This document shows, one piece after another, positions 1-64,000 of a stretch of DNA of 64,000 nucleotides. The translations under genes were made by a program, and so were the position numbers. Positions within the stretch are counted from its first letter, which is position 1, and each line of letters begins with the position of its first letter. The notes beneath the pieces are model-generated. The model was not told where the DNA came from. It ran no database searches and worked only from the letters and a program-made list of their open reading frames with translations. The stretch spans positions 868,001 through 932,000 of the forward strand of contig NZ_JAVDYC010000001.1 in assembly GCF_031458255.1 (NCBI RefSeq). Reading direction: 5' to 3'. Source of the stretch: Catenuloplanes niger. GTDB taxonomy: Bacteria > Actinomycetota > Actinomycetes > Mycobacteriales > Micromonosporaceae.

Positions 1-289
1 CGATGCTGACCGTCCCGGCCGCGCCGGTGTCGAACGCGGCCAGTTCGGCCTCCGCGCGTTCCAGCTGGGCCAGCACGGTGTTGGTGTGGGCGAGCAGGAT
101 CTCGCCGGCCGGGGTCAGGCGCACGCCCTTGGCGCCACGGTCGACCAGCCGGTGGCCGGTCTCCTGTTCCAGCGCGGTGAGCTGCTGCGACACCGCGGAC
201 GGGGTGAGAAACAGCGCGGCGGCGGCGGCCGTCACCGTACGGTGATCGGCCACCGCCCGCAGGATGTGCAGTCGCCGGACGTCGATCAT
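1..289 (-). CDS. LysR-family transcriptional regulator, N-terminal part (cut by window edge)
   Basis: This is the first ~96 residues of a LysR-type DNA-binding regulator; the effector-binding domain lies outside the window. From the ATG the protein reads MIDVRRLHILRAVADH, then the helix-turn-helix with the family signature TAAAAALFLTPSAVSQQ at about residues 19-35 and the wing segment RLTPAGEILL at about 60-70. It lies 17 bp downstream of kbl on the same strand, so it is probably transcribed with tdh-kbl and may control threonine use; that role is inference. The family call is secure, the ligand unknown. Confidence 0.88.
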   Translation of the reverse strand, partial: MIDVRRLHILRAVADHRTVTAAAAALFLTPSAVSQQLTALEQETGHRLVDRGAKGVRLTPAGEILLAHTNTVLAQLERAEAELAAFDTGAAGTVSI

Positions 290-306
290 GTCCGGACGAT
301 TGTCGC

Positions 307-1497
307 TCAGCCCTCCAGCGCCGCGCGGGCGGACACGAACGCTGTGACGGCGCGCTCCACGTCCTCGGCCGAGTGCGCGGCGGACAGCTGCACCCGGATC
401 CGGGCCTTGTCCTGCGGCACGACCGGGTAGGAGAAGCCGATCACGTACACGCCGCGCTCGAGCAGCAGCTGCGCGAGCCGGTCCGCCTTCGCCGCGTCGC
501 CGATCATGACGGGCGCGATCGGGTGGTCGCCGGGCAGGATGTCGAAGCCCTCCTCGACCATCCGGCGGCGGAACAGCTCGGTGTTCGCGGTCAGCCGCGC
601 GCGCAGCTCACCGGCGCCCTCGATCAGGTCGAGCACGGTCAGCGACGCGGCCGCGATCACCGGCGCGAGCGTGTTCGAGAAGAGGTACGGCCGGGAGCGC
701 TGGCGCAGCAGCGCGACGATCTCGGCGCGGGCCGCGACGTAGCCGCCGGACGCGCCGCCGAGCGCCTTGCCGAGCGTGCCGGTGACGATGTCGATCCGGT
801 CCAGCACGCCGTGCAGTTCCGGGGTGCCGCGGCCGTGCTCGCCGACGAAGCCGACCGCGTGCGAGTCGTCGACCATGACCATCGCGCCGTACCGGTCGGC
901 CAGGTCGCAGATCTCGCGGAGCGGCGCGACGTAGCCGTCCATCGAGAAGACGCCGTCCGTGACGATCAGCAGGCGCCGGGCGCCGCCCTCGACCGCGGCG
1001 ACGAGCTGCTTCTCCAGGTCGGCCATGTCCCGGTTGGCGTACCGGAAGCGGCGCGCCTTGGACAGCCGGATGCCGTCGATGATCGAGGCGTGGTTGAGCG
1101 CGTCGGAGATGACCGCGTCCTCCGCGCCGAGCAGCGTCTCGAACACGCCGCCGTTGGCGTCGAAGCAGGAGGAGTAGAGGATCGTGTCCTCCTGGCCGAG
1201 GAACGCCGACAGCCGCGCCTCCAGCTCCTTGTGCACCTCCTGGGTGCCGCAGATGAAGCGCACCGACGCCATGCCGTAGCCCCAGCGGTCCAGCGCGGCG
1301 TGCGCGGACGCGACCACGCGCGGGTCGTCGGCCAGGCCCAGGTAGTTGTTGGCGCAGAAGTTCAGCACCGCGTCACCGGTGGTGACGGTGACGTTCGCCG
1401 ACTGCGGGGTGGTGATCACCCGCTCGGACTTGTGCAGGCCGGCGGCCTTGATCTCGTCGAGGGTGGCGCGCAGGTCGTCGCGCACGGAAGTGAACAC
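307..1497 (-). CDS. kbl: Glycine C-acetyltransferase (2-amino-3-ketobutyrate CoA ligase)
   Basis: This PLP enzyme cleaves 2-amino-3-ketobutyrate with CoA to glycine and acetyl-CoA, the second step of threonine degradation by the threonine dehydrogenase route. The 396-aa length is normal for the family. It shows [15 protein letters not shown] near residue 48, the [18 protein letters not shown] region (about 210-227) and the PLP-lysine segment [10 protein letters not shown] (about 240). The GTG start lies only 2 bp after the tdh stop, so the two genes form one operon and almost certainly work in sequence. Related 8-amino-7-oxononanoate synthases are excluded mainly by the adjacent tdh. Confidence 0.95.
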
Positions 1498-1499
1498 GG

Positions 1500-2528
1500 T
1501 CAGTTGCTCCAGTCCAGGATGATCTTGCCACTGCGACCGCTCGCGGCGTCGGCGAACGCGGCCTCGAAGTCACGGAAGCCGTACCGTCCGGTGATCACGG
1601 GCGACAGATCAAGACCGCCCTCCAGCAGTACGGACATGGAGTACCAGGTCTCGAAGATCTCCCGGCCGTAGACGCCCTTGATGGTGATCATCGAGGTGAC
1701 CAGGCGGGCCCAGTCGATCGGGAACTCCTGTGCCGGCAGGCCGAGCATCGCGATCTTCCCGCCGTGCGTCATGTTCGCGATCATGTCGCGCATCGCGGAC
1801 GGGTGACCGGACATCTCCAGGCCGACGTCGAAGCCCTCGCGCAGGCCGAGCTGCCGCTGACCGTCCGCGATCGTGGCCTCGGCGACGTTCAGCGCGAGGC
1901 TGACACCGACCTTGCGGGCCAGGTCGAGGCGGTCCTCGCTGACATCCGTGATCATCACGTGCCGGGCGCCGGCGTGCGTGGCCACGGCCGCGGCCATCAG
2001 CCCGATCGGGCCGGCGCCGGTGATCAGCACGTCCTCGCCGACCAGCGGGAACGACAGCGCGGTGTGCACGGCGTTGCCGAACGGGTCGAAGATCGCGGCC
2101 ACGTCCGGCTCGACCGGCACCCGGTGCACCCAGATGTTCGTGGCGGGCAGCACGACGTACTCGGCGAACGCGCCGTCCCGGCCGACGCCGAGCCCGATCG
2201 TGGCCCGGCACATGTGGCGGCGCCCGGCCAGGCAGTTGCGGCACTTGCCGCACACCAGGTGGCCTTCGCCGCTGACCAGGTCGCCGACCGTGACGTCGGT
2301 GACGTTCCGGCCGATCTCGACGACCTCACCGGCGAACTCGTGGCCGACGATCAGCGGCGTGCGGATCGACTGCTGCGCCCAGCCGTCCCAGGCCCGGATG
2401 TGCAGGTCGGTGCCGCAGATGCCGGTGCGCCGCACCCGGACCAGCACGTCGTCCGCGCCGACGGCCGGCTCGGGCACGTCCGTCAGCCACAGGCCGGGCT
2501 CGGCTCTCTCCTTGACCAGTGCCTTCAA
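1500..2528 (-). CDS. tdh: L-threonine 3-dehydrogenase
   Basis: This zinc-dependent, NAD-linked medium-chain dehydrogenase oxidises L-threonine to 2-amino-3-ketobutyrate. The 342 residues carry the catalytic zinc ligands in GICGTDLHI (Cys about 38) and GHEFAGEV, the structural zinc site [15 protein letters not shown] (about 93-107), and the Rossmann segment [10 protein letters not shown] (about 167-176). The chosen start is TTG at 2528, because a GAGGAG ribosome site lies at the right distance and [13 protein letters not shown] aligns with the family N-terminus. It is the first gene of tdh-kbl. Confidence 0.95.
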
Positions 2529-2715
2529 CGCGTCGGCTCCTCATCGGCCGGAAGTGGTGCGATTCGCACGTCAATGTTCACCATCGCCTCCCCACCGGTC
2601 TATCGAGGATTTCTTAACCCGGTCCGCAGCACAGCTTCACGCGCGTGCCCGACCGGCCCGGACGAGCACCGGGACGCGCGTTTCCGGGCCGGGTGCCCGG
2701 GCGGCGCGCACGGCG

Positions 2716-3819
2716 TCAGACGCCCCAGTCACCGGTGGTCACGAATCGCTCCAGCCGCCGGGTCGCCGCGGCGAGATCCCACCCCTTGCCGGCCAGCCAG
2801 TCGTCGTCGTAGAAGGTCCGGCGGTACGGCCCGGGGCCGTCGGCCGCCACGAGGACCACGGCACCGGACTCGCCCGCCCGGATCATCCGGTGCGCCAGGT
2901 GGCAGGCGCCCCACAGGCAGGCGCCGGTCGACGGCCCGGCCGGCACGCCGAGGACGCGGGCGAGGACCCGCATGGCGGCCACACCGGACGCGTCCGGCAC
3001 CGGGATGACCAGGTCCACCACGTCGGGGTCGAAGGCCGGTTCCATCCGCGGCCGGCCGATGCCCTCGATGCGGGACGGCATCCCGGTCCCGTAGTCACGG
3101 GTGCCGGTGACCCAGCCGGGAAAGTACGCCGAGTTCTCCGCGTCGACGACCGCGAGGCGGGTGGCGTGCCCGTACCGCCGCAGGTATCGGCCGATCGCCC
3201 GCGAGGTGGCCCCGGTGCCGACACCGGTCACGATCCAGGCGGGCGCCGGCCGCCCCCGCGCCGCGAGGTCGTGCAGGATCTCGTCGGCCAGTCCGGGCAC
3301 CCCGTTGTCCAGGTCCGCGTCGATGGCCGGGCCGAGCGTGGACAGGCAGTCCAGGTAGTGCCCGCCCACCCGTCGCGCCAGCCGTTCCGCGTGGTCGTAG
3401 ACGGCCGGCGGTGGGTCGACCCGGTGCACGGCGCCGCCCCGCTCGACGATCCGGGCCAGGCGGTCCGGCGCGGACCGGGCGGGGACCACGGCGGTGAACG
3501 GCAACCCGAGCATCCGGGCGACGTGCGCCTCCGCGACCGCCAGGTTCCCGCCGGTCGCCTCCACCAGCCGGGTGCCGCGCCGGACGGCGCCGCGCACGAC
3601 GGCGGCGAGAACGAGGCTGCGGGCGAACCGGTACTTGACGCTCCCGGTGGTACGCGCCGACTCGTCCTTGACGTACACGGGCACCGCCGGCACGCCGGGG
3701 AGGGAAAGGCGGACCAGCGGTGTCGCCGCCTCCGCCGCCCGGTCGGCAGCCAGCAGCCCCGCGGCGCGCCGGGCCCAGTCCGCGTCCGCCGGCTCCGGCC
3801 GAACACCCGGGGTCGTCAT
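2716..3819 (-). CDS. PLP-dependent cysteine synthase-like protein
   Basis: This 367-aa fold-type II PLP enzyme resembles O-acetylserine sulfhydrylases and related beta-replacement enzymes. The lysine motif is TGSVKYRFA, followed by EATGGNLAVAEAHVARMLG (substrate loop) and GVGTGATSRAIGRYLRR (phosphate-binding loop). The start is the ATG giving MTTPGVRPEP; it lies 11 bp after the stop of the upstream HTH gene, so the pair is an operon. The sequence departs from true CysK (a longer N-terminus and SARTTGSVKYR in place of the usual NPxxSVKDR), so the substrate may differ. No sulfur-assimilation genes lie nearby. Confidence 0.8.
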   Translation of the reverse strand: MTTPGVRPEPADADWARRAAGLLAADRAAEAATPLVRLSLPGVPAVPVYVKDESARTTGSVKYRFARSLVLAAVVRGAVRRGTRLVEATGGNLAVAEAHVARMLGLPFTAVVPARSAPDRLARIVERGGAVHRVDPPPAVYDHAERLARRVGGHYLDCLSTLGPAIDADLDNGVPGLADEILHDLAARGRPAPAWIVTGVGTGATSRAIGRYLRRYGHATRLAVVDAENSAYFPGWVTGTRDYGTGMPSRIEGIGRPRMEPAFDPDVVDLVIPVPDASGVAAMRVLARVLGVPAGPSTGACLWGACHLAHRMIRAGESGAVVLVAADGPGPYRRTFYDDDWLAGKGWDLAAATRRLERFVTTGDWGV

Positions 3820-3830
3820 CGTCGCGCCGG

Positions 3831-4385
3831 TCAGTCCGGTGGCGACAGGTGCGCCAGGCGCTCCCGGACCGAGCTGACCAGCACCCCGCCGCCGGACTCG
3901 GCACGCCGCAGCTTGCCGCGCTTGACGAGGTCGTGCACGCCCTGCCGGGTGATGCCGAGCATCGCGCTCGCCACCGCCAGCGAGACCGCCTCGGCGGCCG
4001 GGTGGCCGAACCGGCGCACGACGAGCGCGCCGAACGGTGTGCGCCACCAATCGTGCGGTGGCGCGAACACGTCATCGGTCCGGTAGATCTCGGCGACGAG
4101 GCGGAACGCGGTCTCGGCGGCGAGCCGCTCGTCCGGCCCGAGCACCTGCGCCGCCCACACCTCAGCGGCGATCTCGAGTCGGCCGCGCAGCGACGCCGAG
4201 GCGGGTGGGCCGGCACCGTCCGGGCCGAGCAACCGGTCCAGCGGGTCGAACAGGCGCGCCGCCGCGTCCCGCGTGAGCTGGCGGACGATCGCCACGTGCG
4301 CCGCGGTCGTGGCGTTCCCGGATCCCGCGGCCACGCGCCCGGCGCTCGGTGCGGCCACGCGCCCGGCGCTTAGATGTCCACTCAT
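3831..4385 (-). CDS. Small DNA-binding (excisionase/HTH-like) protein
   Basis: This 184-aa protein has an Ala/Gly-rich start, a helical middle part with WAAQVLGPDERLAAETAFRL, and a C-terminal helix-turn-helix-like stretch (about 140-180) reading SAMLGITRQGVHDLVKRGKL followed by LVSSVRERL. That pattern is typical of MerR/excisionase-type DNA-binding modules. I do not recognise the full-length family. It is first in an operon with the cysteine-synthase-like gene and has a perfect 9-bp inverted repeat 20 bp upstream of its start, which suggests autoregulation (inference). Confidence 0.6.
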   Translation of the reverse strand: MSGHLSAGRVAAPSAGRVAAGSGNATTAAHVAIVRQLTRDAAARLFDPLDRLLGPDGAGPPASASLRGRLEIAAEVWAAQVLGPDERLAAETAFRLVAEIYRTDDVFAPPHDWWRTPFGALVVRRFGHPAAEAVSLAVASAMLGITRQGVHDLVKRGKLRRAESGGGVLVSSVRERLAHLSPPD

Positions 4386-4404
4386 CGTGGCGGCAGCCTA
4401 CCAA

Positions 4405-4429
4405 CTACTTGACAGCTGGCGTCAAGTAG
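4405..4429. promoter_or_regulatory. Perfect inverted repeat, probable operator of the HTH/PLP operon
   Basis: CTACTTGAC, 7 bp, GTCAAGTAG: two perfect 9-bp arms directly upstream of the HTH gene start at 4385. On the minus strand the repeat contains TTGACG, a possible -35 element, with a TAGGCT -10-like hexamer at 4400-4395. A protein bound here would block that promoter. The assignment to the adjacent HTH protein is inference. Confidence 0.6.
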
Positions 4430-4493
4430 CTGCGCATTCCCGGATCGCGTGTGGTCATGCGCACCTTGCCGCGGCCGGGCACCGGGTCGATAG

Positions 4494-4506
4494 TTGGCAG
4501 TGCCAA
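4494..4506. promoter_or_regulatory. Short palindrome upstream of the secreted protein gene
   Basis: TTGGCA, 1 bp, TGCCAA: a perfect 6-1-6 palindrome 20 bp before the ATG at 4527 and just ahead of the ribosome site CTGAGGAGG. It is placed where a repressor could block transcription or early elongation. The binding protein is unknown. Confidence 0.4.
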
Positions 4507-4526
4507 AAGAACTGAGGAGGCACACC

Positions 4527-5337
4527 ATGAGCCGCTCCCCACTCCCCCGCCGGATCGCCGTCCCCGCGGTCGCCGCGGCCGTCCTGGCCGCCACGGCCAC
4601 GGCCGTGATCGCCGGCGCGCGGGGCGACGAGACCCCGCCCGCCGCGCCCGCGGCCGCCCACGAGCACGGCCCGCACCTCACGTCCGCGGGCGGCGACGCC
4701 GAACCGGCCCCGTTCGACCTGGTGGAGACGTCGGTGCGGCGCGACGGCGACACGGTCGTGTTCACCGAGAAGGTGCGTGGCCGGGCCGGTGCGACGACCC
4801 CCGAACCGGTCGGCACGGTTCGGTGGCAGCTCGGTGCTCAGCTACGTCTGGCCGGTCTCGCTGAACGCGTCCACGGTCGGCTTCACCGCGGACAGCGGGA
4901 CGCTCGCGCTCGCCGCGACCAGCCACCCGGACTTCGACGACACGCCGCTGGTCGACGAGAACGGCAACGGCCGCAAGGACGACGACGGCGGCCTCTGGCA
5001 CGCGCACTGGGTCGTTCTCGTGCCGGACACCACCCGGCCGGACGGCGCGCTCAAGGTCCGGGACATCGCGCCCGGCGAGGCGCCCGCGCTGCCGTCGACG
5101 TGGCCGGGCGCGCCGATCTACATCGACAGCCCGTCCTACCCGACCGAGCTGACCGGGCAGGTGGTCCGGATCGACGTACCGATGCAGGTCCTCGGCGCGC
5201 CGGAGTCGTTCTCCTACGACGGCGTCACGGCGGCCCTGAAGGTCAGCGCCGACCTGCACGACCCGCTGCTGCGGGTGGAGAACGTCTTCGACGTCGCCTC
5301 CGGTGACCTGTCCCTGCCGGGCCGGTTCGAGAAGTGA
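4527..5337 (+). pseudogene. Secreted protein of unknown function, interrupted by a +1 frameshift
   Basis: The reading frame from the ATG at 4527 (ribosome site CTGAGGAGG) encodes a signal peptide (MSRSPLPRRIAVPAVAAAVL, cleavage probably near residue 31), then a mature domain up to EPVGT. Near 4817-4818 an extra G shifts the frame. In the +1 frame the protein continues GGSSVLSYVWPVSLNAS and runs to the stop at 5335-5337 through a well-coded segment with DENGNGRKDDDGG, which is calcium-site-like. Removing one base joins both parts into an exported protein of ~269 aa. It is either a genuine pseudogene or a sequencing error. I do not recognise the family. Confidence 0.7.
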
Positions 5338-5421
5338 GCCCGGCGCGGCCGGCCGTGGTGCGCCCACCGCGCCGTGTCGCGAGTCCACCGAACGACACCG
5401 CCGATGAAGAGGAGAGAGACC

Positions 5422-5658
5422 ATGACCGCCACCTGGCTGCCCACACTGATCACCGCGAGCCCCGAGGAGGGGTACGACCTGGCCGTCACGCTGTCCCGGG
5501 TCGCGGTCCGGAAGACCCAGCCCGACGGCGAGGTACGCGCCCGGTTGCGGCAGTCCTACGACGAGGACTTCGGCGCCCTGATCGCCATCTCGCACGTCGT
5601 GGCCACGAACTTCCGGACCGTGGCCGCCGCGAACGACTACTGGCGGAGCGCGGGGTAG
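5422..5658 (+). CDS. Small protein of unknown function (78 aa)
   Basis: The start ATG has a strong ribosome site (GAAGAGGAGAG) and gives MTATWLPTLITASPEEGYDLAV. The 78 residues are soluble, mostly helical, and end YWRSAG. The gene sits 84 bp after the frameshifted secreted protein on the same strand and is convergent with the DUF6882 gene. Codon use is normal for the region, so I take it as real. No family recognised. Confidence 0.6.
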   Translation: MTATWLPTLITASPEEGYDLAVTLSRVAVRKTQPDGEVRARLRQSYDEDFGALIAISHVVATNFRTVAAANDYWRSAG

Positions 5659-5670
5659 CCGGCCCGGACG

Positions 5671-6336
5671 TCAGCCGGGCTGGATCGAGCCGGTCAGCCC
5701 GGTGACCCGGCCGAGCTCGTCGAAGGCGACCCGCACGTCGGTGCCGCCCGGGTGCCGGCCGGTCACCTCGGCCGGGGTGTCCTCGACCTGCCAGCCCTGC
5801 TGGGCCAGGAACGAGGTGACCATCAACCGGTGGTCGACCGGGAAGCCCTGCAGGACCTGGCCGACGACCGTGAGGACGCGCTCCGGGCGGGCCGGTGCGA
5901 CGATCTCGGCGGGAAGCCCTTCGAGGTGGAAGAAGAGCGCCCCGCCGTCGTACGGCCCGCGGTAGTAGCAGCGGCCGCTCAGCGCGGACGCGACCAGCGC
6001 CAGCTGCCCGCCCTGCGCCCGGTCGAGCGGGAACGACGCCTCGGTCAGCTCCGGGATCCCGTTGTTCGCACCGTACTCGCGCATCCACATGGCCAGGCCG
6101 AGCAGCGCCGGCGGGAGGTTGCTGGCCTCGTTCGCCCAGGCCCACAGCCAGGTGCCGTCGTGGTGGCTCTCGGTGCCGAGCAGTTGCACCCGGTAGCGCA
6201 GATCGCCGCCGAACGTGGCGGTCCCCTCGGTCAGGTCGAGCTGCCAGTCGCGGTCGCCGAGGTGATCGGCGAGCGCGAGCTGACGGGCGAGCGCGGTGGC
6301 GACGTGGCGGCTGAACAGGTCCTCGAACGGTGTCAC
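5671..6336 (-). CDS. DUF6882-like cytoplasmic protein
   Basis: This 221-aa protein of unknown function has the hallmark segment GTWLWAWANEASNLP near residue 61, preceded by an LGTESHHDG beta-strand region, and a C-terminal basic/acidic beta-rich tail. I match it to the DUF6882 family from memory of that Trp-rich motif; no biochemical role is known. The start is GTG at 6336. There are no membrane segments or signal peptide. It is convergent with the 78-aa gene and ends 12 bp from it. Confidence 0.65.
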   Translation of the reverse strand: MTPFEDLFSRHVATALARQLALADHLGDRDWQLDLTEGTATFGGDLRYRVQLLGTESHHDGTWLWAWANEASNLPPALLGLAMWMREYGANNGIPELTEASFPLDRAQGGQLALVASALSGRCYYRGPYDGGALFFHLEGLPAEIVAPARPERVLTVVGQVLQGFPVDHRLMVTSFLAQQGWQVEDTPAEVTGRHPGGTDVRVAFDELGRVTGLTGSIQPG

Positions 6337-6358
6337 GCCCGGATCGTACGGGTCTGGA

Positions 6359-7540
6359 TCAACAGTCCGTCAGCACGTCGACGACCCGGTCGATCTCGCC
6401 CTCGGTGTTGAAGTAGTGCGGGGACAGGCGCAGGCACCATTCGATGCCCTTGTCGGCGAAGTCGAAGCGGGCGTGCTCGCGCAGCGTCACCGAGCTGTTG
6501 ATCCCGTGCCCGGTCAGCGTCGCCTTCAGCGGTGCCGGTGCCGCGCCGTCGACCGCGCAGGTGACGATCGCACCGAGCGCGGGGCCGCGGTCCAGGACCG
6601 TGACGCCGTCGATCTCGCGCAACCGGTCCCGCAGCGACGCGGCCAGGCCGACCGCGCGCCGGGACAGTGCCGGGACGCCGATCCGGCGGGCGTAGCGGAT
6701 CGCGGCGGACAGGCCGAGCAGCCCGGCGTACGGGAACTCCCAGTCCTCGAACCGGGCCGCGGTCGCCACCGGCCGGTAGGCGCCCGGCTCGGTCCAGTGC
6801 GCGCCGCGCATGTCGATGAACAGCGGCTCGTAGCCGGCCGCGAGCACGCGTGCGGAGACGTACAGCAGGCCGGTGCCGCGCGGGCCGCGCAGGAACTTGC
6901 GGCCGGTCGCGGTGAGCAGGTCCGCGCCGATCTCCGTCACGTCCAGCGGCACCTGCCCGATCGACTGGCACGCGTCGACCAGGTAGAGCAGGTCCAGCTC
7001 GCGGCAGTGCCGGCCGATCGCGGCGACCGGTGCGATCAGGCCGGAGCTGGTCGGCACGTGGGTGACCGCGACCAGCCGGGGCCGGTGCGCGCGCATCAGC
7101 GCGGCCATCGCGTCCACGTCCACGCCGCCGCCGGGCGCGTCCGGCGCGTGCACCACCCGCACACCGCGCCGCCGGGCCAGGGACAGGAACGCGATCTGGT
7201 TGGAGATGTAGTCGTCCCGGGTGGTCAGCACGACGTCGCCGGGCGCGAAGTCGATCGCGGACAGTGCGGTCGCGTACGCGTGCGTGCTGTTGTTCGCGAA
7301 CGCGATCTCCGCCGGCTGCGCGCCGAGCAGTGCCGCCGCCTCGGTGTAGAAGTCCTGGATCTGCTCCGCGCGCGCGTCCGCCGCCTCGTAGCCGCCGATC
7401 TCCGCCTCGAGCCGCAGGTGCCCGGTCATCGCGTCCAGCACCGGCGCCGGCGGCAGGCTGCTGCCCGCGTTGTTGAGGTGGACCACCCGCGCGCAACCCG
7501 GGGTGTCGGCCCGCAGCGCGGCGACATCGAGATTCTCCAT
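6359..7540 (-). CDS. Class V aminotransferase / cysteine desulfurase-like PLP enzyme
   Basis: This 393-aa fold-type I PLP enzyme fits the class V aminotransferase family (cysteine desulfurase, isopenicillin N epimerase-like). From MENLDVAALRADTPG it contains HLNNAGSSLPP near the N-terminus, TRDDYISNQIA, VDACQSIGQVPLD (PLP-binding Asp/Gln region, about 205) and the Schiff-base lysine in TATGRKFLRGPRGTG (about 233). I start it at 7540, not 15 bp upstream, to match the family N-terminus. It is transcribed divergently from the tRNA-like element and the 669-aa unknown protein, with 75 bp between them. Substrate not predictable. Confidence 0.82.
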   Translation of the reverse strand: MENLDVAALRADTPGCARVVHLNNAGSSLPPAPVLDAMTGHLRLEAEIGGYEAADARAEQIQDFYTEAAALLGAQPAEIAFANNSTHAYATALSAIDFAPGDVVLTTRDDYISNQIAFLSLARRRGVRVVHAPDAPGGGVDVDAMAALMRAHRPRLVAVTHVPTSSGLIAPVAAIGRHCRELDLLYLVDACQSIGQVPLDVTEIGADLLTATGRKFLRGPRGTGLLYVSARVLAAGYEPLFIDMRGAHWTEPGAYRPVATAARFEDWEFPYAGLLGLSAAIRYARRIGVPALSRRAVGLAASLRDRLREIDGVTVLDRGPALGAIVTCAVDGAAPAPLKATLTGHGINSSVTLREHARFDFADKGIEWCLRLSPHYFNTEGEIDRVVDVLTDC

Positions 7541-7598
7541 ACGCGACGATAACAATCGATGTCAGAAAAATGTGCGGCGCCGGGCGTACCGCTTGCCC

Positions 7599-7604
7599 TA
7601 GGGT
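7599..7604 (+). promoter_or_regulatory. Candidate -10 element ahead of the tRNA-like RNA
   Basis: TAGGGT fits the actinobacterial TAnnnT pattern and would place a transcript start near 7610-7612, a few bases before the tRNA-like fold at 7616. I see no good -35 hexamer at 16-19 bp spacing, so this is tentative. Confidence 0.3.
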
Positions 7605-7615
7605 CTTGGCAGCGA

Positions 7616-7687
7616 CGGCGTGTAGCTCAGCGAGACAGAGCACCGGGCTGCTTCCCGGAGGGCGCGGGGGCGGGGCCCGCCACGCCG
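7616..7687 (+). ncRNA. tRNA-like cloverleaf forming the leader of the 669-aa protein mRNA
   Basis: The 72 bases fold into a complete cloverleaf with no mismatches. The acceptor stem pairs CGGCGTG (7616-7622) with CACGCCG (7681-7687), joined by T8 and A9. The D stem pairs GCTC (7625-7628) with GAGC (7638-7641) around a 9-nt loop starting AG and ending A, followed by A26. The anticodon stem pairs CCGGG with CCCGG (7643-7647, 7654-7658). There is a 5-nt variable loop, and a T stem GCGGG/CCCGC (7664-7668, 7676-7680) with a 7-nt loop. It departs from a working tRNA: the T loop is GGCGGGG and lacks TTCRA, the D loop lacks GG, the anticodon-type loop has 6 nt (CTGCTT), and no CCA follows. It ends 2 bp before the ATG at 7690. 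I read it as a structured tRNA mimic, not a tRNA gene. Confidence 0.75.
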
Positions 7688-7689
7688 GC

Positions 7690-9699
7690 ATGGATCAGAC
7701 ACCGGCCGGGTACGCGACCGGCCAGCTGGCGTCGGCGTTCGTCACCGCCGTCACGCACGAGGACGCGGCGACCCGGCGGCGGGCGGAGGAACGCGTCCGG
7801 CGGTGGTCGCTGGTGCTGTCCGGCGGCCACACGCACGGTTCCCGTACCCCGGTGAAAGGTCTTCCCGCCTGGGTCACGCTGGACGTGGTGCGCGGCGGGT
7901 TCGCCACCGGGGAACCGTCCGCGGGCGGGCCGCTGCGGCCACACGAGACGCGCTTCGGCACCCGGGCCGCCGCGTTCGCCCACTACCTGACGGACGCGGG
8001 GCTGGCCGAGCTGTACGCGCTGCTGGACAGCGGCGACTACCGGATCGACCTGCCGGAGCAGGGCGCGCTGCTCGCCGTCGCGGTGCTGCTGCGCGCCGGT
8101 GACCGCGCGGCCGCGCTGGACGTGCTGGACGCGATCGGCCCGTTCGCGGACCGGCTGTGCTTCACGCCGGTGCCGGACCGGCCGGTGCTGCGCGCGCCGG
8201 GCGTGGTGTGGCGCACCGGCGCCGGCGAGGTCGCCGCGCAGCTGGCCGCGCGGACCGAGAACCCGCGGATCGCGGCACAGCGGGAGACGCTGACCGTGTG
8301 GAACCCGCTGGCCGACGCGTTCCTCGCGCTCTGGCTGGACTTCGACGCCGGCCGGGCGCGGGAGCTGCTGGCCCGCTACCGTGAGCTGGCGGCGAAGCAC
8401 CCGCACAGCCGCAAGCATCTGCGCCGCAAGGAGAACCTCTACATCCTGCGGACCGCGGCCGAGCACGCGGTCGCCGGCCGGGAACTCACGCCACGGCACG
8501 CCGGGCTGCTTCGGGTCGCGATCGCGTCGATGACGGCCAAGCGCGGCCGTCCCGGCTCAGCCGGCCACACGGCGCTGCGGGCCGCGCAGGCCCGGCAGGC
8601 GGCACTGCCCGGACATCACGAGCTGGCGCACGCGGTCGCCGCGCGGCTGGAACACGTCGACCCGCGGTCCGGTGTCGCCGACGCCGACGCGGTGTGCGCG
8701 CCGGTCGGCGGCGTGCCGGTGCCGGAGCCGGTCCGCCGGGTGGTCCGCCGCGCCACCGCCGGGACGATCCCGGAGCTGATCCGCGCCGGGGTGGTGCCGT
8801 CCGCCGAGGTCCTGGCCCGGCTGACGCCGCAGGTCACGTCGCTCGTGGTGGCGTCCGGGTACGCGCATCCGGCGCTGATGGCGGCCGTGCACCGCGCGTT
8901 CCGCACCCGCCGGTCGCTGCTGCTGCTCCACTTCGCGCACCAGGTGCGCATCGACGAGCTGCCGTGGGTCGCCGCGCTGCGGACGTCCCGGCCGGCCGGG
9001 CGGGCGGAGACCGCGCGTCGGCTCGGCGACCACTACCTCACCGGCTTCCCCGGCACGATCACGCCGAACCCGCTGGTCACCGAGCTGTCCTCGCTCACCC
9101 CCGAGTTCCCGTGGGTGGAGGAGCTGGCCGCGGACATCTTCATGGACGGCTTCACGCCGAAGTTCGGCCGGGCCGCCACGCTCGCCGGGGAACTGCTCGA
9201 CGGCAGCCTCTACCAGCGCTACTACGGCATCGACTACGCGCGGGCCGGTGACGGCTTCGCCCGGTACTGCCGGAAGCGGGCCGGGTCGCCGCGCGGTTCG
9301 GTCACCGGGAACGGCGCGGTCATCGAGCAGGGGCAGATCGTGACCACGCACAATCTGGCCACGCTGGCGTACGCGGCCGGTGCCGCACCGGAGGACGGTT
9401 GGCACGGTGCGGCGGCCGGCGCGTTCGAGACCGTGCTGCGACTCGCCGCGCGACCGCCCGCGCCGCGCACCCGCAAGGACATCGCGTACGCGTGGCGGCA
9501 GGCGGTCTTCTTCCTGTCCGTGCCCGGCGCCGGCGACCCGCGGGACGCGATCGCCGGGTTCCACGACCGGCTCGCGGCCGCGCCCGCGCCGGTCCGGGAC
9601 CTGATCACGCCGGTCGTGACCGGCCTCGGCCGCGTCGCGTCCGGCACCGGCGACGCCGGCCCGCTGCTCGGCTGGGCGGTGCGCCGGCCCGGCCGGTGA
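7690..9699 (+). CDS. Unknown 669-aa protein encoded directly behind a tRNA-like leader
   Basis: I do not recognise this family. From the ATG at 7690 the 669 residues are soluble and largely helical, with no signal peptide or membrane span. Stretches that look conserved are TPVKGLPAWVTLDVVRGGFATG (about 54-75, split here by me), RYRELAAKHPHSRKHLRRKEN (basic, about 230-250), FPGTITPNPLVTELSSL, ELAADIFMDGFTPKFGRAA, YQRYYGIDYARAGDGF and GNGAVIEQGQIVTTHNLATL. No Walker, HExxH, von Willebrand A or nuclease motif is evident. The basic helical middle could bind RNA (inference). An ORF start exists at 7570, but it would translate the whole tRNA-like fold; the ATG at 7690 immediately after it is preferred. 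Confidence 0.75.
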   Translation: MDQTPAGYATGQLASAFVTAVTHEDAATRRRAEERVRRWSLVLSGGHTHGSRTPVKGLPAWVTLDVVRGGFATGEPSAGGPLRPHETRFGTRAAAFAHYLTDAGLAELYALLDSGDYRIDLPEQGALLAVAVLLRAGDRAAALDVLDAIGPFADRLCFTPVPDRPVLRAPGVVWRTGAGEVAAQLAARTENPRIAAQRETLTVWNPLADAFLALWLDFDAGRARELLARYRELAAKHPHSRKHLRRKENLYILRTAAEHAVAGRELTPRHAGLLRVAIASMTAKRGRPGSAGHTALRAAQARQAALPGHHELAHAVAARLEHVDPRSGVADADAVCAPVGGVPVPEPVRRVVRRATAGTIPELIRAGVVPSAEVLARLTPQVTSLVVASGYAHPALMAAVHRAFRTRRSLLLLHFAHQVRIDELPWVAALRTSRPAGRAETARRLGDHYLTGFPGTITPNPLVTELSSLTPEFPWVEELAADIFMDGFTPKFGRAATLAGELLDGSLYQRYYGIDYARAGDGFARYCRKRAGSPRGSVTGNGAVIEQGQIVTTHNLATLAYAAGAAPEDGWHGAAAGAFETVLRLAARPPAPRTRKDIAYAWRQAVFFLSVPGAGDPRDAIAGFHDRLAAAPAPVRDLITPVVTGLGRVASGTGDAGPLLGWAVRRPGR

Positions 9700-9766
9700 C
9701 CCGGCGCGACCGGGCCACCGGTACCACAATGGAGCCGGCCGCATGTCACGTTCGAAGGAGCCTGAA

Positions 9767-10654
9767 ATGCAGATCATCCGGTACGGGACGGGCGGTGACA
9801 CCCGCGTCGGTGTCGCCGGGGACGACGGTACGGTGCGGCGCCTCGGCGTACCGTCGCTGGGTTTGCTGCTGGCTCTTCCGCTCGATGAGATCAGGTCGCT
9901 GGTGGAGCGCGGCGGGCCGGTCGAGGACGGTGTGCCGGAACGGCTGCCGCCGGTGGACGGCCGGACCGAGGTGTGGGCCAGCGGGGTGACGTACGTCCGG
10001 TCGCGTGAGGCGCGCCGCGAGGAGAGCCGGGCCGCGGACGTGTACTCGCTGGTCTACGACGCGGACCGGCCGGAGCTGTTCTTCAAGAGCGCGGCGTGGC
10101 GGGTGTCCGGGGACGGCGAGCCGATCGGCGTGCGGCCGGACTCGGCCGTGGACGTGCCGGAGCCGGAGCTGGCGCTGGTGCTCAACGCCGGCGGCGAGAT
10201 CGTCGGCTACACGGTCTGCGACGACGTCTCGTCCCGGTCGATCGAGGGCGAGAACCCGCTCTACCTGCCGCAGGCCAAGGTGTACGCGGGTGCGTGCGCG
10301 ATCGGCCCCGGCATCCGGCCCGCGTGGGAGGTGCCGGACGCGACCGCGCTCGGGATCACGCTCGTGGTGCGGCGCGGCGGCGAGGTCGCGTTCGAGGGCG
10401 CCACCTCGACGTCGCTGCTGCACCGCGCGCTCGACGACCTGGTCGAGCACCTGTTCCGCTGCACGCACTTCCCGGAGGGCGCGATCCTGTCCACCGGTAC
10501 GGGTCTGGTGCCGCCGATGGACTTCACGCTGCGCGAGGGCGACGTGGTGGAGATCGGCGTGGAGAGCGTGGGCACGCTGACCAACCCGGTCGTCACGGCC
10601 GCCCCGGAGGCGTTCGCCTGGCTGGCCGCGCGGGCCGACGATCCGGCCCGTTGA
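9767..10654 (+). CDS. Fumarylacetoacetate hydrolase (FAH) family protein
   Basis: This 295-aa enzyme belongs to the FAH superfamily, metal-dependent hydrolases, isomerases or decarboxylases acting on 2-oxo acids. The start is the ATG preceded by GAAGGAG and gives MQIIRYGTGG. The metal ligands are in VPEPELALVL (Glu pair, about 134) and the core is VCDDVSSRSIEGENPLYLPQAK (about 150-171). The C-terminal half ends in ILSTGTGLVPP and EIGVESVGTLTNPV. It resembles the sugar-acid branch (2-keto-3-deoxy acid dehydratase/hydrolase). No sugar-acid pathway genes adjoin, so the substrate is open. Confidence 0.82.
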   Translation: MQIIRYGTGGDTRVGVAGDDGTVRRLGVPSLGLLLALPLDEIRSLVERGGPVEDGVPERLPPVDGRTEVWASGVTYVRSREARREESRAADVYSLVYDADRPELFFKSAAWRVSGDGEPIGVRPDSAVDVPEPELALVLNAGGEIVGYTVCDDVSSRSIEGENPLYLPQAKVYAGACAIGPGIRPAWEVPDATALGITLVVRRGGEVAFEGATSTSLLHRALDDLVEHLFRCTHFPEGAILSTGTGLVPPMDFTLREGDVVEIGVESVGTLTNPVVTAAPEAFAWLAARADDPAR

Positions 10655-10785
10655 CGGACCGGGGCCCGCGCGTCCGGCCCTCCAGCCCCGATCCAACCGG
10701 TGTCCAGTGGCCGGCGCCACCGTGTCGCTGGCGGGGCCGTCCCGATCCCGCCGTCCTCAGCGGACCTGTCGGAGAGGGTGGGATC

Positions 10786-11364
10786 ATGAATCTACGGTCA
10801 CTGTGGAGGGCCCTGGCGGCGCTGGTGGTCTTCTCGGCGGCATCCGTCGCCGGGATCGCCGGACCGGCCGGTGCGGCACCGGGCGTCTCGTACCGGGTGT
10901 CGGTCTCCCCGGACGGCGCGGTCGCCGTCGAGGAGTCCGCGCCGGCCCGCGGCACGATGAAGCCCGGTCTCAGCAAGCCCCTGGTGCTGCCCGGCGGGGA
11001 CGGGTTCGGCGCCGACACCGTCATCACCTGCTACGTCTACGGCAGCGGACCGGTGTCGAACGGCTTCATCGTCTCCTTCGTCATCGGCATCGACTGCGTC
11101 GGCGGTGTGCCGAGGCAGCTGTTCGTGAACCAGAACATCGCCCGGTACCTGCCGAACAACGGTGGCTACGTCGTCGAGCCGGGCTCCGACGAGACGTGCG
11201 TGGAGAACAACTCGGCGGCGCTGTTCTGCTACTCGGAGGCCCCGTGCTTCCAGGCCGGCGCGACGTACGACGGCTACGCACTGATCTTCGGCGTCGACGA
11301 GAACGGTGTGCTGCACCAGACCGAGTACTACGCGCCACCGCGCGCGCTCGGCTGCGCGGTCTGA
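10786..11364 (+). CDS. Secreted cysteine-containing protein of unknown function
   Basis: This 192-aa protein starts with a clear Sec signal peptide (MNLRSLWRALAALVVFSAAS, probably cleaved after AGPAGAA near residue 31). The mature part is beta-rich and has about six cysteines (ITCYVYG, GIDCVGG, ETCVENN, LFCYSEAPCF, LGCAV), which suggests disulfides outside the cell. The ATG follows a GGAGAGGGTGGG ribosome site. It stands alone and is convergent with an SDR gene across a strong hairpin. No family recognised. Confidence 0.72.
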   Translation: MNLRSLWRALAALVVFSAASVAGIAGPAGAAPGVSYRVSVSPDGAVAVEESAPARGTMKPGLSKPLVLPGGDGFGADTVITCYVYGSGPVSNGFIVSFVIGIDCVGGVPRQLFVNQNIARYLPNNGGYVVEPGSDETCVENNSAALFCYSEAPCFQAGATYDGYALIFGVDENGVLHQTEYYAPPRALGCAV

Positions 11365-11372
11365 TCCCGGAC

Positions 11373-11400
11373 CCGGCCGCGCCGTACCCGGCGCGGCCGG
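11373..11400. terminator. Bidirectional hairpin terminator
   Basis: CCGGCCGCGCCG (11373-11384), loop TACC, CGGCGCGGCCGG (11389-11400): a perfect 12-bp stem between the convergent secreted-protein and SDR genes. It lacks a U-tract, which is common in actinomycetes. Confidence 0.6.
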
Positions 11401-11408
11401 CCTGCCGC

Positions 11409-12224
11409 TCACTGCGGTACGCGGGTGCCGAACGCGTCGTGGGAGACGTCGCTCCACTCCTGCCAGGTCTTCAGGCGCTCCGCGTAGATCGCCTCGACCT
11501 CCGGCAGCACGTCGCCCATCACCAGCCGGCGCGGCGGGTTCGGCGCGTCGACCAGCGCCCGGATCGCCGGTACGGTGGCGGCCGGGTCGCCCAGGCGGAA
11601 GTCGGTCGCGGTGTCGATGTGTGCCTGCGCGTAGTCCGGCAGCGCGGCGCTGGACCGCAGCGCGCCGGCGAACCCGGTCGCGTACGGGCCGGGCTCGACC
11701 ATCGTGACGTGGAAGCCGAAGCTCGCGGTCTCCTGCACCAGCGCCTCGGTGAGGCCCTCGACCGCCCACTTCGAGGCGTGGTAGGCGCCGAAGGCCGGGT
11801 ACGCCCGGACGCCGCCCTCGCTGGTGACCTGCAGCAGGTGGCCGCCACGCTGGCGGCGCAGGACGGGCAGGACCGCCTGGGTCACCCAGACCGCGCCGAA
11901 GAAGTTCGTCTCCATCTGCTGCCGCAGCTCGCGCTCGGTCACCTCCTCGACCATGCCGACGTGGCCGTAGCCCGCGCCGTTGACGACGACGTCGAGCCGG
12001 CCGAAGCGCTGGACCGCGTGCCCGACGGCGGCGAAGACGGCCTCCCGGTCGGTGACGTCGAGCTCCAGCGGCAGGACCGCGTCGCCGAACCGCGCGACGA
12101 GATCGTCCAGGCGCGTGGTGTCCCGGGCGGTGGCGACGACGCGGTCACCGCGGTCGAGGGCGGCCTCGGCCCAGATGCGGCCGAGGCCGTTGGACGAACC
12201 GGTGATGAACCAGATTTTGCTCAT
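11409..12224 (-). CDS. Short-chain dehydrogenase/reductase (SDR)
   Basis: This 271-aa classical SDR has the nucleotide-binding motif TGSSNGLGR (about 8-16), NGAGYG (NNAG equivalent, about 85), and the catalytic Ser and YHASK motif near residue 155. The C-terminal extension ERLKTWQEWSDVSHDAFG is typical of the retinol-dehydrogenase-like SDRs often annotated as oxidoreductases in actinomycetes. I start at the ATG at 12224 (MSKIWFITGSS). It is divergent from a LysR gene 66 bp away, the usual arrangement for a LysR target. Confidence 0.88.
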   Translation of the reverse strand: MSKIWFITGSSNGLGRIWAEAALDRGDRVVATARDTTRLDDLVARFGDAVLPLELDVTDREAVFAAVGHAVQRFGRLDVVVNGAGYGHVGMVEEVTERELRQQMETNFFGAVWVTQAVLPVLRRQRGGHLLQVTSEGGVRAYPAFGAYHASKWAVEGLTEALVQETASFGFHVTMVEPGPYATGFAGALRSSAALPDYAQAHIDTATDFRLGDPAATVPAIRALVDAPNPPRRLVMGDVLPEVEAIYAERLKTWQEWSDVSHDAFGTRVPQ

Positions 12225-12280
12225 ACGTCGAGTCTGCCGACCGACGGCCCATGCCACCAGCGAATGTCCGGCATGGTAGA

Positions 12281-12297
12281 TATTCCCAGGTGGAATA
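12281..12297. promoter_or_regulatory. LysR-box-like inverted repeat between SDR and LysR genes
   Basis: TATTCC, 5 bp, GGAATA: a perfect repeat that includes the ATTCC-N5-GGAAT / T-N11-A layout of LysR operators. It overlaps the proposed GTG start of the LysR gene and lies in the divergent promoter region of the SDR gene. Confidence 0.5.
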
Positions 12298-13231
12298 CCT
12301 CAACGTGCATCCGCAGCTGCTGCAGGCGCTACGGGCCGTGCTCGACACCGGCTCGCTGACCGCGGCCGCCGAACGCCTCGGTTTCACCCAGTCCGCGCTG
12401 TCGAAGCAGATCGCCGCGCTGGAGACCGCGGCGGGCACGCCACTGATCCGGCGCGGCCCACGCGGGGTGGAGCCGACCGAGGCCGGCACCCGGCTGGCCG
12501 CGCGGGCCGCGACGATCCTGGATCAGCTCGGCGCGGCACGACGGGAGCTGGACGACGTCTCCGCGCCGCTCGGCGGCCGGCTCGCGCTCGGCGGGTTCCC
12601 CGCCACCGCCATGGAACTGGTGCCGCGCACGATCGCCCGGCTGCGCGCCGAACACCCGTCGATCGAGATCGACTTCCTGGAGTCCTCGACGCTGGTGCAG
12701 ATCCGGCGGCTGCGGGCCGGCCGCCTGGACCTCGCCCTGATCGCCGTCGGGGAAGGGCTGCCCGAGTACGACCTGACCGGCGTCGAACTCGACCGGCTGC
12801 CGGCCGGCCGGCTCCTGGTCGCGGTCGGCCGCCGGCACCGGCTCGCCCGCGCGGAGCGGGTCACCGTCGACGACCTGGCCGGCGAGAACTGGATCGCCGG
12901 GCGGGGCGGCCGGTCGGAACCGCAGTTCGGCCCGTGGCCGACGCTGACCGGCGCCCGGGTCGTCGCGGAGCTCAGCGGCTGGTCCGCGCGGCTCGGCTTC
13001 GTCGCGGCCGGGCTCGGCATCATGACGGTGCCCAGCCTCGCGGCCGGCATCCTCCCCGCCGACGTCGTCGGCGTCGAGGTCGACGACCCGTCCTGGACCG
13101 GCCGCACGCTGTCGCTCGCCCGGATCGGCGCGCTCACCCCGGCCGGCGCGGCGGTGCGGTCCGCGCTCACGGCCGAGGCGCGGGCGATCGCCGAACGGGT
13201 CAGGCGAGCGCCTCCACCGGCTCGCGGATGA
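12290..13231 (+). CDS. LysR-family transcriptional regulator
   Basis: This is a LysR-type activator/repressor of about 313 aa. The N-terminal HTH reads LLQALRAVLDTGSLTAAAERLGFTQSALSKQIAALE, split over about residues 8-43, and the substrate-binding domain begins near GGRLALGGFPATAMELVPRT. I favour the GTG at 12290 (VEYLNVHPQLLQ), because upstream codons add residues not seen in the family; an ATG at 12251 is the alternative. It is divergent from the SDR gene at 12224, which it probably regulates. Confidence 0.85.
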   Translation: MEYLNVHPQLLQALRAVLDTGSLTAAAERLGFTQSALSKQIAALETAAGTPLIRRGPRGVEPTEAGTRLAARAATILDQLGAARRELDDVSAPLGGRLALGGFPATAMELVPRTIARLRAEHPSIEIDFLESSTLVQIRRLRAGRLDLALIAVGEGLPEYDLTGVELDRLPAGRLLVAVGRRHRLARAERVTVDDLAGENWIAGRGGRSEPQFGPWPTLTGARVVAELSGWSARLGFVAAGLGIMTVPSLAAGILPADVVGVEVDDPSWTGRTLSLARIGALTPAGAAVRSALTAEARAIAERVRRAPPPARG

Positions 13232-13467
13232 CCTCGGAGCCCGGGACGGCACGCCGCTCCGGACCCTCGACGGCGTGGCAAGGACCGTACCGCGGCGCAC
13301 GGCACCCGGCGTTCAGCCCTGGATCGCCCACACCACGGCCCGGTCCCGCGCTTTGCGCAATCGGTGAGGATCTCGCCGCAAGATCTGGCGCGGTTCGCGG
13401 TACGGGGCCGGGCATAACCGGTCCGGGACAGCCGCACGGCTGTCGCTCTTCGCACAGGAGGAACCGG

Positions 13468-14202
13468 ATGAGCGGCAAGACCCGTATCGCCCTGGTCACC
13501 GGAGGGTCCGGCGCCATCGGCCGGGTGGTGGCCACCCGGCTCGCCGCGGACGGCATGACCGTCGTGGTGCACTACGCCGGGAACCCGGCGCCGGCCGAGG
13601 AGGTCGCCAAGGAGATCGCCGACGCGGGCGGCTCGGCCGTGACGGTCCAGGCCGACATCACCGAACCGCAGCCGGTACGGGACCTGTTCGACACGGTCGA
13701 GCAGCAGTTCGGCGGCATCGACGTGGTGGTCAACACCGCCGGGATCATGATCCTCAAGCCGGTGGCCGAGCTGGACGTCGACGACCTCGACCGGATGCAG
13801 CGCGTCAACGTGCGCGGCGCCTTTCTGGTCAGCCAGCAGGCGGCCCGGCGGCTGCGCCCGGGCGGCGCACTGATCAACATCGCGACGACGGTACGCAAGC
13901 TGGCACTGCCGACCTACGCGGCGTACGCGGCGAGCAAGGCCGCGATCGAGGCGCTGACCCCGATCCTGGCCAAGGAACTGCGCGGCCGCGACGTCACGGT
14001 CAACGCGGTCGCGCCCGGGCCGACCGCCACCCCGTTCTTCTTCCGGGGCAAGACCCAGGAGGTCATCGACCAGATGGCCAAGTCCGCGCCGCTGGAACGG
14101 CTGGGTGAGCCCGGCGACGCGGCCGAGGTCGTCGCGTTCCTCGCCGGACCGGCCCGCTGGGTCAACGGCCAGACCGTCTTCGTCAACGGAGGAGTGATCT
14201 GA
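13468..14202 (+). CDS. Short-chain dehydrogenase/reductase, FabG-like
   Basis: This 244-aa classical SDR starts at an ATG with ribosome site CAGGAGGAA. Motifs: VTGGSGAIGRV (cofactor loop), VVNTAGIM, catalytic YAASKAAIEAL, and the closing NGQTVFVNGGVI. The HYAGNPAPAEEV segment after beta-2 suggests NADP preference. Its stop TGA shares its A with the ATG of the next SDR, so the two are translationally coupled and probably act on related substrates. Confidence 0.88.
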   Translation: MSGKTRIALVTGGSGAIGRVVATRLAADGMTVVVHYAGNPAPAEEVAKEIADAGGSAVTVQADITEPQPVRDLFDTVEQQFGGIDVVVNTAGIMILKPVAELDVDDLDRMQRVNVRGAFLVSQQAARRLRPGGALINIATTVRKLALPTYAAYAASKAAIEALTPILAKELRGRDVTVNAVAPGPTATPFFFRGKTQEVIDQMAKSAPLERLGEPGDAAEVVAFLAGPARWVNGQTVFVNGGVI

Positions 14203-15089
14203 TGAGCCGCACCGTCCTCGTCACCGGCGCGTCGAGCGGCTTCGGCGCGATGATCAGCCGGTCGCTGGCCGGCGCGGGCCACGTCGTCTACGCCGGCATG
14301 CGCGACACCACCGGCCGTAACGCCCAGGCGGTCGCCGAACTCGCCGACTGGTCCGGCCGGCACGACCGGTCGGCGCAGGCGGTCGAGCTCGACGTGTCCG
14401 ACCAGGCCTCCGTGGACGCCGCGGTCGCGCGGGTCGTCGCGGACCGCGGCGGTGTCGACGTCGTCGTGCACAACGCCGGCCACATGACGCTCGGCCCGGT
14501 CGAGGCGTTCACCGTCGAGCAGATCGCCGCCGTCTACGACACCAACGTCCTGTCGACCCAGCGGGTCAACCGCGCCGTCCTGCCGCACATGCGCCGGCAG
14601 CGCGACGGCCTGCTCGTCTGGATCGGCTCGACCAGCGCCCGTGGCGGCACTCCCCCGTGGCTCGGCCCGTACTTCGCCGCGAAGGCGGCCGAGGACTCGC
14701 TCGCGGTCAGCATCGCCGCGGAGGTCGCACGGTTCGGCATCGACTCGACGATCGTGGTGCCGGGCTCGTTCACCACCGGCACCAACCACTACGCCCACGC
14801 CGGCCACCCGGCGGACGAGACGACCGCCAAGGAGTACGACGCGCTGTACGGCGACATGGACGACCTGCTGGCCCGGCAGGCCGGCCTGGCACCGGCGGAC
14901 GCGGACCCGGGTGAGGTGGCGCGGCAGGTGGCCGCGCTGGTGGACCTGCCCAAGGGGCAGCGCCCGTTCCGGGTCTACATCGACCCGGCGCAGGACGGCG
15001 CCGAGGAGGTCTTCCGGGTCGGCGACCGCATCCGCCGCGACTTCTACCGCACCCTCGGCTTCGACGACCTGCTGCGCCCGGCGACCTGA
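14202..15089 (+). CDS. Short-chain dehydrogenase/reductase
   Basis: This 295-aa SDR carries VTGASSGFGAM (cofactor loop), VHNAGHM (NNAG equivalent), IGSTSARGGTPPW with the catalytic Ser, and YFAAKAAEDSLA with Tyr/Lys. The long C-terminal part, with PADADPGEVARQVAALVDLP and VYIDPAQDGAEEV, places it with carbonyl-reductase-like actinobacterial SDRs. It overlaps the previous SDR by one base (TGATG). Confidence 0.88.
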   Translation: MSRTVLVTGASSGFGAMISRSLAGAGHVVYAGMRDTTGRNAQAVAELADWSGRHDRSAQAVELDVSDQASVDAAVARVVADRGGVDVVVHNAGHMTLGPVEAFTVEQIAAVYDTNVLSTQRVNRAVLPHMRRQRDGLLVWIGSTSARGGTPPWLGPYFAAKAAEDSLAVSIAAEVARFGIDSTIVVPGSFTTGTNHYAHAGHPADETTAKEYDALYGDMDDLLARQAGLAPADADPGEVARQVAALVDLPKGQRPFRVYIDPAQDGAEEVFRVGDRIRRDFYRTLGFDDLLRPAT

Positions 15090-15392
15090 GCGGCGCCGTG
15101 CCCCGCGCGAGCGGAAGTGCGGCGGGCAGCCGATCGGCCGGCCGGCGCACGTCGCGCAGCGCGGGCAGGACCGGTTCGTCCGGCGGCGTACCGCCTCGCT
15201 GGACGAACCGGTCGCGCACCGCGGCGACGGCAACGGAAGCGCGCGGCCGTTCACTCCGGGCGGCCGTCCACTCACGAGGGTCGGAGGCAGCCTTCTCCCT
15301 GGTCGCCAACCTCAACTCGGGGTAGTCGCCATCTGCACACATGGTGTTTAGGCACCAGTTGCCGAGGCGGGCCGCCACGGGGCCGGCGGACG
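15090..15392. other. Non-coding stretch between the SDR pair and the ECF sigma gene
   Basis: I see no convincing gene here. The only clear structure is the bulged hairpin at 15168-15212; nearer the sigma gene, TGGTG and CACCA flank 6 bp (15343-15358). The latter part must hold the sigma promoter, but I find no recognisable -35/-10 pair. Confidence 0.4.
15168..15212. terminator. Long bulged hairpin after the SDR operon
   Basis: GACCGGTTCGTCC (15168-15180) pairs perfectly with GGACGAACCGGTC (15200-15212). Inside, GGCGG pairs with CCGCC around a CGTA loop, leaving a 5-nt bulge TCGCT on one side. The resulting 18-bp stem is far above background. It could be the SDR operon terminator or a processed structured RNA. 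Confidence 0.5.
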
Positions 15393-15995
15393 ATGGCGGA
15401 CACGGCTCCCCTAGGTACGGACTTCCTGATGCACGACGACCATCTGACCTCCACCCCCGATGACCCGGCGTACGGGGACACGCCGTTGCGCTCCCTCTAC
15501 GAGGAACACCGGCCTCGGCTGTACCGGCGGCTGATGCGGCTGCTCAACGGCGACCGACACCTGGTGGAGGACGTGTTGCAGGAGACCGCGATGCGCGCCT
15601 GGCGGCATCCGGAGGCCCGGGGCCCGGACGGCGCCTGGCGACCGCAGTGGCTCTACACCGTGGCCCGCAACCTCGCCTTCGACCACATCCGCGCCCGGCA
15701 GCGCGCCAACACGGCGGCCGGTGACGTCGGCAACGCGCAGCCGGCTCAGCACGACGCGATCGAGCGCATGATGACCAGTTGGCAGGTCCGCGACGCGGTC
15801 CGGCAGCTGCCGGACCGGCTGCGGGCCGTGCTGATCGAGGTGTACCTGCTGGACCGGCCCATGCAGGAGACCGCGGACCGGCTCGGTGTGCCGCTCGGTA
15901 CGGTCAAGTCCCGCCTCTACTACGCACTGCGCGCGCTGCGCGTGTCGATGGCCGAGCCGCACCAGGAAACGCTCCCGCCGCGACCGGACGAATAA
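15393..15995 (+). CDS. ECF RNA polymerase sigma factor
   Basis: This 200-aa sigma-70 family ECF factor has region 2 at RSLYEEHRPRLYRRLMRLLN through DVLQETAMRAWRHPE and PQWLYTVARNLAFDHIRAR, then region 4 at LPDRLRAVLIEVYLLDRPMQETADRLGVPLGTVKSRLYYALRAL. The order and size are normal for the ECF group, close to SigL/SigK-like factors. I chose the ATG at 15393; MHDDHLTS at 15429 is the alternative. No anti-sigma gene follows; the next gene is convergent. Confidence 0.87.
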   Translation: MADTAPLGTDFLMHDDHLTSTPDDPAYGDTPLRSLYEEHRPRLYRRLMRLLNGDRHLVEDVLQETAMRAWRHPEARGPDGAWRPQWLYTVARNLAFDHIRARQRANTAAGDVGNAQPAQHDAIERMMTSWQVRDAVRQLPDRLRAVLIEVYLLDRPMQETADRLGVPLGTVKSRLYYALRALRVSMAEPHQETLPPRPDE

Positions 15996-16118
15996 TCCCG
16001 ATAGGTACGGCGACGAGCCGCCGGCCGCCCGTCGCCGCCATGCGATCCGCCATGCGGACGCCGACGCGCACGCCGACAGCAACCCGCATGCCGACAGCAC
16101 CGCACGCCGACGCTGTCT

Positions 16119-16142
16119 CCGGCCGGCGCCGTCGCCGGCCGG
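16119..16142. terminator. Hairpin terminator between sigma and oxidoreductase genes
   Basis: CCGGCCGGCG, loop CCGT, CGCCGGCCGG: a perfect 10-bp stem in the convergent gap. The same gap holds imperfect repeats of GCCGACGC / GCCGACAGC at about 16050-16115. Confidence 0.55.
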
Positions 16143-16184
16143 CGCGACGGTGGCGGGTCGCCGTGGCGGCGGGTGCGGGGCAGG

Positions 16185-17141
16185 TCAGACGGCCAGGAGC
16201 GTCTTTCCGACGGCCGTGCGGGCCTCCATCGCGGCGTGGGCGTCGGCGGCCCGCTCCAGCGGGAACCGCTGGCCGATGACCGGCCGCAGCCGGCCCGCCG
16301 CCGCGAGCGCCAGCGCCTCGGTGGTGCGCCGGGTCTGCTCGTCCGGCGGCCCGAACACGCCGCGCCGCACCCGGACGCCGCGCCGCTCGGCGGCCTCGTC
16401 GGAGATGCCGGGCCAGCCGGTCGCCGAGCTGAACCCGAAGCTGATCATCCGGCCGCCGTCGCCGAGGAGGCCGAACGCGGTCTCGGCGACGGCGCCGCCG
16501 ACCCCGTCCAGTACGACGTCGACGCCGCCGGCCGCCGTGCGCACCGCCTCGGCCCAGCCGGCGTCGGTGTAGTCGATCGCGTGGTGCGCGCCGAGCTCGC
16601 GCGCCACCGCCAGCTTGCGGGCCGCGCCGGCCACCGCCACGACCCGGGCGTCCGCCGCGCGCGCCAGCTGCACCAGGAGTGTGCCGACGCCGCCGGCCGC
16701 CGCCTCGACCAGAACGCGGTCGCCCGGCCGCACACCGGCCGCCTCCATGATCATGAGCGCGGTACGGCCGTCGGCCAGCAACGCCGCGGCGTCGTCCGTC
16801 GCCACCCCGTCCGGCACCTCGATCACCTGGCCGGCGTCGACGGCGACCCGCTCGGCGTACCCACCGGATCCGCCCGTGCCGGTGACCACCCGCTTGCCGA
16901 CCAGGTGCCGGTCGTCGGAGGACCCGGCGGCCACGATCGTGCCCGCCACCCCGTTGCCGGGGATCATCGGCGGCGCCGGGAACGGCCCGAAGCCGGACGC
17001 CCGGAACATCGTCTCGATCCAGGTGATGCCGGCGAACTCCACGGCGACGAGCACCTGACCCGGCGCCGGCTCCGGCTCCGGGGTGTCCTCGGCTCGCAGC
17101 GCCGACGCCGCCCCGAACTCTCGCAACCAGATCGCCCGCAT
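16185..17141 (-). CDS. Zinc-binding-type alcohol dehydrogenase / quinone oxidoreductase
   Basis: This 318-aa medium-chain reductase is of the quinone-oxidoreductase type. It has the GroES-like N-terminal domain (PAPGQVLVAVEFAGITWIET), the Rossmann loop VEAAAGGVGTLLVQLARA (about 140-157) and the closing MEARTAVGKTLLAV. The zinc-ligand cysteines of alcohol dehydrogenases are absent, so NADPH-dependent reduction of quinones or enones is likely. A ribosome site GGAGGAG precedes the ATG. A TetR-like remnant lies on the other strand upstream. Confidence 0.85.
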   Translation of the reverse strand: MRAIWLREFGAASALRAEDTPEPEPAPGQVLVAVEFAGITWIETMFRASGFGPFPAPPMIPGNGVAGTIVAAGSSDDRHLVGKRVVTGTGGSGGYAERVAVDAGQVIEVPDGVATDDAAALLADGRTALMIMEAAGVRPGDRVLVEAAAGGVGTLLVQLARAADARVVAVAGAARKLAVARELGAHHAIDYTDAGWAEAVRTAAGGVDVVLDGVGGAVAETAFGLLGDGGRMISFGFSSATGWPGISDEAAERRGVRVRRGVFGPPDEQTRRTTEALALAAAGRLRPVIGQRFPLERAADAHAAMEARTAVGKTLLAV

Positions 17142-17254
17142 GGGATCTCCTCCGTCATAGTAGACCCCACTCGGTAGAGTCGGCTCTGATCAACGTAGCA
17201 GCCGCGGTCGGCGCGGCGGACACGGGCGCCCGCGGCCGCTGATCACGGCCGGCG

Positions 17255-18220
17255 TCAAGCGGATCCTGGCGCACATTCGAGACCGCCCAGGACGGGCCCG
17301 AGCTGGTCCGCCTCATCGTCCACGCGACGCGCCGCGCGTTCGGCGAGTGGTCGCCGCTGATGCGCCAGGTCGTCGCGGCCCTTCATCGCCTGAGCGCACC
17401 TGTCGTCGGCCGGCCGCACGGTGCCGGGCCAGGGCGACGGCCTCGCCGGACACGGCCTGATCCGCGACCCGTCCTGGTACGAGGCCGGACGCACCCTAGG
17501 CGCGAGCCCCACCCGTACGGCCCCGGCGGGACGCGGCCGTACGGGCGTGCAGCTGTCCCGGGACGGCGCCGGCGCGAAAGCCGTCCCGCGGCCCTCCCGC
17601 GGGGCCCGGGCGGCACGGCGGCTGTGCAGGCGCTGGGCCAGCGTCACGACGGCACCGGCCAGCGAGGACACGGCCAGGCACAGCACCAGGCCGAGCAGCG
17701 GGTTCCGGATGAAGGCCGCACCGCCGAGTACGCCCAGGCCGCCGTGGTAGGCCGCCCAGGCCAGCCCCGCGATCGCCGATGCCGGGCTGAACCGGGACAG
17801 CGGCAGCCTGGTCGTACCGCACGCGATGTTCGTCGTCACCCGGCCGCCCGGCACGAACCGGGAGATCACGATCACCCGGCCGGCCCGGCGGGCGAGTTGC
17901 CGCCCGCCGGCGTCGACCGCGGCGCCGATCCGGGGGAACCGGCCGAGCAGCCGCGGGCCGAACGCGCTGCGGCTCAGCGCGTACACGAGATGGTCACCGA
18001 CGACCACGCCGGCCGCGGACGCCAGCACGACGAGCAGCAGCACCGGCGTACCGGTGCGGGAGAACAGGCCGGCGGTGATCAGCGCGGCCTCGGACGGAAT
18101 GATCGGCACGATGCCGTCCAGGCCGCCGAGCGCCACCAGCAGCGGGTACAGCAGCGGCGAGGTCATCACCGGGCTGATCAGGGCGATCAGGTCGGTCTGC
18201 CACAGGCTCTCGATGTTCAC
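17255..18220 (-). CDS. DedA-family membrane protein with an anomalous C-terminal tail
   Basis: Residues 1-205 are a typical DedA/VTT-domain integral membrane protein (undecaprenyl-phosphate or lipid flippase-type fold). They include IPIIPSEAALITAGLFS-like motif GIVPIIPSEAALITAG, SRFVPGGRVTTNIACG and the C-terminal hydrophobic helices GLVLCLAVSSLAGAVVTLA. After RLHSRRAARAPREG the next ~110 residues are Arg/Pro-rich, lack membrane segments and do not look like family sequence. This tail runs antisense to a TetR-like remnant, so the original stop has probably been lost by deletion. Start is GTG at 18220 with a GAGGGGAG ribosome site. Confidence 0.8.
   Translation of the reverse strand: MNIESLWQTDLIALISPVMTSPLLYPLLVALGGLDGIVPIIPSEAALITAGLFSRTGTPVLLLVVLASAAGVVVGDHLVYALSRSAFGPRLLGRFPRIGAAVDAGGRQLARRAGRVIVISRFVPGGRVTTNIACGTTRLPLSRFSPASAIAGLAWAAYHGGLGVLGGAAFIRNPLLGLVLCLAVSSLAGAVVTLAQRLHSRRAARAPREGRGTAFAPAPSRDSCTPVRPRPAGAVRVGLAPRVRPASYQDGSRIRPCPARPSPWPGTVRPADDRCAQAMKGRDDLAHQRRPLAERAARRVDDEADQLGPVLGGLECAPGSA
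17276..17386 (+). pseudogene. Remnant of a TetR-family regulator (C-terminal helix part)
   Basis: In one + frame the sequence reads FETAQDGPELVRLIVHATRR then AFGEWSPLMRQVVAAL, which looks like the ligand-domain end of a TetR repressor. There is no start codon or HTH upstream and the frame then runs into unrelated Arg/Pro-rich sequence. It lies divergent to the quinone oxidoreductase, where TetR regulators often sit. The match is by eye, hence moderate confidence. Confidence 0.4.
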
Positions 18221-18481
18221 GGTCGCCGGCTCCCCTCGGCGCGGGCCGGACCGCGGCGCCCGGCGTTCGGGCCGGGCGCGGCCGCCCTCGGCGCCCGTGG
18301 ATCGTCGGTGAGCCGGTCCCGCTGCCGCATGGTGTTCCCCTCGTCGTCGTTCGCGTCACCGACGCTATGGGGCGGCACGCCGAAGATCGATAGAGCAGGC
18401 CGCCGGATCGGAGGTAGGGAAAACCCCCGGAGCGGTCCCGGCGGCAGGCGGCTCACCGGCGCCATCGCCCGGCCCGGAGCC

Positions 18482-19060
18482 TCAGTTCCACGGCCACGGC
18501 CGGCCGTACCACGGGAGGTGCACCGTCACCGGCTCCGGGCACGATGTCGCCGACGGCGGCGCGGGTGTCCACCCGGACGTCGCGGTGGCGGCCGGGCACG
18601 GCGTCGGCGCCGCGGGCCGCTGCGGCCCGGGCCGGCCGGGTAGCAGCACGACCGCCACGAGCGCCACCGCGGCGACGGCCAGCAGCACGGGGACCGCGAA
18701 CGCGGGCACCCGGCGGCGGGTCGCCGTCAGGGCCGGTGGCGCGGTGAGCACCTCGTCGTCGCGCTCGCGCAGCAGCGCCTCGTCCTCCGCGGCCGGGCTG
18801 GGCGCCGCGGTGGGCGGCACGTAGGCGCGGGCGTGCCGGCGCCGGCGCAGCACGGAGCGGGCCGCGTTCATCACCGCGGTGCGCAGGTAGGCGTCCGGTT
18901 CGGCGAGCCCGCGCAGGTCCGCGCCGTGCCGGCGGTAGAGCGCGGCGAACACGTCCTGCACGACGTCCTCCGCGGTCGGCAGGTCGTCGACCATGAGGAC
19001 GGCCGGACCAGGCCGAGCCGGCGCGCGTGGTAGAGCGCGTTGATCGCCGGTGGCGCCTCC
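18482..19060 (-). pseudogene. Broken ECF sigma factor: frameshifted region 2 fused to a membrane-protein piece
   Basis: The minus strand reads INALYHARRLGLVR (19024-19065 region), then near 18998-19003 the frame shifts and continues MVDDLPTAEDVVQDVFAALY and DAYLRTAVMNAARSVLRRRR, together a complete sigma region 2. Region 4 is missing: after RERDDEVLTA the sequence jumps to a hydrophobic span VPAFAVPVLLAVAAVALVAV and a Pro-rich tail ending at 18482. The frameshift plus internal deletion left a non-functional hybrid. An ORF from ATG 18994 could still make a 170-aa protein. Confidence 0.6.
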
Positions 19061-19083
19061 CGCGGCGAGCCGCCGCGGGAGGC
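19055..19083. terminator. Strong hairpin
   Basis: GCCTCCCGCGGCG, loop AGC, CGCCGCGGGAGGC: a perfect 13-bp stem. It sits at the 5' edge of the broken sigma remnant and probably terminated the gene upstream on the minus strand. Confidence 0.5.
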
Positions 19084-19159
19084 GTGCGCACCGGACGCCG
19101 ACGACCGCAGCAGGCGCGGCAGCGGCCAGGGGGTACGGATCGCAATGATCATGAGGCGG

Positions 19160-19333
19160 TCAGGAGAACGCGCCGATCCGGACGCCGCCGTCCGGCAGCG
19201 GCTCGACCGGCACGTTCGGCGGGATCAGGTACGCGCCGTCCGGCAGGACCCGGACGTCCGTGTTCTCGGCGATCACCATGATCGTCGGCTGGGTCACGGT
19301 CGCGCCGTCCGGCAGTCGCGTCACCCCGAAAGA
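19160..19333 (-). pseudogene. C-terminal remnant of an unidentified protein
   Basis: One minus-strand frame reads VTRLPDGATVTQPTIMVIAE then NTDVRVLPDGAYLIPPNVPV and EPLPDGGVRIGAFS before a stop. It has regular codon bias and internal beta-strand-like repeats around LPDG. There is no start nearby; upstream the frame runs into the end of the SDR gene. It looks like the tail of a larger, truncated gene. I do not recognise the parent family. Confidence 0.4.
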
Positions 19334-19397
19334 CGCGCGACCGCCCATCGGGTTGGCCCGCCCGACGTGACCTGCGCCACTGCATACCGGGCCGAGG

Positions 19398-20099
19398 TCA
19401 CAGGCTCTGACCGCCGGAGACGTCGATGATGCCGCCGGTGGCCCACTGGAAGGCGTCGGAGAGGATCGCCGGCACCGCGGCGGTGATGTCGTCGACGGTG
19501 GCGATGCGGCCCTGGATGATCGTGTGCGCCGCGAGGTCCTTGACGAAGTCGGCGCGCATGATGCCGTCCGCGAAGTCGGTCTCGACCGCACCGCCCATGA
19601 TCGCGTTCACCCGGATGGACCGCGCCGCCAGCTCCGCCGCCTGATACCGGGTCAGCACCTCGACCGCGGCCTTCACGGCGGCATAGGCGGACATCCCCGG
19701 TACGACGCCGCGGGTGACCGCGGTCGTCACGTTCAGCACCCGCCCGCCGTCGTTGATCAGTGGAAGCAGGTGCTGGGTCAGGAAGTACGGCGCCTTGAGG
19801 TTGACGTCGACGAGCGCGTCGAACTGCGCGGCCGTCGTCTCCGCGTACGGTGCGTACACGCCGATCCCGGCGTTGTTGATCAGATAGTCGATGCCGGCGC
19901 CGTCGAGCCGGTCGCGCACCGCGGCCACGAAGTCCGGGTACGTGTCGAACCGTGCCACGTCCAGGTGGAGGAAGCCGGGGTGCGCGCCGCCGCGGTGGGT
20001 GCCGAGCACGGTCACGCCGGATGCCGTGAGGTGCCGTGCCATGCCTTCGCCGAGTCCGCGTCCCGCGCCGGTGATCAGCGCGATCTTCTGCTGTGCCAT
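19398..20099 (-). CDS. Short-chain dehydrogenase/reductase
   Basis: This 233-aa SDR (MAQQKIALITGAGRGLGEGM) has the TGAGRGLG cofactor loop, LINNAGIGVYAPY, catalytic YAAVKAAVEVLTRYQ and the C-terminal GGIIDVSGGQSL. It is shorter than most FabG-like SDRs because the region after beta-2 is compact. It lies 59 bp or so downstream of an IclR-like regulator on the same strand and may be its target. Confidence 0.88.
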   Translation of the reverse strand: MAQQKIALITGAGRGLGEGMARHLTASGVTVLGTHRGGAHPGFLHLDVARFDTYPDFVAAVRDRLDGAGIDYLINNAGIGVYAPYAETTAAQFDALVDVNLKAPYFLTQHLLPLINDGGRVLNVTTAVTRGVVPGMSAYAAVKAAVEVLTRYQAAELAARSIRVNAIMGGAVETDFADGIMRADFVKDLAAHTIIQGRIATVDDITAAVPAILSDAFQWATGGIIDVSGGQSL

Positions 20100-20158
20100 G
20101 CCCGCCACGATCGCCGTGGTCGCCTGCCGGTGGGGCGAAGTGTCCGTTCAGCGGACGG

Positions 20159-20797
20159 TCATGCGGCGAACCGCCGCTCCAGCGCGGCGGCGGCACGGTG
20201 GACCGGTGCGGCGGCCCGCTCCGCCGGGTAGCCGGCGCCGGTGGCGATCTGCAGCGCGGCCCGGTGCCCGCCGGGCAGCCGGACGGGCACCGCGTAGCAG
20301 GTCATCCCCGGGTACACGTGCTGGTCGTCGACGGCCGCGCCGAACCGTCGTCGTCGCGGCCCCGGGGTCCCGCTCAGCACGACCCCGGCCGCGGTGCCGG
20401 CGGGCATGGCGGCGCCGGCCCGCGCGTCGATCGGCAACGGGTCCCGGCCCGGAACCATCTCCAGCGCGACGTACGCGTCGCCGCCGGGCACCACCAGCGA
20501 CACCGCGGCCCCGGTCTCGTCGTGCAGCGCCTGGATCACGACCGCGGCGGACTCGCGCAGCCCGGCCAGCGGTTCCACCCGCTGGGCGAGGCCGAGCAGC
20601 CCGGCGGCGAGCACCCACCGCCCGTCCCGCCACTCGACGGCCCCGACCTCGGCGAGCTGGCCGAGCAGCCGGTGCACCGTCGGCCGCGGCAGGCTGGTCA
20701 GCCGCGCCAGCCCGGCCAGCTGCCGCTCCGGCCCGGTCGCGGGCAGCGCCCGCAGCACCCGGAACGCGCCGTCGACGACGCTTCGCCCGTCAGCCAC
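20159..20797 (-). CDS. IclR-family transcriptional regulator
   Basis: This 212-aa protein has a winged HTH (VVDGAFRVLRALPATG through LPRPTVHRLLGQLAEVGAVE) followed by an IclR effector domain with AAVVIQALHDETGAAVSL and MPAGTAAGVVL. I choose GTG at 20797 (VADGRSVVDG), because a GGGAGGGG ribosome site lies 5-6 bp before it; an ATG 27 bp upstream is less well served. It is slightly short at the C-terminus for an IclR protein. It is upstream of the SDR gene on the same strand. Confidence 0.8.
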   Translation of the reverse strand: MADGRSVVDGAFRVLRALPATGPERQLAGLARLTSLPRPTVHRLLGQLAEVGAVEWRDGRWVLAAGLLGLAQRVEPLAGLRESAAVVIQALHDETGAAVSLVVPGGDAYVALEMVPGRDPLPIDARAGAAMPAGTAAGVVLSGTPGPRRRRFGAAVDDQHVYPGMTCYAVPVRLPGGHRAALQIATGAGYPAERAAAPVHRAAAALERRFAA

Positions 20798-21036
20798 CGG
20801 CTTCCCCTCCCGTGTCGCGGCCAACCTACCGCACCACGGCCGGACCGTACGGGGCCCGCGCAGCTCCCCGGAGCCCTCCGCCGGCCAGCGGCTCAGATCA
20901 GCCGGAACGCCTCCCGGAGGGTTTCCGAGGCGGCGACCGGGCCGAGTGCGCCGACCGTGGCGGGCAGCGGCGGGGTGAACGGGAAGCCGACGCGCCGGGG
21001 CAGCTGCGTGCCCCCGCCACGTCCCAGTCGTGGTGT

Positions 21037-21699
21037 TCAGTAGGCGATGCCGATGTCCCGCCCGAACGTCTCCGGCCGGTGCAGCACGTCGATCATGTGC
21101 CGGGCCACGTCGGCGCGGGCGATGAACGCGCCGCCGCGCACGTTGCGCCCGACCGCCGTGCGGTACCGCCGCCGCAGCCGTACCTCGATCAGCCGGGGTG
21201 GCCGGGAGACGGTCCAGTCGAGTCCGCTGTCGCGCAGCACGTCCTCCATCAGCGCCAGGTCGGCGTAGTGGCGGCGGAACGCGGCCTTGGCCAGCGGCGC
21301 GGCGATGTGCCGCATGAGGAGTCCGTCGCCGGGGTTGTGCCGTGGCGGGTTCGGCCGGCCGGGCGACGCCACGGTGCCGACCGACGCGGCGCTGACCACG
21401 ACGATCCGCCGTACCCCGATCGCGCGCATCGCCTCCACGACCGAGCGGGTGCCGCGCGACGCGACGCCCGCCTGCGCGCCGGTGCGGGCGCCGAGGCCGG
21501 ACATCACCGCGTCCGCGCCGTCGACCGCCGGCCGGAGGTCCACCGTGGTGGCGAGGTCGGCGGTGACGACGTGCGCGGGCGCGACGGCCAGCCGGCCCGG
21601 GTCACGCACCACGGCCGTCACCTCGTGTCCGGCGTCGACGGCCTGGCGCAGCAGGTGCCGGCCGACGCCGCCGGTCGCGGCCAAGATCGTCAGTCGCAT
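21037..21699 (-). CDS. NAD(P)-binding NmrA/atypical SDR protein
   Basis: This 220-aa atypical SDR of the NAD(P)H-binding type has the N-terminal loop LAATGGVGRHLLRQAVDAGHE and no YxxxK pair. It has RRIVVVSAASVGT in the middle and DWTVSRPPRLIE near residue 165, typical of anti-dehydratase/flavin-reductase-like members. The start is the ATG giving MRLTILAATGG. Its own role is unknown; it stands between two IclR-type regulators. Confidence 0.8.
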   Translation of the reverse strand: MRLTILAATGGVGRHLLRQAVDAGHEVTAVVRDPGRLAVAPAHVVTADLATTVDLRPAVDGADAVMSGLGARTGAQAGVASRGTRSVVEAMRAIGVRRIVVVSAASVGTVASPGRPNPPRHNPGDGLLMRHIAAPLAKAAFRRHYADLALMEDVLRDSGLDWTVSRPPRLIEVRLRRRYRTAVGRNVRGGAFIARADVARHMIDVLHRPETFGRDIGIAY

Positions 21700-21792
21700 G
21701 GCGGCCATCATGCCGGACGCCCGCCACCCCGCGGTCCGCCCGGGCGGCGCACCGTGGCGGCGCACCGGCCCGTGGCCGTCCGTCGTGGCGGG

Positions 21793-22476
21793 TCAGCGCA
21801 GGGCGGCCGACACCGTGGCGGCGGCCTCGGCGACGGCCCGGCCGATCGCGGCGGTGTCGGCGTCCGCGTCGACGTGGACGACCGCGAGGGCGGCCCGGGC
21901 GGTGCCGTCCGGGCCGATGACGGGTGCGGCGACCGACCGGAGACCGCGGACGACCTCGCCGTGCGAGACCGCCCAGCCGGTCCGCCGGGCCCGGGTGAGG
22001 GCGTCCCGGTCGTGCGGGGCGGGCGGTTCCGGCATCAGCAGGGCCAGGCCGGGTGCGCCGTGGTCGATCGCGTGGCGGGTGCCGGGGCGGTAGGAGACGT
22101 GCGCGGCCGTGTCGTGGGGTTCGACGCTGGCGACGGTCACCGCCTCGTCGCCGGCCCGGACGACCAGGAACGCGGTCATGCCCAGGTCGGCGACGAGGGC
22201 GTGCAGCCGGGGCGCGGCCGCCGACTGGAGGTCACCGCGCACGCCGCGGGCCAGGCCGGCGATGCCGAGCCCGAGCCGGTAGCGGCCGGCGGAGTCACGT
22301 TCGACCAGGCGATGGTCCTCGAGGGTACGCAGCAGCCGGTACGCGACGGACCGGTGCACGCCCAGGTCGCGGCAGACGTCGGTGATCGGCTGCGGGGTGC
22401 CGGCGGCGGCCAGGTGCTCCAGGATCCGCAGTCCCCGGTCCAGCGTCTGCGACTGCGGGGCCGTCGTCACCGTCAT
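21793..22476 (-). CDS. IclR-family regulator of the fumarylacetoacetase operon
   Basis: This 227-aa IclR protein has its HTH at SQTLDRGLRILEHLAAAG through CRDLGVHRSVAYRLLRTLED (about 9-60) and the effector domain from RLGLGIAGLARGVRGDLQ onward. Its ATG overlaps the fahA stop by 4 bp, so it is the last gene of the unknown-fahA-iclR operon. It is probably the pathway-specific regulator, responding to a tyrosine/homogentisate intermediate (inference). Confidence 0.88.
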   Translation of the reverse strand: MTVTTAPQSQTLDRGLRILEHLAAAGTPQPITDVCRDLGVHRSVAYRLLRTLEDHRLVERDSAGRYRLGLGIAGLARGVRGDLQSAAAPRLHALVADLGMTAFLVVRAGDEAVTVASVEPHDTAAHVSYRPGTRHAIDHGAPGLALLMPEPPAPHDRDALTRARRTGWAVSHGEVVRGLRSVAAPVIGPDGTARAALAVVHVDADADTAAIGRAVAEAAATVSAALR

Positions 22477-23660
22477 GCCGGTGCACGCCGTGGTGCCGGG
22501 GTGACGGTGCCGGTGACCTCGCCGAAGCCGATCCGGGTGCCGCCGGGGCCGGGCGCGGTCGCGGTGATCGTGACGACGTCGCCGTCCTCGAGGAAGGAGC
22601 GCGCCCCGCCGGCCAGCGTCAGGGGCGCGGTGCCGTTCCAGGACAGCTCGATCAGTGAGCCGTACTGGTCGCCGGCCGGGCCGCTGACCGTGCCGGAGGC
22701 GAACAGGTCGCCGGTGCGCAGGCTCGCGCCGTTGACGGTCAGGTGCGCCAGCTGCTGCGGTGCGGTCCAGTAGAGCTGCTTGAACGGTGGCCGGCTGATC
22801 AGCTCGCCGTTGAGGCGGACCTCGAGGGTCAGGTCGAGTCCCCAGGGTGCGGCGCTGTCGTCGAGGTAGGGCAGGAGCTCGACGTCGCGGGCCGGTGGTG
22901 CGACCCGGGCGGCCTCCAGCGCGGCGAGCGGCACCACCCAGGCCGACACGGACGTCAGGAAGGACTTGCCGAGGAACGGACCGAGCGGCACGTACTCCCA
23001 GGCCTGCAGGTCGCGGGCGGACCAGTCGTTGACCAGGCACACGCCGAAGACGTGCGCGGTGAACGCGTCGACGGGCACCGGTTCGCCGGGGGTGGAGGGC
23101 ATGCCGACGACGAAGCCGACCTCGGCCTCGATGTCGAGCCGTTCCGACGGTCCGAAGCGCGCGGCGCCGAGCTGCCCGGCGGGCCGGATCACCGGGGTGC
23201 CGGAGACCCGCACGGTCCCGGCGCGGCCGTGGTATGCGATCGGCAGGTGCGTCCAGTTCGGCGTCAGCGGCGGCGTGCCGGGCCGGAACATCCGGCCGAG
23301 GTTCTCGGCGTGGTGCCGGGAGCTGTAGAAGTCGACGTAGTCGGCGACCTCGATCGGCAGGTGCATCGTCACGTCCGCCCGCGGTGACAGCAGCGGCTCG
23401 ATGGCCGCCCGGTGTGCCGGGTCGGTGAGCCACGCGGTGAGCTGCCGGCGCAGTGCGCCCCAGGCGGCCGGGCCCCGGGCCATGAAGGCGTTGAGCGTGC
23501 CGGTGGCGTGGACCGGGTCGCCGGTGGCGGCCGCGAGGTCGAGCACGCGGTCGCCGATCGCCACCGCGGTACGGCGTGCGGTGCCGGGCGTGGAGAAGAT
23601 GCCGTAGGGCAGGTTGGTGATGCCGAAGCCGGTGCCGTCGGGCAGGTCGAGCCAGGTCAT
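22473..23660 (-). CDS. fahA: Fumarylacetoacetase
   Basis: This 395-aa enzyme hydrolyses 4-fumarylacetoacetate to fumarate and acetoacetate, the last step of tyrosine/homogentisate breakdown. Seen: an N-terminal SH3-like domain (ITNLPYGIFSTPG), YVDFYSSRHHAENLGRMFRP with the catalytic His, IPIAYHGRAGT-like LPIAYHGRAGTVRVSG, the metal region DIEAEVGFVVG, and NDWSARDLQAWEYVPLGPFLGKS, all diagnostic. It overlaps the upstream unknown gene and the downstream iclR by 4 bp each. Other homogentisate genes are not in the window. Confidence 0.95.
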   Translation of the reverse strand: MTWLDLPDGTGFGITNLPYGIFSTPGTARRTAVAIGDRVLDLAAATGDPVHATGTLNAFMARGPAAWGALRRQLTAWLTDPAHRAAIEPLLSPRADVTMHLPIEVADYVDFYSSRHHAENLGRMFRPGTPPLTPNWTHLPIAYHGRAGTVRVSGTPVIRPAGQLGAARFGPSERLDIEAEVGFVVGMPSTPGEPVPVDAFTAHVFGVCLVNDWSARDLQAWEYVPLGPFLGKSFLTSVSAWVVPLAALEAARVAPPARDVELLPYLDDSAAPWGLDLTLEVRLNGELISRPPFKQLYWTAPQQLAHLTVNGASLRTGDLFASGTVSGPAGDQYGSLIELSWNGTAPLTLAGGARSFLEDGDVVTITATAPGPGGTRIGFGEVTGTVTPAPRRAPA

Positions 23661-24454
23661 GCGGTGATCCGCTCCGTCGCGGGCAGCAGCCCTAGTCCGA
23701 TGAGGTCGTCCACCGGCTCGGTGACGTCGCACGTGCCGAAGGACGTGAAGGGCAGCCGCGCCGGGTCGCAGGCGCGCACGTCGGCGACGATGTCGGTGGT
23801 GCCGGTGCGCCGCAGCTGAGTCGCGGCCGTGCCGGGGTGCGCGGCGGCGAGCAGCACGTTGAGGAATCCGTGGTGTGCGAACCCGGTTTCCGGGTCGGTG
23901 TGCCGGATCGCGTGGTGCAGTCCGGCGGTGCACTTGAACGCGATGCCGCGCTCGGTGCAGGCGCGGATGGTGGCGGCCAGTTCGTCCACCGGCGGGAACA
24001 GCTCGGCCCGGACGCCGCCGGTGCGGATCTTGGCGCGGTAGCCGGTGCCGGTGAGCGTGTCGAGGACCTCGTCACGCCGGCCGGTGCGGGGCAGTTCGAC
24101 GGCCACGACGACGTCCGCCGGCAGGTGGTCGCGCATCGCCCGGACCGCCGCCCGGGTCGCGGTGGCGTCGGCCGCGACCGGTGTCTCCACCGCGGTCAGC
24201 CGTACTGCCGGGGTCCGCCGGATGTGGTCGATGCTGTCCGGCAGGTCGTCCGGCGCGGCGATCAGGGCCAGGTCCAGTGGTGGTCCGTGCTGCTTCCCGG
24301 CCTCCGTGAGCACGGCGGGCAGCGCCGCCGCGCGGACCACGAACGGCCCGACGAGCCGGGACCGGCGCGCCCGGTGCGCCGGGACCGCGGCGGACATCGG
24401 CGCCTGCCCCGGCGGGAACAGCGCCGCGTCGTCGAAGAACCGGTCGAAGATCAT
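23657..24454 (-). CDS. Unknown protein co-transcribed with fumarylacetoacetase (265 aa)
   Basis: I do not recognise a named family. The protein begins MIFDRFFDDAALFPPGQAPM and has alternating beta/alpha segments (LDLALIAAPDD, VVVAVELPRTGR, YRAKIRTGG, GIAFKCTAGLHHAIRH). These suggest a TIM-barrel-like fold with Lys and His residues in possible active-site positions. It is first in the operon, overlapping fahA by 4 bp. A role in aromatic amino-acid breakdown is inferred only from this tight linkage. Confidence 0.72.
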   Translation of the reverse strand: MIFDRFFDDAALFPPGQAPMSAAVPAHRARRSRLVGPFVVRAAALPAVLTEAGKQHGPPLDLALIAAPDDLPDSIDHIRRTPAVRLTAVETPVAADATATRAAVRAMRDHLPADVVVAVELPRTGRRDEVLDTLTGTGYRAKIRTGGVRAELFPPVDELAATIRACTERGIAFKCTAGLHHAIRHTDPETGFAHHGFLNVLLAAAHPGTAATQLRRTGTTDIVADVRACDPARLPFTSFGTCDVTEPVDDLIGLGLLPATERITA

Positions 24455-24626
24455 GCCTGCGGGCCCCCTACTGCCTGCTCGATCCCGCCCTGTTCGATTA
24501 TCGGGCGCAACGGTCTTCTATGGAACCGGACCCTAGTCGGCCGGACGGGACGCGGACAAGACCGCCGCCGTCACCCCGCGGACGGTCCCGGCGGGACCGC
24601 CCGTGCCAGGTCGTGTTGCCGACATA

Positions 24627-24655
24627 TTGACGGGCCGCGTCATCGAGGTAACAAT
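24627..24655 (+). promoter_or_regulatory. Promoter of the beta-helix/F5-8C protein
   Basis: TTGACG, 17 bp, AACAAT, placing +1 near 24661. The LacI-like palindrome 24661-24672 sits exactly at the expected transcript start. Confidence 0.55.
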
Positions 24656-24660
24656 CCTCG

Positions 24661-24672
24661 GAGAGCGCTCTC
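24661..24672. promoter_or_regulatory. LacI-family-type operator
   Basis: GAGAGCGCTCTC is a perfect 12-bp palindrome with the central CG step typical of LacI/CebR-type sugar repressor sites (CebR sites are TGGGAGCGCTCCCA). It overlaps the expected +1 of the secreted beta-helix gene. No lacI-like gene is in the window. Confidence 0.6.
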
Positions 24673-24750
24673 TCATCGATGGTGCCCGACCCCCGATCCG
24701 CCGCACGTCGGTCCACGGACACGCGGCAACCCGTCTGAACAGGCAGGGAC

Positions 24751-26994
24751 ATGACAGCCCCGACATTGACTCCCCCACCGACGCCCCCACGCCGACGCCG
24801 CGGTCTGGTCGTGCTCAGCGCCGCCCTGTCCGCGGTCCTCGGCATCAGCGTCGCCTCGGTCACCCTCAACGCCAACGCCGCGGAGACCCCGCTGTCGCAG
24901 GGCAAGCCGGCCACCGCCTCGTCCGTCGAGGCCGGCTTCACCGCGTCCGCCGCGGTCGACGGCAACACCGGCACCCGCTGGTCCAGCGCGTTCGCCGACC
25001 CGCAGTGGCTGCAGGTCGACCTGGGCAGCACCCAGTCGATCAGGCGGGTCGTGCTGAACTGGGAGGCGGCGTACGCCTCGGCGTTCACCATCCAGACCTC
25101 GCCGAACGGTTCCACCTGGACGAACATCACCCCGGTGACCAGCGGTACGGCCGGCGTGCAGACGCTCGACGTCAACGGCAGCGGCCGGTACGTGCGGATG
25201 AACGGCACCACCCGGGCCACGCCGTACGGCTACTCGCTCTGGGAGTTCCAGGTGTTCGGCACCGGCGCGAACCCGACGACGCCGCCGCCCACGACGAGCC
25301 TGCCCACCTCCGACACCCCGGACCTCGGCCAGAACGTGCGGATCTTCGACCCGTCCACGTCGGCCGCGACCATCCAGACCGCGGTGGACCAGGCGTTCAA
25401 CGCGCAGCTGCGCAGCCCGACCGCGCAGTTCGGCGCCCAGCGCCACGTCTTCCTGTTCAAGCCCGGCACGTACGGCCGGGTCTGGGCGAACGTCGGTTTC
25501 TACACCACGATCGCCGGTCTCGGTCTCAACCCCGACGACGTGACGATCAACGGCGCGGTCAACGTCGACTCCGGGTGGAACTACGGCGACGAGGCCAACG
25601 CGACGCAGAACTTCTGGCGCAGCATGGAGAACCTGTCGATCGTGCCCGAGGGCGGCACCAACCGGTGGGCGGTCTCCCAGGCGGCCCCGATGCGCCGGGT
25701 GCACATCAAGGGCAACCTGACGCTCGCACCCTCCAACCAGGACGTCGGGCAGGGCTACTCCAGCGGCGGCTACCTGGCCGACTCGGTCGTCGACGGCGTC
25801 GTCTCCTCCGGCTCCCAGCAGCAGTGGTACACCCGCGACAGCCGGATCGGCCGCTGGGACGGCGGCGTGTGGAACATGGTCTACTCCGGTGTGCAGGGCG
25901 CCCCGGCCAACGCGTTCCCGAACCCGCCGCACACCACGCTGGCGACCACGCCGGTCACCCGGGAGAAGCCGTACCTCTACGTCGACAACGCCGGTCTCTA
26001 CCGCGTCTTCGTGCCCGCGCTGCGGCGCAACTCCGCCGGTGCCACCTGGCCGAACACGCCCGGCACCTCGATCCCGATGCGCGAGTTCTACGTCGCCAAG
26101 CCCGGTGACAGCGCCGCCCGGATCAACTCCGCGCTGGCGCAGGGCCTGAACCTGTTCTTCACGCCCGGCACCTACACCATCGACCAGACCCTCCGGGTCA
26201 CCCGCCCGAACACCGTGGTCACCGGCATCGGCTACCCGACGCTGATCCCGAGCAACGGGGTCGAGGCCCTCAACGTCGCCGACGTCGACGGGGTCAAGGT
26301 CAGCGGCCTGACCTTCGACGCCGGCACGACGAACAGCCCGACGCTGATGAGCGTCGGCCAGGCCGGCGCGCACACCGACCACGCCGCGAACCCGATCAGC
26401 ATCCAGGACGTCTTCTTCCGCATCGGCAGCAGCGTCCAGGGCAAGGCCACCACCACGCTCGCCGTGCACAGCGACGACACGATCATCGACCACATCTGGG
26501 CCTGGCGTGCCGACCACGGCGGCGCACCCACCGGCTGGACGGTCAACACCGGCGACACCGGCCTGATCGTCAACGGTGACGACGTGCTCGCCACCGGCCT
26601 GTTCGTCGAGCACTACCAGAAGTACGAGGTGATCTGGAACGGCAACCGGGGGAAGACGATCTTCTTCCAGAACGAGAAGCCGTACGACGTGCCGAACCAG
26701 GCGGCCTGGATCGGGCCGCGCGGCAACGGTTACGCCGCCTACAAGGTCGCCGACACCGTCACCGACCACGAGCTGTGGGGCGGTGGCTCCTACGCCTACT
26801 TCAACGTCAACCCCAGCGTCCGGGTCGACCGGGCCTTCGAGGTGCCGAACCGCCCCGGCGTGCGGCTGCGCAGCATCCTCACCGTCTCCCTCGGCGACGT
26901 CGGCACCATCGCCAACGTCGTCAACGACACCGGCGGCGCCGTGCCGAACCCGGCCGGCAACACCACCCCGCGCCAGGTCGTGGCCTACCCCTGA
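24751..26994 (+). CDS. Secreted F5/8C (CBM32) plus right-handed beta-helix protein
   Basis: This 747-aa exported protein probably binds and processes a polysaccharide. Residues 1-45 are an Arg-rich signal peptide ending near ANAAETP. Residues about 45-170 form an F5/8-type C (discoidin-like) domain: ATASSVEAGFTASAAVDGNT, TRWSSAFADPQWLQVDLG, SLWEFQVFG. A Pro/Thr linker follows. The remainder is a long beta-helix with FYVAKPGDSAARINSALAQG, LFFTPGTYTID, ADVDGVKVSGLTFDAG, DHIWAWRADHG, TGLIVNGDDV and FVEHYQKYEVIWNG. Similar proteins are annotated only as coagulation factor 5/8 type domain proteins; the glycan target is unknown. The promoter carries a LacI-type operator. Confidence 0.85.
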   Translation: MTAPTLTPPPTPPRRRRGLVVLSAALSAVLGISVASVTLNANAAETPLSQGKPATASSVEAGFTASAAVDGNTGTRWSSAFADPQWLQVDLGSTQSIRRVVLNWEAAYASAFTIQTSPNGSTWTNITPVTSGTAGVQTLDVNGSGRYVRMNGTTRATPYGYSLWEFQVFGTGANPTTPPPTTSLPTSDTPDLGQNVRIFDPSTSAATIQTAVDQAFNAQLRSPTAQFGAQRHVFLFKPGTYGRVWANVGFYTTIAGLGLNPDDVTINGAVNVDSGWNYGDEANATQNFWRSMENLSIVPEGGTNRWAVSQAAPMRRVHIKGNLTLAPSNQDVGQGYSSGGYLADSVVDGVVSSGSQQQWYTRDSRIGRWDGGVWNMVYSGVQGAPANAFPNPPHTTLATTPVTREKPYLYVDNAGLYRVFVPALRRNSAGATWPNTPGTSIPMREFYVAKPGDSAARINSALAQGLNLFFTPGTYTIDQTLRVTRPNTVVTGIGYPTLIPSNGVEALNVADVDGVKVSGLTFDAGTTNSPTLMSVGQAGAHTDHAANPISIQDVFFRIGSSVQGKATTTLAVHSDDTIIDHIWAWRADHGGAPTGWTVNTGDTGLIVNGDDVLATGLFVEHYQKYEVIWNGNRGKTIFFQNEKPYDVPNQAAWIGPRGNGYAAYKVADTVTDHELWGGGSYAYFNVNPSVRVDRAFEVPNRPGVRLRSILTVSLGDVGTIANVVNDTGGAVPNPAGNTTPRQVVAYP

Positions 26995-27026
26995 CCTGAC
27001 CCACCCAGCGGTACGGACGTGAGTCC

Positions 27027-27062
27027 CGGCGGCCACCGGTGCAACCGCACCGGTGGCCGCCG
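27027..27062. terminator. Bidirectional hairpin terminator
   Basis: CGGCGGCCACCGGTGC, loop AACC, GCACCGGTGGCCGCCG: a perfect 16-bp stem between the convergent beta-helix and FAD-oxidoreductase genes. Confidence 0.75.
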
Positions 27063-27092
27063 CTCTCGTACGGGCCGCGGAGCCGTCGCGCG

Positions 27093-28709
27093 TCAGGCGG
27101 GCAGCCGGATCGACATGGCGTGGTGGAACAGGTCGCGCGGGTCCCAGCGGGCCTTGACGCGTTGCAGCCGCGGGTAGTTGCCCTTGTAGTAGAGGGTGTG
27201 CCACGGGACCCCGGACGTGTTCCAGGCCGGGTCGGTGGTGTCGGTGTCCGGGTAGTTGATGTAGGAGCCGTCGGTGACGCCGTTCGGGACCGGCACGCCG
27301 CCGGTGTCCCGGTGCATCGCGCCGTACCAGCGCCGGATCCAGTCCAGGTTCGCCTGCTCGCCGTCCGGATCGGTCCAGATGACGTAGTAGACCGCCTTCA
27401 TGATGCTGTCCCGCTGCGGCATCGCGGTCGCGTCCGGCGCCACGGCGTTGACCTGGCCGCCGTAGGACACCAGCAGCAGTATCGCGCTCTCGTCGTGGTG
27501 GTCGGTGCCGGTCAGGTACGTGTAGGCGGTGGCGATCTGCGCGTCGGTGAACCGTTTGCGCAGGTAGGACGCCTTCACCTTGAACGTCCCGGCCTGCTCG
27601 TCCTCGCTCAGCGACCCGGACCTCACCCCGGCCAGCCACGGCAGCCGGCGGGGTGGTTGCACCGTGATCGTCCCCGGGACGCCGTCGGTGACCTCGGCGA
27701 TGTAGTCGCTCAGCAGCCGGTCCGCGTCCGGCAGGGTGCCGTCCAGCGCGGTCACCATCGCGAACGCGCCGGGGTCGGCACCGGTGTTGCGGCGGTTGAT
27801 CGGCAGCAGGCTGAACAGACTGGCGTAGCGGGAGCCGGGCGCGCTGTTGCGCTCGTGCCATTCGCCGTAGTTGCGCAGCAGCCGGTGGAACGACTCCTCG
27901 GTGACGTCGTGCCAGCTCCAGGCCACCGTCGTCTCCAGCGTCACCGCGGGTGGCCTGGGCAGCAGGCGGGTGGGGTCGTTGCCGGTGGCGCCGGGCGTGC
28001 GCATCCAGTACCGGGTGACCACACCGAAGTTCCCGCCCCCGCCGCCGGTGTGCGCCCACCACAGGTCGCGGTTCTCGTCGTCCGGTTCGCGGGTCGCCAC
28101 GACCGCGCGGGTCCGCCCGGCCGCGTCGACCACGACGACCTCGACCGCGTACAGGTAGTCGACCACGGAACCGAACAGGCGGGACAGCGCGCCGTACCCG
28201 CCGCCCTGGATGTGTCCGCCCGCGGCCACGCTGCCGCACTGGCCGCCGGGAATGGTGACGCCCCAGCCGAGGTAGAGCCGCTCGAACACGGTCCACAGCG
28301 TGGCGCCCGACTCGATCATGAAGGCGTTGCGCTGCCGGTCGAACGTGACCTGCCGCATCGCGGACATGTCGATGATCACCTCGGCGCCGTCACCGACGAA
28401 GTTCTCGTAGCAGTGCCCGCCACTGCGGACGGTGATCCGCTTGCCCGCGCGGACCGCGCCGTCCACCGCGCGCACGACCTGCTCGGTCGTGGTGGGCAGG
28501 CGGAAGGACTCGGGCCGCGGGAAGAACCGCTCGCTCGTCCGGCGCAGCACCAGGTCCTCGTAGCGTGCGTCACCCGGCCGGATCAGGGGCGAGTCGCGCA
28601 CCCCGCCCGCCGTCGTCACGTTGGCCGCGGCCGGGCTTCCGATCAGGGCCGCACCTCCCAGCGCCGCTGTGCCGGCGATGAACCCACGACGGGTGGGACC
28701 AGCCATCAT
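27093..28709 (-). CDS. Tat-exported FAD-linked oxidase of the berberine-bridge (BBE) family
   Basis: This 538-aa flavoenzyme has a twin-arginine signal (GPTRRGFIAGTAALGGAALIG). The FAD domain carries both sites typical of bicovalent flavin attachment: His in VRSGGHCYENFVGDG and Cys in IPGGQCGSVAAGGHIQGGGYG. GGGGGNFGVVTRYW follows, and the C-terminal BBE part ends with KARWDPRDLFHHAMSIRLP. Family members oxidise sugars or alkaloid and polyketide alcohols; the substrate is open. It is divergent from the two-component system and shares its palindrome-rich promoter region. Confidence 0.9.
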   Translation of the reverse strand: MMAGPTRRGFIAGTAALGGAALIGSPAAANVTTAGGVRDSPLIRPGDARYEDLVLRRTSERFFPRPESFRLPTTTEQVVRAVDGAVRAGKRITVRSGGHCYENFVGDGAEVIIDMSAMRQVTFDRQRNAFMIESGATLWTVFERLYLGWGVTIPGGQCGSVAAGGHIQGGGYGALSRLFGSVVDYLYAVEVVVVDAAGRTRAVVATREPDDENRDLWWAHTGGGGGNFGVVTRYWMRTPGATGNDPTRLLPRPPAVTLETTVAWSWHDVTEESFHRLLRNYGEWHERNSAPGSRYASLFSLLPINRRNTGADPGAFAMVTALDGTLPDADRLLSDYIAEVTDGVPGTITVQPPRRLPWLAGVRSGSLSEDEQAGTFKVKASYLRKRFTDAQIATAYTYLTGTDHHDESAILLLVSYGGQVNAVAPDATAMPQRDSIMKAVYYVIWTDPDGEQANLDWIRRWYGAMHRDTGGVPVPNGVTDGSYINYPDTDTTDPAWNTSGVPWHTLYYKGNYPRLQRVKARWDPRDLFHHAMSIRLPA

Positions 28710-28806
28710 TTCCGCCTATCCATGTGTCGAGCTGCCGAGAAGGGGGACGCGGTCGACGCTACGGCCGGCCGCCGGGGCGACGCGTCGTCCGGGCGCAGGC
28801 TCCGAT

Positions 28807-28851
28807 CTACCGCGGACGCGGTAGTGCCGCGGCGCGCGTCCGGCACTACCG
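28807..28851. promoter_or_regulatory. Nested palindromes in the two-component promoter
   Basis: CTACCGCGgaCGCGGTAG (28807-28824) is a perfect 8-2-8 palindrome. Its right arm begins a second repeat: CGGTAGTGCCG (28819-28829), 11 bp, CGGCACTACCG (28841-28851). Three copies of the CGGTAG/CTACCG core thus occupy the 47 bp ahead of the histidine kinase start. This layout fits a NarL-type response regulator binding cooperatively. Confidence 0.65.
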
Positions 28852-28853
28852 TC

Positions 28854-30056
28854 GTGAGCGTGCAGGCGGTGAGCAGTCAGTGGTGGCCGCGGGGCCTCGA
28901 CCGTTACCGGGGCCCGCTCAGCGATGTGGTGCTGGCGACCATCGGGGTCCTGTTCGTGCTGTTCGTCGGCTACACCGCGGTGCCTCGGGTGACCATGCTG
29001 CTCTCGGTGCTGTGCGCCGTCCTGCTGCTGGCCGGCCGGCGGTGTCCGGTGCCGGCGCTGCTGGCCGCCGCCGCGCTCGGCATGGCCGCCGTCGCCGTGC
29101 ACCGCCCGCCGGACGGGCTGTTCGTCGTGGCCGGCATGCTGGCCTACTCCACCGCGCTGTACAGCCCGCGCCGCCGGCCCTGGTTCTTCGCGTTGCTGCT
29201 GTGGAGCTCGATCATGCTGGCCGGCTCCCTGACGTACTCCACGGACTGGTGGAACACCGAGCAGTTCGCCACGTTCGCGCTGATCGCCGGCGGCGCGGTG
29301 TGGGGCGACTCGGTCCGGCTGCGCCGGGCGTACCTCGCGGAGGTGACCGAGCGGGCCAGGCAGGCGGAGGAGACCCGGGACGCGGAGGCCCGCCGCCGGG
29401 TGACGGACGAGCGGCTGCGCATCGCCCGGGAACTGCACGACGTGGTCGCCCACCACGTCGCGGTGATCAGCGTGCACGCCGGCGCGGCCGGCCACGTGCT
29501 GCGCGACGACCCGGAGAAGGTGTGGCCCGTGCTCGGGCACATCCGCACCGCCGCGGACACCGTGCTGAGCGAGATGAAGTCGGTGGTCGGTGTGCTGCGC
29601 GACCCGGACGACGCCGGCAGCACCGAGCCGGCGCCCGGTGTGGCCCGCCTGCCGGACCTGCTGGCCGGGCTGCACGCCACGGGTTTCACCGTGCGGCACC
29701 GGCACCGTGGCGAGCCCCGGCCGCTGCCGGCGGTGGTGGACCTGGCGGCGTACCGCATCGTGCAGGAGGCGCTGACCAACGCGCACCGGCACGGCGCCGG
29801 CGACGCCACCGTCGAACTCGCGTACACCGCCGACACGGTGCGCCTCGACGTCACCAACCGGGTGGCCGCGAGCGGCGGTGCCCGGGCCGGGTCCGGGTTC
29901 GGCCTGATCGGCATGCGGGAGCGGGCCGCGGCCGCGCACGGCACGATCGAGGCGGGGCCGGTCCCCGGCGGCCTGTTCCGGGTGCGTGCCGTGTTGCCCA
30001 CCGACGACCGGGCGGCCCACCGCCTGCGCGCGTCCACCCCCGGCACGGGACGGTGA
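28854..30056 (+). CDS. Two-component sensor histidine kinase (HisKA_3/NarX-like)
   Basis: This is a ~400-aa membrane sensor kinase. Four or five N-terminal transmembrane helices (VVLATIGVLFVLFVG through FATFALIAGGAVWG) precede a coiled-coil (AEVTERARQAEETRDAEA). The dimerisation/phosphoacceptor domain follows with RIARELHDVVAHHVAVIS (His about 202), then an ATPase domain with IVQEALTNAHRHG and GSGFGLIGMRERAAA. I chose the GTG at 28854, just after the palindromes; GTG 28860 is an alternative. Its stop is 1 bp before the regulator's GTG. Confidence 0.9.
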   Translation: MSVQAVSSQWWPRGLDRYRGPLSDVVLATIGVLFVLFVGYTAVPRVTMLLSVLCAVLLLAGRRCPVPALLAAAALGMAAVAVHRPPDGLFVVAGMLAYSTALYSPRRRPWFFALLLWSSIMLAGSLTYSTDWWNTEQFATFALIAGGAVWGDSVRLRRAYLAEVTERARQAEETRDAEARRRVTDERLRIARELHDVVAHHVAVISVHAGAAGHVLRDDPEKVWPVLGHIRTAADTVLSEMKSVVGVLRDPDDAGSTEPAPGVARLPDLLAGLHATGFTVRHRHRGEPRPLPAVVDLAAYRIVQEALTNAHRHGAGDATVELAYTADTVRLDVTNRVAASGGARAGSGFGLIGMRERAAAAHGTIEAGPVPGGLFRVRAVLPTDDRAAHRLRASTPGTGR

Positions 30057-30057
30057 C

Positions 30058-30741
30058 GTGAGCATCCGCGTTCTGCTCGCCGACGACCAGGCGCTCATCC
30101 GCGCCGGCTTCCGCATGATCATCGATGCGGAGCCGGACCTGGAGGTGGTCGGTGAGGCGGCCGACGGTGCCGAGGCCGTCGAGCGGTGCCGCGGTGGCCG
30201 GGTCGACGTGGTCCTGATGGACATCCGCATGCCGCGGGTGGACGGCATCGAGGCGACCCGCCGGATCGGTGCCGACGAGCGTCTCGCCGGCGTGCGGGTG
30301 CTGGTGCTCACCACGTTCGACGACGACGACAACGTCATCCACGCGCTGCAGGCCGGGGCGAGCGGTTTCCTGGGCAAGAACGTGGCCCCCGGCGACCTGG
30401 TCAACGCCGTCCGGGTGGTCGCGGCCGGGGAGGCGCTGCTGTCGCCGCGGGCCACCGGCGCCCTGGTCAGCCGCCTGATCGACCACGTCCTCCCGCCGGT
30501 ACGGCAGCTGCCGGAGCTGGCGCTGCTCACCGACCGGGAGACGGAGATCCTGTTGCTGGTCGCGCACGGGCTGTCCAACGACGCCATCGCCGAACGGCTG
30601 TACCTGTCCCGGTTGACGGTCAAGACGCACATCAACCGCACGATGGCGAAGCTGGACGTCCGCGACCGGGCCCAGCTGGTGGTCCTCGCCTACCGGCACC
30701 GCCTGGTCCGGCCCGGTGACGAGCTGCCCGAGCGCCGCTGA
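30058..30741 (+). CDS. NarL/FixJ-type response regulator
   Basis: This 227-aa regulator has a receiver domain with LLADDQALIRAG, the phosphoacceptor Asp in VDVVLMDIRMPRVDG, the Thr in VLTTFDDDDN and Lys in GASGFLGKNVAPGDL. That last segment has GK in place of the commoner LLKD, but the Lys is kept. A LuxR HTH (LTDRETEILLLVAHGLSNDA, LSRLTVKTHINRTMAKL) ends the protein. GTG start 1 bp after the kinase. It probably binds the nested palindromes upstream of the kinase and may control the divergent FAD oxidase. Confidence 0.92.
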   Translation: MSIRVLLADDQALIRAGFRMIIDAEPDLEVVGEAADGAEAVERCRGGRVDVVLMDIRMPRVDGIEATRRIGADERLAGVRVLVLTTFDDDDNVIHALQAGASGFLGKNVAPGDLVNAVRVVAAGEALLSPRATGALVSRLIDHVLPPVRQLPELALLTDRETEILLLVAHGLSNDAIAERLYLSRLTVKTHINRTMAKLDVRDRAQLVVLAYRHRLVRPGDELPERR

Positions 30742-30831
30742 CCCGGCCGGGTCGCGCGGTCCCGGTGCGGCACGTTCAGGGCCCGGCGGACGGCGGCCCG
30801 CACCCGGCCACGGCGGCGGCGCGCCGTCGGG

Positions 30832-31671
30832 TCACGGCGCCGATTCGCGCACGGCCGCGTCCGGGCCGGCCGGGGTGTCCGGCCGCAGGTCCAGCAGGCC
30901 AGCGGCGACCGCCCGGGCCGGCGCCTCGAGGGCCGCCTCCAGCTCGCGGAACAGCTTCTGGGCGCGGATCCCCGGCCAGTCCGGGGGAAGGTGCTCGACC
31001 GGCAGCCGCGGGTCGTACCGGATCGCGTCGTGCCACTCGGCGATCAGCCGCAGCCGCGCGGCGAACGGGTCCGCCGGGATGTCGCCGTCCCATTCGGCCA
31101 GGAACGCCTCGTAGCGGGCGGCCAGCCCGGGCAGGTCGTACGCGTCACCGATCATGGCGGCCACGTCGGTCAGCTCGTCGGCCCGGGCCCGGAAGACCCG
31201 CACGTGCGCCGCCAGGCCCAGCCCCGCCACGATCTCCGCCGTGGCGGCGTGCCCCGGCGCGATCCACAGTCCACCTTGCAGCGGCCCGAAGCCGGCCCAG
31301 GCGAGCTGGGAGCGCAGGTCGTGCCGTTGCCGCTGCCACGACTCGGGCAGCGAGAAGCACAGCAGCGTCCAGGTGCCGTCCCAGTCGTCGTTGACCGCGC
31401 CGGTGCGCCAGATGCGGGTCCGGCCGTCGCGCAGCACGGCGGTGGACCGGCCGGTGAGTCCGAAGTACATCCGGCGGCCGTGCCGGCGGCGGTGCAGCAG
31501 GTCGCGGGCGGCCATCCGGGTCAGGGTGGAGCGGGCGGCGTGCTCGGAGACGCCGAGCCGGTCGAGGGCGTCGATCACGCTGCCGGAGAAGACGCACACC
31601 TCCCGGTCCAGGACGAAGTCGCCGAGCAGCATGAGCAGCAGGTTCTGCGGGCGAAGCTGCGGTGCGGTCAA
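30832..31671 (-). CDS. PaaX-family transcriptional repressor
   Basis: This 279-aa regulator is like PaaX, the phenylacetyl-CoA-responsive repressor. It has the N-terminal winged HTH (LRPQNLLLMLLGDFVLDREV, LDRLGVSEHAARSTLTRMAA), the central WTLLCFSLPESWQRQRHDLR segment and PaaX-C residues. The start is TTG at 31671. It is divergent from the Liv/acyl-CoA operon, whose promoter carries a perfect palindrome over the -35, so it probably represses that operon until a CoA thioester forms (inference). Confidence 0.87.
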   Translation of the reverse strand: MTAPQLRPQNLLLMLLGDFVLDREVCVFSGSVIDALDRLGVSEHAARSTLTRMAARDLLHRRRHGRRMYFGLTGRSTAVLRDGRTRIWRTGAVNDDWDGTWTLLCFSLPESWQRQRHDLRSQLAWAGFGPLQGGLWIAPGHAATAEIVAGLGLAAHVRVFRARADELTDVAAMIGDAYDLPGLAARYEAFLAEWDGDIPADPFAARLRLIAEWHDAIRYDPRLPVEHLPPDWPGIRAQKLFRELEAALEAPARAVAAGLLDLRPDTPAGPDAAVRESAP

Positions 31672-31701
31672 CGCGGACGCCTCCGATGTTGGGCAGAATA
31701 T

Positions 31702-31730
31702 TGACGGCCGTCAGCAAAGAGCCTAGCGTC
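31702..31730 (+). promoter_or_regulatory. Promoter and palindromic operator of the catabolic operon
   Basis: TTGACG (31702-31707), 17 bp, TAGCGT (31725-31730) makes a near-ideal sigma-70-type promoter. TGACGGCCGTCA (31703-31714), a perfect 12-bp palindrome, covers the -35, so a bound repressor, most likely the adjacent PaaX protein, would block polymerase. Confidence 0.65.
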
Positions 31731-31768
31731 GATGAAACGCTCCCGAAACGAGCACCTGGGAGGAACCC

Positions 31769-32953
31769 GTGCGCAGCACCGTGCCGCTCCTCGCCACCCT
31801 GACCCTCACCGTCGCCGTCGCCGGCTGCGGCGCCACCGACGACGGCGGCGGCGACGGGCCCATCCGGATCGGTCAGATCGTCTCGCTGACCGGCAACTAC
31901 TCGCCGCTGGGCAGCGAGAACCAGAAGTCGGTCGCGCTCGCCGTCGACCGGATCAACGCCGCCGGCGGCATCGGCGGGCGCCGGATCACGCTCACCGTCC
32001 GCGACGACAAGAGCGCCCCCGACCAGGCGGTGCTCGCGTTCAACGAGCTCAAGGGCGAGTCCGACGCGATCATCGGCTCGCCGTTCTCCAACTCCGCCCT
32101 CGCCGTCCTCCCGCTCGTCGACCGCGAGGAGATCCCCTACATCTCGCTGACCCCCGCCGACGAACAGGTCGACCCGGTCCGGCCGTACGTCTTCGTCGTG
32201 CCCGCCACCAGCGCCACCTACGCCCAGGCGGCGCTGGAGTACTTCCAGGCCACCGGCGTCAGCCGGCTCGCGGTCGCCTACGACGGCCGCAGCAGCTACG
32301 CGGCGGCCGGGTTCAAGGGCCTGCAGACCAGATCCGGGGGGTACGGTGTGCGCCTCGCCCCCACGGAGGAGTTCCAGACCGGCGCCACCGAGTTCGGCGC
32401 GGTCTTCACGCACGTGCGCTCCTCCGACGCGCAGGCGCTGATGGTCTGGGCCACCGGGCCACCGGCCGTCGCCCTGACCAAGCAGTACGCGACCGCCGGC
32501 CTGGACGTCCCGCTGGTGCTCACCGGCGCCCAGGCCAGCAAGCTCTTCCTCGACCCGGCCGGCCCGGCCGCGGAGGGCGTCACGATCGCGCACTCGATCG
32601 GCGTGACCGGCGCCGCCCTGCCGGCCGGCGCGCAGCGCACCGCGGTCGACGAGCTGACCACCGCCTTCACCGCGGCGCACGGCTACCCGCCGCCGCAGTT
32701 CGCCCAGGACGGCTGGAGCGGCGTCAAGCTCCTCGCGGCCGCGATCGAGAAGGCCGGCGGCACCGACCGCACGCGGGTCCGCGACGCGCTGGAGGGCCTG
32801 ACCCTCACCACCCCGAACGGCACCTACCGCTACTCCGCCACCGACCACAGTGGGCTGACCACCGAGTTCATCGCGATCAGCACGGTCCGAGGGGGCGCCT
32901 TCGTGCCCACCGAGTTCTCCGCGGCCCGGCTGGCCACGATCGGTGGCCGGTGA
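31769..32953 (+). CDS. Branched-chain-amino-acid-type ABC transporter substrate-binding lipoprotein
   Basis: This 394-aa binding protein (Peripla_BP_6/LivJ type) has a lipobox VAGC with the lipidated Cys at residue 20, then IRIGQIVSLTGNYSPLGSEN, INAAGGIGGRRITLTVRDDK and a C-terminal DALEGLTLTTPNGTYRYSAT. It delivers a small carboxylic acid or amino acid to the membrane complex encoded next. The start is GTG at 31769 with a GGGAGGA site. First gene of the operon. Confidence 0.92.
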   Translation: MRSTVPLLATLTLTVAVAGCGATDDGGGDGPIRIGQIVSLTGNYSPLGSENQKSVALAVDRINAAGGIGGRRITLTVRDDKSAPDQAVLAFNELKGESDAIIGSPFSNSALAVLPLVDREEIPYISLTPADEQVDPVRPYVFVVPATSATYAQAALEYFQATGVSRLAVAYDGRSSYAAAGFKGLQTRSGGYGVRLAPTEEFQTGATEFGAVFTHVRSSDAQALMVWATGPPAVALTKQYATAGLDVPLVLTGAQASKLFLDPAGPAAEGVTIAHSIGVTGAALPAGAQRTAVDELTTAFTAAHGYPPPQFAQDGWSGVKLLAAAIEKAGGTDRTRVRDALEGLTLTTPNGTYRYSATDHSGLTTEFIAISTVRGGAFVPTEFSAARLATIGGR

Positions 32954-33741
32954 TGGCGGCCGGCGCCGCCCTGGAGGTCACCGGCCTGACCCGCGCGTTC
33001 GGCGGTGTCCACGCCGTGCGCGAGGCCGGCCTGACCGTCGCGCCGGGCGAGTTGCGCGCCGTCATCGGCCCGAACGGGGCGGGCAAGACCACGCTGTTCG
33101 CGCTGATCGGCGGCCAGCTCGCCGCGGACGCCGGTACGGTGCGCCTCGACGGGCGGCGCATCGACCGGCTGCCGCCGCACCGCCGCGCCGGCCGCGGCGT
33201 GGCCGTGGTGTTCCAGGCCGCCCGGGTCTTCGCCGGCCTGACCGCGCGGGAGAACGTGATGGTCGGCGCGCACGCCACCACCAGCGCCGGGTTCGTGGCG
33301 GCGGCGCTGCGGCTGCCCGCCCACCACCGGCAGGAGCGGCTGATCCGGGACCGGGCCGCGCAGTGCCTGGCCCGCACCGGCCTCACCGAGTGGGCCGACC
33401 GGCCCGCCGGTGAGCTGCCGCTGGGCCAGCAGCGCGCGCTGCAGCTGGCCCGCGCCCTGTGCGGGCGGCCACGGCTGCTGCTGCTCGACGAGCCCGCCTC
33501 CGGGCTGCGGGCGGCCGAGCGGGACCGGCTGGCCGAGCTGATCGCCTCGCTGCGGGCCGAGGGGCTGACCATCCTGCTGGTCGAGCACGACGTGACGTTC
33601 GTGATGCGGTTGGCCGACCGGATCACGGTGCTGGACCTGGGCCGGGTCATCGCCGACGGCCCGCCGGCACGGGTGCGCGCCGACCCGGCGGTGATCGCCG
33701 CCTACCTCGGTTCCACCCTGGACCGGCGGGCCGCGGCATGA
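32953..33741 (+). CDS. LivG-type ABC transporter ATPase
   Basis: This 262-aa ATPase has Walker A GPNGAGKTT, Q-loop VAVVFQAARVF, a variant signature LPLGQQRALQLARAL (LSxGQ is more usual), Walker B LLLLDEPASGL and H-loop VEHDVTFVM. The ATG overlaps the previous stop (TGATG). Partner of the LivF ATPase that follows. Confidence 0.93.
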   Translation: MAAGAALEVTGLTRAFGGVHAVREAGLTVAPGELRAVIGPNGAGKTTLFALIGGQLAADAGTVRLDGRRIDRLPPHRRAGRGVAVVFQAARVFAGLTARENVMVGAHATTSAGFVAAALRLPAHHRQERLIRDRAAQCLARTGLTEWADRPAGELPLGQQRALQLARALCGRPRLLLLDEPASGLRAAERDRLAELIASLRAEGLTILLVEHDVTFVMRLADRITVLDLGRVIADGPPARVRADPAVIAAYLGSTLDRRAAA

Positions 33742-34409
33742 GCGCCGTCCTGGAGGTCCGGGACCTCAGCGTGCGCTACGCGGGTGCCATCGCGCTCGAC
33801 GGCGTGTCCCTGACCGTGTCCGCCGGGGAGCGGGTCGCGCTGATCGGGGCGAACGGCGCCGGCAAGACCACGCTGGTCCGCGCGGTCTGCGGGCTGGTGC
33901 GCCCCGCGGCCGGGACGGTGACCGTGCGCGGCCGGTGTGCGCAGGTGCCGGAGGGCCGGGAGGTCTTCGGTGATCTCACGGTCGAGGACAACCTGCGGCT
34001 CGGCGGCTGGCGCAACGGCCGCCGGGGCCGGGACACCACGGCGGTCTACGCGCTGTTCCCGGCCCTGGCCGGGCTGCGGCGGCGGCGTGCCGGCACGCTC
34101 TCCGGCGGCCAGCAGCAGATGGTGGCGATCGGCCGGGCGCTGATGGCCCGCCCCGACGTGCTGGTCATCGACGAGCTCAGTCTCGGCCTGGCCCCGCTCG
34201 CGGTCGAGGAGATCACCGGTCACCTGCGCGCGCTGAGCGTGGCGCTGCTGCTGATCGAGCAGAACGCCCGCCTCGCCCTGGACCTGTGCGCGCGTGGCTA
34301 CGTGCTGGAGTCGGGCCGGGTCGCGCTGGCCGGGGACGCGGCCGGGCTGGCCGCCGACCCCCGGGTCGCCGCCGCCTATCTGGGCGGGCACGTGGCGGTG
34401 ACCCCGTGA
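33738..34409 (+). CDS. LivF-type ABC transporter ATPase
   Basis: This 223-aa ATPase has Walker A GANGAGKTT, signature LSGGQQQMVAIGRAL, and Walker B VLVIDELSLGLAP. It lacks the long insertion of LivG, as expected for LivF. It overlaps livG by 4 bp and the permease gene by 4 bp. It is slightly shorter than typical LivF (about 235 aa) because the loop before VPEGREVFGDLTVEDNL is compact. Confidence 0.92.
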   Translation: MSAVLEVRDLSVRYAGAIALDGVSLTVSAGERVALIGANGAGKTTLVRAVCGLVRPAAGTVTVRGRCAQVPEGREVFGDLTVEDNLRLGGWRNGRRGRDTTAVYALFPALAGLRRRRAGTLSGGQQQMVAIGRALMARPDVLVIDELSLGLAPLAVEEITGHLRALSVALLLIEQNARLALDLCARGYVLESGRVALAGDAAGLAADPRVAAAYLGGHVAVTP

Positions 34410-35266
34410 CCGGCCTGGTCGGTTACCTGGTCACCGGGCTCGGCATCGGCGCGGGGTTCGCGCTGGTCGGCAGCGGCCTGGTGGTGATCTACCGGGTGAC
34501 CCGGGTGGTCAACTTCGCGCAGGGCGCGCTGGCCGTGCTGGCCGCGATGCTGACCGCGTCGCTGCTGTCCGCCGGGTTGCCGCACGGGGTGGCGGAGACG
34601 CTGGGGGTGCTGGCCGGGGCGGCCGCCGGGCTGCTGGTCGGGGTGGTGGCGATCGGCCGGCCGGGGACCGCGCCGGGTGCGTCGCTGATCGTCACGCTCG
34701 GGCTGGGCCTGCTGGCCTACGCGGTGGAGATCCTGGTCTGGGGCGACCAGCCGCGGTCGTTCCCCGGGCTCGGTGGCGCGGTCGAGCTGGCCGGCGCCCG
34801 GGTGCAGGTGCACTACCTGCTGATCGTCGCGGTCACGGTCCCGGTGTTCGGCTGCCTGGCGCTGTTCTTCGCCCGCACCGACCTCGGCAAGGCGCTGTCG
34901 GCGTGCGCGTCGAACCCGTACGCGGCCCGGGTCGTCGGCATCGACGTGCGCCGGATGGGGCTGCTGTCGTTCGCGCTCGGCGGCGCGCTGGGCGGGCTGG
35001 CCGGGGTGCTGACCACGCCGGTGCAGCAGGTGACGTTCGACAGCGACGTGGCGCTGATCGTCAACGGGTTCGCCGCGGCGGTGCTCGGCGGGCTCACCCG
35101 GCCGGGTGTGGCGCTGGCCGGTGGGCTGCTGCTCGGGGTGGCGCAGACCGTGGTGGCCGGCTACGGCGGCGGCGCGTACCGGCTGGAGGTGGCCCTGGTG
35201 GTGCTGTTGGCCGTGATGATCGCGCATGCGGTGCGCACCCCGCCGGCCCAGGAGGCGGCCGCATGA
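34406..35266 (+). CDS. LivH-type ABC transporter permease
   Basis: This 286-aa integral membrane protein of the branched-chain amino-acid permease family has about eight helices. It carries the LivH hallmark RVTRVVNFAQGALAVLAAML near the N-terminus and the cytoplasmic loop CASNPYAARVVGIDVRRM that contacts the ATPases, then VNGFAAAVLGGLTRPGVALAGG. GTG start at 34406 overlapping the livF stop. Confidence 0.92.
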   Translation: MTGLVGYLVTGLGIGAGFALVGSGLVVIYRVTRVVNFAQGALAVLAAMLTASLLSAGLPHGVAETLGVLAGAAAGLLVGVVAIGRPGTAPGASLIVTLGLGLLAYAVEILVWGDQPRSFPGLGGAVELAGARVQVHYLLIVAVTVPVFGCLALFFARTDLGKALSACASNPYAARVVGIDVRRMGLLSFALGGALGGLAGVLTTPVQQVTFDSDVALIVNGFAAAVLGGLTRPGVALAGGLLLGVAQTVVAGYGGGAYRLEVALVVLLAVMIAHAVRTPPAQEAAA

Positions 35267-36219
35267 GGGCGGCCTGGATCGCCGCGGGTCTGCTGGCGCT
35301 GGCCGTGCCGGTGCTGCTGCCCGAGCGGCATCTCGCGGTCTACGTGCTGCTGGCCCTGACCGCCACGGTCACGGTCGGCGTGTCGATGCTGATGGGGTAC
35401 GCCGGGCAGGTGTCGCTCGGCCAGGCGTCGTTCTACGCGATCGGCGCGTACGCCGCCGGGCTGCTGGCCACGCACGGGCTGCCGCCGCTGCTCGGGCTGC
35501 TGGCCGCGCCGCTGGTCGCCGCCGCGGCCGCGCTGCTGGTCGGCGCGCCGCTGCTGCGCCTGCGCGGGCACCACCTGGCGTTCGCGACGCTGGCCGTGCA
35601 GCTGATCCTGCTCGGGCTGCTCAGCCGGGGCGAGTGGGCCGGCGGCGCGATCGGCCTGCAGGGCATCCCGCGGTTCTCGGCCGGCGGCGTGCAGCTGCGC
35701 GACGACCTCGGCTACGCCTATCTCGCGCTGGCGGTGCTGGCCGTGGTGATGCTGGTCTACCGCAACGTGGTCGTCTCCCGGGTCGGCCGGGCGCTGCGGG
35801 CCGCCGCCACCGGGGAGGCCGCCGCGGCCGCCTGCGGGGTGCCGGTCGGCCGTTACCGGCTGGCGGTCTTCGCGCTCTCCGCCGCGTTCGCCGGGCTGGC
35901 CGGTGGCGTGTACGCGTTCTACCTCGGTTACCTGTCACCGGGTTCGTTCCCGGTGCTGCTGTCCATCGAGTTCGTGGTGATGGCGGCCGTCGGCGGGCTG
36001 GGCACCGTCGCCGGCCCGCTGGTCGGCGCCGGCGTGATCACGGTGCTGGTGCAGGCGCTGACCCTGCTCGGCACCCAGCCCGGCATGCCCGGGTACGCGC
36101 CGGCCGTGCTCTCCTACGCCGTCTACGGTCTCGTCCTCGTCGTCGCGGTGCTCTACCTGCCGCGCGGCATCGTCCCGTCCGTCCACAGCGCACTGCGGAT
36201 CCCGAGGGGGAAGTCGTGA
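35263..36219 (+). CDS. LivM-type ABC transporter permease
   Basis: This 318-aa permease has the LivM hallmark LMGYAGQVSLGQASFYAIGAY, the coupling loop VSRVGRALRAAATGEAAAAA followed by CGVPVGRYRL, and the C-terminal IEFVVMAAVGGLGTVAGPLVGA. It completes a five-gene importer with the binding protein, two ATPases and LivH. ATG overlaps the livH stop by 4 bp. Confidence 0.92.
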   Translation: MRAAWIAAGLLALAVPVLLPERHLAVYVLLALTATVTVGVSMLMGYAGQVSLGQASFYAIGAYAAGLLATHGLPPLLGLLAAPLVAAAAALLVGAPLLRLRGHHLAFATLAVQLILLGLLSRGEWAGGAIGLQGIPRFSAGGVQLRDDLGYAYLALAVLAVVMLVYRNVVVSRVGRALRAAATGEAAAAACGVPVGRYRLAVFALSAAFAGLAGGVYAFYLGYLSPGSFPVLLSIEFVVMAAVGGLGTVAGPLVGAGVITVLVQALTLLGTQPGMPGYAPAVLSYAVYGLVLVVAVLYLPRGIVPSVHSALRIPRGKS

Positions 36220-37127
36220 ATCTGACCGGCAGGGTGGCCATCGTGACCGGCGCCGCGCGCGGGCTCGGCCTGGCCTACGCGCGGGCGCTCGGCGCGGCCG
36301 GCGCCGCGGTCGTGGTCAACGACGCGGACGAGGCGGGCGCGGCCGCGGCGGCCGCCGGGATCGAGGCGGCCGGCGGGCGGGCGGTGGCCGCGCCCGGCGC
36401 GGTGGGGCCGAGCGACGTCGCCGAGGCGCTCACCGAGCGGGCGGTGGCCACGTTCGGCCGGCTGGACGTGCTGGTGACCAACGCGGGTGTGCTGCGCGAC
36501 CGGATCCTGTGGAAGATGACCGACGAGGAGTTCGACGAGGTCGTCGCCGTGCACCTGCGCGGCACGTTCACCTGTGTGCGGGCCGCCGTGCGGCGGATGC
36601 GGGCCCAGAGCGAAGGTGGCCGGGTCATCACGGTCGGCTCCCCGGCCGGGCAGCGCGGCAACCCGGGCCAGACCAACTACGCGGCGGCCAAGGCCGCGGT
36701 CGTCGGCATGACGCGTACCTGGGCGCTGGAGTGCGCCCGTGACCGGATCACCGTCAACGCGGTCGTGCCGGTCGCCGCGACCGCGATGACCGCGACCATC
36801 CCGGCCTTCGCCCCGCACGTGGCGGCCTGGCGGGAGCGGGGCGTGCCGTTGCCGGACTGGCTGCGCGCCGGGGAGGGGTTCGGCACCGTGGAGGACGCGG
36901 CCGGGCTGGTCGTCTTCCTCGCCTCCGCGGCGTCGGCCGGGATCACCGGGCAGGCGATCGGGGTCGGCGGTGACCGGCTGACGCTGTGGACGCACCCGGC
37001 CGAGGCGGTGGCCGCGCACCGGGACGGCGGCTGGGACGCCGACGGTGTCGCCGGCGTGTGGGAGCCGGTGTTCGGCGCGGCGGTGCAACCGGTCGGGATC
37101 CCGGCCCCGCGGGAGCCACGGCCATGA
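36216..37127 (+). CDS. SDR dehydrogenase resembling type II 3-hydroxyacyl-CoA dehydrogenases
   Basis: This 303-aa SDR carries VTGAARGLGLAYARALG, VTNAGVLRDRILWKMTDEEF, which is close to the dehydrogenase part of peroxisomal multifunctional enzyme 2, and YAAAKAAVVGMTRTWALE. GITGQAIGVGGDRLTLW follows, with a C-terminal extension. In this operon, beside an acyl-CoA ligase and MaoC hydratase, a 3-hydroxyacyl-CoA oxidation role is likely (inference). GTG start overlapping the livM stop. Confidence 0.85.
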   Translation: MNLTGRVAIVTGAARGLGLAYARALGAAGAAVVVNDADEAGAAAAAAGIEAAGGRAVAAPGAVGPSDVAEALTERAVATFGRLDVLVTNAGVLRDRILWKMTDEEFDEVVAVHLRGTFTCVRAAVRRMRAQSEGGRVITVGSPAGQRGNPGQTNYAAAKAAVVGMTRTWALECARDRITVNAVVPVAATAMTATIPAFAPHVAAWRERGVPLPDWLRAGEGFGTVEDAAGLVVFLASAASAGITGQAIGVGGDRLTLWTHPAEAVAAHRDGGWDADGVAGVWEPVFGAAVQPVGIPAPREPRP

Positions 37128-38011
37128 CCGGGTACGCCGCGATCGACATGCACGTGCACGTCGAGGTGTCGGCGGACGGGCACCCGTCGCTGCCGGCGCA
37201 CCTGATGGCCGCCTCGGCGGCCTACTTCAAGGTGGCCGGCGACGCGCGGCAGCCCGGGGTGGACGAGATCGCCGCCTACTACCGCGAGCGCCGGATGGCC
37301 GCGGTGGTCTTCACCGTCGACGCGGAGACGGCGACCGGGCATCCGCCGATCGCCAGCGAGGAGATCGCCGACGCCTGCGCCGGGCACCCGGGCACGCTGA
37401 TCCCGTTCGGCAGCGTCGACCCGTGGCGGGGACGGGCGGCGGTGCGGCAGGCCCGCCGGCTGGTCGAGCGGCACGGGGTGCGCGGCTTCAAGTTCCATCC
37501 GAGTCTGCAGGCCTTCTCCGTCAACGACCGGATGGCGTACCCGCTGTACGAACAGCTCGAGGCGTCGGGTGCCATCGCGCTGTTCCACAGTGGGCAGACC
37601 GGGATCGGGGCCGGCACGCCGGGCGGGTCGGGCATCCGGCTGCGGTACGCCAATCCGCTCGACCTCGACGACGTGGCCGCGGACTTCCCGGACCTGCGGA
37701 TCGTCATCGCGCACCCGTCGTTCCCGTGGCAGGACGAGGCGCTGGCGGTGGCCACCCACAAGCCGAACGTCCACATCGACCTGTCCGGCTGGTCACCGAA
37801 GTACTTCCCGCCGCAACTGGTCCGCTACGCCAACACGCTGCTGGCCGACCGGGTGCTGTTCGGCTCCGACTTCCCGGTGCTGACCCCGGACCGCTGGCTG
37901 GCCGACTTCGCCGCGCTGGACATCAGACCGGAGGTACGGCCGAAGATCCTGCACGGCAACGCGGCCCGGCTGCTCGGGCTGACCGCACCCGGGGAGCGCG
38001 CCGATGCGTAA
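37124..38011 (+). CDS. Amidohydrolase-2 family metal-dependent hydrolase/decarboxylase
   Basis: This 295-aa TIM-barrel protein of the ACMSD-like amidohydrolase group has the metal motif IDMHVHVE, FKFHPSLQAF, RIVIAHPSFPWQDEA and the metal Asp in VLFGSDFPVLTPDRWLADF. Members decarboxylate or hydrolyse ring compounds; which one applies here is not clear. Overlaps the preceding SDR by 4 bp and the ligase gene by 8 bp, so it is certainly part of the operon. Confidence 0.87.
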   Translation: MTGYAAIDMHVHVEVSADGHPSLPAHLMAASAAYFKVAGDARQPGVDEIAAYYRERRMAAVVFTVDAETATGHPPIASEEIADACAGHPGTLIPFGSVDPWRGRAAVRQARRLVERHGVRGFKFHPSLQAFSVNDRMAYPLYEQLEASGAIALFHSGQTGIGAGTPGGSGIRLRYANPLDLDDVAADFPDLRIVIAHPSFPWQDEALAVATHKPNVHIDLSGWSPKYFPPQLVRYANTLLADRVLFGSDFPVLTPDRWLADFAALDIRPEVRPKILHGNAARLLGLTAPGERADA

Positions 38012-39560
38012 CCAGGGCGTCGGGTCGTGGGCGGCCCGCCGGGCCCGGATGGCCCCGGACCGGGTCGCGCTGATCCACGAGGGACGGCAACACACCTACG
38101 GCGAGGTGGCCGCCCGGGCGAACGCGCTGGCGCACCGGCTGGCCGGGCTCGGCGTGCGCCGCGGCGACCGGGTCGCCCACCTCGGGCCGAACCAGCCCGG
38201 GTTCCTGGACGCGCTGTTCGCCACCGGCCTGCTCGGCGCCGTGTTCGTGCCGCTGAACACCCGGCTGGCCGCGCCGGAGCTGGACTACATCATCGGCGAC
38301 TGCGGCGCGCGGGTGCTGCTGTGGACACCCGGCTGCGAGGCGACGGTGGCGCGGCTGCGCGCGGACGCGCGGGCCGTACCGCTCGGCGAGGCCGGTGGCA
38401 CGGACGGCGGCACGACCGGCGGCACGACCGGCGGCACGGCCGGCGGCGCGGCCGGCGGCGCGGCCGGCGGCGCGGCCGGCGGGCCGGTGGACGTGGACGT
38501 CACCGACGCCGAGACCTGCATGATCATGTACACGTCGGGGACCACCGGGCGGCCCAAGGGCGCGATGCTCACCCACGCCAACATCGCTTGGAACTGCGTG
38601 AACCTGCTCATCGACGTCGACCTCGCCAGCGACGAGGTCACCCTGGTCAGCGCACCGATGTTCCACGTCGCCGCGCTCAACCAGACCGTGCTGCCCACCT
38701 TCCTCAAGGGCGGCACCTGCGTGCTGACCGGCGGCTTCGACCCGGAGGCGACGCTCGACCTGATCGCCGCGTACCGGGTCACCTGCCTGTTCGGCGTGCC
38801 CGCGATGTTCGCCGCGATCGCCCGGTCACCGCGGTTCGGCACCGCCGACCTCGGCTCGGTGCGGTCGCTGCTCTGCGGCGGCGCGCCGGTCCCGGAACCG
38901 CTGATCGCCGCCTACCAGCGGCGCGGGCTGACGTTCCTGCAGGGGTACGGGATGACGGAGTGCTCCCCCGGCGCGCTGTTCCTGCGCGCGCCGGAGAGCG
39001 TGCGCAAGGCCGGGTCGGCGGGCACGCCGGTGTTCTTCGGCGACGTGCGGGTGACCACCCCGGACGGCGGCGACGCCGGGCCCGGCGAGACCGGGGAGAT
39101 TCTGGTGCGGGGGCCGACGGTGATGGCCGGTTACTGGGGGGCGCCCGCCGAGACGCGCGCGGTGCTGGGCGACGACGGCTGGCTGCGCACCGGCGACCTG
39201 GCGGTCACCGACACCGACGGCTTCGTCTACGTCCGCGACCGGGTCAAAGACATGATCATCTCGGGTGGGGAGAACGTCTACCCGGCCGAGGTGGAGGCCG
39301 CGCTGCTGGCCCACCCCGCGGTCGCCGAGTGTGCCGTGGTCGGGGTGCCCGACGCGCGCTGGGGCGAGGTCGGCCGCGCGTTCGTGGTGCCCGCCGCCGC
39401 GGTGGAGGCCGCCGAGCTGCTCGCCTTCCTCGACGGCCGGATCGCCCGCTACAAGATCCCGAAGTCCGTCGTGTTCGCCGAGACGCTGCCGCGTACCGCC
39501 TCGGGCAAGGTCGTCAAGGCGCGGCTGCGGGCGCCCGTCCCCGATCGGAGGAACCCATGA
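38004..39560 (+). CDS. AMP-dependent acyl-CoA synthetase
   Basis: This 518-aa ANL-superfamily ligase activates a carboxylic acid to its CoA thioester. Motifs: P-loop YTSGTTGRPKGAML, GYGMTECSPGALFL (A5), RTGDLAVTDTDGFVYVRDR, KDMIISGGENVYPAEVE (hinge) and the catalytic Lys in RTASGKVVKARL. Residues about 131-161 are an insert built of 4-residue units GGTT/GGTA/GGAA, encoded by a 12-bp tandem repeat, just before the P-loop. Overlaps the amidohydrolase gene by 8 bp. Confidence 0.92.
   Translation: MRNQGVGSWAARRARMAPDRVALIHEGRQHTYGEVAARANALAHRLAGLGVRRGDRVAHLGPNQPGFLDALFATGLLGAVFVPLNTRLAAPELDYIIGDCGARVLLWTPGCEATVARLRADARAVPLGEAGGTDGGTTGGTTGGTAGGAAGGAAGGAAGGPVDVDVTDAETCMIMYTSGTTGRPKGAMLTHANIAWNCVNLLIDVDLASDEVTLVSAPMFHVAALNQTVLPTFLKGGTCVLTGGFDPEATLDLIAAYRVTCLFGVPAMFAAIARSPRFGTADLGSVRSLLCGGAPVPEPLIAAYQRRGLTFLQGYGMTECSPGALFLRAPESVRKAGSAGTPVFFGDVRVTTPDGGDAGPGETGEILVRGPTVMAGYWGAPAETRAVLGDDGWLRTGDLAVTDTDGFVYVRDRVKDMIISGGENVYPAEVEAALLAHPAVAECAVVGVPDARWGEVGRAFVVPAAAVEAAELLAFLDGRIARYKIPKSVVFAETLPRTASGKVVKARLRAPVPDRRNP
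38394..38477 (+). repeat. In-frame 12-bp tandem repeat inside the acyl-CoA synthetase gene
   Basis: Seven units of 12 bp: GGTGGCACGGAC, GGCGGCACGACC twice, GGCGGCACGGCC, then GGCGGCGCGGCC three times. Each encodes Gly-Gly-X-X. The identical adjacent copies indicate recent slippage; unit loss or gain would keep the frame. Confidence 0.85.
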
Positions 39561-40015
39561 CCACCACCGTGCGCGGGCTCGGCGAGCTCGCCGGGACCGC
39601 CGGACTCGACCTCGGCCACAGCGACTGGATCGAGGTCACCCAGCAGCGCGTCGACACCTTCGCCGACGCCACCGGCGACCACCAGTGGATCCACGTCGAC
39701 CCGGTACGGGCGGCGGCCGGCCCGTTCGGCGGCACCATCGCGCACGGCTACCTGACCCTGGCGCTGGTCATTCCGCTCTGGACGTCACTGCTGGTCGTCG
39801 AGGACGTGGCGATGGCGGTGAACTACGGCCTCAACCGGGTCCGGTTCCCCTCCCCGGTCCCCGCCGGGTCGAAGGTGCGGCTGCACGCCGCCGTGCTGCA
39901 CGCCCGGGAGGTGGCCGGCGACGGGGTGGAGCTGACCGTGGCGATGACCGTGCACCGCGAGGGTGCCACGAAACCCGCCGTGGCCGCCGAGGCCGTCTAC
40001 CGCTACTACGCGTGA
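39557..40015 (+). CDS. MaoC-like enoyl-CoA hydratase
   Basis: This 152-aa hot-dog-fold protein has the hydratase-2 motif FADATGDHQWIHVDP, with catalytic Asp and His (about 35-49), followed by GPFGGTIAHGYLTLALV and GLNRVRFPSPVPAGS. It would hydrate a trans-2-enoyl-CoA made from the ligase product. It is the last gene of the operon, overlapping the ligase stop by 4 bp. Confidence 0.9.
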   Translation: MTTTVRGLGELAGTAGLDLGHSDWIEVTQQRVDTFADATGDHQWIHVDPVRAAAGPFGGTIAHGYLTLALVIPLWTSLLVVEDVAMAVNYGLNRVRFPSPVPAGSKVRLHAAVLHAREVAGDGVELTVAMTVHREGATKPAVAAEAVYRYYA

Positions 40016-40016
40016 G

Positions 40017-40048
40017 GCCGCGCCCGGACCCGCAGGCCCGGGCGCGGC
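40017..40048. terminator. Terminator at the end of the catabolic operon
   Basis: GCCGCGCCCGG (40017-40027) pairs with CCGGGCGCGGC (40038-40048), an 11-bp stem directly after the MaoC stop and before the convergent hydrolase gene. Confidence 0.65.
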
Positions 40049-40054
40049 GACGGA

Positions 40055-41509
40055 TCAACGCGCCTCGGCCCGGCACCACCGGTCGTGCGCCGGGCGCTCG
40101 CCGGTGACGAGGAACGACTCCACCGCCGTGTTCAGGCAGCGGTTCGGCGTGAAGACGAACGCGCCGTGACCGCCCTGGTCGGCGTGCACCATGACGGCGC
40201 GGTCGCCGAGCGCCCGCCGCATGCTGCGTGCGCCGGACAGCGGCGTGCCCGGGTCCCGGTCGTTCTGCGCGATCAGGACGGTGGCCGGCCCCCGGTCGCC
40301 GATGCGGACCGGCGGCTCCACCGGGTCGCGCCAGAACGCGCACGGCTGGATGTTGGCCGCCGCCGCGCCGAACAGCGGGTAGCGGATCCGGTCGGCCGCG
40401 ACGTTGGCCCGGTAGACGCCGACCGCCGTCGGCCAGCGCGAGTCGGCGCAGACGGTGTGGAGACGCGCGGCGATCGCGTTCTCCGGATCCGGTGCCGGTG
40501 CCGGGGCCGCGTCGACGACCGGTAGCGGCTGGTTCTCGGCCAGGGCCTTCCATGAGGCGGCCATCAGCGGGAACCGCCGGTCGTCGTAGCTGTAGATGAA
40601 CGAGAACAGCCGGAAGGACGCGCCGTCCACGCCCTGCACGGGCGCGCGGTCGAGCCGGCCGGCGAGGTCGAGGTAGGTCGCCCGGACCTGTGCCGGGGTG
40701 CGGCCGAGCCGGTACTCGGGGCGGGCCGCCGCCCACGCCGCGAAGTCCGGGAACCGTTCCTCGAAGCCGCGCCCGTACGCGCGGCCGCCGTCGACGTCCC
40801 AGCCCTTCTCGTGCAGGCTGCTGTCCAACACGACTCGGTCGGTGGTGTGCGGGAACAGCGTGGTGTAGACCGCGCCCAGGTAGGTGCCGTACGAGTAGCC
40901 GAGGAACGACGCCGTCCGCTCGCCGAGCGCGACCCGTACCCGGTCCAGGTCACGGGCCGCGTTGGCGGTGGAGACGTGCGGCAGCATCCACGCCGACGTG
41001 GACGCCGCGCACTGCCCGGCGATGCGGTGCGCCTGCCGCGCCCACGCGGTCACGTCGTCCGGCGTCACCGCGTACGGCGGGATGTTGCCCCTGATGATCT
41101 GCTCGGGGGTCAGGTCGCAGGTGACCGGCGTGCTGCGGCCGACGCCACGCGGGTCGATGCCGATCAGGTCGTAGGCGTCCCGCACGCTCCGCGGCAGGCC
41201 CTCGGCCACCAGCGCCGCCGGGAAGTCACGGCCCGCCACGCCCGGCCCGCCCGGGTTGGTGAACAGCACGCCGCGGCGCTTCTCCGGGGCCGTGCTCCTG
41301 ATCCGTGAGATCGCGATCTCGATGGTCCGGCCGTCCGGATTCCGGTAGTCCAGCGGCACCCGCAGCGCCCCGCACTCCGCGCCGGGGATGTCCGGGCACT
41401 GTTCCCAGCTCACCGCGCCGGGTGCGGCGTCGCGGGACTCCGCGTGGGCCACCCCGGTGACGGCGAGCGCCGCCACCGCGGTGACGATCATGGCTAAGGC
41501 CTTTCGCAT
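40055..41509 (-). CDS. Secreted alpha/beta hydrolase, tripeptidyl-aminopeptidase (TAP/SlpD) type
   Basis: This 484-aa exported serine hydrolase has a Sec signal (MRKALAMIVTAVAALAVTGV, cleaved after AHA). The core shows FTNPGGPGVAGRDF (oxyanion), YDLIGIDPRGVGRSTPVTC, the nucleophile elbow GYSYGTYLG, Asp in LIAQNDRDPGTP and His in DQGGHGAF, with the TAP-like C-terminal domain. It probably releases peptides or cleaves esters outside the cell. A weak ribosome site GAGGTAGC lies before the ATG. Confidence 0.9.
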   Translation of the reverse strand: MRKALAMIVTAVAALAVTGVAHAESRDAAPGAVSWEQCPDIPGAECGALRVPLDYRNPDGRTIEIAISRIRSTAPEKRRGVLFTNPGGPGVAGRDFPAALVAEGLPRSVRDAYDLIGIDPRGVGRSTPVTCDLTPEQIIRGNIPPYAVTPDDVTAWARQAHRIAGQCAASTSAWMLPHVSTANAARDLDRVRVALGERTASFLGYSYGTYLGAVYTTLFPHTTDRVVLDSSLHEKGWDVDGGRAYGRGFEERFPDFAAWAAARPEYRLGRTPAQVRATYLDLAGRLDRAPVQGVDGASFRLFSFIYSYDDRRFPLMAASWKALAENQPLPVVDAAPAPAPDPENAIAARLHTVCADSRWPTAVGVYRANVAADRIRYPLFGAAAANIQPCAFWRDPVEPPVRIGDRGPATVLIAQNDRDPGTPLSGARSMRRALGDRAVMVHADQGGHGAFVFTPNRCLNTAVESFLVTGERPAHDRWCRAEAR

Positions 41510-41590
41510 GTGCTACCTCTCTGCTGTGGGCACGCCGCAGCGCGCCGGATGCCCGTCCTGCGGTCCGGCGTCGGGGGGTGGTGGAAGGTG

Positions 41591-42319
41591 CTAGGGGGTC
41601 ATCCGGACGAGGACGTCGATCTGCGCGGGGTTGTAGAACTCGGTGATCGCCTGGCCGACCACGTCGAGGGCGGCGTCCGGCCCCAGCGGCGCGCCGGAGT
41701 ACAGGCCCCACGGCTGCGGGAACATGGCCTGCTGCCGCTGGATGATCGGTGCGGCGCGCAGCCGGTCGGCCAGGTCCTGCCGGGTCCGGGCGTCCGCGTC
41801 CGCGGGAAGAGCGTCGAACTCGATCACCGCGGGGTCCCGTGAGTACTCCCGCAGCGTTCCGGCCAGGGCCTTCAGGTCCGCCGCCGGCACCACCCGCGCC
41901 AGCACGACCGCGATCATGCGGGCGGTCGGCGTCAGGTCGTCGTCGGCGTCCGCCTCCGCGACGGCCTGCGCGACCTCGGCAGGCAGGTCGGCCGGCACCT
42001 GCTCACGCAGGATGAGCCTGAGCTCCCGGCGGACCCGCTGCAACCGGCGGACCGTCGCGGACAGCTCCGCGTCGAGCCGCGCCAGCGACTGCGTCAGGTC
42101 CTCATCCGCCTCGTCCAGCGCGGCGACCTGACTCAGCGACAGCCCGAGGTCGGTCAGCCGCTTGATCCGCAGCACCCGCACCAGGTGCACCGCGCCGTAG
42201 CTCTTGTAGCCGTTGGACGCCCGCGCAGGCTCCGCGAGCACCCCGACGTCGTGGTAGTGCCGGATGGTGCGCAGCGTCGTGCCGGTGAGCTCGGCCAACT
42301 CACGGGTACTCCACCCCAA
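41591..42319 (-). CDS. MerR-family transcriptional regulator
   Basis: This 242-aa MerR protein starts at TTG (MGWSTRELAELTGTTLRTIR). The winged HTH continues HYHDVGVLAEPARASNGYKS and the dimerisation coiled-coil includes LDEADEDLTQSLARLDAELS. The C-terminal domain carries PTARMIAVVLARVVPAADLK and resembles ligand-sensing MerR regulators. There is no Cys-rich metal site. It is divergent from the VOC gene and downstream of nothing obvious on its strand. Confidence 0.85.
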   Translation of the reverse strand: MGWSTRELAELTGTTLRTIRHYHDVGVLAEPARASNGYKSYGAVHLVRVLRIKRLTDLGLSLSQVAALDEADEDLTQSLARLDAELSATVRRLQRVRRELRLILREQVPADLPAEVAQAVAEADADDDLTPTARMIAVVLARVVPAADLKALAGTLREYSRDPAVIEFDALPADADARTRQDLADRLRAAPIIQRQQAMFPQPWGLYSGAPLGPDAALDVVGQAITEFYNPAQIDVLVRMTP

Positions 42320-42515
42320 CGCCGCCCCCTCTCATCGCTGTCCGCCGACACCGATCATTGAAGGCCATGCCGTAACGGCACAGTCAAGCCGTGACCGCCG
42401 CAGACGCCGTAGGGCGCGCGAAAAGATCCGGTCCGCGGATGTCGAGAACCGGGCCGGCCGCTCCGACCTCTGTGCTGGGCGCCGGCCGTCGGCGTCCGGT
42501 CAGGAGGGAACGATC

Positions 42516-42923
42516 ATGGGTTTGCCCGTCGTGCACTTCGAGGTCATCGGCGCCGTACCCACCCGGTTGCGGGACTACTACGGTTCGCTGTTCCAGTGGC
42601 GGTTCACCACCGGGGACGCGGCCAGCGAGAAGGTGTCCTCGCCCGGCGACTACCACTTCATGGACGGCAGTACGACCGGGGACGGCAGTACGACCGGGGA
42701 CGGCACCCGGGGCATCAACGGCGGCATCGGTGGCGGTGCGGGATTCACGCCGCGGGTAACGTTCTATGTGGGCGTTCCGGACGTCGAGGAGGCGCTGCGC
42801 AAGGCGGAGGCGCTGGGCGGGCGGCGGCTGATGGGCCCGGAGCCGGGGAGCGGTGACTTCGCCGTGGGGCACTTCGCCGATCCGGAGGGCAACGTGATCG
42901 GGGTGGCCGGCCCCAGCGCGTGA
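42516..42923 (+). CDS. VOC (glyoxalase-fold) protein
   Basis: This 135-aa single-domain VOC protein has PVVHFEVIGAVPTRLRDYYG at the N-terminus, VTFYVGVPDVEEALRKAEAL in the second half and FADPEGNVIGVAGP at the end. An 18-bp direct repeat (42666-42701) duplicates GSTTGD in the central loop. The ribosome site is CAGGAGGG. It is followed 46 bp on by the DGPF protein and the ECF42-type sigma factor; VOC genes are common in such loci. Confidence 0.85.
   Translation: MGLPVVHFEVIGAVPTRLRDYYGSLFQWRFTTGDAASEKVSSPGDYHFMDGSTTGDGSTTGDGTRGINGGIGGGAGFTPRVTFYVGVPDVEEALRKAEALGGRRLMGPEPGSGDFAVGHFADPEGNVIGVAGPSA
42666..42701 (+). repeat. 18-bp tandem duplication in the VOC gene
   Basis: GGCAGTACGACCGGGGAC occurs twice in direct succession, adding six residues (GSTTGD) in frame to a loop of the VOC fold. 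Confidence 0.9.
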
Positions 42924-42969
42924 TCCGCCCGACCACGTGTCCGGAATGCTACCGTTCGAGGGGATTGCA

Positions 42970-43365
42970 ATGAAGTACCTGCTCCTGATCTACAGCAACC
43001 CGGAGAACTGGGAACACCCCGTGTTCCTGCGCCACCCGGAGTTCCTGGCGATGCCGGCGTCCGAGCGTGCGGCGCTCGCGCACGAGTCCGAGGACTTGCA
43101 CCGGGAGATCCGCGAGTCCGGTGAGCTGCTGGCCGGGGCCGCGCTCGCCGACCCGCTGACCACCCGCACGGTCCGGGTCCGCGACGGATCGCCGACCGTC
43201 ACGGACGGGCCGTACCCGGAGGTCAAGGAGCACCTGGCCGGTTACCTGCTCCTCGACTGCGACGGTCCGGAGCGGGCCGCCGAGATCGCCGCCCGGATCC
43301 CGGACGCGCGGTTCGCCGCCGTGGAGGTCCATCCGATCATGGCCCTGTCCGGTCAGGAGATGTGA
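42970..43365 (+). CDS. DGPF/YCII-domain protein (ECF42 partner)
   Basis: This 131-aa protein of the YCII-related DGPF family (MKYLLLIYSNPENWE) has the hallmark TDGPYPEVKEHLAGYLLLDC near residue 78 (DGPY in place of DGPF). DGPF proteins are the conserved genomic partners of ECF42 sigma factors. The stop overlaps the sigma GTG by 4 bp (GTGA), so the two are translationally coupled. Confidence 0.9.
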   Translation: MKYLLLIYSNPENWEHPVFLRHPEFLAMPASERAALAHESEDLHREIRESGELLAGAALADPLTTRTVRVRDGSPTVTDGPYPEVKEHLAGYLLLDCDGPERAAEIAARIPDARFAAVEVHPIMALSGQEM

Positions 43366-44591
43366 GCTCCGACGGTGTGGAGGACCTGCTGCGCCGGCAC
43401 GCGCCGCAGGTCCTCGCCGCGCTGGTCCGCCGGTACGGCCACGTCGACACGGCCGAGGACGCGCTGCAGGAGGCGCTGCTGGCCGCCGCGACGCAGTGGC
43501 CGGCCGACGGCGTGCCCACCAGCCCCGCCGGCTGGCTGATCACCGTGGCGTCGCGGCGGCTGACCGACCAGCTGCGCAGTGCGAACGCCGCACGGCAACG
43601 GGAGGAGCGGGACGCGGCGCAACGCCCGGGCTTCTCCCCCGCGGCCGACACCCCGCCGGACGCCGACGACACGCTGATCCTGCTGCTGCTCTGCTGCCAC
43701 CCCAGCCTGACCCCGCCGTCGCAGGTCGCGCTCACGCTGCGCGCGGTCGGCGGGCTGACCACCGCGGAGATCGCCCGCGCGTTCCTGGTGCCCGAGTCCA
43801 CGATGGCCCAGCGGATCAGCCGCGCCCGGCAGCGCGTCCGGGCCGCCGGCGCGGTCTTCCGCATGCCGTCCGAGGACCAGCTGCCGGAGCGCATCCGTAC
43901 GGTGCTGCAGGTGCTCTACCTGATCTTCAACGAGGGGTACGCCGCCAGCTCGGGCCCGGATCTGCACCGCGTGGAGCTGACCGCGGAGGCGATCCGGCTC
44001 ACCCGCATCGCGCACGCCGCCCGGCCGGACGAGGGTGAGCTCGCCGGCCTGCTGGCCCTGATGCTGCTCACCGACGCCCGCCGGCCGGCCCGGGCCCGCC
44101 CCGGCGAGGGCCTGGTCCCGCTGGCCGAGCAGGACCGCACCAGGTGGCACCGGCCGTCACTGGACGAGGGACGCGCGCTGATCACCCGTACGCTGTCCCG
44201 CGCGCCGCTCGGCCCGTACCAGCTGCAGGCGGCGATCGCGGCCGTGCACAGCGAGGCGGCGAGCGCGGCGGACACCGACTGGCCGCAGATCGTCCACCTC
44301 TACCGGCTGCTGGAGCGCTTCGGCCCGAACCCGATGGTCACCCTCGGCCACGCCGTCGCCGTCGCCATGACGCACGGCCCGGACGCGGGCCTGCGCCTGC
44401 TCGCACCGCTGCACGACGACGACCGCCTCGCCAACCACCATCGGCTGTACGCGGTCCGCGCGCACCTGCTGGAGATGGCCGGCGACCCGGCGGGAGCCCT
44501 GGAGGCGTACCGCCGGGCCGCCCGCCTGACCGTCAGCCTGCCGGAACAGCACTACCTGCACCGGCGCGCCGACCGGCTCACCGGGCACTGA
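43362..44591 (+). CDS. ECF42-type RNA polymerase sigma factor with long C-terminal TPR-like extension
   Basis: This 409-aa sigma factor has region 2 (VRRYGHVDTAEDALQEALLA, AGWLITVASRRLTDQLR) and region 4 (LTPPSQVALTLRAVGGLTTA, EIARAFLVPESTMAQRISRA). About 220 more residues are helical, including LPERIRTVLQVLYLIFNEGY and GPYQLQAAIAAVHSEA. That C-terminal domain and the adjacent DGPF gene define the ECF42 group, where the extension is reported to be needed for activity. GTG start at 43362. Confidence 0.92.
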   Translation: MSSDGVEDLLRRHAPQVLAALVRRYGHVDTAEDALQEALLAAATQWPADGVPTSPAGWLITVASRRLTDQLRSANAARQREERDAAQRPGFSPAADTPPDADDTLILLLLCCHPSLTPPSQVALTLRAVGGLTTAEIARAFLVPESTMAQRISRARQRVRAAGAVFRMPSEDQLPERIRTVLQVLYLIFNEGYAASSGPDLHRVELTAEAIRLTRIAHAARPDEGELAGLLALMLLTDARRPARARPGEGLVPLAEQDRTRWHRPSLDEGRALITRTLSRAPLGPYQLQAAIAAVHSEAASAADTDWPQIVHLYRLLERFGPNPMVTLGHAVAVAMTHGPDAGLRLLAPLHDDDRLANHHRLYAVRAHLLEMAGDPAGALEAYRRAARLTVSLPEQHYLHRRADRLTGH

Positions 44592-44605
44592 CCGGCCGGC
44601 GGGTG

Positions 44606-44920
44606 TCACCCGGCCTTTCCACCGAGGGAGTCCTGGACCGCGTCGGCGTAGGTGGGCAAGTCCGCGATCAGGCCGTCGGTGAAGGCGGCGACGTCGGTGC
44701 CGGTGAGTTCGAGGACTCCCCGGCCGGCCGCGACGCCCTCCTCGAAGAAGTCGACGATCCCGGGCAGCAGCGGGCCGTCGGCCAGACCCACCGGCCCGAC
44801 CTTGAACAGGTACCGCTGCATCTCCGCGTAGACGATCCGGTAGTCCGGCGGCAGCGCCCTCACCCGCGCCACGTGCGCCCGCCACTGCCTCTTGCCCTCG
44901 ATGATGTCCTGGATGCCCAT
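44606..44920 (-). CDS. DUF1048-family protein
   Basis: This 104-aa helical protein (MGIQDIIEGKRQWRAHVARV) with YRIVYAEMQRYLFKVGPVG fits the DUF1048 family, small proteins usually found with PadR regulators. It follows a second DUF1048 gene with a 1-bp gap and is third in the PadR operon. Function unknown. Confidence 0.82.
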   Translation of the reverse strand: MGIQDIIEGKRQWRAHVARVRALPPDYRIVYAEMQRYLFKVGPVGLADGPLLPGIVDFFEEGVAAGRGVLELTGTDVAAFTDGLIADLPTYADAVQDSLGGKAG

Positions 44921-44921
44921 C

Positions 44922-45278
44922 TCAGCCTCCCAGCCGGCCCAGTCGGCGTGCCACGTTGCGGTTCAACTGCGCGCGCCACCGATCGCGGTAGGTGCGGGCA
45001 CCCTCGCCACCGGCCAGCGCCGCGCAGAACCCGGGGATGTCGTCGCCGAGCACCTCGTCGGCGCCGCGCCCGTCCGCCGCGGCCTCCTCGAGCAGCCCGA
45101 GGGCGGCATCGGCGATCGGCGACAGGTTGCGGCCGGTGAAGTTCCCGTACGGGAACAGGTGCGTCTTGATCTGCTCCCACGCCGCCCGGTGGCCGGCCGG
45201 CAGCGCCGCCGCGCGGGCGTCGAAGTCGTTCCATTCACGGGTGAGATCACTGCCGGTGACGGTCTCCCAGAAGCTCAT
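44922..45278 (-). CDS. DUF1048-family protein
   Basis: This 118-aa protein starts MSFWETVTGSDLTREWNDFD and has AAWEQIKTHLFPYGNFTGRN, matching DUF1048. The ATG overlaps the PadR stop by 4 bp. The two DUF1048 proteins are clearly related in layout and may form a hetero-oligomer (inference). Confidence 0.82.
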   Translation of the reverse strand: MSFWETVTGSDLTREWNDFDARAAALPAGHRAAWEQIKTHLFPYGNFTGRNLSPIADAALGLLEEAAADGRGADEVLGDDIPGFCAALAGGEGARTYRDRWRAQLNRNVARRLGRLGG

Positions 45279-45601
45279 CTGCCGCCCTCCCTGAGCGTGT
45301 CGATGCGTGCCGAGACGTACTCCCACTTCGCCCAGAACGTCGCCAGCTCCGCGCGCCCCGCGTCGTTGAGCGCGTAGAACTTGCGCGGCGGCCCGACATC
45401 CGACGGCCGTTTCGTCACCTGGACCAGCCCGTTGCGTTCCAGCCGCAACAGAATCGTGTACACCGTGCCGTCGATGACGTCGGCGAAGCCAAGCTCGTTC
45501 AGCCGGCGGGTGATCGCGTACCCGTAGGTCTCCTCGCGGCCGATGATCTCCAGCACACACCCTTCGAGCGTGCCCTTCAGCATCTCCGTCAGATCTTCCA
45601 T
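45275..45601 (-). CDS. PadR-family transcriptional repressor
   Basis: This 108-aa PadR protein (subfamily 1) has a winged HTH LKGTLEGCVLEIIGREETYG then YAITRRLNELGFADVIDGTV and YTILLRLERNGLV, with KFYALNDAGRAEL, ending in one helix for dimerisation. It leads the operon with two DUF1048 genes and has three short palindromes immediately upstream, consistent with autorepression. Confidence 0.9.
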   Translation of the reverse strand: MEDLTEMLKGTLEGCVLEIIGREETYGYAITRRLNELGFADVIDGTVYTILLRLERNGLVQVTKRPSDVGPPRKFYALNDAGRAELATFWAKWEYVSARIDTLREGGR

Positions 45602-45623
45602 CGCCGCCTCCCGTCCCGGTATT

Positions 45624-45674
45624 CGGTATTACCGGGTACCGCTACAACGTAGCACCGGATACCGCTATGCGGTA
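45624..45674. promoter_or_regulatory. Cluster of three palindromes upstream of padR
   Basis: CGGTA-T-TACCG (45624-45634), GCTAC-AAC-GTAGC (45641-45653) and TACCGC-TAT-GCGGTA (45660-45674) lie in a row, sharing GGTA/TACC cores. Spaced about 18-20 bp apart centre to centre, they would lie on one DNA face. Confidence 0.6.
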
Positions 45675-45703
45675 GTGCCAGATAGCTCGCACCGGGGGAG
45701 CCG

Positions 45704-46465
45704 CTACCCCGAGCCCGTTGGTTCACCTTCGCCTCGTGAGTGGCGGCGCCACGTTCGGGTCCTCGAGTCCTGCAGGAGTTTGGCGACGAGAACGAACGGA
45801 AGGACGCCAAGGCACGCGACGCTCATCCAGATCGCCCAGGCCTGACCGATCCACCGGGGCGGAGGGGAGTCCATTCCTCTCACCACGATGACGGCGAGCA
45901 CTCCGGCGACACACATACCGATCGGTGCGAGCGCCACCGCCACGGCGATGCGGCTGACAGGTCCGGCCGTGTCCGGCGGTGGAGCGTCCTCGACCACTGA
46001 TCGGTAGGCGGTCCGCAGCGGCGCTTTCAACCCCATGTCGGCCTCGGACCGAGTGCGATGCCGGACCGCGGTCGCGTATGCCCGCTCGGCGTGGACGTTG
46101 ACGGCGCGGAGGGAGCCATCCGCGGGAGAGTATTGAAACAGTGCGACACCAGCCCGGTCCGCATAGGCGACGGCGCTACGACTGAAGCCCGCGTTGCAGA
46201 AGAAGTAGGTCGTCACGTGGGTACCGACCGCCGCACCGACCAGCTCGCGGACAGGTCCTACACCAACCGGCTTCCCGTACCATTTGACCTGAGCAGCGAC
46301 CCGAGCGCCGATCACGTCGATGCCGCCGTCCGCGCCCCCTCGGGTGAGTGTGGCGTCACGATGACCCAACCACCTCAACCAACCGACGGCGTTCCGCTCC
46401 GCGGCACTCCAGTCGGTGACCGGTGCGGGTGGTGGCGTCCCCGGCGGTTGTTCATGTCGCTGCAT
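45704..46465 (-). CDS. Mrr-like restriction endonuclease domain with two C-terminal membrane helices
   Basis: This 253-aa protein has an Mrr_cat (PD-(D/E)XK) domain in its first half: AERNAVGWLRWLGHRDATLT, then the active-site pattern GGADGGIDVIGARVAAQVKW with Asp and Q-x-K. Two hydrophobic helices follow, VSRIAVAVALAPIGMCVAGV and IWMSVACLGVLPFVLVAKLL, and a short basic tail. This would tether the nuclease to the membrane. Similar Mrr-TM proteins occur in actinomycetes without known function; a defence role is inference. Confidence 0.78.
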   Translation of the reverse strand: MQRHEQPPGTPPPAPVTDWSAAERNAVGWLRWLGHRDATLTRGGADGGIDVIGARVAAQVKWYGKPVGVGPVRELVGAAVGTHVTTYFFCNAGFSRSAVAYADRAGVALFQYSPADGSLRAVNVHAERAYATAVRHRTRSEADMGLKAPLRTAYRSVVEDAPPPDTAGPVSRIAVAVALAPIGMCVAGVLAVIVVRGMDSPPPRWIGQAWAIWMSVACLGVLPFVLVAKLLQDSRTRTWRRHSRGEGEPTGSG

Positions 46466-46601
46466 ACAGTCCTCTGTCAGACACGTGACGGGTGCGGCTC
46501 GCCCGGCGCGGGCCGACCGGCCGGCCGGTGGTTGCGGGCTCAGCGTTCATCATGCGGCCGAGCGGCGTGACGCCGGCAGCGCGTCCGCGTCGGGTTCGGC
46601 G

Positions 46602-46823
46602 TCAGTCCTCGACAGCTTCATCCCGCTTGCCGGCGCCCTCGTCCGCGCCTTCATCATCGGTGATCGCCGCGCCGCGGGCGATCCGGTGCGTACGTGCGGC
46701 GCGTAGTAGTGGAGCGATGCCGGCCAGCCATAGCGGGTCGACGCGGCCGTCGCCGATCATCCGCCGAAGAGGATCCGGACAGGGGAATCGCCGGGCCACG
46801 CGGCCGAATCGGGCGGCCGGCAC
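46602..46823 (-). CDS. Possible small protein (73 aa)
   Basis: The frame gives MPAARFGRVARRFPCPDPLR then IGDGRVDPLWLAGIAPLL and an acidic tail DDEGADEGAGKRDEAVED. Third positions are mostly G/C, as in real genes here, and it is divergent from the 151-aa gene, but no clear ribosome site or homologue is recognised. Confidence 0.35.
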   Translation of the reverse strand: MPAARFGRVARRFPCPDPLRRMIGDGRVDPLWLAGIAPLLRAARTHRIARGAAITDDEGADEGAGKRDEAVED

Positions 46824-46862
46824 CCGGCGGTATCGTGGCTGCGCATCCGACAGGGAGGGTCC

Positions 46863-47318
46863 ATGATTGTCAGGCCGGCTCCGCAGCTCGTCGTGGACGT
46901 CAGCGCAGAGGTCGTGGCCCGGGTCGCGCCGAAGAACCTGCCGTACTTCCCGGCCGACGCGGGCGAGTTCACCTCCGCGCGGCGCGCCCGGCGCGACCCG
47001 CTCAGCAGTGGCATCGAGTCGGTTGAGGCCGTGTTCGGCCTGATCGTCCTCTTCGTCGGTAATCAGTTGCTGGAGTATCTGCTCGGTCAGGCCTTCGCCG
47101 CGACCGGCGGCTGGGTGGGCCGCGTGTGGGGCCGCCGCCGGGAGGTGTCGTCACTGGCCGGTGTCGGTCCGCTCGACGAGGCCCGGCGCAGCGAACTGCG
47201 CGACATCGCGATCGCGTCCGCCGCGTCGAAAGGTGTGGACCCCGAACGGTCCGCCGCCATCGCGGACGCGTTCCTCACCGAGCTGAGCCGCCGCACCGGC
47301 GGCGACCCACCGCGATAG
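46863..47318 (+). CDS. Single-span membrane protein of unknown function (151 aa)
   Basis: The ATG follows an AGGGAGGG site. Residues about 51-75 (VEAVFGLIVLFVGNQLLEYL) form one membrane helix. The N-terminal part has VVDVSAEVVARVAPKNLPYF; the C-terminal part is charged and helical (LDEARRSELRDIAIASAASK). No family recognised. It is convergent with the M48 protease gene, 8 bp apart. Confidence 0.65.
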   Translation: MIVRPAPQLVVDVSAEVVARVAPKNLPYFPADAGEFTSARRARRDPLSSGIESVEAVFGLIVLFVGNQLLEYLLGQAFAATGGWVGRVWGRRREVSSLAGVGPLDEARRSELRDIAIASAASKGVDPERSAAIADAFLTELSRRTGGDPPR

Positions 47319-47326
47319 CGCGGCGC

Positions 47327-49612
47327 TCAGGCGGATACCAGGCCCAGCAGGACACATGCCGTGGCGGTGGTCGTGACCCCGCAGGTGAGCACCAGCCCGG
47401 CGAGCAGCCGCCGGCTGCCGTGCGGCCGATCCGGCGCGGGGGCCGCGCGGGCGAACCGGCGCAGCAGCGCGCCGACGGCGAGGCCGGCCCAGCCGGCTGC
47501 GATCGCCTTGACCGCGCCCTCGGTACCGGCGTATCCGAAGAGGACTTGATAGAACTCACCGAAACTGGCGCCGGTACAGGTGAGTGCGCGACGGGGGCCG
47601 CAGATCGCGGTGAGTGCGGCGAGCGGGCAGAGCAGTGCGGCGAGGCAGCTGAGCGCGCTGCCGGTGGCGAGCGCGGTCACCGCGGCGAAGCGGTCCCCGC
47701 GTAGCGCGATGACCAGCCCGGTCACGGCCGCGAACGCGGCGGACACCGCGACGGTGAGGTCCATGAGGTAGAGCAGCGAACCGGCCGGATCGGCGTCGGC
47801 GATCGGGTCGGCACCGACCGCGGCGCGGACCATCAGCGCGAGCACGGGCAGAGTGATCAGCAAGAGCGCTGCCACGCCGAACGGGCGCCACCGGTGAGGC
47901 GCACGGGTGCGGGACCGGGCGAGTCCCACGCCGGTGAGCAGCAGCGGGACCATCAGGATCAGGGCCGTGCCGGGGAACACGGAGAGGAAGTCGAGCGGCA
48001 GGTAGACGGCCTGCAACCACGCCGAGCCGGGGCCGGGCCAGTAGGCGCTGTTCATCATCTCCGCGGTGCCGGGCGCCCACGGATAGATCGCGGCCATCGC
48101 CGCCTGGTCGTGCATCATCCACCAGGTCGTGTAGACCGGCAGGAACGCGACCGTACCGGCGGTGACACCCGTGGCGAACAGGCCACCGCGCGCGGACGGC
48201 CAGGCCTGCGCGTTCTCCCGAGCCCACCGGTGGAGTGCGGCGAGCGACACCGTCAGGGCGGCGACCGAGACCGCCGCGCCCGCGATCCCGGCGAAACCGA
48301 CGCCGTCCAGCACGCCGAGCACACCCGCGTTGGCGTAGACGGCCGAGGCCGGCTCGCCGACGACCACGCCGAGCCCGAGTCCGGCGACCGCCGCGGCGTC
48401 CCGGGCCACGCCCGGAACCCGCGAGCCGTCACGGGCGGCCGTGACGCCTCGCCACGCGATCACCGAGACGAGCCAGGCGAGCGCGATCGTGGACAGCACC
48501 GTGCTCAGCGCCACCAGCAACACCACCAACGGGATCGGCGGCAACGCGCCCCCGATCCGGGAGGCGAGCAGGAGTTGCCAGGCGAGCGGCGTTACGGTCG
48601 CGCTCAGCACGGAGATCGCCACACCGCTGGCGAAGAACTGCGCGGGGGAAGAGCGGAGTCTGCGCCACGGTTCCGCGAGGTTGCGGCACCGGCCGGCCCG
48701 GCGCGGATGATCTCGCAGGAACTCGGGCCGCCGTCCGTCACCGGTGGGGGTGCCGCCGCCGAGCCAACCGGCCACGACCGCGCCGCCGGACGCGCTCGCT
48801 GCGGTCGTGTCCGCCGCCAGCTCGCGGGCGCGCAGCACGGAGCGCGCGGTCAGCAGTGTCAGCGCACCGAGCAGGACGATCGCGACCGGCTGCTGTGCCT
48901 CGACGGTCGATGCGCGCGGCACGAGCGTCTCGTACCCGAGGGTGAGCAGGAACGGCACGACGGTGAGTGCGTAGAACGCCCTGCGGAACCCGATCGTCAG
49001 GTACGTCTGCCGGATGTCCCGGTTCTTCACGTGCGCCAGCTCGTGCAGCACCGTGGCGGTGAAGGCGTCGCGCGCGACCGTGCACTCCCGGATGGTGCGC
49101 TCCCCCAGCCGCACGTGCGGTCGCCGCCCGGTGCCGAACGCGGCCGAGTCGCCCCAGGCCGTCGAGTACCACAGCCGAGGCATCCGGGGCAGTCCGATCT
49201 CGACCGCGTGCCCGCGCACCGCCGCCGCGATCGCCGGATGCCCGGTCTCCAGTTCCCTCAGCCCGCCACCGCGGAACCGGATGATCCACACGGGCAGCAA
49301 GCGGTACAGCAGATACGCCGTGACCAGCAACAGAACGGTCCCGGCGACCGCCCAGCCGAGCATGCCGGTCGCGTTCGGCGTGACGCAGGCGAGGGTCACC
49401 ACGGTCATGCCCTCGACCTGGGCCGCGGTCGCCGGTGACACGTCCGCCATCCGCTCCAGGTCGTCGAGGGACACACAGTCCGCGACCGCGCGCTCGGCCG
49501 CCGGATGGGTGACGATCCACAGGTGGCCGTAGACGGACGCGGTGGTCGCGGTGAGCAGCGCGGTCAGCACCAGGAACCGGATCACCAGATCCGACGGCAG
49601 GAACCTCACCAT
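47327..49612 (-). CDS. M48-family membrane zinc metalloprotease with long polytopic C-terminus
   Basis: This 761-aa integral membrane protein has two N-terminal helices and then an M48 peptidase domain with the zinc motif in ATVLHELAHVKNRDIRQTYL (about 206). Further membrane helices run through residues 230-745. Standard HtpX/M48 proteases are ~300 aa; here the last ~350 residues form a second multi-span domain. The start at 49612 overlaps the upstream lipoprotein gene by 7 bp. It is the last gene of the LPITG protein-lipoprotein-protease operon, so it probably acts on cell-envelope substrates (inference). Confidence 0.8.
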   Translation of the reverse strand: MVRFLPSDLVIRFLVLTALLTATTASVYGHLWIVTHPAAERAVADCVSLDDLERMADVSPATAAQVEGMTVVTLACVTPNATGMLGWAVAGTVLLLVTAYLLYRLLPVWIIRFRGGGLRELETGHPAIAAAVRGHAVEIGLPRMPRLWYSTAWGDSAAFGTGRRPHVRLGERTIRECTVARDAFTATVLHELAHVKNRDIRQTYLTIGFRRAFYALTVVPFLLTLGYETLVPRASTVEAQQPVAIVLLGALTLLTARSVLRARELAADTTAASASGGAVVAGWLGGGTPTGDGRRPEFLRDHPRRAGRCRNLAEPWRRLRSSPAQFFASGVAISVLSATVTPLAWQLLLASRIGGALPPIPLVVLLVALSTVLSTIALAWLVSVIAWRGVTAARDGSRVPGVARDAAAVAGLGLGVVVGEPASAVYANAGVLGVLDGVGFAGIAGAAVSVAALTVSLAALHRWARENAQAWPSARGGLFATGVTAGTVAFLPVYTTWWMMHDQAAMAAIYPWAPGTAEMMNSAYWPGPGSAWLQAVYLPLDFLSVFPGTALILMVPLLLTGVGLARSRTRAPHRWRPFGVAALLLITLPVLALMVRAAVGADPIADADPAGSLLYLMDLTVAVSAAFAAVTGLVIALRGDRFAAVTALATGSALSCLAALLCPLAALTAICGPRRALTCTGASFGEFYQVLFGYAGTEGAVKAIAAGWAGLAVGALLRRFARAAPAPDRPHGSRRLLAGLVLTCGVTTTATACVLLGLVSA

Positions 49613-50457
49613 CGGCGAAGCATCTTGTCGTACGCCACCCGGGCCGCGGTGCGGATCAGCGCGTCGTCGGGCGTGCCGACCATCGTGGCGGAGACCATCA
49701 GAATGACGTCGCCTCGACGGGTGATCACCAAATCCTGGTAGACCTTCACCGCTACCCGGGCCGGCGCCATGGTGATCCGTACCGCCGCGGTCTCCGCGCC
49801 GAGGCCGGGCACGCCGCCCAGTGTCCGCACGGTGAACGTGACGGCACCGAGCTGTGCGTCGGTCGCGGTGTAGGTCGCGCACCCGGACGCGGCGCTGCGG
49901 ACCCGCCGGACCGCTGCCTGAGCGGCGGGCGTCGTGAGCCGACGCAGCCGCTCCCGTACGAACGGACCCGTCGGACCGTTGCTGAGCAGCACTTCCGCGG
50001 CCGACTGGGCACCGGCGGAGAAGTCGCTGTCCAGTGCCGTGCACCCGGCCATGTCACTGGACTGGCCGGGCTCTCCGGTGACCGTGAAGCCGTCCAGGTC
50101 GCCGCCGGTGAGCAGGGCGCCGCGCAGTGTCTCCGACGAGGGCGCGGGCGCGGCCGGTTTCGTCCGCGCACCTGGCGCAGCCGGTTTCGTCGTGTCGCCG
50201 CCGGACGGTGGTTCGTCCTCGACGCCCGGTGTGGGGACGTTGCCGCCGCCCGTGGGCGTACCGGCGGCGGTCGGGGCCGGGCCGGTGCCGGCGCCGAAGG
50301 AGGCGGCCGCGCCGGTGGGTGACGGTCCCGGAGCCGAGGCCGGGCCGACGGCCGGCGGGTTCTCGGATCCGGACGGCGGTGGCGGTTCGGCGACACAGGC
50401 ACCGAGCAGGATCGCGGCGGCGATCACGGCCGTGCCACGACGGATGGCTGTCATCAT
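49606..50457 (-). CDS. Lipoprotein of unknown function
   Basis: This 283-aa protein has a lipobox LGAC (Cys 21), then a ~85-residue Pro/Gly/Thr-rich linker (GSENPPAVGPASAPGPSPTG and similar). The folded C-terminal domain has ALLTGGDLDGFTVTGEPGQ, MAGCTALDSDF and VYQDLVITRRGDVILMVSAT, which resembles extracellular sensor or binding domains of actinobacterial lipoproteins. It lies between the wall protein and the M48 gene in one operon. Confidence 0.75.
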   Translation of the reverse strand: MMTAIRRGTAVIAAAILLGACVAEPPPPSGSENPPAVGPASAPGPSPTGAAASFGAGTGPAPTAAGTPTGGGNVPTPGVEDEPPSGGDTTKPAAPGARTKPAAPAPSSETLRGALLTGGDLDGFTVTGEPGQSSDMAGCTALDSDFSAGAQSAAEVLLSNGPTGPFVRERLRRLTTPAAQAAVRRVRSAASGCATYTATDAQLGAVTFTVRTLGGVPGLGAETAAVRITMAPARVAVKVYQDLVITRRGDVILMVSATMVGTPDDALIRTAARVAYDKMLRRW

Positions 50458-50473
50458 CGGCTCCTGTCGCGGA

Positions 50474-51271
50474 TCAGGGGATGAAGGTCGCGCGGGTGCG
50501 CCGGCGCGCCAGCACGGCCAGGATCAGGCCGGCCAGCGTCAGCACGACACCGGCCGAGACGATCCAACCTGTGCGCGGGCCGGTGATCGGCAGACCGGCG
50601 CCGCCACCGCCTGAACCGGTCGGTACGGCTCCGGGCGACTCCGTCACGGCGGCCGTTGCAGTCGGCGACGCCGTGGGCGATGCCGTGGGCGACACGGACG
50701 GGGAGGCGGACGGAGAGGCGGTGGTAGTCGGCGTGGGTGTCGCGGTCACCGGCGACGGACACACCCCGGATACCTCGAACGTGGTCGGCGCGCCGGCCGG
50801 CACCGTGGCGACGGAGAGTGCACCGGATGCCAGCCACCAGTCGTCCGGCACCCGAATCCAGGCGGCGTCCGCGCCGGTGGCGAGCAGTCCGCCGGCCACA
50901 CCCTCGTGCAGCGGCACCTGCACCGGCGGCTTGGTGGGGTCGGCCTCCGCGGAGAGCTGCATGACACCGCCCGCGGTCACCGCGATGATCGCCGGTGTGG
51001 CCGGCCGGCCGTGGGCGAAACCGATGACGTAGGCCAGCGCGGCCTCACCGTCCACCGGCTGGCTGAACGTCCAGCCGTTGAAGTCCGCGATCGCCCCTTC
51101 CGGAATGCTGTCGCAGTCGTGCAGCTCCTGGTCGAGGTCCGCAGCAGTGCGCTGAGAGAACCGCGGAGCGAGTTGGAGCGGCTGCGGTACATCGGCCGCG
51201 GCGGGCACCGCGCCCAGGAGCGCCCCGCTCAGCACGGCCGCGGCACAGGCGGCGGTGAGCTGCCTCTTCAT
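50474..51271 (-). CDS. LPxTG-type cell-wall protein
   Basis: This 265-aa exported protein has a signal peptide (MKRQLTAACAAAVLSGALLG, cleaved after AAA), a ~150-residue domain with CDSIPEGAIADFNGWTFSQP, and a Thr/Pro/Ser repeat (ATPTPTTTASPSASPSVSPT and on). The C-terminal sorting signal is complete: LPITG, the hydrophobic helix WIVSAGVVLTLAGLILAVLA and RRRTR. Sortase anchoring to peptidoglycan is expected. First gene of the three-gene operon. I chose the ATG at 51271 with its GGAGGAACC site. Confidence 0.85.
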   Translation of the reverse strand: MKRQLTAACAAAVLSGALLGAVPAAADVPQPLQLAPRFSQRTAADLDQELHDCDSIPEGAIADFNGWTFSQPVDGEAALAYVIGFAHGRPATPAIIAVTAGGVMQLSAEADPTKPPVQVPLHEGVAGGLLATGADAAWIRVPDDWWLASGALSVATVPAGAPTTFEVSGVCPSPVTATPTPTTTASPSASPSVSPTASPTASPTATAAVTESPGAVPTGSGGGGAGLPITGPRTGWIVSAGVVLTLAGLILAVLARRRTRATFIP

Positions 51272-51555
51272 GGGTTCCTCCAGGGTGGATGGGTTCGCAG
51301 GAAGAATGTCCCGAGTGGCCTTCCCACCGCCTCGCCTCCGCGGGCACACCTCACCGCCACCCATGCCCGTCCCTCGCACCGACCCGGCGGGCACGCGCAC
51401 CGATCATGCGCTGCGGACCACCTCCGATCATCGGTCCGGTGGAGCCGAACGGCCCGGCCCAGCAGGCCCATGGCGGCGGTACGGGACCGGACCGTCCGCG
51501 CTGTTCGTGGGGGCCGCTTCGGCTGGCGATGCGGGCCGGTTGACATGCCGCCCCG

Positions 51556-52047
51556 TCAGTCGCAGACACCGAGGTGCAGCAGCCAGAGGCGATCTCCCAC
51601 CCGTACCGCCAGGTCGAGGTAGATGTTCTCGTAGACCTTCGACTCGTTGACCCGGACGGTCCAGCAGTCGGCGTCGGCAGGCCACAGGTGCGCCAGGTGG
51701 GCCACGATCCAGTCGGTGAGGCCATCCGCCAGCCGGCGGGGCCCGGTGCCGTCGGCCCAGGTCTGCGGCCGGCGCCAGGAGGCGATGAACCGGGCCGGCA
51801 ACGCCTCACGGACGATGTGCGGCCAGTCGACGGCCGGGGTCAGCGTCTCGGCGTGGAACGGGTCCGCGATCAGCGTGTTCACCGCCGCCTGCACGCCGCC
51901 GTCGCCGATCGGGGCGTCCGCCGGCGTGAAGGTACAGATGTGATCGGTGTCCTCCAGCAGGTCGGCGAGGACCCGCAACGCGCGGTTGCCGACCTCGCGT
52001 GCCACGTCCGGCCCCAGATGTTCCACCGCCCGGCCGTACCCGGTCAT
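51556..52047 (-). CDS. Protein of unknown function (163 aa)
   Basis: This soluble protein (MTGYGRAVEHLGPDVAREVG) has WPHIVREALPARFIASWRRP and a C-terminal beta-rich part WTVRVNESKVYENIYLDLAV then RLWLLHLGVCD. No family recognised. It stands alone, divergent from the iron-uptake operon. Confidence 0.6.
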   Translation of the reverse strand: MTGYGRAVEHLGPDVAREVGNRALRVLADLLEDTDHICTFTPADAPIGDGGVQAAVNTLIADPFHAETLTPAVDWPHIVREALPARFIASWRRPQTWADGTGPRRLADGLTDWIVAHLAHLWPADADCWTVRVNESKVYENIYLDLAVRVGDRLWLLHLGVCD

Positions 52048-52123
52048 CGACCCAGCGTAGGCGCAGCCGGTGCGGCAGACGGAGCGCCCACGGGACCCGG
52101 CGGCCGGGAAGAGCGGCGGTGGC

Positions 52124-52142
52124 GTAGCTTAGGCTAACCTAA
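52124..52142. promoter_or_regulatory. Iron box (DmdR1/IdeR-type operator)
   Basis: GTAGCTTAGGCTAACCTAA matches 17 of 19 positions of the actinobacterial iron box TTAGGTTAGGCTAACCTAA. It lies 38 bp upstream of the siderophore-binding protein gene, so iron should repress the operon through an IdeR/DmdR protein. Confidence 0.88.
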
Positions 52143-52180
52143 TATGATCTTGTGATCCTCGTGCCGAAAGGTCCCCTCCC

Positions 52181-53089
52181 ATGCGTCTCACGACAATCGC
52201 GGCAGCGGCGCTGGCCGCCGCCGTCACCCTCGCCGGCTGCGCGACCGAACCGGACGCGAACGCGGCAGGGGGGTCCGGCACGCGTGCCATCACGCACGTC
52301 CGCGGCACCACGCAGGTCCCCGACGCCCCGCAGCGGGTTGTCGTCCTCGAGCCGCTGGAGCTCGACACCGCCGTCGCGCTCGGCATCACCCCGGTCGGCG
52401 CCGCCGTCGCCAGCAACGTCGCCGGCATCCCGTCGTACCTCGGCGTCGACGGCATCACGCCGGTCGGCACGGTGCCGGAACCGGACCTGGAGGCGATCGC
52501 CTCGCTCAAGCCCGACCTGATCCTCGGTACCGACGCGCGGCACGCGAAGCTCTACGACCAGCTCGCCTCGGTCGCCCCGACCGTCTTCATCAAGACGCAG
52601 GCCGACCCGTGGCAGGACAACGCGCTGCTGATCGGCGACGCGCTCAACCGGGCCGACCAGGTCCGCACCCTCCTCGACGACTACCAGCGGCGGTGCGCCT
52701 CCATCAAGGACACCTACGCCGTGGGCGGGAAGACCGCACAGCTGATCCGGCCGCGCGACGAGACGACGCTGAGCCTGTACGGGCCGGTGTCGTTCGCCGG
52801 CAGCACGCTGGAATGCGTCGGCTTCTCCATCCCCCCGCAGGACTGGGCCGACGGGCTGCAGGCCGACATCTCCCCGGAGAACATCCTCAAGGCCAAGGCC
52901 GACCACGTCTTCGTCACCACCAAGGACGTCACCGACACCACCACGATCCCGGCCGCGATCCGCGACAACCAGCGCGAGTTCCCGTCGGTCACGCTGGTCG
53001 ACACGTCCTACTGGGTGTCCGGCGTCGGCCCGAAGGGTGCGCAGAAGGTCCTCGACGACATCGAACAGTTCCTCACCACCACCCGATGA
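52181..53089 (+). CDS. Ferric-siderophore ABC transporter substrate-binding lipoprotein
   Basis: This 302-aa binding protein of the FecB/FepB/FhuD cluster has a lipobox LAGC (Cys 20), then APQRVVVLEPLELDTAVALG, PDLEAIASLKPDLILGTDAR and VTLVDTSYWVSGVGPKGAQK. It captures a ferric siderophore outside the cell. The iron box lies directly upstream; the stop overlaps the permease ATG by 4 bp. Confidence 0.92.
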   Translation: MRLTTIAAAALAAAVTLAGCATEPDANAAGGSGTRAITHVRGTTQVPDAPQRVVVLEPLELDTAVALGITPVGAAVASNVAGIPSYLGVDGITPVGTVPEPDLEAIASLKPDLILGTDARHAKLYDQLASVAPTVFIKTQADPWQDNALLIGDALNRADQVRTLLDDYQRRCASIKDTYAVGGKTAQLIRPRDETTLSLYGPVSFAGSTLECVGFSIPPQDWADGLQADISPENILKAKADHVFVTTKDVTDTTTIPAAIRDNQREFPSVTLVDTSYWVSGVGPKGAQKVLDDIEQFLTTTR

Positions 53090-54096
53090 GTGACCTGGTG
53101 GCGCGCCGGCGCTTCACCGCCGGCGCCGCCGTCGTCCTCGCCGCGCTGGCCGGCGCCCTCGTGCTGTCCCTCGCCGTGGGCGCGAACCCGCTCTCCCCCA
53201 CGGCCGTGCTCGACGTGCTGCGCGGCGGCGGCGACGCCCAGTCCCGGTACGTCGTCGCCGACCTGCGCATCCCCCGTACCGTCACCGGCATCGCCGCCGG
53301 TGCCGCGCTCGGCCTCGCCGGCACGCTCATCCAGGCGTTCACCCGCAACCCGCTGGCCGACCCCGGCATCCTCGGTGTCAACGCGGGCGCGGCCTTCGCC
53401 GTCGCGGCCGGCGTCACGTTCCTCGGCCTGCGCGACATCTCCGCCCTGGTGTGGCTGGCCTTCCTCGGCGCCCTGACGGTCACGCTCGCCGTGTACGTGA
53501 TCGGCTCGTCCGGCCGCGGGGCCGCCGACCCGATCCGGCTCACGCTCGCCGGTGTGGCACTCGGCGCGGTGTTCTCCGGCATCACCACCGGCATGGCGCT
53601 CAGCGACCCGGACGCGTTCGACACCATGCGCAGTTGGAACGCCGGCTCCCTGCTGGGCCGCGACCTCGACGTGCTCCTGCCGGTCACCCCGTTCCTGGCG
53701 GCCGGCACCGTGATCGCCTTTCTGCTCGCACCGGGGCTCAACGCCCTCGCCCTCGGTGACGACGTCGCCCGCGCCCAGGGCGCGAACGTCCGCCTGATCC
53801 GCGCCGGAGTGATCGTCGCCGTCACCCTGCTGGCCGGCACGGCCACCGCGCTGGCCGGCCCGATCTCGTTCGTCGGCCTGATGGTGCCGCACGTCGCCCG
53901 GTGGCTGTTCGGCGTCGACCACCGCGCGATCCTCGCCGTGTCGGTGCTGCTCGCGCCCACCCTGATCCTGCTCGCCGACGTCCTCGGACGGGTCCTCATC
54001 GCGCCCGCCGAGATGCCGGTCGGGATCGTGACCGCGTTCGTCGGCGCGCCGCTGCTGATCGTGCTCGCCCGCCGCCGCCGGTCGGGTGGACCATGA
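53086..54096 (+). CDS. FecCD-type siderophore ABC permease
   Basis: This 336-aa permease with ~9 helices has the hallmarks LRIPRTVTGIAAGAALGLAG, FTRNPLADPGILGVNAGAAF and GPISFVGLMVPHVARWLFGV (the ATPase-coupling region), and ends IVTAFVGAPLLIVLARRRR. It pairs with the following permease as FecC/FecD-like subunits. Confidence 0.93.
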   Translation: MSDLVARRRFTAGAAVVLAALAGALVLSLAVGANPLSPTAVLDVLRGGGDAQSRYVVADLRIPRTVTGIAAGAALGLAGTLIQAFTRNPLADPGILGVNAGAAFAVAAGVTFLGLRDISALVWLAFLGALTVTLAVYVIGSSGRGAADPIRLTLAGVALGAVFSGITTGMALSDPDAFDTMRSWNAGSLLGRDLDVLLPVTPFLAAGTVIAFLLAPGLNALALGDDVARAQGANVRLIRAGVIVAVTLLAGTATALAGPISFVGLMVPHVARWLFGVDHRAILAVSVLLAPTLILLADVLGRVLIAPAEMPVGIVTAFVGAPLLIVLARRRRSGGP

Positions 54097-55133
54097 TGGA
54101 CGTCGGATACCACCGTCTGCTGCTGCGGATCGGCGCGGTCTCGGTGCCGGTCCGGCGGCGGAGCCTGATCGTCGGGGCGCTGCTGGCCGCCGTCATCGCC
54201 GTCCTCGCCGTGGTGTCGCTCGGCCTCGGCACGTACACGCTGTCCCCGCGTCAGGTGGTCCTGGCGCTGACCGGCCACGGTGGCGCGCTCGACCGTACCG
54301 TGGTGATCCAGTGGCGGCTGCCGCGCACACTCGCCGCGGTCCTGCTCGGCGCGGTGCTCGGCGTCGCCGGCGCGCTGTTCCAGACCGTCACCCGCAACCC
54401 GCTGGCCAGCCCGGACGTGCTCGGCCTCGGCAACGGCGCGTTCACCGGGATGCTGCTGGTCGTGGCGACCGGCACCGGTGACTGGACGCTGCTGACCCTC
54501 GGCGCCGTCCTCGGCGGCACCACGGCGGCGGCGCTGATCTGGCTGCTCGCCCACCGGCAGGGCATCACCGGCTTCCGCCTGATCATCGTCGGGATCGGCG
54601 TCTCCGCGCTGCTGTCCTCCGTCAACACCTGGCTGCTGCTGCAGGTGGAGCTGGAGACCGCGATGTTCGCCTCCGCGTGGGGGGCCGGGTCCCTCAACGG
54701 CGTCACCGCCACCGCGGTACGTGGGGCGGCCGTCTGCGCGATCCCGCTGCTGGCCGTGCTGGCCGTGCTCGGGCCCCGGCTGCGCCAGCTCGACCTGGGT
54801 GACGACGTCGCCACCGCGACCGGGGCACGACCCGCCGGGGTACGCCGCGGCGCGCTCGTCGTCGCGGTCGCGCTGGTCTCGATCGCCACCGCGGTGGTCG
54901 GCCCGGTCGCGTTCATCGCGCTCGCCGCGCCGCAGATCGCCCGGCGCGCCGCCCGTACCCCCTATCTGTCGACGGGTCTGTCGGCGTTCGTCGGCGGCAC
55001 GCTGCTGCTCGCCTCCGACCTGGTCGCGCAGCACCTGCTGCCGGTCACCCTGCCCGTCGGGGTGGTGACCGTGTCGGTGGGTGGCGCGTACCTGGTCGCC
55101 ATGATCGTCCGGGAGATCCGCCGGCATGCCTGA
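54093..55133 (+). CDS. FecCD-type siderophore ABC permease
   Basis: This 346-aa permease has IQWRLPRTLAAVLLGAVLGV, VTRNPLASPDVLGLGNGAFT, and the coupling helix region GPVAFIALAAPQIARRAART. It overlaps the previous gene by 4 bp. Typically an ATPase gene (FecE/FepC) would follow, but here a siderophore-interacting protein gene comes next. Confidence 0.93.
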   Translation: MMDVGYHRLLLRIGAVSVPVRRRSLIVGALLAAVIAVLAVVSLGLGTYTLSPRQVVLALTGHGGALDRTVVIQWRLPRTLAAVLLGAVLGVAGALFQTVTRNPLASPDVLGLGNGAFTGMLLVVATGTGDWTLLTLGAVLGGTTAAALIWLLAHRQGITGFRLIIVGIGVSALLSSVNTWLLLQVELETAMFASAWGAGSLNGVTATAVRGAAVCAIPLLAVLAVLGPRLRQLDLGDDVATATGARPAGVRRGALVVAVALVSIATAVVGPVAFIALAAPQIARRAARTPYLSTGLSAFVGGTLLLASDLVAQHLLPVTLPVGVVTVSVGGAYLVAMIVREIRRHA

Positions 55134-55143
55134 AGGAGACTCG

Positions 55144-55995
55144 ATGAACGACCGGCCCTGGGCGTACAGCGCCTTCCGCGTGCGCGTCCGCGCGGTCCGG
55201 CAGTTGAGCCCCGGCTTCGTCCGGGTCACGCTCGCCGGCGAGTCGCTGCGGCACTTCGCCCCGTGGGGCGTCGACCAGCGCATCAAACTGGTGCTCCCGC
55301 TGCCGGGCGGCGGTACCGCCGACTTCGGCCTGCTCGACGAGCCGACACCGCACCCCTCGCACTGGTACGCCCGCTGGCGCGCGCTGCCCGCCGCCGACCG
55401 CAACGTGCTGCGCACCTACACCCCCGCGGCGATCCGCGCCGACGCCGGCGAGATCGACGTCGACTTCGTCGTCCACCAGCCGCCCGGTCCCGCCTCCACC
55501 TGGGCGCTGACCGCCCGCCCCGGCGACGAACTCGTCGTCACCGGCCCGGACGTGCGGGCCGGCTACACCGGGTACGGCATCTGCTGGACCCCCGGCGACG
55601 CTCGCGACGTGCTCGTCGTCGGCGACGAGACCGCGTTCCCGGCGATCCGCAACATCCTGGCCGACCTGCACGGCGACGTCCGCGCCACGGTCCTCGTCGA
55701 GACCGCCGACCCGGCCGACGACCTCGTCTCCGGCGCCGCCCGCGACCGGCACACGGTCCACCCGGTGCGGCGCGCCACCGTCCACGGCCACGCCGTGGAG
55801 GCCGCGGTGCGCGCCTGGGCGGACCGCGAGGCGGACGCCGCCCGCCGGCTCGGCACCGGTTTCTACGCCTGGCTCGCCGGCGAGTCCGGCTCCGTGACCC
55901 GGATCCGGCAACACCTCACCCGCGACCGCGGCATCGACAAGGAGCGCGTCTCCTTCCTCGGCTACTGGAAGCTCGGCAGCGCCCTCGTGCCCTGA
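55144..55995 (+). CDS. Siderophore-interacting protein (NAD(P)H-dependent ferric-siderophore reductase)
   Basis: This 283-aa flavoprotein of the SIP/ViuB family has VRAVRQLSPGFVRVTLAGES at the FAD domain start, RTYTPAAIRADAGEIDVDFV with the flavin-binding RxYTxR-like motif, HQPPGPASTWAL (family PGPAS/A-xWA signature) and VGDETAFPAIRNIL. It releases iron from imported siderophores by reduction. I chose the ATG at 55144 after GAAGGAG; the ATG at 55126 overlaps the permease gene. Confidence 0.92.
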   Translation: MNDRPWAYSAFRVRVRAVRQLSPGFVRVTLAGESLRHFAPWGVDQRIKLVLPLPGGGTADFGLLDEPTPHPSHWYARWRALPAADRNVLRTYTPAAIRADAGEIDVDFVVHQPPGPASTWALTARPGDELVVTGPDVRAGYTGYGICWTPGDARDVLVVGDETAFPAIRNILADLHGDVRATVLVETADPADDLVSGAARDRHTVHPVRRATVHGHAVEAAVRAWADREADAARRLGTGFYAWLAGESGSVTRIRQHLTRDRGIDKERVSFLGYWKLGSALVP

Positions 55996-56006
55996 CATCG
56001 GTCGAC

Positions 56007-56070
56007 GTCAGCCGGCGAGCGGTGCGGGTCCGTCGCGGGTGGGACCGCACCGCTCCCACCGCGGGCTGAC
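56007..56070. terminator. Compound hairpin after the iron-uptake operon
   Basis: Outer stem GTCAGCC (56007-56013) with GGCTGAC (56064-56070), inner 11-bp stem GAGCGGTGCGG (56017-56027) with CCGCACCGCTC (56045-56055). Located just after the SIP stop and before the GPP34 gene; probable terminator. Confidence 0.55.
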
Positions 56071-56105
56071 GCCGGCGCGCGGGTGGGTGCCATACCGTTT
56101 CGGTC

Positions 56106-56720
56106 ATGACGATGTCGCTGGCCGAGGAACTGGTCCTGATCGCGTACGACACCGACGGCACCGCGTGGGGTACCGGCACCGCCGTGAACTTCGCCGTCGC
56201 CGGCGCGCACCTGATGGAGCTGGCACTGGCCGGCCGGATCGCGGTCCACGACGGACGCGTCACCGTGCTCGACCCGACCCCGACCGGCTCGCCGCCGGCC
56301 GACACCGCGCTCGCCACGCTCACCGCCGACCCGGCACCGCGCCGCCCGAAGGACGCGGTGAACCTGCTGTCGAAGAAGGCGCTCCAGCCGGTGCTGGACC
56401 GGCTGGTCGAGACCGGCGTCGTGGAACGGCACGACCGGAAGGTGCTGCTCGTCGTCCCGTTCACCCGCTATCCGTCACCGGGCGGGGTGGAGCCCGCCGC
56501 CGAGACCGCACGGCGCCGGCTGATGCACGCGGCCGTCACCGACCCGCACGCCACACCGGACGACCGCACGCAGGCGCTGGTCGCGCTGGTCACGGCCGCG
56601 GACTGGCACCGGCGCGCCTTCCCCGGCCTGCCGAAGCACACGATCAAGCCCCGCTTCACCGGCGTCATCGAGGACCTGCGCACCGCCGTCAAGAACGCGA
56701 TCGCGGACACCTACACGTAG
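56106..56720 (+). CDS. GPP34 (Golgi phosphoprotein 3-like) protein
   Basis: This 204-aa protein has MSLAEELVLIAYDTDGTAWG, AVAGAHLMELALAGRIAVHD, and LPKHTIKPRFTGVIEDLRTA. These match the GPP34 domain shared with eukaryotic GOLPH3 and widespread in actinomycetes, where it probably binds membranes or phosphoinositide-like lipids. The bacterial role is unknown. Confidence 0.88.
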   Translation: MTMSLAEELVLIAYDTDGTAWGTGTAVNFAVAGAHLMELALAGRIAVHDGRVTVLDPTPTGSPPADTALATLTADPAPRRPKDAVNLLSKKALQPVLDRLVETGVVERHDRKVLLVVPFTRYPSPGGVEPAAETARRRLMHAAVTDPHATPDDRTQALVALVTAADWHRRAFPGLPKHTIKPRFTGVIEDLRTAVKNAIADTYT

Positions 56721-56821
56721 TCCCCGCGAGGGGCGGGATCCGCCGCCGCCGGATCGGGCACGCCACGGCCGGTCACCGAGAGGGTTCCCGCGGATAGGTG
56801 ATCTTCGTTAGCCTCTGCTGC

Positions 56822-58294
56822 GTGACGGACATCTTCAGCAGACGTAATGCGTTGCGGGCCGCGGTGGTCGGCGGGGCGGCGGCCACCGGCGCGGCGGTCA
56901 TCGCGCCGACGGCCGCCCGGGCGGCACCGGCGGACGAGGGCTGGATCTCGGTCCTCGACCACGGCGCGGCCGGGGACGGGGTCACCGACGACACCGCGAA
57001 GATCCAGGCCGCGCTGAACGCGGCGAAGGCGGCCCGGCCGCAGAAGAGCGTGTACTTCCCGGCCGGCCGGGTGTTCCGGGTCAGCGACGAGATCAGCCTC
57101 ACCGGGTACGCGAACGCGACGATCGCCGGCAACGGGGCGACGCTCGCGCTCACCGGTGGCGCCCCCAGCCGAACGGGGGCCCGGCGGGTGCTGAGCCTGA
57201 CCGACGTCCGCGAGGTCACCGTCGAGGATCTGACGATCCGCGACACCGACCGCACCCAGCAGTACGACGGCCTGCTGCTGGCCAAGGCGAAGCGCTGCAT
57301 CGTGCGCGGCGTCCGGGTGATCGACGTCCGGTGGACCGGGATCGCCGTCTTCGACGCCGTCCCGGCCGCCGAGAACCAGCCGGCCCTCTCCGACGACGTG
57401 CTCATCACCGAGTGCGTCGTCGAGGGCACCCGGCAGGGCATCTCCGTCAACGGCCGCGACATCCGCATCATCGGCAACCACGTGGCGATGGACTGGTGGG
57501 ACACCCCCGAGGCCGTGCGCCCGTGGGCGGAGACCTCCGACTACTACGACGGCATCTGCGTCCTGGCCGGCTCCGATCGCACCGTGGTCTCCGGCAACAC
57601 CATCACCGCGTGCGGCCAGTCCGGCATCTACACGCAGGCGGTGAAGAACCTCGTCGTCTCCGGCAACACCGTCACCCGGTGCGTCCTGCGCGGCATCGAG
57701 ATCGACGGCCAGCGCAAGCACGGGGAATCGCCGGAGAACCCGACGCCGGAGCCGGACAAGCCGCGCGCCTACGGCGTGACGATCACCGGCAACACGCTGG
57801 AGAACAACCTCGGCAACATCAACGTGCTGTACACCGTGGGCGTCACCGTCACGGGCAACCGGATCCAGAACAACCGCGCGTCGACCTGCATCGCGATCAA
57901 CCAGTCCACCGACAACGCGGTCGTGGTCGGCAACCAGTGCCACCAGCAGGACCCGGAGAACCGCCCGGCGATCTGGGTGAAGCCGACGGAGCAGCTGAAG
58001 GACGGCACGATCACTCCGCCCGCGACCAACGTCACCGTCGCCTGGAACCAGATCGAGGCCGTGAACCACACCTACGCGCCCGCCGACACCGTGATCATGC
58101 AGCCCGTGAAGGACCCGGTGCCCGGCAAGGTCGACATGATCAAGGCGACCGGCAAGGTGATCGCCATGGGCGGCCTCGGTGTCGGCAACGCGGCCGCCGC
58201 CACCCGGCCCGGCTCGGTGGTCCGCCGGATCGAGGTCTTCGACGCCGCCGGGGTGAGCCTCGGCTTCGTCCCGGTCTACAACTCGATCACCTGA
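56822..58294 (+). CDS. Tat-exported right-handed beta-helix protein (pectate-lyase superfamily)
   Basis: This ~490-aa protein has a twin-arginine-type signal (SRRNALRAAVVGGAAATGAA). The beta-helix begins ISVLDHGAAGDGVTDDTAKI, the usual entry motif of glycoside-hydrolase-28/tailspike-like helices. Repeated turns follow: VLSLTDVREVTVEDLTIRDT, VSGNTITACGQSGIYTQAVK, VTITGNTLENNLGNINVLYT. I chose GTG at 56822; a TAGCCT -10-like hexamer lies just upstream, so the mRNA may be leaderless. The substrate is probably a polysaccharide. Confidence 0.85.
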   Translation: MTDIFSRRNALRAAVVGGAAATGAAVIAPTAARAAPADEGWISVLDHGAAGDGVTDDTAKIQAALNAAKAARPQKSVYFPAGRVFRVSDEISLTGYANATIAGNGATLALTGGAPSRTGARRVLSLTDVREVTVEDLTIRDTDRTQQYDGLLLAKAKRCIVRGVRVIDVRWTGIAVFDAVPAAENQPALSDDVLITECVVEGTRQGISVNGRDIRIIGNHVAMDWWDTPEAVRPWAETSDYYDGICVLAGSDRTVVSGNTITACGQSGIYTQAVKNLVVSGNTVTRCVLRGIEIDGQRKHGESPENPTPEPDKPRAYGVTITGNTLENNLGNINVLYTVGVTVTGNRIQNNRASTCIAINQSTDNAVVVGNQCHQQDPENRPAIWVKPTEQLKDGTITPPATNVTVAWNQIEAVNHTYAPADTVIMQPVKDPVPGKVDMIKATGKVIAMGGLGVGNAAAATRPGSVVRRIEVFDAAGVSLGFVPVYNSIT

Positions 58295-58369
58295 CCCACC
58301 GCCCCGCCGGCGAGCCCTCCACGACCGCGGTCCGGGGGACGCCGGCGGTCGCACACGGGCTGTTCCGCA

Positions 58370-58402
58370 CGGCTTCCCACGGCGGCCCGCCGTGGGAAGC
58401 CG
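58370..58402. terminator. Strong bidirectional terminator hairpin
   Basis: CGGCTTCCCACGGCG, loop GCC, CGCCGTGGGAAGCCG: a perfect 15-bp stem between the convergent beta-helix and beta-lactamase-like genes. Confidence 0.78.
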
Positions 58403-58410
58403 GCCCGGCG

Positions 58411-59583
58411 TCAGCGGCAGAGGGCCGTGTCCACCACGTCGAGGACGTGCTGGGCCGCCGCCTCGGTCTCCGGCAGCGCCGTGACGACCACCGTGACCGC
58501 GCGACCGTCGTCGGTGGCGCCGCCCCGGCTCTCGTAGCCGGGGATGTCACCGCCATGGCCCCACACGAGCCCCCCGCAGGTCAGCGGCGTGCTGAACAGG
58601 CCCAGACCGTAGCGGGCCCCGGCCCACGTCCCCGGCGCCTCCACCGTGGTGCGCATCTGCGCCAGCTCCGCCGCTCCGAGCAGCCGGCCCGCCAGCAGCG
58701 CGCCGAAGAACGCGTTGATGTCCCGCGGCGTGGAGACGATCTGACCGGCCGCCCACGCCCACGACGGATCGAGGGTGGTGATGTCGCGCAGCGGCTCGCC
58801 GGGCGCGGGGCGGTGGTAGCCGCGCGGATGCGCACCGCGGATCCGCTGCTCCCCGACCGGCGGGAAGTAGGTCTCGGTCAGCCCGGCACGCCGGATGATC
58901 CGGTTGTCGATCTCCTCAGCCAGCGGACGCCCGGTCACCCGCTGCACTATCAGACCCGCGAGCAGATAGTTGGTGTTGTTGTACTCCCACCGCGTCCCCG
59001 GCGCGAAGTTCGCCGGATGCGCCAGCGCGATGTCGAGCAACTCGCGGGGTTCGTAGTAACGGTGCCGGATGTCGAACCAGTCCCCGCCCAGCACGGCGGT
59101 GTAGTTGGGCAGGCCGCTGGTGTGCTGCAACAGCTGCCGGACGGTGATGGCCCGGCCGTCGATCCCCTCGCCGCGCACCAGACCCGGCAGGTACGTCTCG
59201 ATCGGTTCGTCGAGCCGAACACGCCCCTCCCCGACCAGTTGCAGCACCGTCACCGCGGTGAACGTCTTCGTGGTGCTGCCCACCCGGAACCGGCCGTCGG
59301 GCGGCACCGGCGCGCCACTGCCCAGGTCGGCCCGGCCGGCGGTGTAGTCGCGGGTGCGGCCGTCGCCGCGCCGCACGGCGGCCGTCGCGGCGGGGAACCC
59401 GTCCGCGTCGACGAGCGCCGCCAGGCCCGCCCTGACCGGCGACGCCGCGTCCCCGGCCACCGCGGTCGGCGCGCCGCCGGCGACCCCCGCGGCCACGGTC
59501 ACGGTCAGGGCCGCGGCCAGCATCGCGGCCCGGCGGCCACGCCGTGACACACCCGGCGTCGGTACATGGTGATGGTGGAACAC
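58411..59583 (-). CDS. Exported class C beta-lactamase / D-Ala-D-Ala carboxypeptidase-like hydrolase
   Basis: This 390-aa serine hydrolase (beta-lactamase family S12) has a long Arg-containing signal (GVSRRGRRAAMLAAALTVTV, cleaved after AVA). The catalytic SxxK is in FRVGSTTKTFTAV, YxN in WEYNNTNYLL and HxG in WGHGGDIPGYES. It is closer to DD-peptidases and esterases than to AmpC. GTG start (59583); the N-terminal HHHH is natural sequence. Confidence 0.88.
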   Translation of the reverse strand: MFHHHHVPTPGVSRRGRRAAMLAAALTVTVAAGVAGGAPTAVAGDAASPVRAGLAALVDADGFPAATAAVRRGDGRTRDYTAGRADLGSGAPVPPDGRFRVGSTTKTFTAVTVLQLVGEGRVRLDEPIETYLPGLVRGEGIDGRAITVRQLLQHTSGLPNYTAVLGGDWFDIRHRYYEPRELLDIALAHPANFAPGTRWEYNNTNYLLAGLIVQRVTGRPLAEEIDNRIIRRAGLTETYFPPVGEQRIRGAHPRGYHRPAPGEPLRDITTLDPSWAWAAGQIVSTPRDINAFFGALLAGRLLGAAELAQMRTTVEAPGTWAGARYGLGLFSTPLTCGGLVWGHGGDIPGYESRGGATDDGRAVTVVVTALPETEAAAQHVLDVVDTALCR

Positions 59584-59775
59584 GAGAGTCGACTCCTCGG
59601 CTACGCCGTTGGGCGCGTAAGCGATATGTGCGGATCAATCCTCGCGGGCCGCACCGCGGCCGACGATCCCGCTGGCAGGCCGATCGGGGGTAGGGCAAAC
59701 CGTCGCATCGACGCGCCGTCGTCCCCCGGCGACCAGCGGTGAGCACGGCTCCCGCCACGCCCGCGGGCCGCCGCG

Positions 59776-62697
59776 TCACAGCCGGTCGGGCACCCGGTCC
59801 GTCGCGTCGGCACGCCGCAACGCCTCCGCCAGCTGCCGCCGGGACGTCACGCCGAGCTTGGCGAAGATGCTGCGCAGATGCGCGTCGACGGTGCGCGGGC
59901 TCAGATACAGCTGGCCGGCGGCCTCCTTGCTGGTGGCGCCGCCGGCGACCACGAGAGCGACCTGCCGCTCCTGGTCGGTGAGCCGGGCACCGGCCCGCGC
60001 GGCGGAGTGGCGCGGGCGGCCGCCGGCAGCCGTCAGCTCACGGCGGGCCCGGGCGGCGAACGCACCGGCGCCGAGCGCGGTCAGGCTCTCGTAGGCCGCC
60101 CGCAGTGCCGTGCGCGCCGGTGCGTCCCGGCCGGCCCGGCGCAGCCACTCGCCGTACAGCAGCTGGGTGCGGGCCAGTTCGGTCAGCAGCGTGGTGCGGG
60201 AGAACCGCGCGACGGCGTCCTGGAACCGCTGCTCGGCGAGGTCGGCGTCGTCCGCGACGAGCGCCTCGCAGCGGCTGAGCAGACCCATCGCCCAGTCCCG
60301 GTCGGTGGCACCGGCCACCGCCCGCCGCAGCCGCTGCACCGCGGACACGGCCAGATCGACGCGCCCGGCACCGACCGCGCCCTCGATGAACTCACCCGGG
60401 ACGGTGGTCCGGAACGCGACCTCATCCAGCAACGCGGCCCGGGCGCTGACGTCCATCGCCTCGCCGTACCGGCCCAGGCCGTTGAGGAGCACGGCACGCG
60501 CGTACTCGACGGCGGTCAGCAGCCGGCCCTCCTTGCGTACCGTGGCGTCCGCCGTCGCGACGGCGGCGATCTGCTCGACCGCGGCCTGGTCCCCCCGCCA
60601 GGCGGCGATGGTGACGTCGACGTAGGCCATCGCCGGGGTGCCCAGATCCGCCGCGATCCGGTGGCTCTCGTCCACGAGCCGCTGCGCCTCGGCGAACTGT
60701 CCCTCGTAGACGTGGGCCAGCGCCCGGTAGCTCAACGCCACGGGCAGTGAGCTGATCGCGCCGCTGTCCCGGACCGCCCGCAGCTGGTTGTGCGCCACCT
60801 CCCGGAACGCGTTCTCGTCCCAGCACTCCAGCGTGGCGGCGCAGGCCAGCCAGAGATCTCCGAGCGTGTAGCGGCTCGCCGGCTCCTCGGTGTACCGGTC
60901 GACGGCGCGCCGCAGCACCGCGGTCGCCGCCGCCGGGCCGTCCAGCCGTTCGGTGAACAGTCCCTCGAAGAGCAGGTCCCGCGACGACGGCTCCGGGACC
61001 GGTGGCAGCACCGCCGTCGCCGCCGCGATCCGGGAACCCGCGTCCGGGGTGCCGTAGCGGCCGACGAAGACCACCGCCGCGTACGCCTCCCGCAACACCT
61101 CACGGGCCAGCACGGCATCGACCGCGACGGCGTGCTCGCCCGCGGTCAACAGCCGCATCAACGCGTCCGGGTCGCGACGCAGGTCGAACGCGAGCCGGGC
61201 CCGCAGCACCTCCGTCAGCGCCACCTGCCGCGCGTCGCGGGGATCGCGTGCCGCCTCGGCCAGGAGCGCCGTCGCGTCCGGGACCCACCCGGCGGCCCGT
61301 TTGGCCGCGGCCGCCGCCAGCAACCGGCCGGCGCGCTGCCGCGGATCCGGCGTGAGGTGCGCCGCCTGTTCCAGGAAGACGGCCGCGGCGGCGGCACCGC
61401 CACGGGCGCGGGCGCGGTCGGCGCAGCGGGCAAGCTCGGCGGCGACGGCCTCGTCCGGCCCGGTCGCGGCGCTGGCCAGGTGCCAGGCACGACGGTCGGG
61501 GTCGCGCACCGGGTCGATCACGTCGGCCAGCGCCCGGTGCGCGGCGCGGCGCTGGGCGTCGCTGCCACCGTGGTACGCGGCGGCTCGTGCCAGCGGATGA
61601 CGGAACAGCACCTGGGCGCCGAACGAGACGAGCCCGGTGGCCTCGGCCGCCGTTCCCGCCGCGGCGGGGATGCCCAGCCGTGCCGTGGCCTGCCAGAGCA
61701 GCGCGGCCTCACCCGTCGGCTCCGCGGCCGCCAGCAGGCACAGCATCGAGGACGCCTCCGGCAGCGCGGCCAGCCGCCGCCCGAACTCCGCCTCCAGGGT
61801 CTCCGGCAGCGGCTGGTGCGGCGGGCAGCCGTATCCACCGACGAGCCCGGCCGTGGAGATCGCGTGGGGCAGTTCCAGCAGCGCCAACGGGTTCCCCCGG
61901 GCCTCGGCGACGATCCGGTCCCGTACCCGAGGGTCGAGCGGGGTACCCACCGCGGCGGTCAGCAGGTCACGGGCCTCCGGGTCGGGCAGCCCCGCCAGTC
62001 GCAGCGACGCGCCGCCGAACGACGCCAGCACGTCGTCGTCACGGGCGGCGACGACCAGGCCCGCCGACGTGCTGGCGATCCGGCGGGCGACGAAGGCGAG
62101 GATCCGGGCGCTCGCCTCGTCGATCCATTGCACGTCGTCGACGACCCAGATCACCGGCGTCCGCGCGGCGGCACGGGCCAGCAGCGCCTGCACGCCGACG
62201 CCCAGCGTGAGAAAGCCGTCGTCGGCCATCGGCCGGCCCGGCAGCGCCCGGTCCAGCGCGAAGGCGCGGCTCAGCGCCTCGGCGTGCGCGGCGGCCAGCG
62301 ATCCCAGGTCCTCCAGCAGCGGCGCGCACACCTGCTGCAGCGCCGTGTACGGCAGGCCGGCCTCGAACTGCGCGCCGGTGGTCGTGATGATCCGCAGGTC
62401 CATGCCGTGCCGGCCGACCGCCTCCTGCACCAGCCTGGACTTGCCCACGCCGGCCTGACCGCTGATCGCCAGGACCCCGCCGCGTCCGGCCTGGACCGCG
62501 TCGAAGACGTTCAGCACGGTGGCGAGCTCACGCACGTGCGCGCGTGGGCGCTGGAGGTACGGGCGCGGGCCGCCCGTGAACTCGGGGACACGCCGGCCGC
62601 GCGCGCCGACCTCGAGCTGGCGCGCGACCTCGCCCGCCAGATCTACAACGACGTCGGCGTCCGCCGCGTCGACGAGGAGCTGCGCACGCTGCCGCAC
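59776..62697 (-). CDS. Large LuxR-family (LAL) ATP-binding regulator with an altered N-terminus
   Basis: From about residue 56 this is a typical LAL regulator: RELATVLNVFDAVQAGRGG, Walker A ISGQAGVGKSRLVQEA, Walker B VIWVVDDVQWIDEASARILA, a long helical/TPR middle, and the LuxR HTH LTDQERQVALVVAGGATSKE, LSPRTVDAHLRSIFAKLGVT. The first ~54 residues of the 973-aa ORF are antisense to a TPR-type remnant and match nothing in the family. The functional protein may instead start at GTG 62535 (VRELATVLN), lacking the first residues of the ATPase domain. Confidence 0.82.
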   Translation of the reverse strand: MRQRAQLLVDAADADVVVDLAGEVARQLEVGARGRRVPEFTGGPRPYLQRPRAHVRELATVLNVFDAVQAGRGGVLAISGQAGVGKSRLVQEAVGRHGMDLRIITTTGAQFEAGLPYTALQQVCAPLLEDLGSLAAAHAEALSRAFALDRALPGRPMADDGFLTLGVGVQALLARAAARTPVIWVVDDVQWIDEASARILAFVARRIASTSAGLVVAARDDDVLASFGGASLRLAGLPDPEARDLLTAAVGTPLDPRVRDRIVAEARGNPLALLELPHAISTAGLVGGYGCPPHQPLPETLEAEFGRRLAALPEASSMLCLLAAAEPTGEAALLWQATARLGIPAAAGTAAEATGLVSFGAQVLFRHPLARAAAYHGGSDAQRRAAHRALADVIDPVRDPDRRAWHLASAATGPDEAVAAELARCADRARARGGAAAAAVFLEQAAHLTPDPRQRAGRLLAAAAAKRAAGWVPDATALLAEAARDPRDARQVALTEVLRARLAFDLRRDPDALMRLLTAGEHAVAVDAVLAREVLREAYAAVVFVGRYGTPDAGSRIAAATAVLPPVPEPSSRDLLFEGLFTERLDGPAAATAVLRRAVDRYTEEPASRYTLGDLWLACAATLECWDENAFREVAHNQLRAVRDSGAISSLPVALSYRALAHVYEGQFAEAQRLVDESHRIAADLGTPAMAYVDVTIAAWRGDQAAVEQIAAVATADATVRKEGRLLTAVEYARAVLLNGLGRYGEAMDVSARAALLDEVAFRTTVPGEFIEGAVGAGRVDLAVSAVQRLRRAVAGATDRDWAMGLLSRCEALVADDADLAEQRFQDAVARFSRTTLLTELARTQLLYGEWLRRAGRDAPARTALRAAYESLTALGAGAFAARARRELTAAGGRPRHSAARAGARLTDQERQVALVVAGGATSKEAAGQLYLSPRTVDAHLRSIFAKLGVTSRRQLAEALRRADATDRVPDRL

Positions 62698-62703
62698 CCG
62701 TGA
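62540..62703 (+). pseudogene. C-terminal TPR remnant of another regulator
   Basis: The plus strand reads RAWALEVRARAARELGDTPA then ARADLELARDLARQIYNDVG and VRRVDEELRTLPHP before a stop, with perfect codon bias. It looks like the helical tail of a SARP/AfsR- or LAL-type regulator. It has no start or upstream domain, because the LuxR gene occupies that DNA on the other strand. A recombination junction lies near 62533-62540. Confidence 0.6.
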
Positions 62704-62711
62704 CGGCCGGA

Positions 62712-63656
62712 TCAGACCAGGCCGGCCCGCCGCCCGGGGGCCATCACGTGCAGCACCCGCTTACCGCGGACGTGCCGGGTGGCCAGATCGCGGTACGCGG
62801 CGGCCACCTCACCGAGCGGGTACCCCCGGGTGTTCGGGATGGTCAGGTGGCCCTGAGCCGCCAGCGTGGCCAGCTCCGCCCAGATCCGCGGCGTGTTCGC
62901 CTGCTCCTGCGCGTCGCCGCGCACGCCGTACCGGCGCACGGCCTGCCCGTCGGCGTTGGTGTTGATCCGGTGCGGCGGCACACCCAGGGCGACGGCGGTG
63001 TCCACGTTGCCGGCACCGAACGTGTCGATGTAGGCGTCGACGCCCGCCGGAGCCACCTCCCGGATCCGGTCCAGCAGACCGGGACCGTACCGGACCGGCG
63101 TCATTCCCAGCGACGCGAGGAACTCGAGGTTGCCGTCGCCGGCGGTGCCGATCACCCGCGCACCCCGCCACGCGGCCAGCTGGGCCGCGAAGCTCCCGAC
63201 GCCGCCGGCCGCGGCCGACACCACCACCGTCTCGCCGGGGCGCGGGTCGACCGCCGCCACCGCGGCCCACGCGGTCGCACCGGCGCCCGCGACCGTCGCG
63301 GCCTCGTCCCAGCCGAGACCGGACGGCTTCGGCGCCAGCGCCGTGGCGTCGACGGCCACGAACTCGGCCTGCGCGGCGCGCGGCGCGAAGCCGAGAACGT
63401 GCTGGCCCGGGGTGACGTCGCCGACCTCCGCACCGACCTCGGTGACGACGCCGGAGAAGTCGTTGCCCTGCCCCTCGGGGAACCGCGCCGGCCAGATGCG
63501 GGCGAAGACGCCCTCCCGGATGCCGATCTCGCCCGGGTTGAGTGCGGCGCTGACCACCTCCACCAGGACCTGGTCCGGCCGGGGCGCCGGGCGCGGCACC
63601 TCCGCGACGCGTAGCACCTCGGGACCGCCGTACCGGTCGAATCGCACTGCCTTCAC
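62712..63656 (-). CDS. NADPH-dependent quinone oxidoreductase / zinc-type alcohol dehydrogenase
   Basis: This 314-aa medium-chain reductase has a GroES-like N-terminus (VKAVRFDRYGGPEVLRVAEV), PEGQGNDFSGVVTEVGAEVG, and the cofactor loop VSAAAGGVGSFAAQLAAWRG. There are no zinc-ligand cysteines, so a quinone or enone reductase is likely. GTG start at 63656. It is on the same strand as the LuxR gene and 14 bp upstream of it, possibly co-transcribed. Confidence 0.86.
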   Translation of the reverse strand: MKAVRFDRYGGPEVLRVAEVPRPAPRPDQVLVEVVSAALNPGEIGIREGVFARIWPARFPEGQGNDFSGVVTEVGAEVGDVTPGQHVLGFAPRAAQAEFVAVDATALAPKPSGLGWDEAATVAGAGATAWAAVAAVDPRPGETVVVSAAAGGVGSFAAQLAAWRGARVIGTAGDGNLEFLASLGMTPVRYGPGLLDRIREVAPAGVDAYIDTFGAGNVDTAVALGVPPHRINTNADGQAVRRYGVRGDAQEQANTPRIWAELATLAAQGHLTIPNTRGYPLGEVAAAYRDLATRHVRGKRVLHVMAPGRRAGLV

Positions 63657-63918
63657 TACCGCGCTCCTTGCTGGGGAAAGCTCCCGGACTCCGTGCACAG
63701 CGCGGCGCTGACGCAGCCGCTCACCAGCGAGAATGCACCCTCCGGGCACCCGGACGTATCCGTGAGAGTCGCCTAACCGCGTCCGGGGCGGGCCCGGCCG
63801 ACCCCGGCACGGACGCGGTCGGGACCGGTGGCTCAGATGGTGGCGGTGGACCGCCGATAGGACAGCCGGGGACCACTGCCGGCCGGCGGCCCGGAACACC
63901 GCGAAGGAGGACGGCGAC

Positions 63919-64000
63919 ATGACGCGGAACGCGGCATGGGCGGTCTATCTGGCATGGTCCGCGCTGGTCATCGTGGTCTACTACGCGATACCCGCCGACG
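63919..64000 (+). CDS. Start of a membrane protein (cut by window edge)
   Basis: The ATG follows a GAAGGAGG site and gives MTRNAAWAVYLAWSALVIVV then YYAIPAD before the window ends. The first helix and Tyr/Pro-rich turn resemble the N-terminus of multi-span GGDEF/EAL signalling proteins of Micromonosporaceae, but 27 residues are too few to name it. Confidence 0.5.
   Translation, partial: MTRNAAWAVYLAWSALVIVVYYAIPAD

Follow-up and report, generated by a model that had tools for sequence, protein, structure and literature searches.

The window, i.e., the whole 64,000-nucleotide (nt) stretch of Catenuloplanes niger DNA that we analyzed, carries a tRNA-like RNA whose cloverleaf ends 2 nt (G73 and C74) short of the ATG at position 7690, the start codon of an ORF of 669 amino acids (aa; Table 1). 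Reading the RNA base by base, we confirmed all stems, linkers, and loops that an earlier note on this DNA had described, as well as the two-base gap to the start codon.

Table 1. Positions in the window of the tRNA-like RNA, the ORF behind it, and adjacent features
Feature	Position	Strand	Basis or remark
ARAGORN call 'tRNA-Val (gac)', 97 nt	5613-5709	-	Overlaps DUF6882 ORF; probably a false call
Class-V aminotransferase	6359-7543	-	Divergent neighbor
-10-like box TAGGGT	7599-7604	+	11 nt 5' of tRNA-like RNA
tRNA-like RNA, C1 to C74	7616-7689	+	Sequence, ARAGORN, Rfam match, compensatory changes
Acceptor stem, 5' strand	7616-7622	+	Pairs with 7681-7687, 7/7 bp in the window
T8	7623	+	Sequence
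A9	7624	+	Sequence
D arm	7625-7641	+	4-bp stem 7625-7628/7638-7641; A18 G19 replaces G18 G19
D loop, 9 nt, AGCGAGACA	7629-7637	+	Sequence
A26	7642	+	Sequence
Anticodon-type arm	7643-7658	+	5-bp stem 7643-7647/7654-7658
Anticodon-type loop CTGCTT, 6 nt	7648-7653	+	Sequence
Variable loop	7659-7663	+	Sequence
T arm	7664-7680	+	5-bp stem 7664-7668/7676-7680
T loop, rebuilt, GGCGGGG	7669-7675	+	Sequence
Acceptor stem, 3' strand, with G73 (7688) and C74 (7689)	7681-7689	+	Abuts start codon
ORF, 669 aa	7690-9699	+	Predicted all-helical; family nameless in searched libraries
Conserved C-terminal helical domain, residues 420-669	8947-9696	+	Near-invariant motif EQxQILTTHNLA

ARAGORN labels the RNA 'tRNA-???' (i.e., an unassignable tRNA). 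The earlier statement that no described RNA family could be named for it does not hold, as the Rfam tRNA model (RF00005) itself matches positions 7616-7688 at 37.3 bits (cut-off 29). Among the 63 tRNA matches in the genome, only one scores lower, a partial match at 31.3 bits, and the other 61 reach 50.6 bits or more. Between 7500 and 7800, tRNA was the only Rfam family that matched the RNA up to an E value of 10, with two weak matches lying outside it; no T-box or other described leader RNA, riboswitch families included, matched at the locus, and ARAGORN called no tmRNA in the window or in the scanned loci. A faster Rfam scan of the whole window reported no match for the tRNA-like RNA; the second ARAGORN call of the window (Table 1) was absent from that same scan. 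That no CCA is encoded, as previously noted, is correct and carries little weight, given that an encoded CCA is also missing from 53 of 65 tRNAs of Streptomyces coelicolor, according to PMC4681348. Folded alone, the segment 7600-7720 was not more stable than its shuffles (z +0.81), and the minimum free energy (MFE) fold of the window copy retains just 52% of the cloverleaf pairs; at least 90% of these pairs are present in the MFE fold of 44 of 86 copies.

The earlier note had also described the ORF product as a protein of unknown function; consistently, we found no match for it in Pfam (up to E 1), NCBIfam, PADLOC, or PDB sequences, and its relatives, where annotated, are annotated 'hypothetical'. 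The AlphaFold2 model of the C-terminal domain (pLDDT 90.1, pTM 0.89) had no convincing match in the PDB, and the protein possibly has a new fold. The protein has no recognizable RNA-binding domain, and its mean net charge is only +1.2 per 100 aa. Three loci of genus g70 (L099, L100, and L102) form a divergent side branch with shorter ORFs (613, 625, and 488 aa, respectively); the TTHN motif is altered in the first two, and the RNAs of all three have anticodon stems with compensatory changes. On the other side of the RNA, the aminotransferase has its best NCBIfam likeness to EgtE (ergothioneine), at 162.7 bits versus a cut-off of 400.

Conserved cloverleaf, rebuilt elbow, and free anticodon

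Using a sequence-only alignment of 31 copies, RNAalifold returned exactly this cloverleaf, with both sides changed in 6 pairs; 99.8% of cells pair, and two-sided changes number 29 versus 7.5 in shuffles. We then searched 92 of the 97 loci obtained from protein searches with an RNA model, R1 (excluding the duplicates L002 and L039, as well as L060, L061, and L106, which are second pieces of included genomes), which yielded 101 copies in 86 loci. In the resulting alignment, which was made to the R1 model and is hence biased towards it, and whose cells count sequences rather than events, paired cells make up 99.1%, and two-sided changes, distributed over 12 pairs, number 184 versus 45.4 in shuffles. 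Thus, two-sided changes across homologues exceed those of shuffles in both sets. More specifically, 5 of the 7 acceptor-stem pairs show such changes among the 99 distinct copies, and C1-G72 is invariant (101/101). The tertiary pair 15-48 also co-varies (G-C in 86, A-U in 7, and other combinations in 6 of 99 distinct rows), a tRNA-specific relation for which a bare cloverleaf would have no need. These comparisons indicate that the cloverleaf fold is under selection. Together with the conserved pairing of RNA and protein described below, the compensatory changes support the earlier view of a maintained tRNA mimic rather than a decaying gene.

The window RNA lacks the standard elbow of a D-loop GG and a T-loop TTCRA. 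At positions 18/55, 89 of the 101 copies have A/G and 9 have G/T (A18 in 90, G55 in 91, T55 in 10); at 54/58, G/G occurs in 83 copies and T/A in 14, and 19/56 is G/C in 98 (G19 in 98, C56 in all 101). Because 18/55 and 54/58 are replaced jointly and 19/56 is kept, the missing GG and TTCRA represent a coordinated exchange. As regards the elbow, the earlier claim that tRNA identity has been lost therefore needs correction, the elbow having been rebuilt rather than just lost.

In the anticodon loop, C32 is kept in 101/101 and U33 in 98/101 copies, and positions 34-36 display 33 triplet states, gapped ones counted. Decoding tRNAs have a 7-nt anticodon loop and a purine at position 37; here, position 37 is a pyrimidine in 23 of 99 copies. 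The 6-nt loop reported earlier is real in the window copy but exceptional overall, with gaps in 11 and 7 nt in 90 of the 101 copies. Mapped on a tree built from the proteins of 80 loci, positions 34, 35, and 36 underwent 25, 27, and 24 changes, respectively, and four-fold codon sites (n = 66) a mean of 19.9 (sd 5.3). Similarly, in 36 independent close pairs, the anticodon had a normalized divergence of 0.61, four-fold sites one of 0.60, and the remaining variable positions of the RNA one of 0.59, the difference between the first two being 0.00 (-0.17 to 0.17); the triplet differs in 26 of these 36 pairs. Since its divergence equals that of four-fold sites, the anticodon is neither conserved nor over-diversified, and this absence of conservation is a strong argument against decoding.

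Diversifying selection on the anticodon was considered, as 52 pairs at 75 to 85% protein identity seemed saturated (1.02 versus 0.53 at four-fold sites), and rejected, because these pairs are non-independent and the 36 independent pairs show no difference. Between copies of the same array (21 pairs, raw percentages), agreement was 25% at anticodon positions versus 35% between loci, and 57% versus 50% at other variable positions; one of the 21 pairs shares an identical triplet. Pairing of the anticodon loop with leader or ORF, in the style of a pseudoknot or IRES, was not clearly in excess over the 82 loci compared, the strongest of fifteen comparisons (upstream 40 nt, 5-mers) giving 12 versus 7.8, a value reached by 21 of 500 permutations.

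Linkage to one protein family and placement of the start codon

The protein was detected in 37 of 300 Micromonosporaceae genomes, 27 of 394 genomes class-wide, 31 of 199 in genus g70 (one at E 9.9e-4 only), 6 of 12 in genus g88, and 3 of 246 phylum-wide, one of the three belonging to a different class; the samples overlap. Carriers include Catenuloplanes japonicus and plasmids of Embleya, Streptomyces, and Curtobacterium. The distribution is patchy, several copies are fragments, and phages and viral contigs held no relative of the protein.

Asking how regularly the RNA stands upstream of homologues, we found it directly 5' of the ORF in 28 of 30 Micromonosporaceae loci (L001 and L003-L031), in all 27 protein-positive genomes of the class-wide sample, in 27 of 30 given loci of genus g70, and in 6 of 6 plasmid records. 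Both Micromonosporaceae exceptions (L008 and L027) have protein matches that miss the N-terminus, and the three in g70 (L101, L103, and L104) are fragments; with L059, these make up the 6 of 92 loci that lack the RNA, all of them partial family matches or without the N-terminus. The reverse search with R1 used a cut-off of E 1e-11 or better, which leaves out the canonical-elbow type; genomes with the RNA numbered 14 out of 121 for g70, 12 out of 150 for the family, and 21 out of 394 for the class. Every one of these places adjoins a protein match by coordinates, except in genome G608, where the RNA lies beside an N-terminal remnant of the family; hence, in none of the three samples did we find an RNA without its protein, bar that remnant. 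No other neighbor is conserved in more than 7 of 36 loci (the window plus 35 neighborhoods, each up to 20 kb long), with distances and orientations varying and many neighbor clusters consisting of overlapping frames of one gene. Three related loci (L146-L148) have an oxidase-like ORF 78-99 nt downstream. In two plasmid records (L073 and L074), a locus-tag number is skipped just before the family ORF (RS33905 and RS20980 are missing), which suggests that an RNA gene had been annotated there. Ten of the 86 loci carry arrays of 2-4 RNA copies, with spacers down to 2 nt. From these comparisons, RNA and protein are a conserved pair, occurring in many soil-dwelling Actinomycetota, and not a relic.

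Start codons were analyzed in the 80 loci with an ORF of at least 580 aa, of which 73 have the rebuilt elbow and 7 the canonical T55. Of the former, 71 place the start codon 0-2 nt past C74, the other two being Curtobacterium plasmids (10 and 12 nt); none of the 73 has a Shine-Dalgarno (SD)-like motif, and starts are ATG (68) or GTG (5). The 7 canonical-elbow loci have gaps of 10-28 nt by script-called starts, which are GTG or TTG; GGAG- or GGGG-like stretches are visible near the start in 6 of the 7, one of these stretches overlapping the script's start. In G608, where the elbow is rebuilt, the remnant ORF starts 23 nt downstream. We argue start placement from its conserved position and not from stop codons, because only 26 of the 80 loci have an in-frame stop within the tRNA-like part. 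Upstream, 76 of 82 loci have a TANNNT box at 3-35 nt from the RNA (11.8 in shuffles), most commonly at 10 nt, and these promoter-like boxes suggest that the RNA is transcribed as an mRNA leader. The combination of an upstream promoter, no SD motif, near-zero distance, and ATG/GTG starts fits a leaderless mRNA generated by cutting off the tRNA-like part. For actinobacteria, PMC4681348 lists 264 S. coelicolor mRNAs with leaders of <10 nt, along with RNase E and tRNase Z homologues, and PMC3848588 gives AUG (68%) and GUG (29%) as starts of leaderless-type mRNAs in Propionibacterium acnes. The leaderless rule as described for mycobacteria has the codon at the very 5' end, whereas the mRNA predicted here keeps 1-3 nt before its start.

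Interpretation and known systems

In our interpretation of the locus, tRNA-style cutting would give rise to a leaderless mRNA and also to a tRNA mimic serving as partner of the helical protein, a reading to which we assign a probability of roughly 45%. Its starting points are comparative observations, namely a conserved fold, the strict association of RNA and protein, the start-codon adjacency, the absence of an SD motif, and the lost anticodon constraint. RNA and protein gene would form a single transcript from the promoter just 5' of the RNA. The RNA appears to keep the tRNA body and its tertiary contacts but to have abandoned decoding, with an anticodon free to drift and, in most lineages, a rebuilt elbow. 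RNase P and RNase Z would most likely cut the transcript at both ends of the tRNA-like part; a rebuilt T loop may, however, impair recognition by these enzymes. Further points against this reading are the 10-23-nt leaders of three rebuilt-elbow copies (the two Curtobacterium plasmids and G608), the 1-3 nt retained before the start codon, and a protein of low net charge in which no RNA-binding domain is recognizable. The remaining mRNA, starting 1-3 nt before its AUG or GUG, would be translated as a leaderless message, and the freed RNA may act in trans on the product of the gene behind it, either as its partner or as its regulator, much like the Y RNA of a Ro60 particle. The tRNA-operon-like arrays suggest that the RNAs are separable, and a dedicated partner is suggested by the conserved non-canonical elbow, the adjacent gene being the sole gene always present; we thus infer that the RNA binds the protein of that gene. 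A complex of the two, and any role of it in RNA stress or defense, would follow from such binding.

The main rival is a cis-acting operator, i.e., the leader stays on the mRNA, where the protein, or tRNA-binding machinery, binds it and controls the mRNA's own translation. Much of what we observed would agree with an exclusively cis-acting role: the start codon abuts the structure, such that initiation could be blocked; linkage to one gene is strict; and body and elbow are conserved while the anticodon is not, as it would be if the protein normally bound tRNA bodies. We nonetheless deem it unlikely, in that (i) arrays of up to four closely spaced copies resemble separate RNAs; (ii) the canonical-elbow clades insert a 10-28-nt leader between RNA and ORF; and (iii) the loop shows no alternative pairing with leader or ORF. 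A somewhat smaller chance goes to the RNA being a processing signal only, with the tRNA-like part cut off as waste and the supply of leaderless mRNA depending on RNase P/Z. Near-exact abutment, missing SD motifs, ATG/GTG starts, and an unconstrained anticodon all agree with it, but a canonical T loop should suit tRNA processing best, and what is conserved is a specific non-canonical elbow; moreover, arrays would be pointless, and the linkage is to one protein family only.

We judge it improbable that the RNA is a bait, i.e., a target of anticodon nucleases that would trigger or relieve the protein on being cleaved or sequestered. The many triplet states, rarely shared within arrays, and the accessory, patchy occurrence, plasmids included, would suit a bait, but anticodon divergence does not exceed that of four-fold sites, and PADLOC gave no convincing match. 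There is very little to recommend a working decoding tRNA, be it an unusual isoacceptor or a suppressor: set against the Rfam match, U33, and one copy with the triplet CTA are the unconserved anticodon, the pyrimidines at position 37, the shortened loops, and the 61 strong tRNA matches that the genome has besides. In addition, tRNA-Ser has a long variable arm, and Ser-type triplets occur here without one. A decaying tRNA gene or a chance cloverleaf beside an unrelated ORF, with which the unremarkable single-sequence folding would agree, can practically be dismissed in view of the compensatory changes, an association spanning several families and two classes, and the lack of orphan copies apart from the G608 remnant.

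Among known systems, the closest arrangement to the pair is Ro60 (Rsr) with Y RNA (YrlA), in which a protein gene likewise has an adjacent noncoding, partly tRNA-like RNA; no kinship between the two is detectable. In Deinococcus radiodurans, Y RNA is described as tethering Rsr to PNPase (PMC7790460). No TROVE domain was detected in 25 family members, and hhalign gave a probability of 0.2% against 8 TROVE proteins. Inspected by eye, 6 of 8 stretches from TROVE loci have the T arm before the D arm near GGTGC...TACTTC motifs; in contrast, the RNA studied here comes only as an unpermuted cloverleaf and abuts its ORF. Of 12 actinobacterial TROVE loci, 4 also receive tRNA calls from ARAGORN (L127, L130, L131, and L134), the call in L127 resembling an ordinary tRNA.

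The closest known logic is the mitochondrial tRNA punctuation scheme, reportedly set out by Ojala et al. in 1981: a tRNA fold stands directly before an ORF, and its excision would leave a leaderless mRNA. Of the 73 rebuilt-elbow loci, 71 have the fold directly at the start of the ORF, unlike the 7 canonical-elbow loci. In mitochondria, decoding tRNAs stand between many genes, whereas here we see one apparently non-decoding mimic with one gene family, and cleavage is what we infer. Transfer RNA itself (RF00005) shares the cloverleaf, the 8-14, 15-48, and 19-56 relations, and the model match, and differs in that here the elbow is rebuilt in most copies, the anticodon is unconstrained, and one ORF is linked. 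Compared by description only, the yjdF riboswitch resembles the RNA in being a tRNA-like shape 5' of a gene; PMC9142559 describes it as a tRNA-shaped leader that controls the downstream gene and binds small azaaromatic compounds.

We recognized no description of this RNA-protein locus in the open-licence literature, and, judged by that literature, the pair appears to be undescribed. It is easily overlooked, because gene finders call the RNAs odd tRNAs and the proteins are annotated hypothetical. More tentatively, and with some doubt, we propose that it may represent a new class of bacterial ribonucleoprotein, in which a tRNA mimic excised by punctuation, with the elbow as its identity mark, and a helical protein would serve in surveillance or defense concerned with tRNAs or their attackers. 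If our reading is true, the short list of bacterial RNA-protein particles would gain a noncoding RNA that derives from tRNA and has a protein of its own, the locus would show that a tRNA body can be retained while decoding is given up, and bacteria would have a counterpart to mitochondrial tRNA punctuation.
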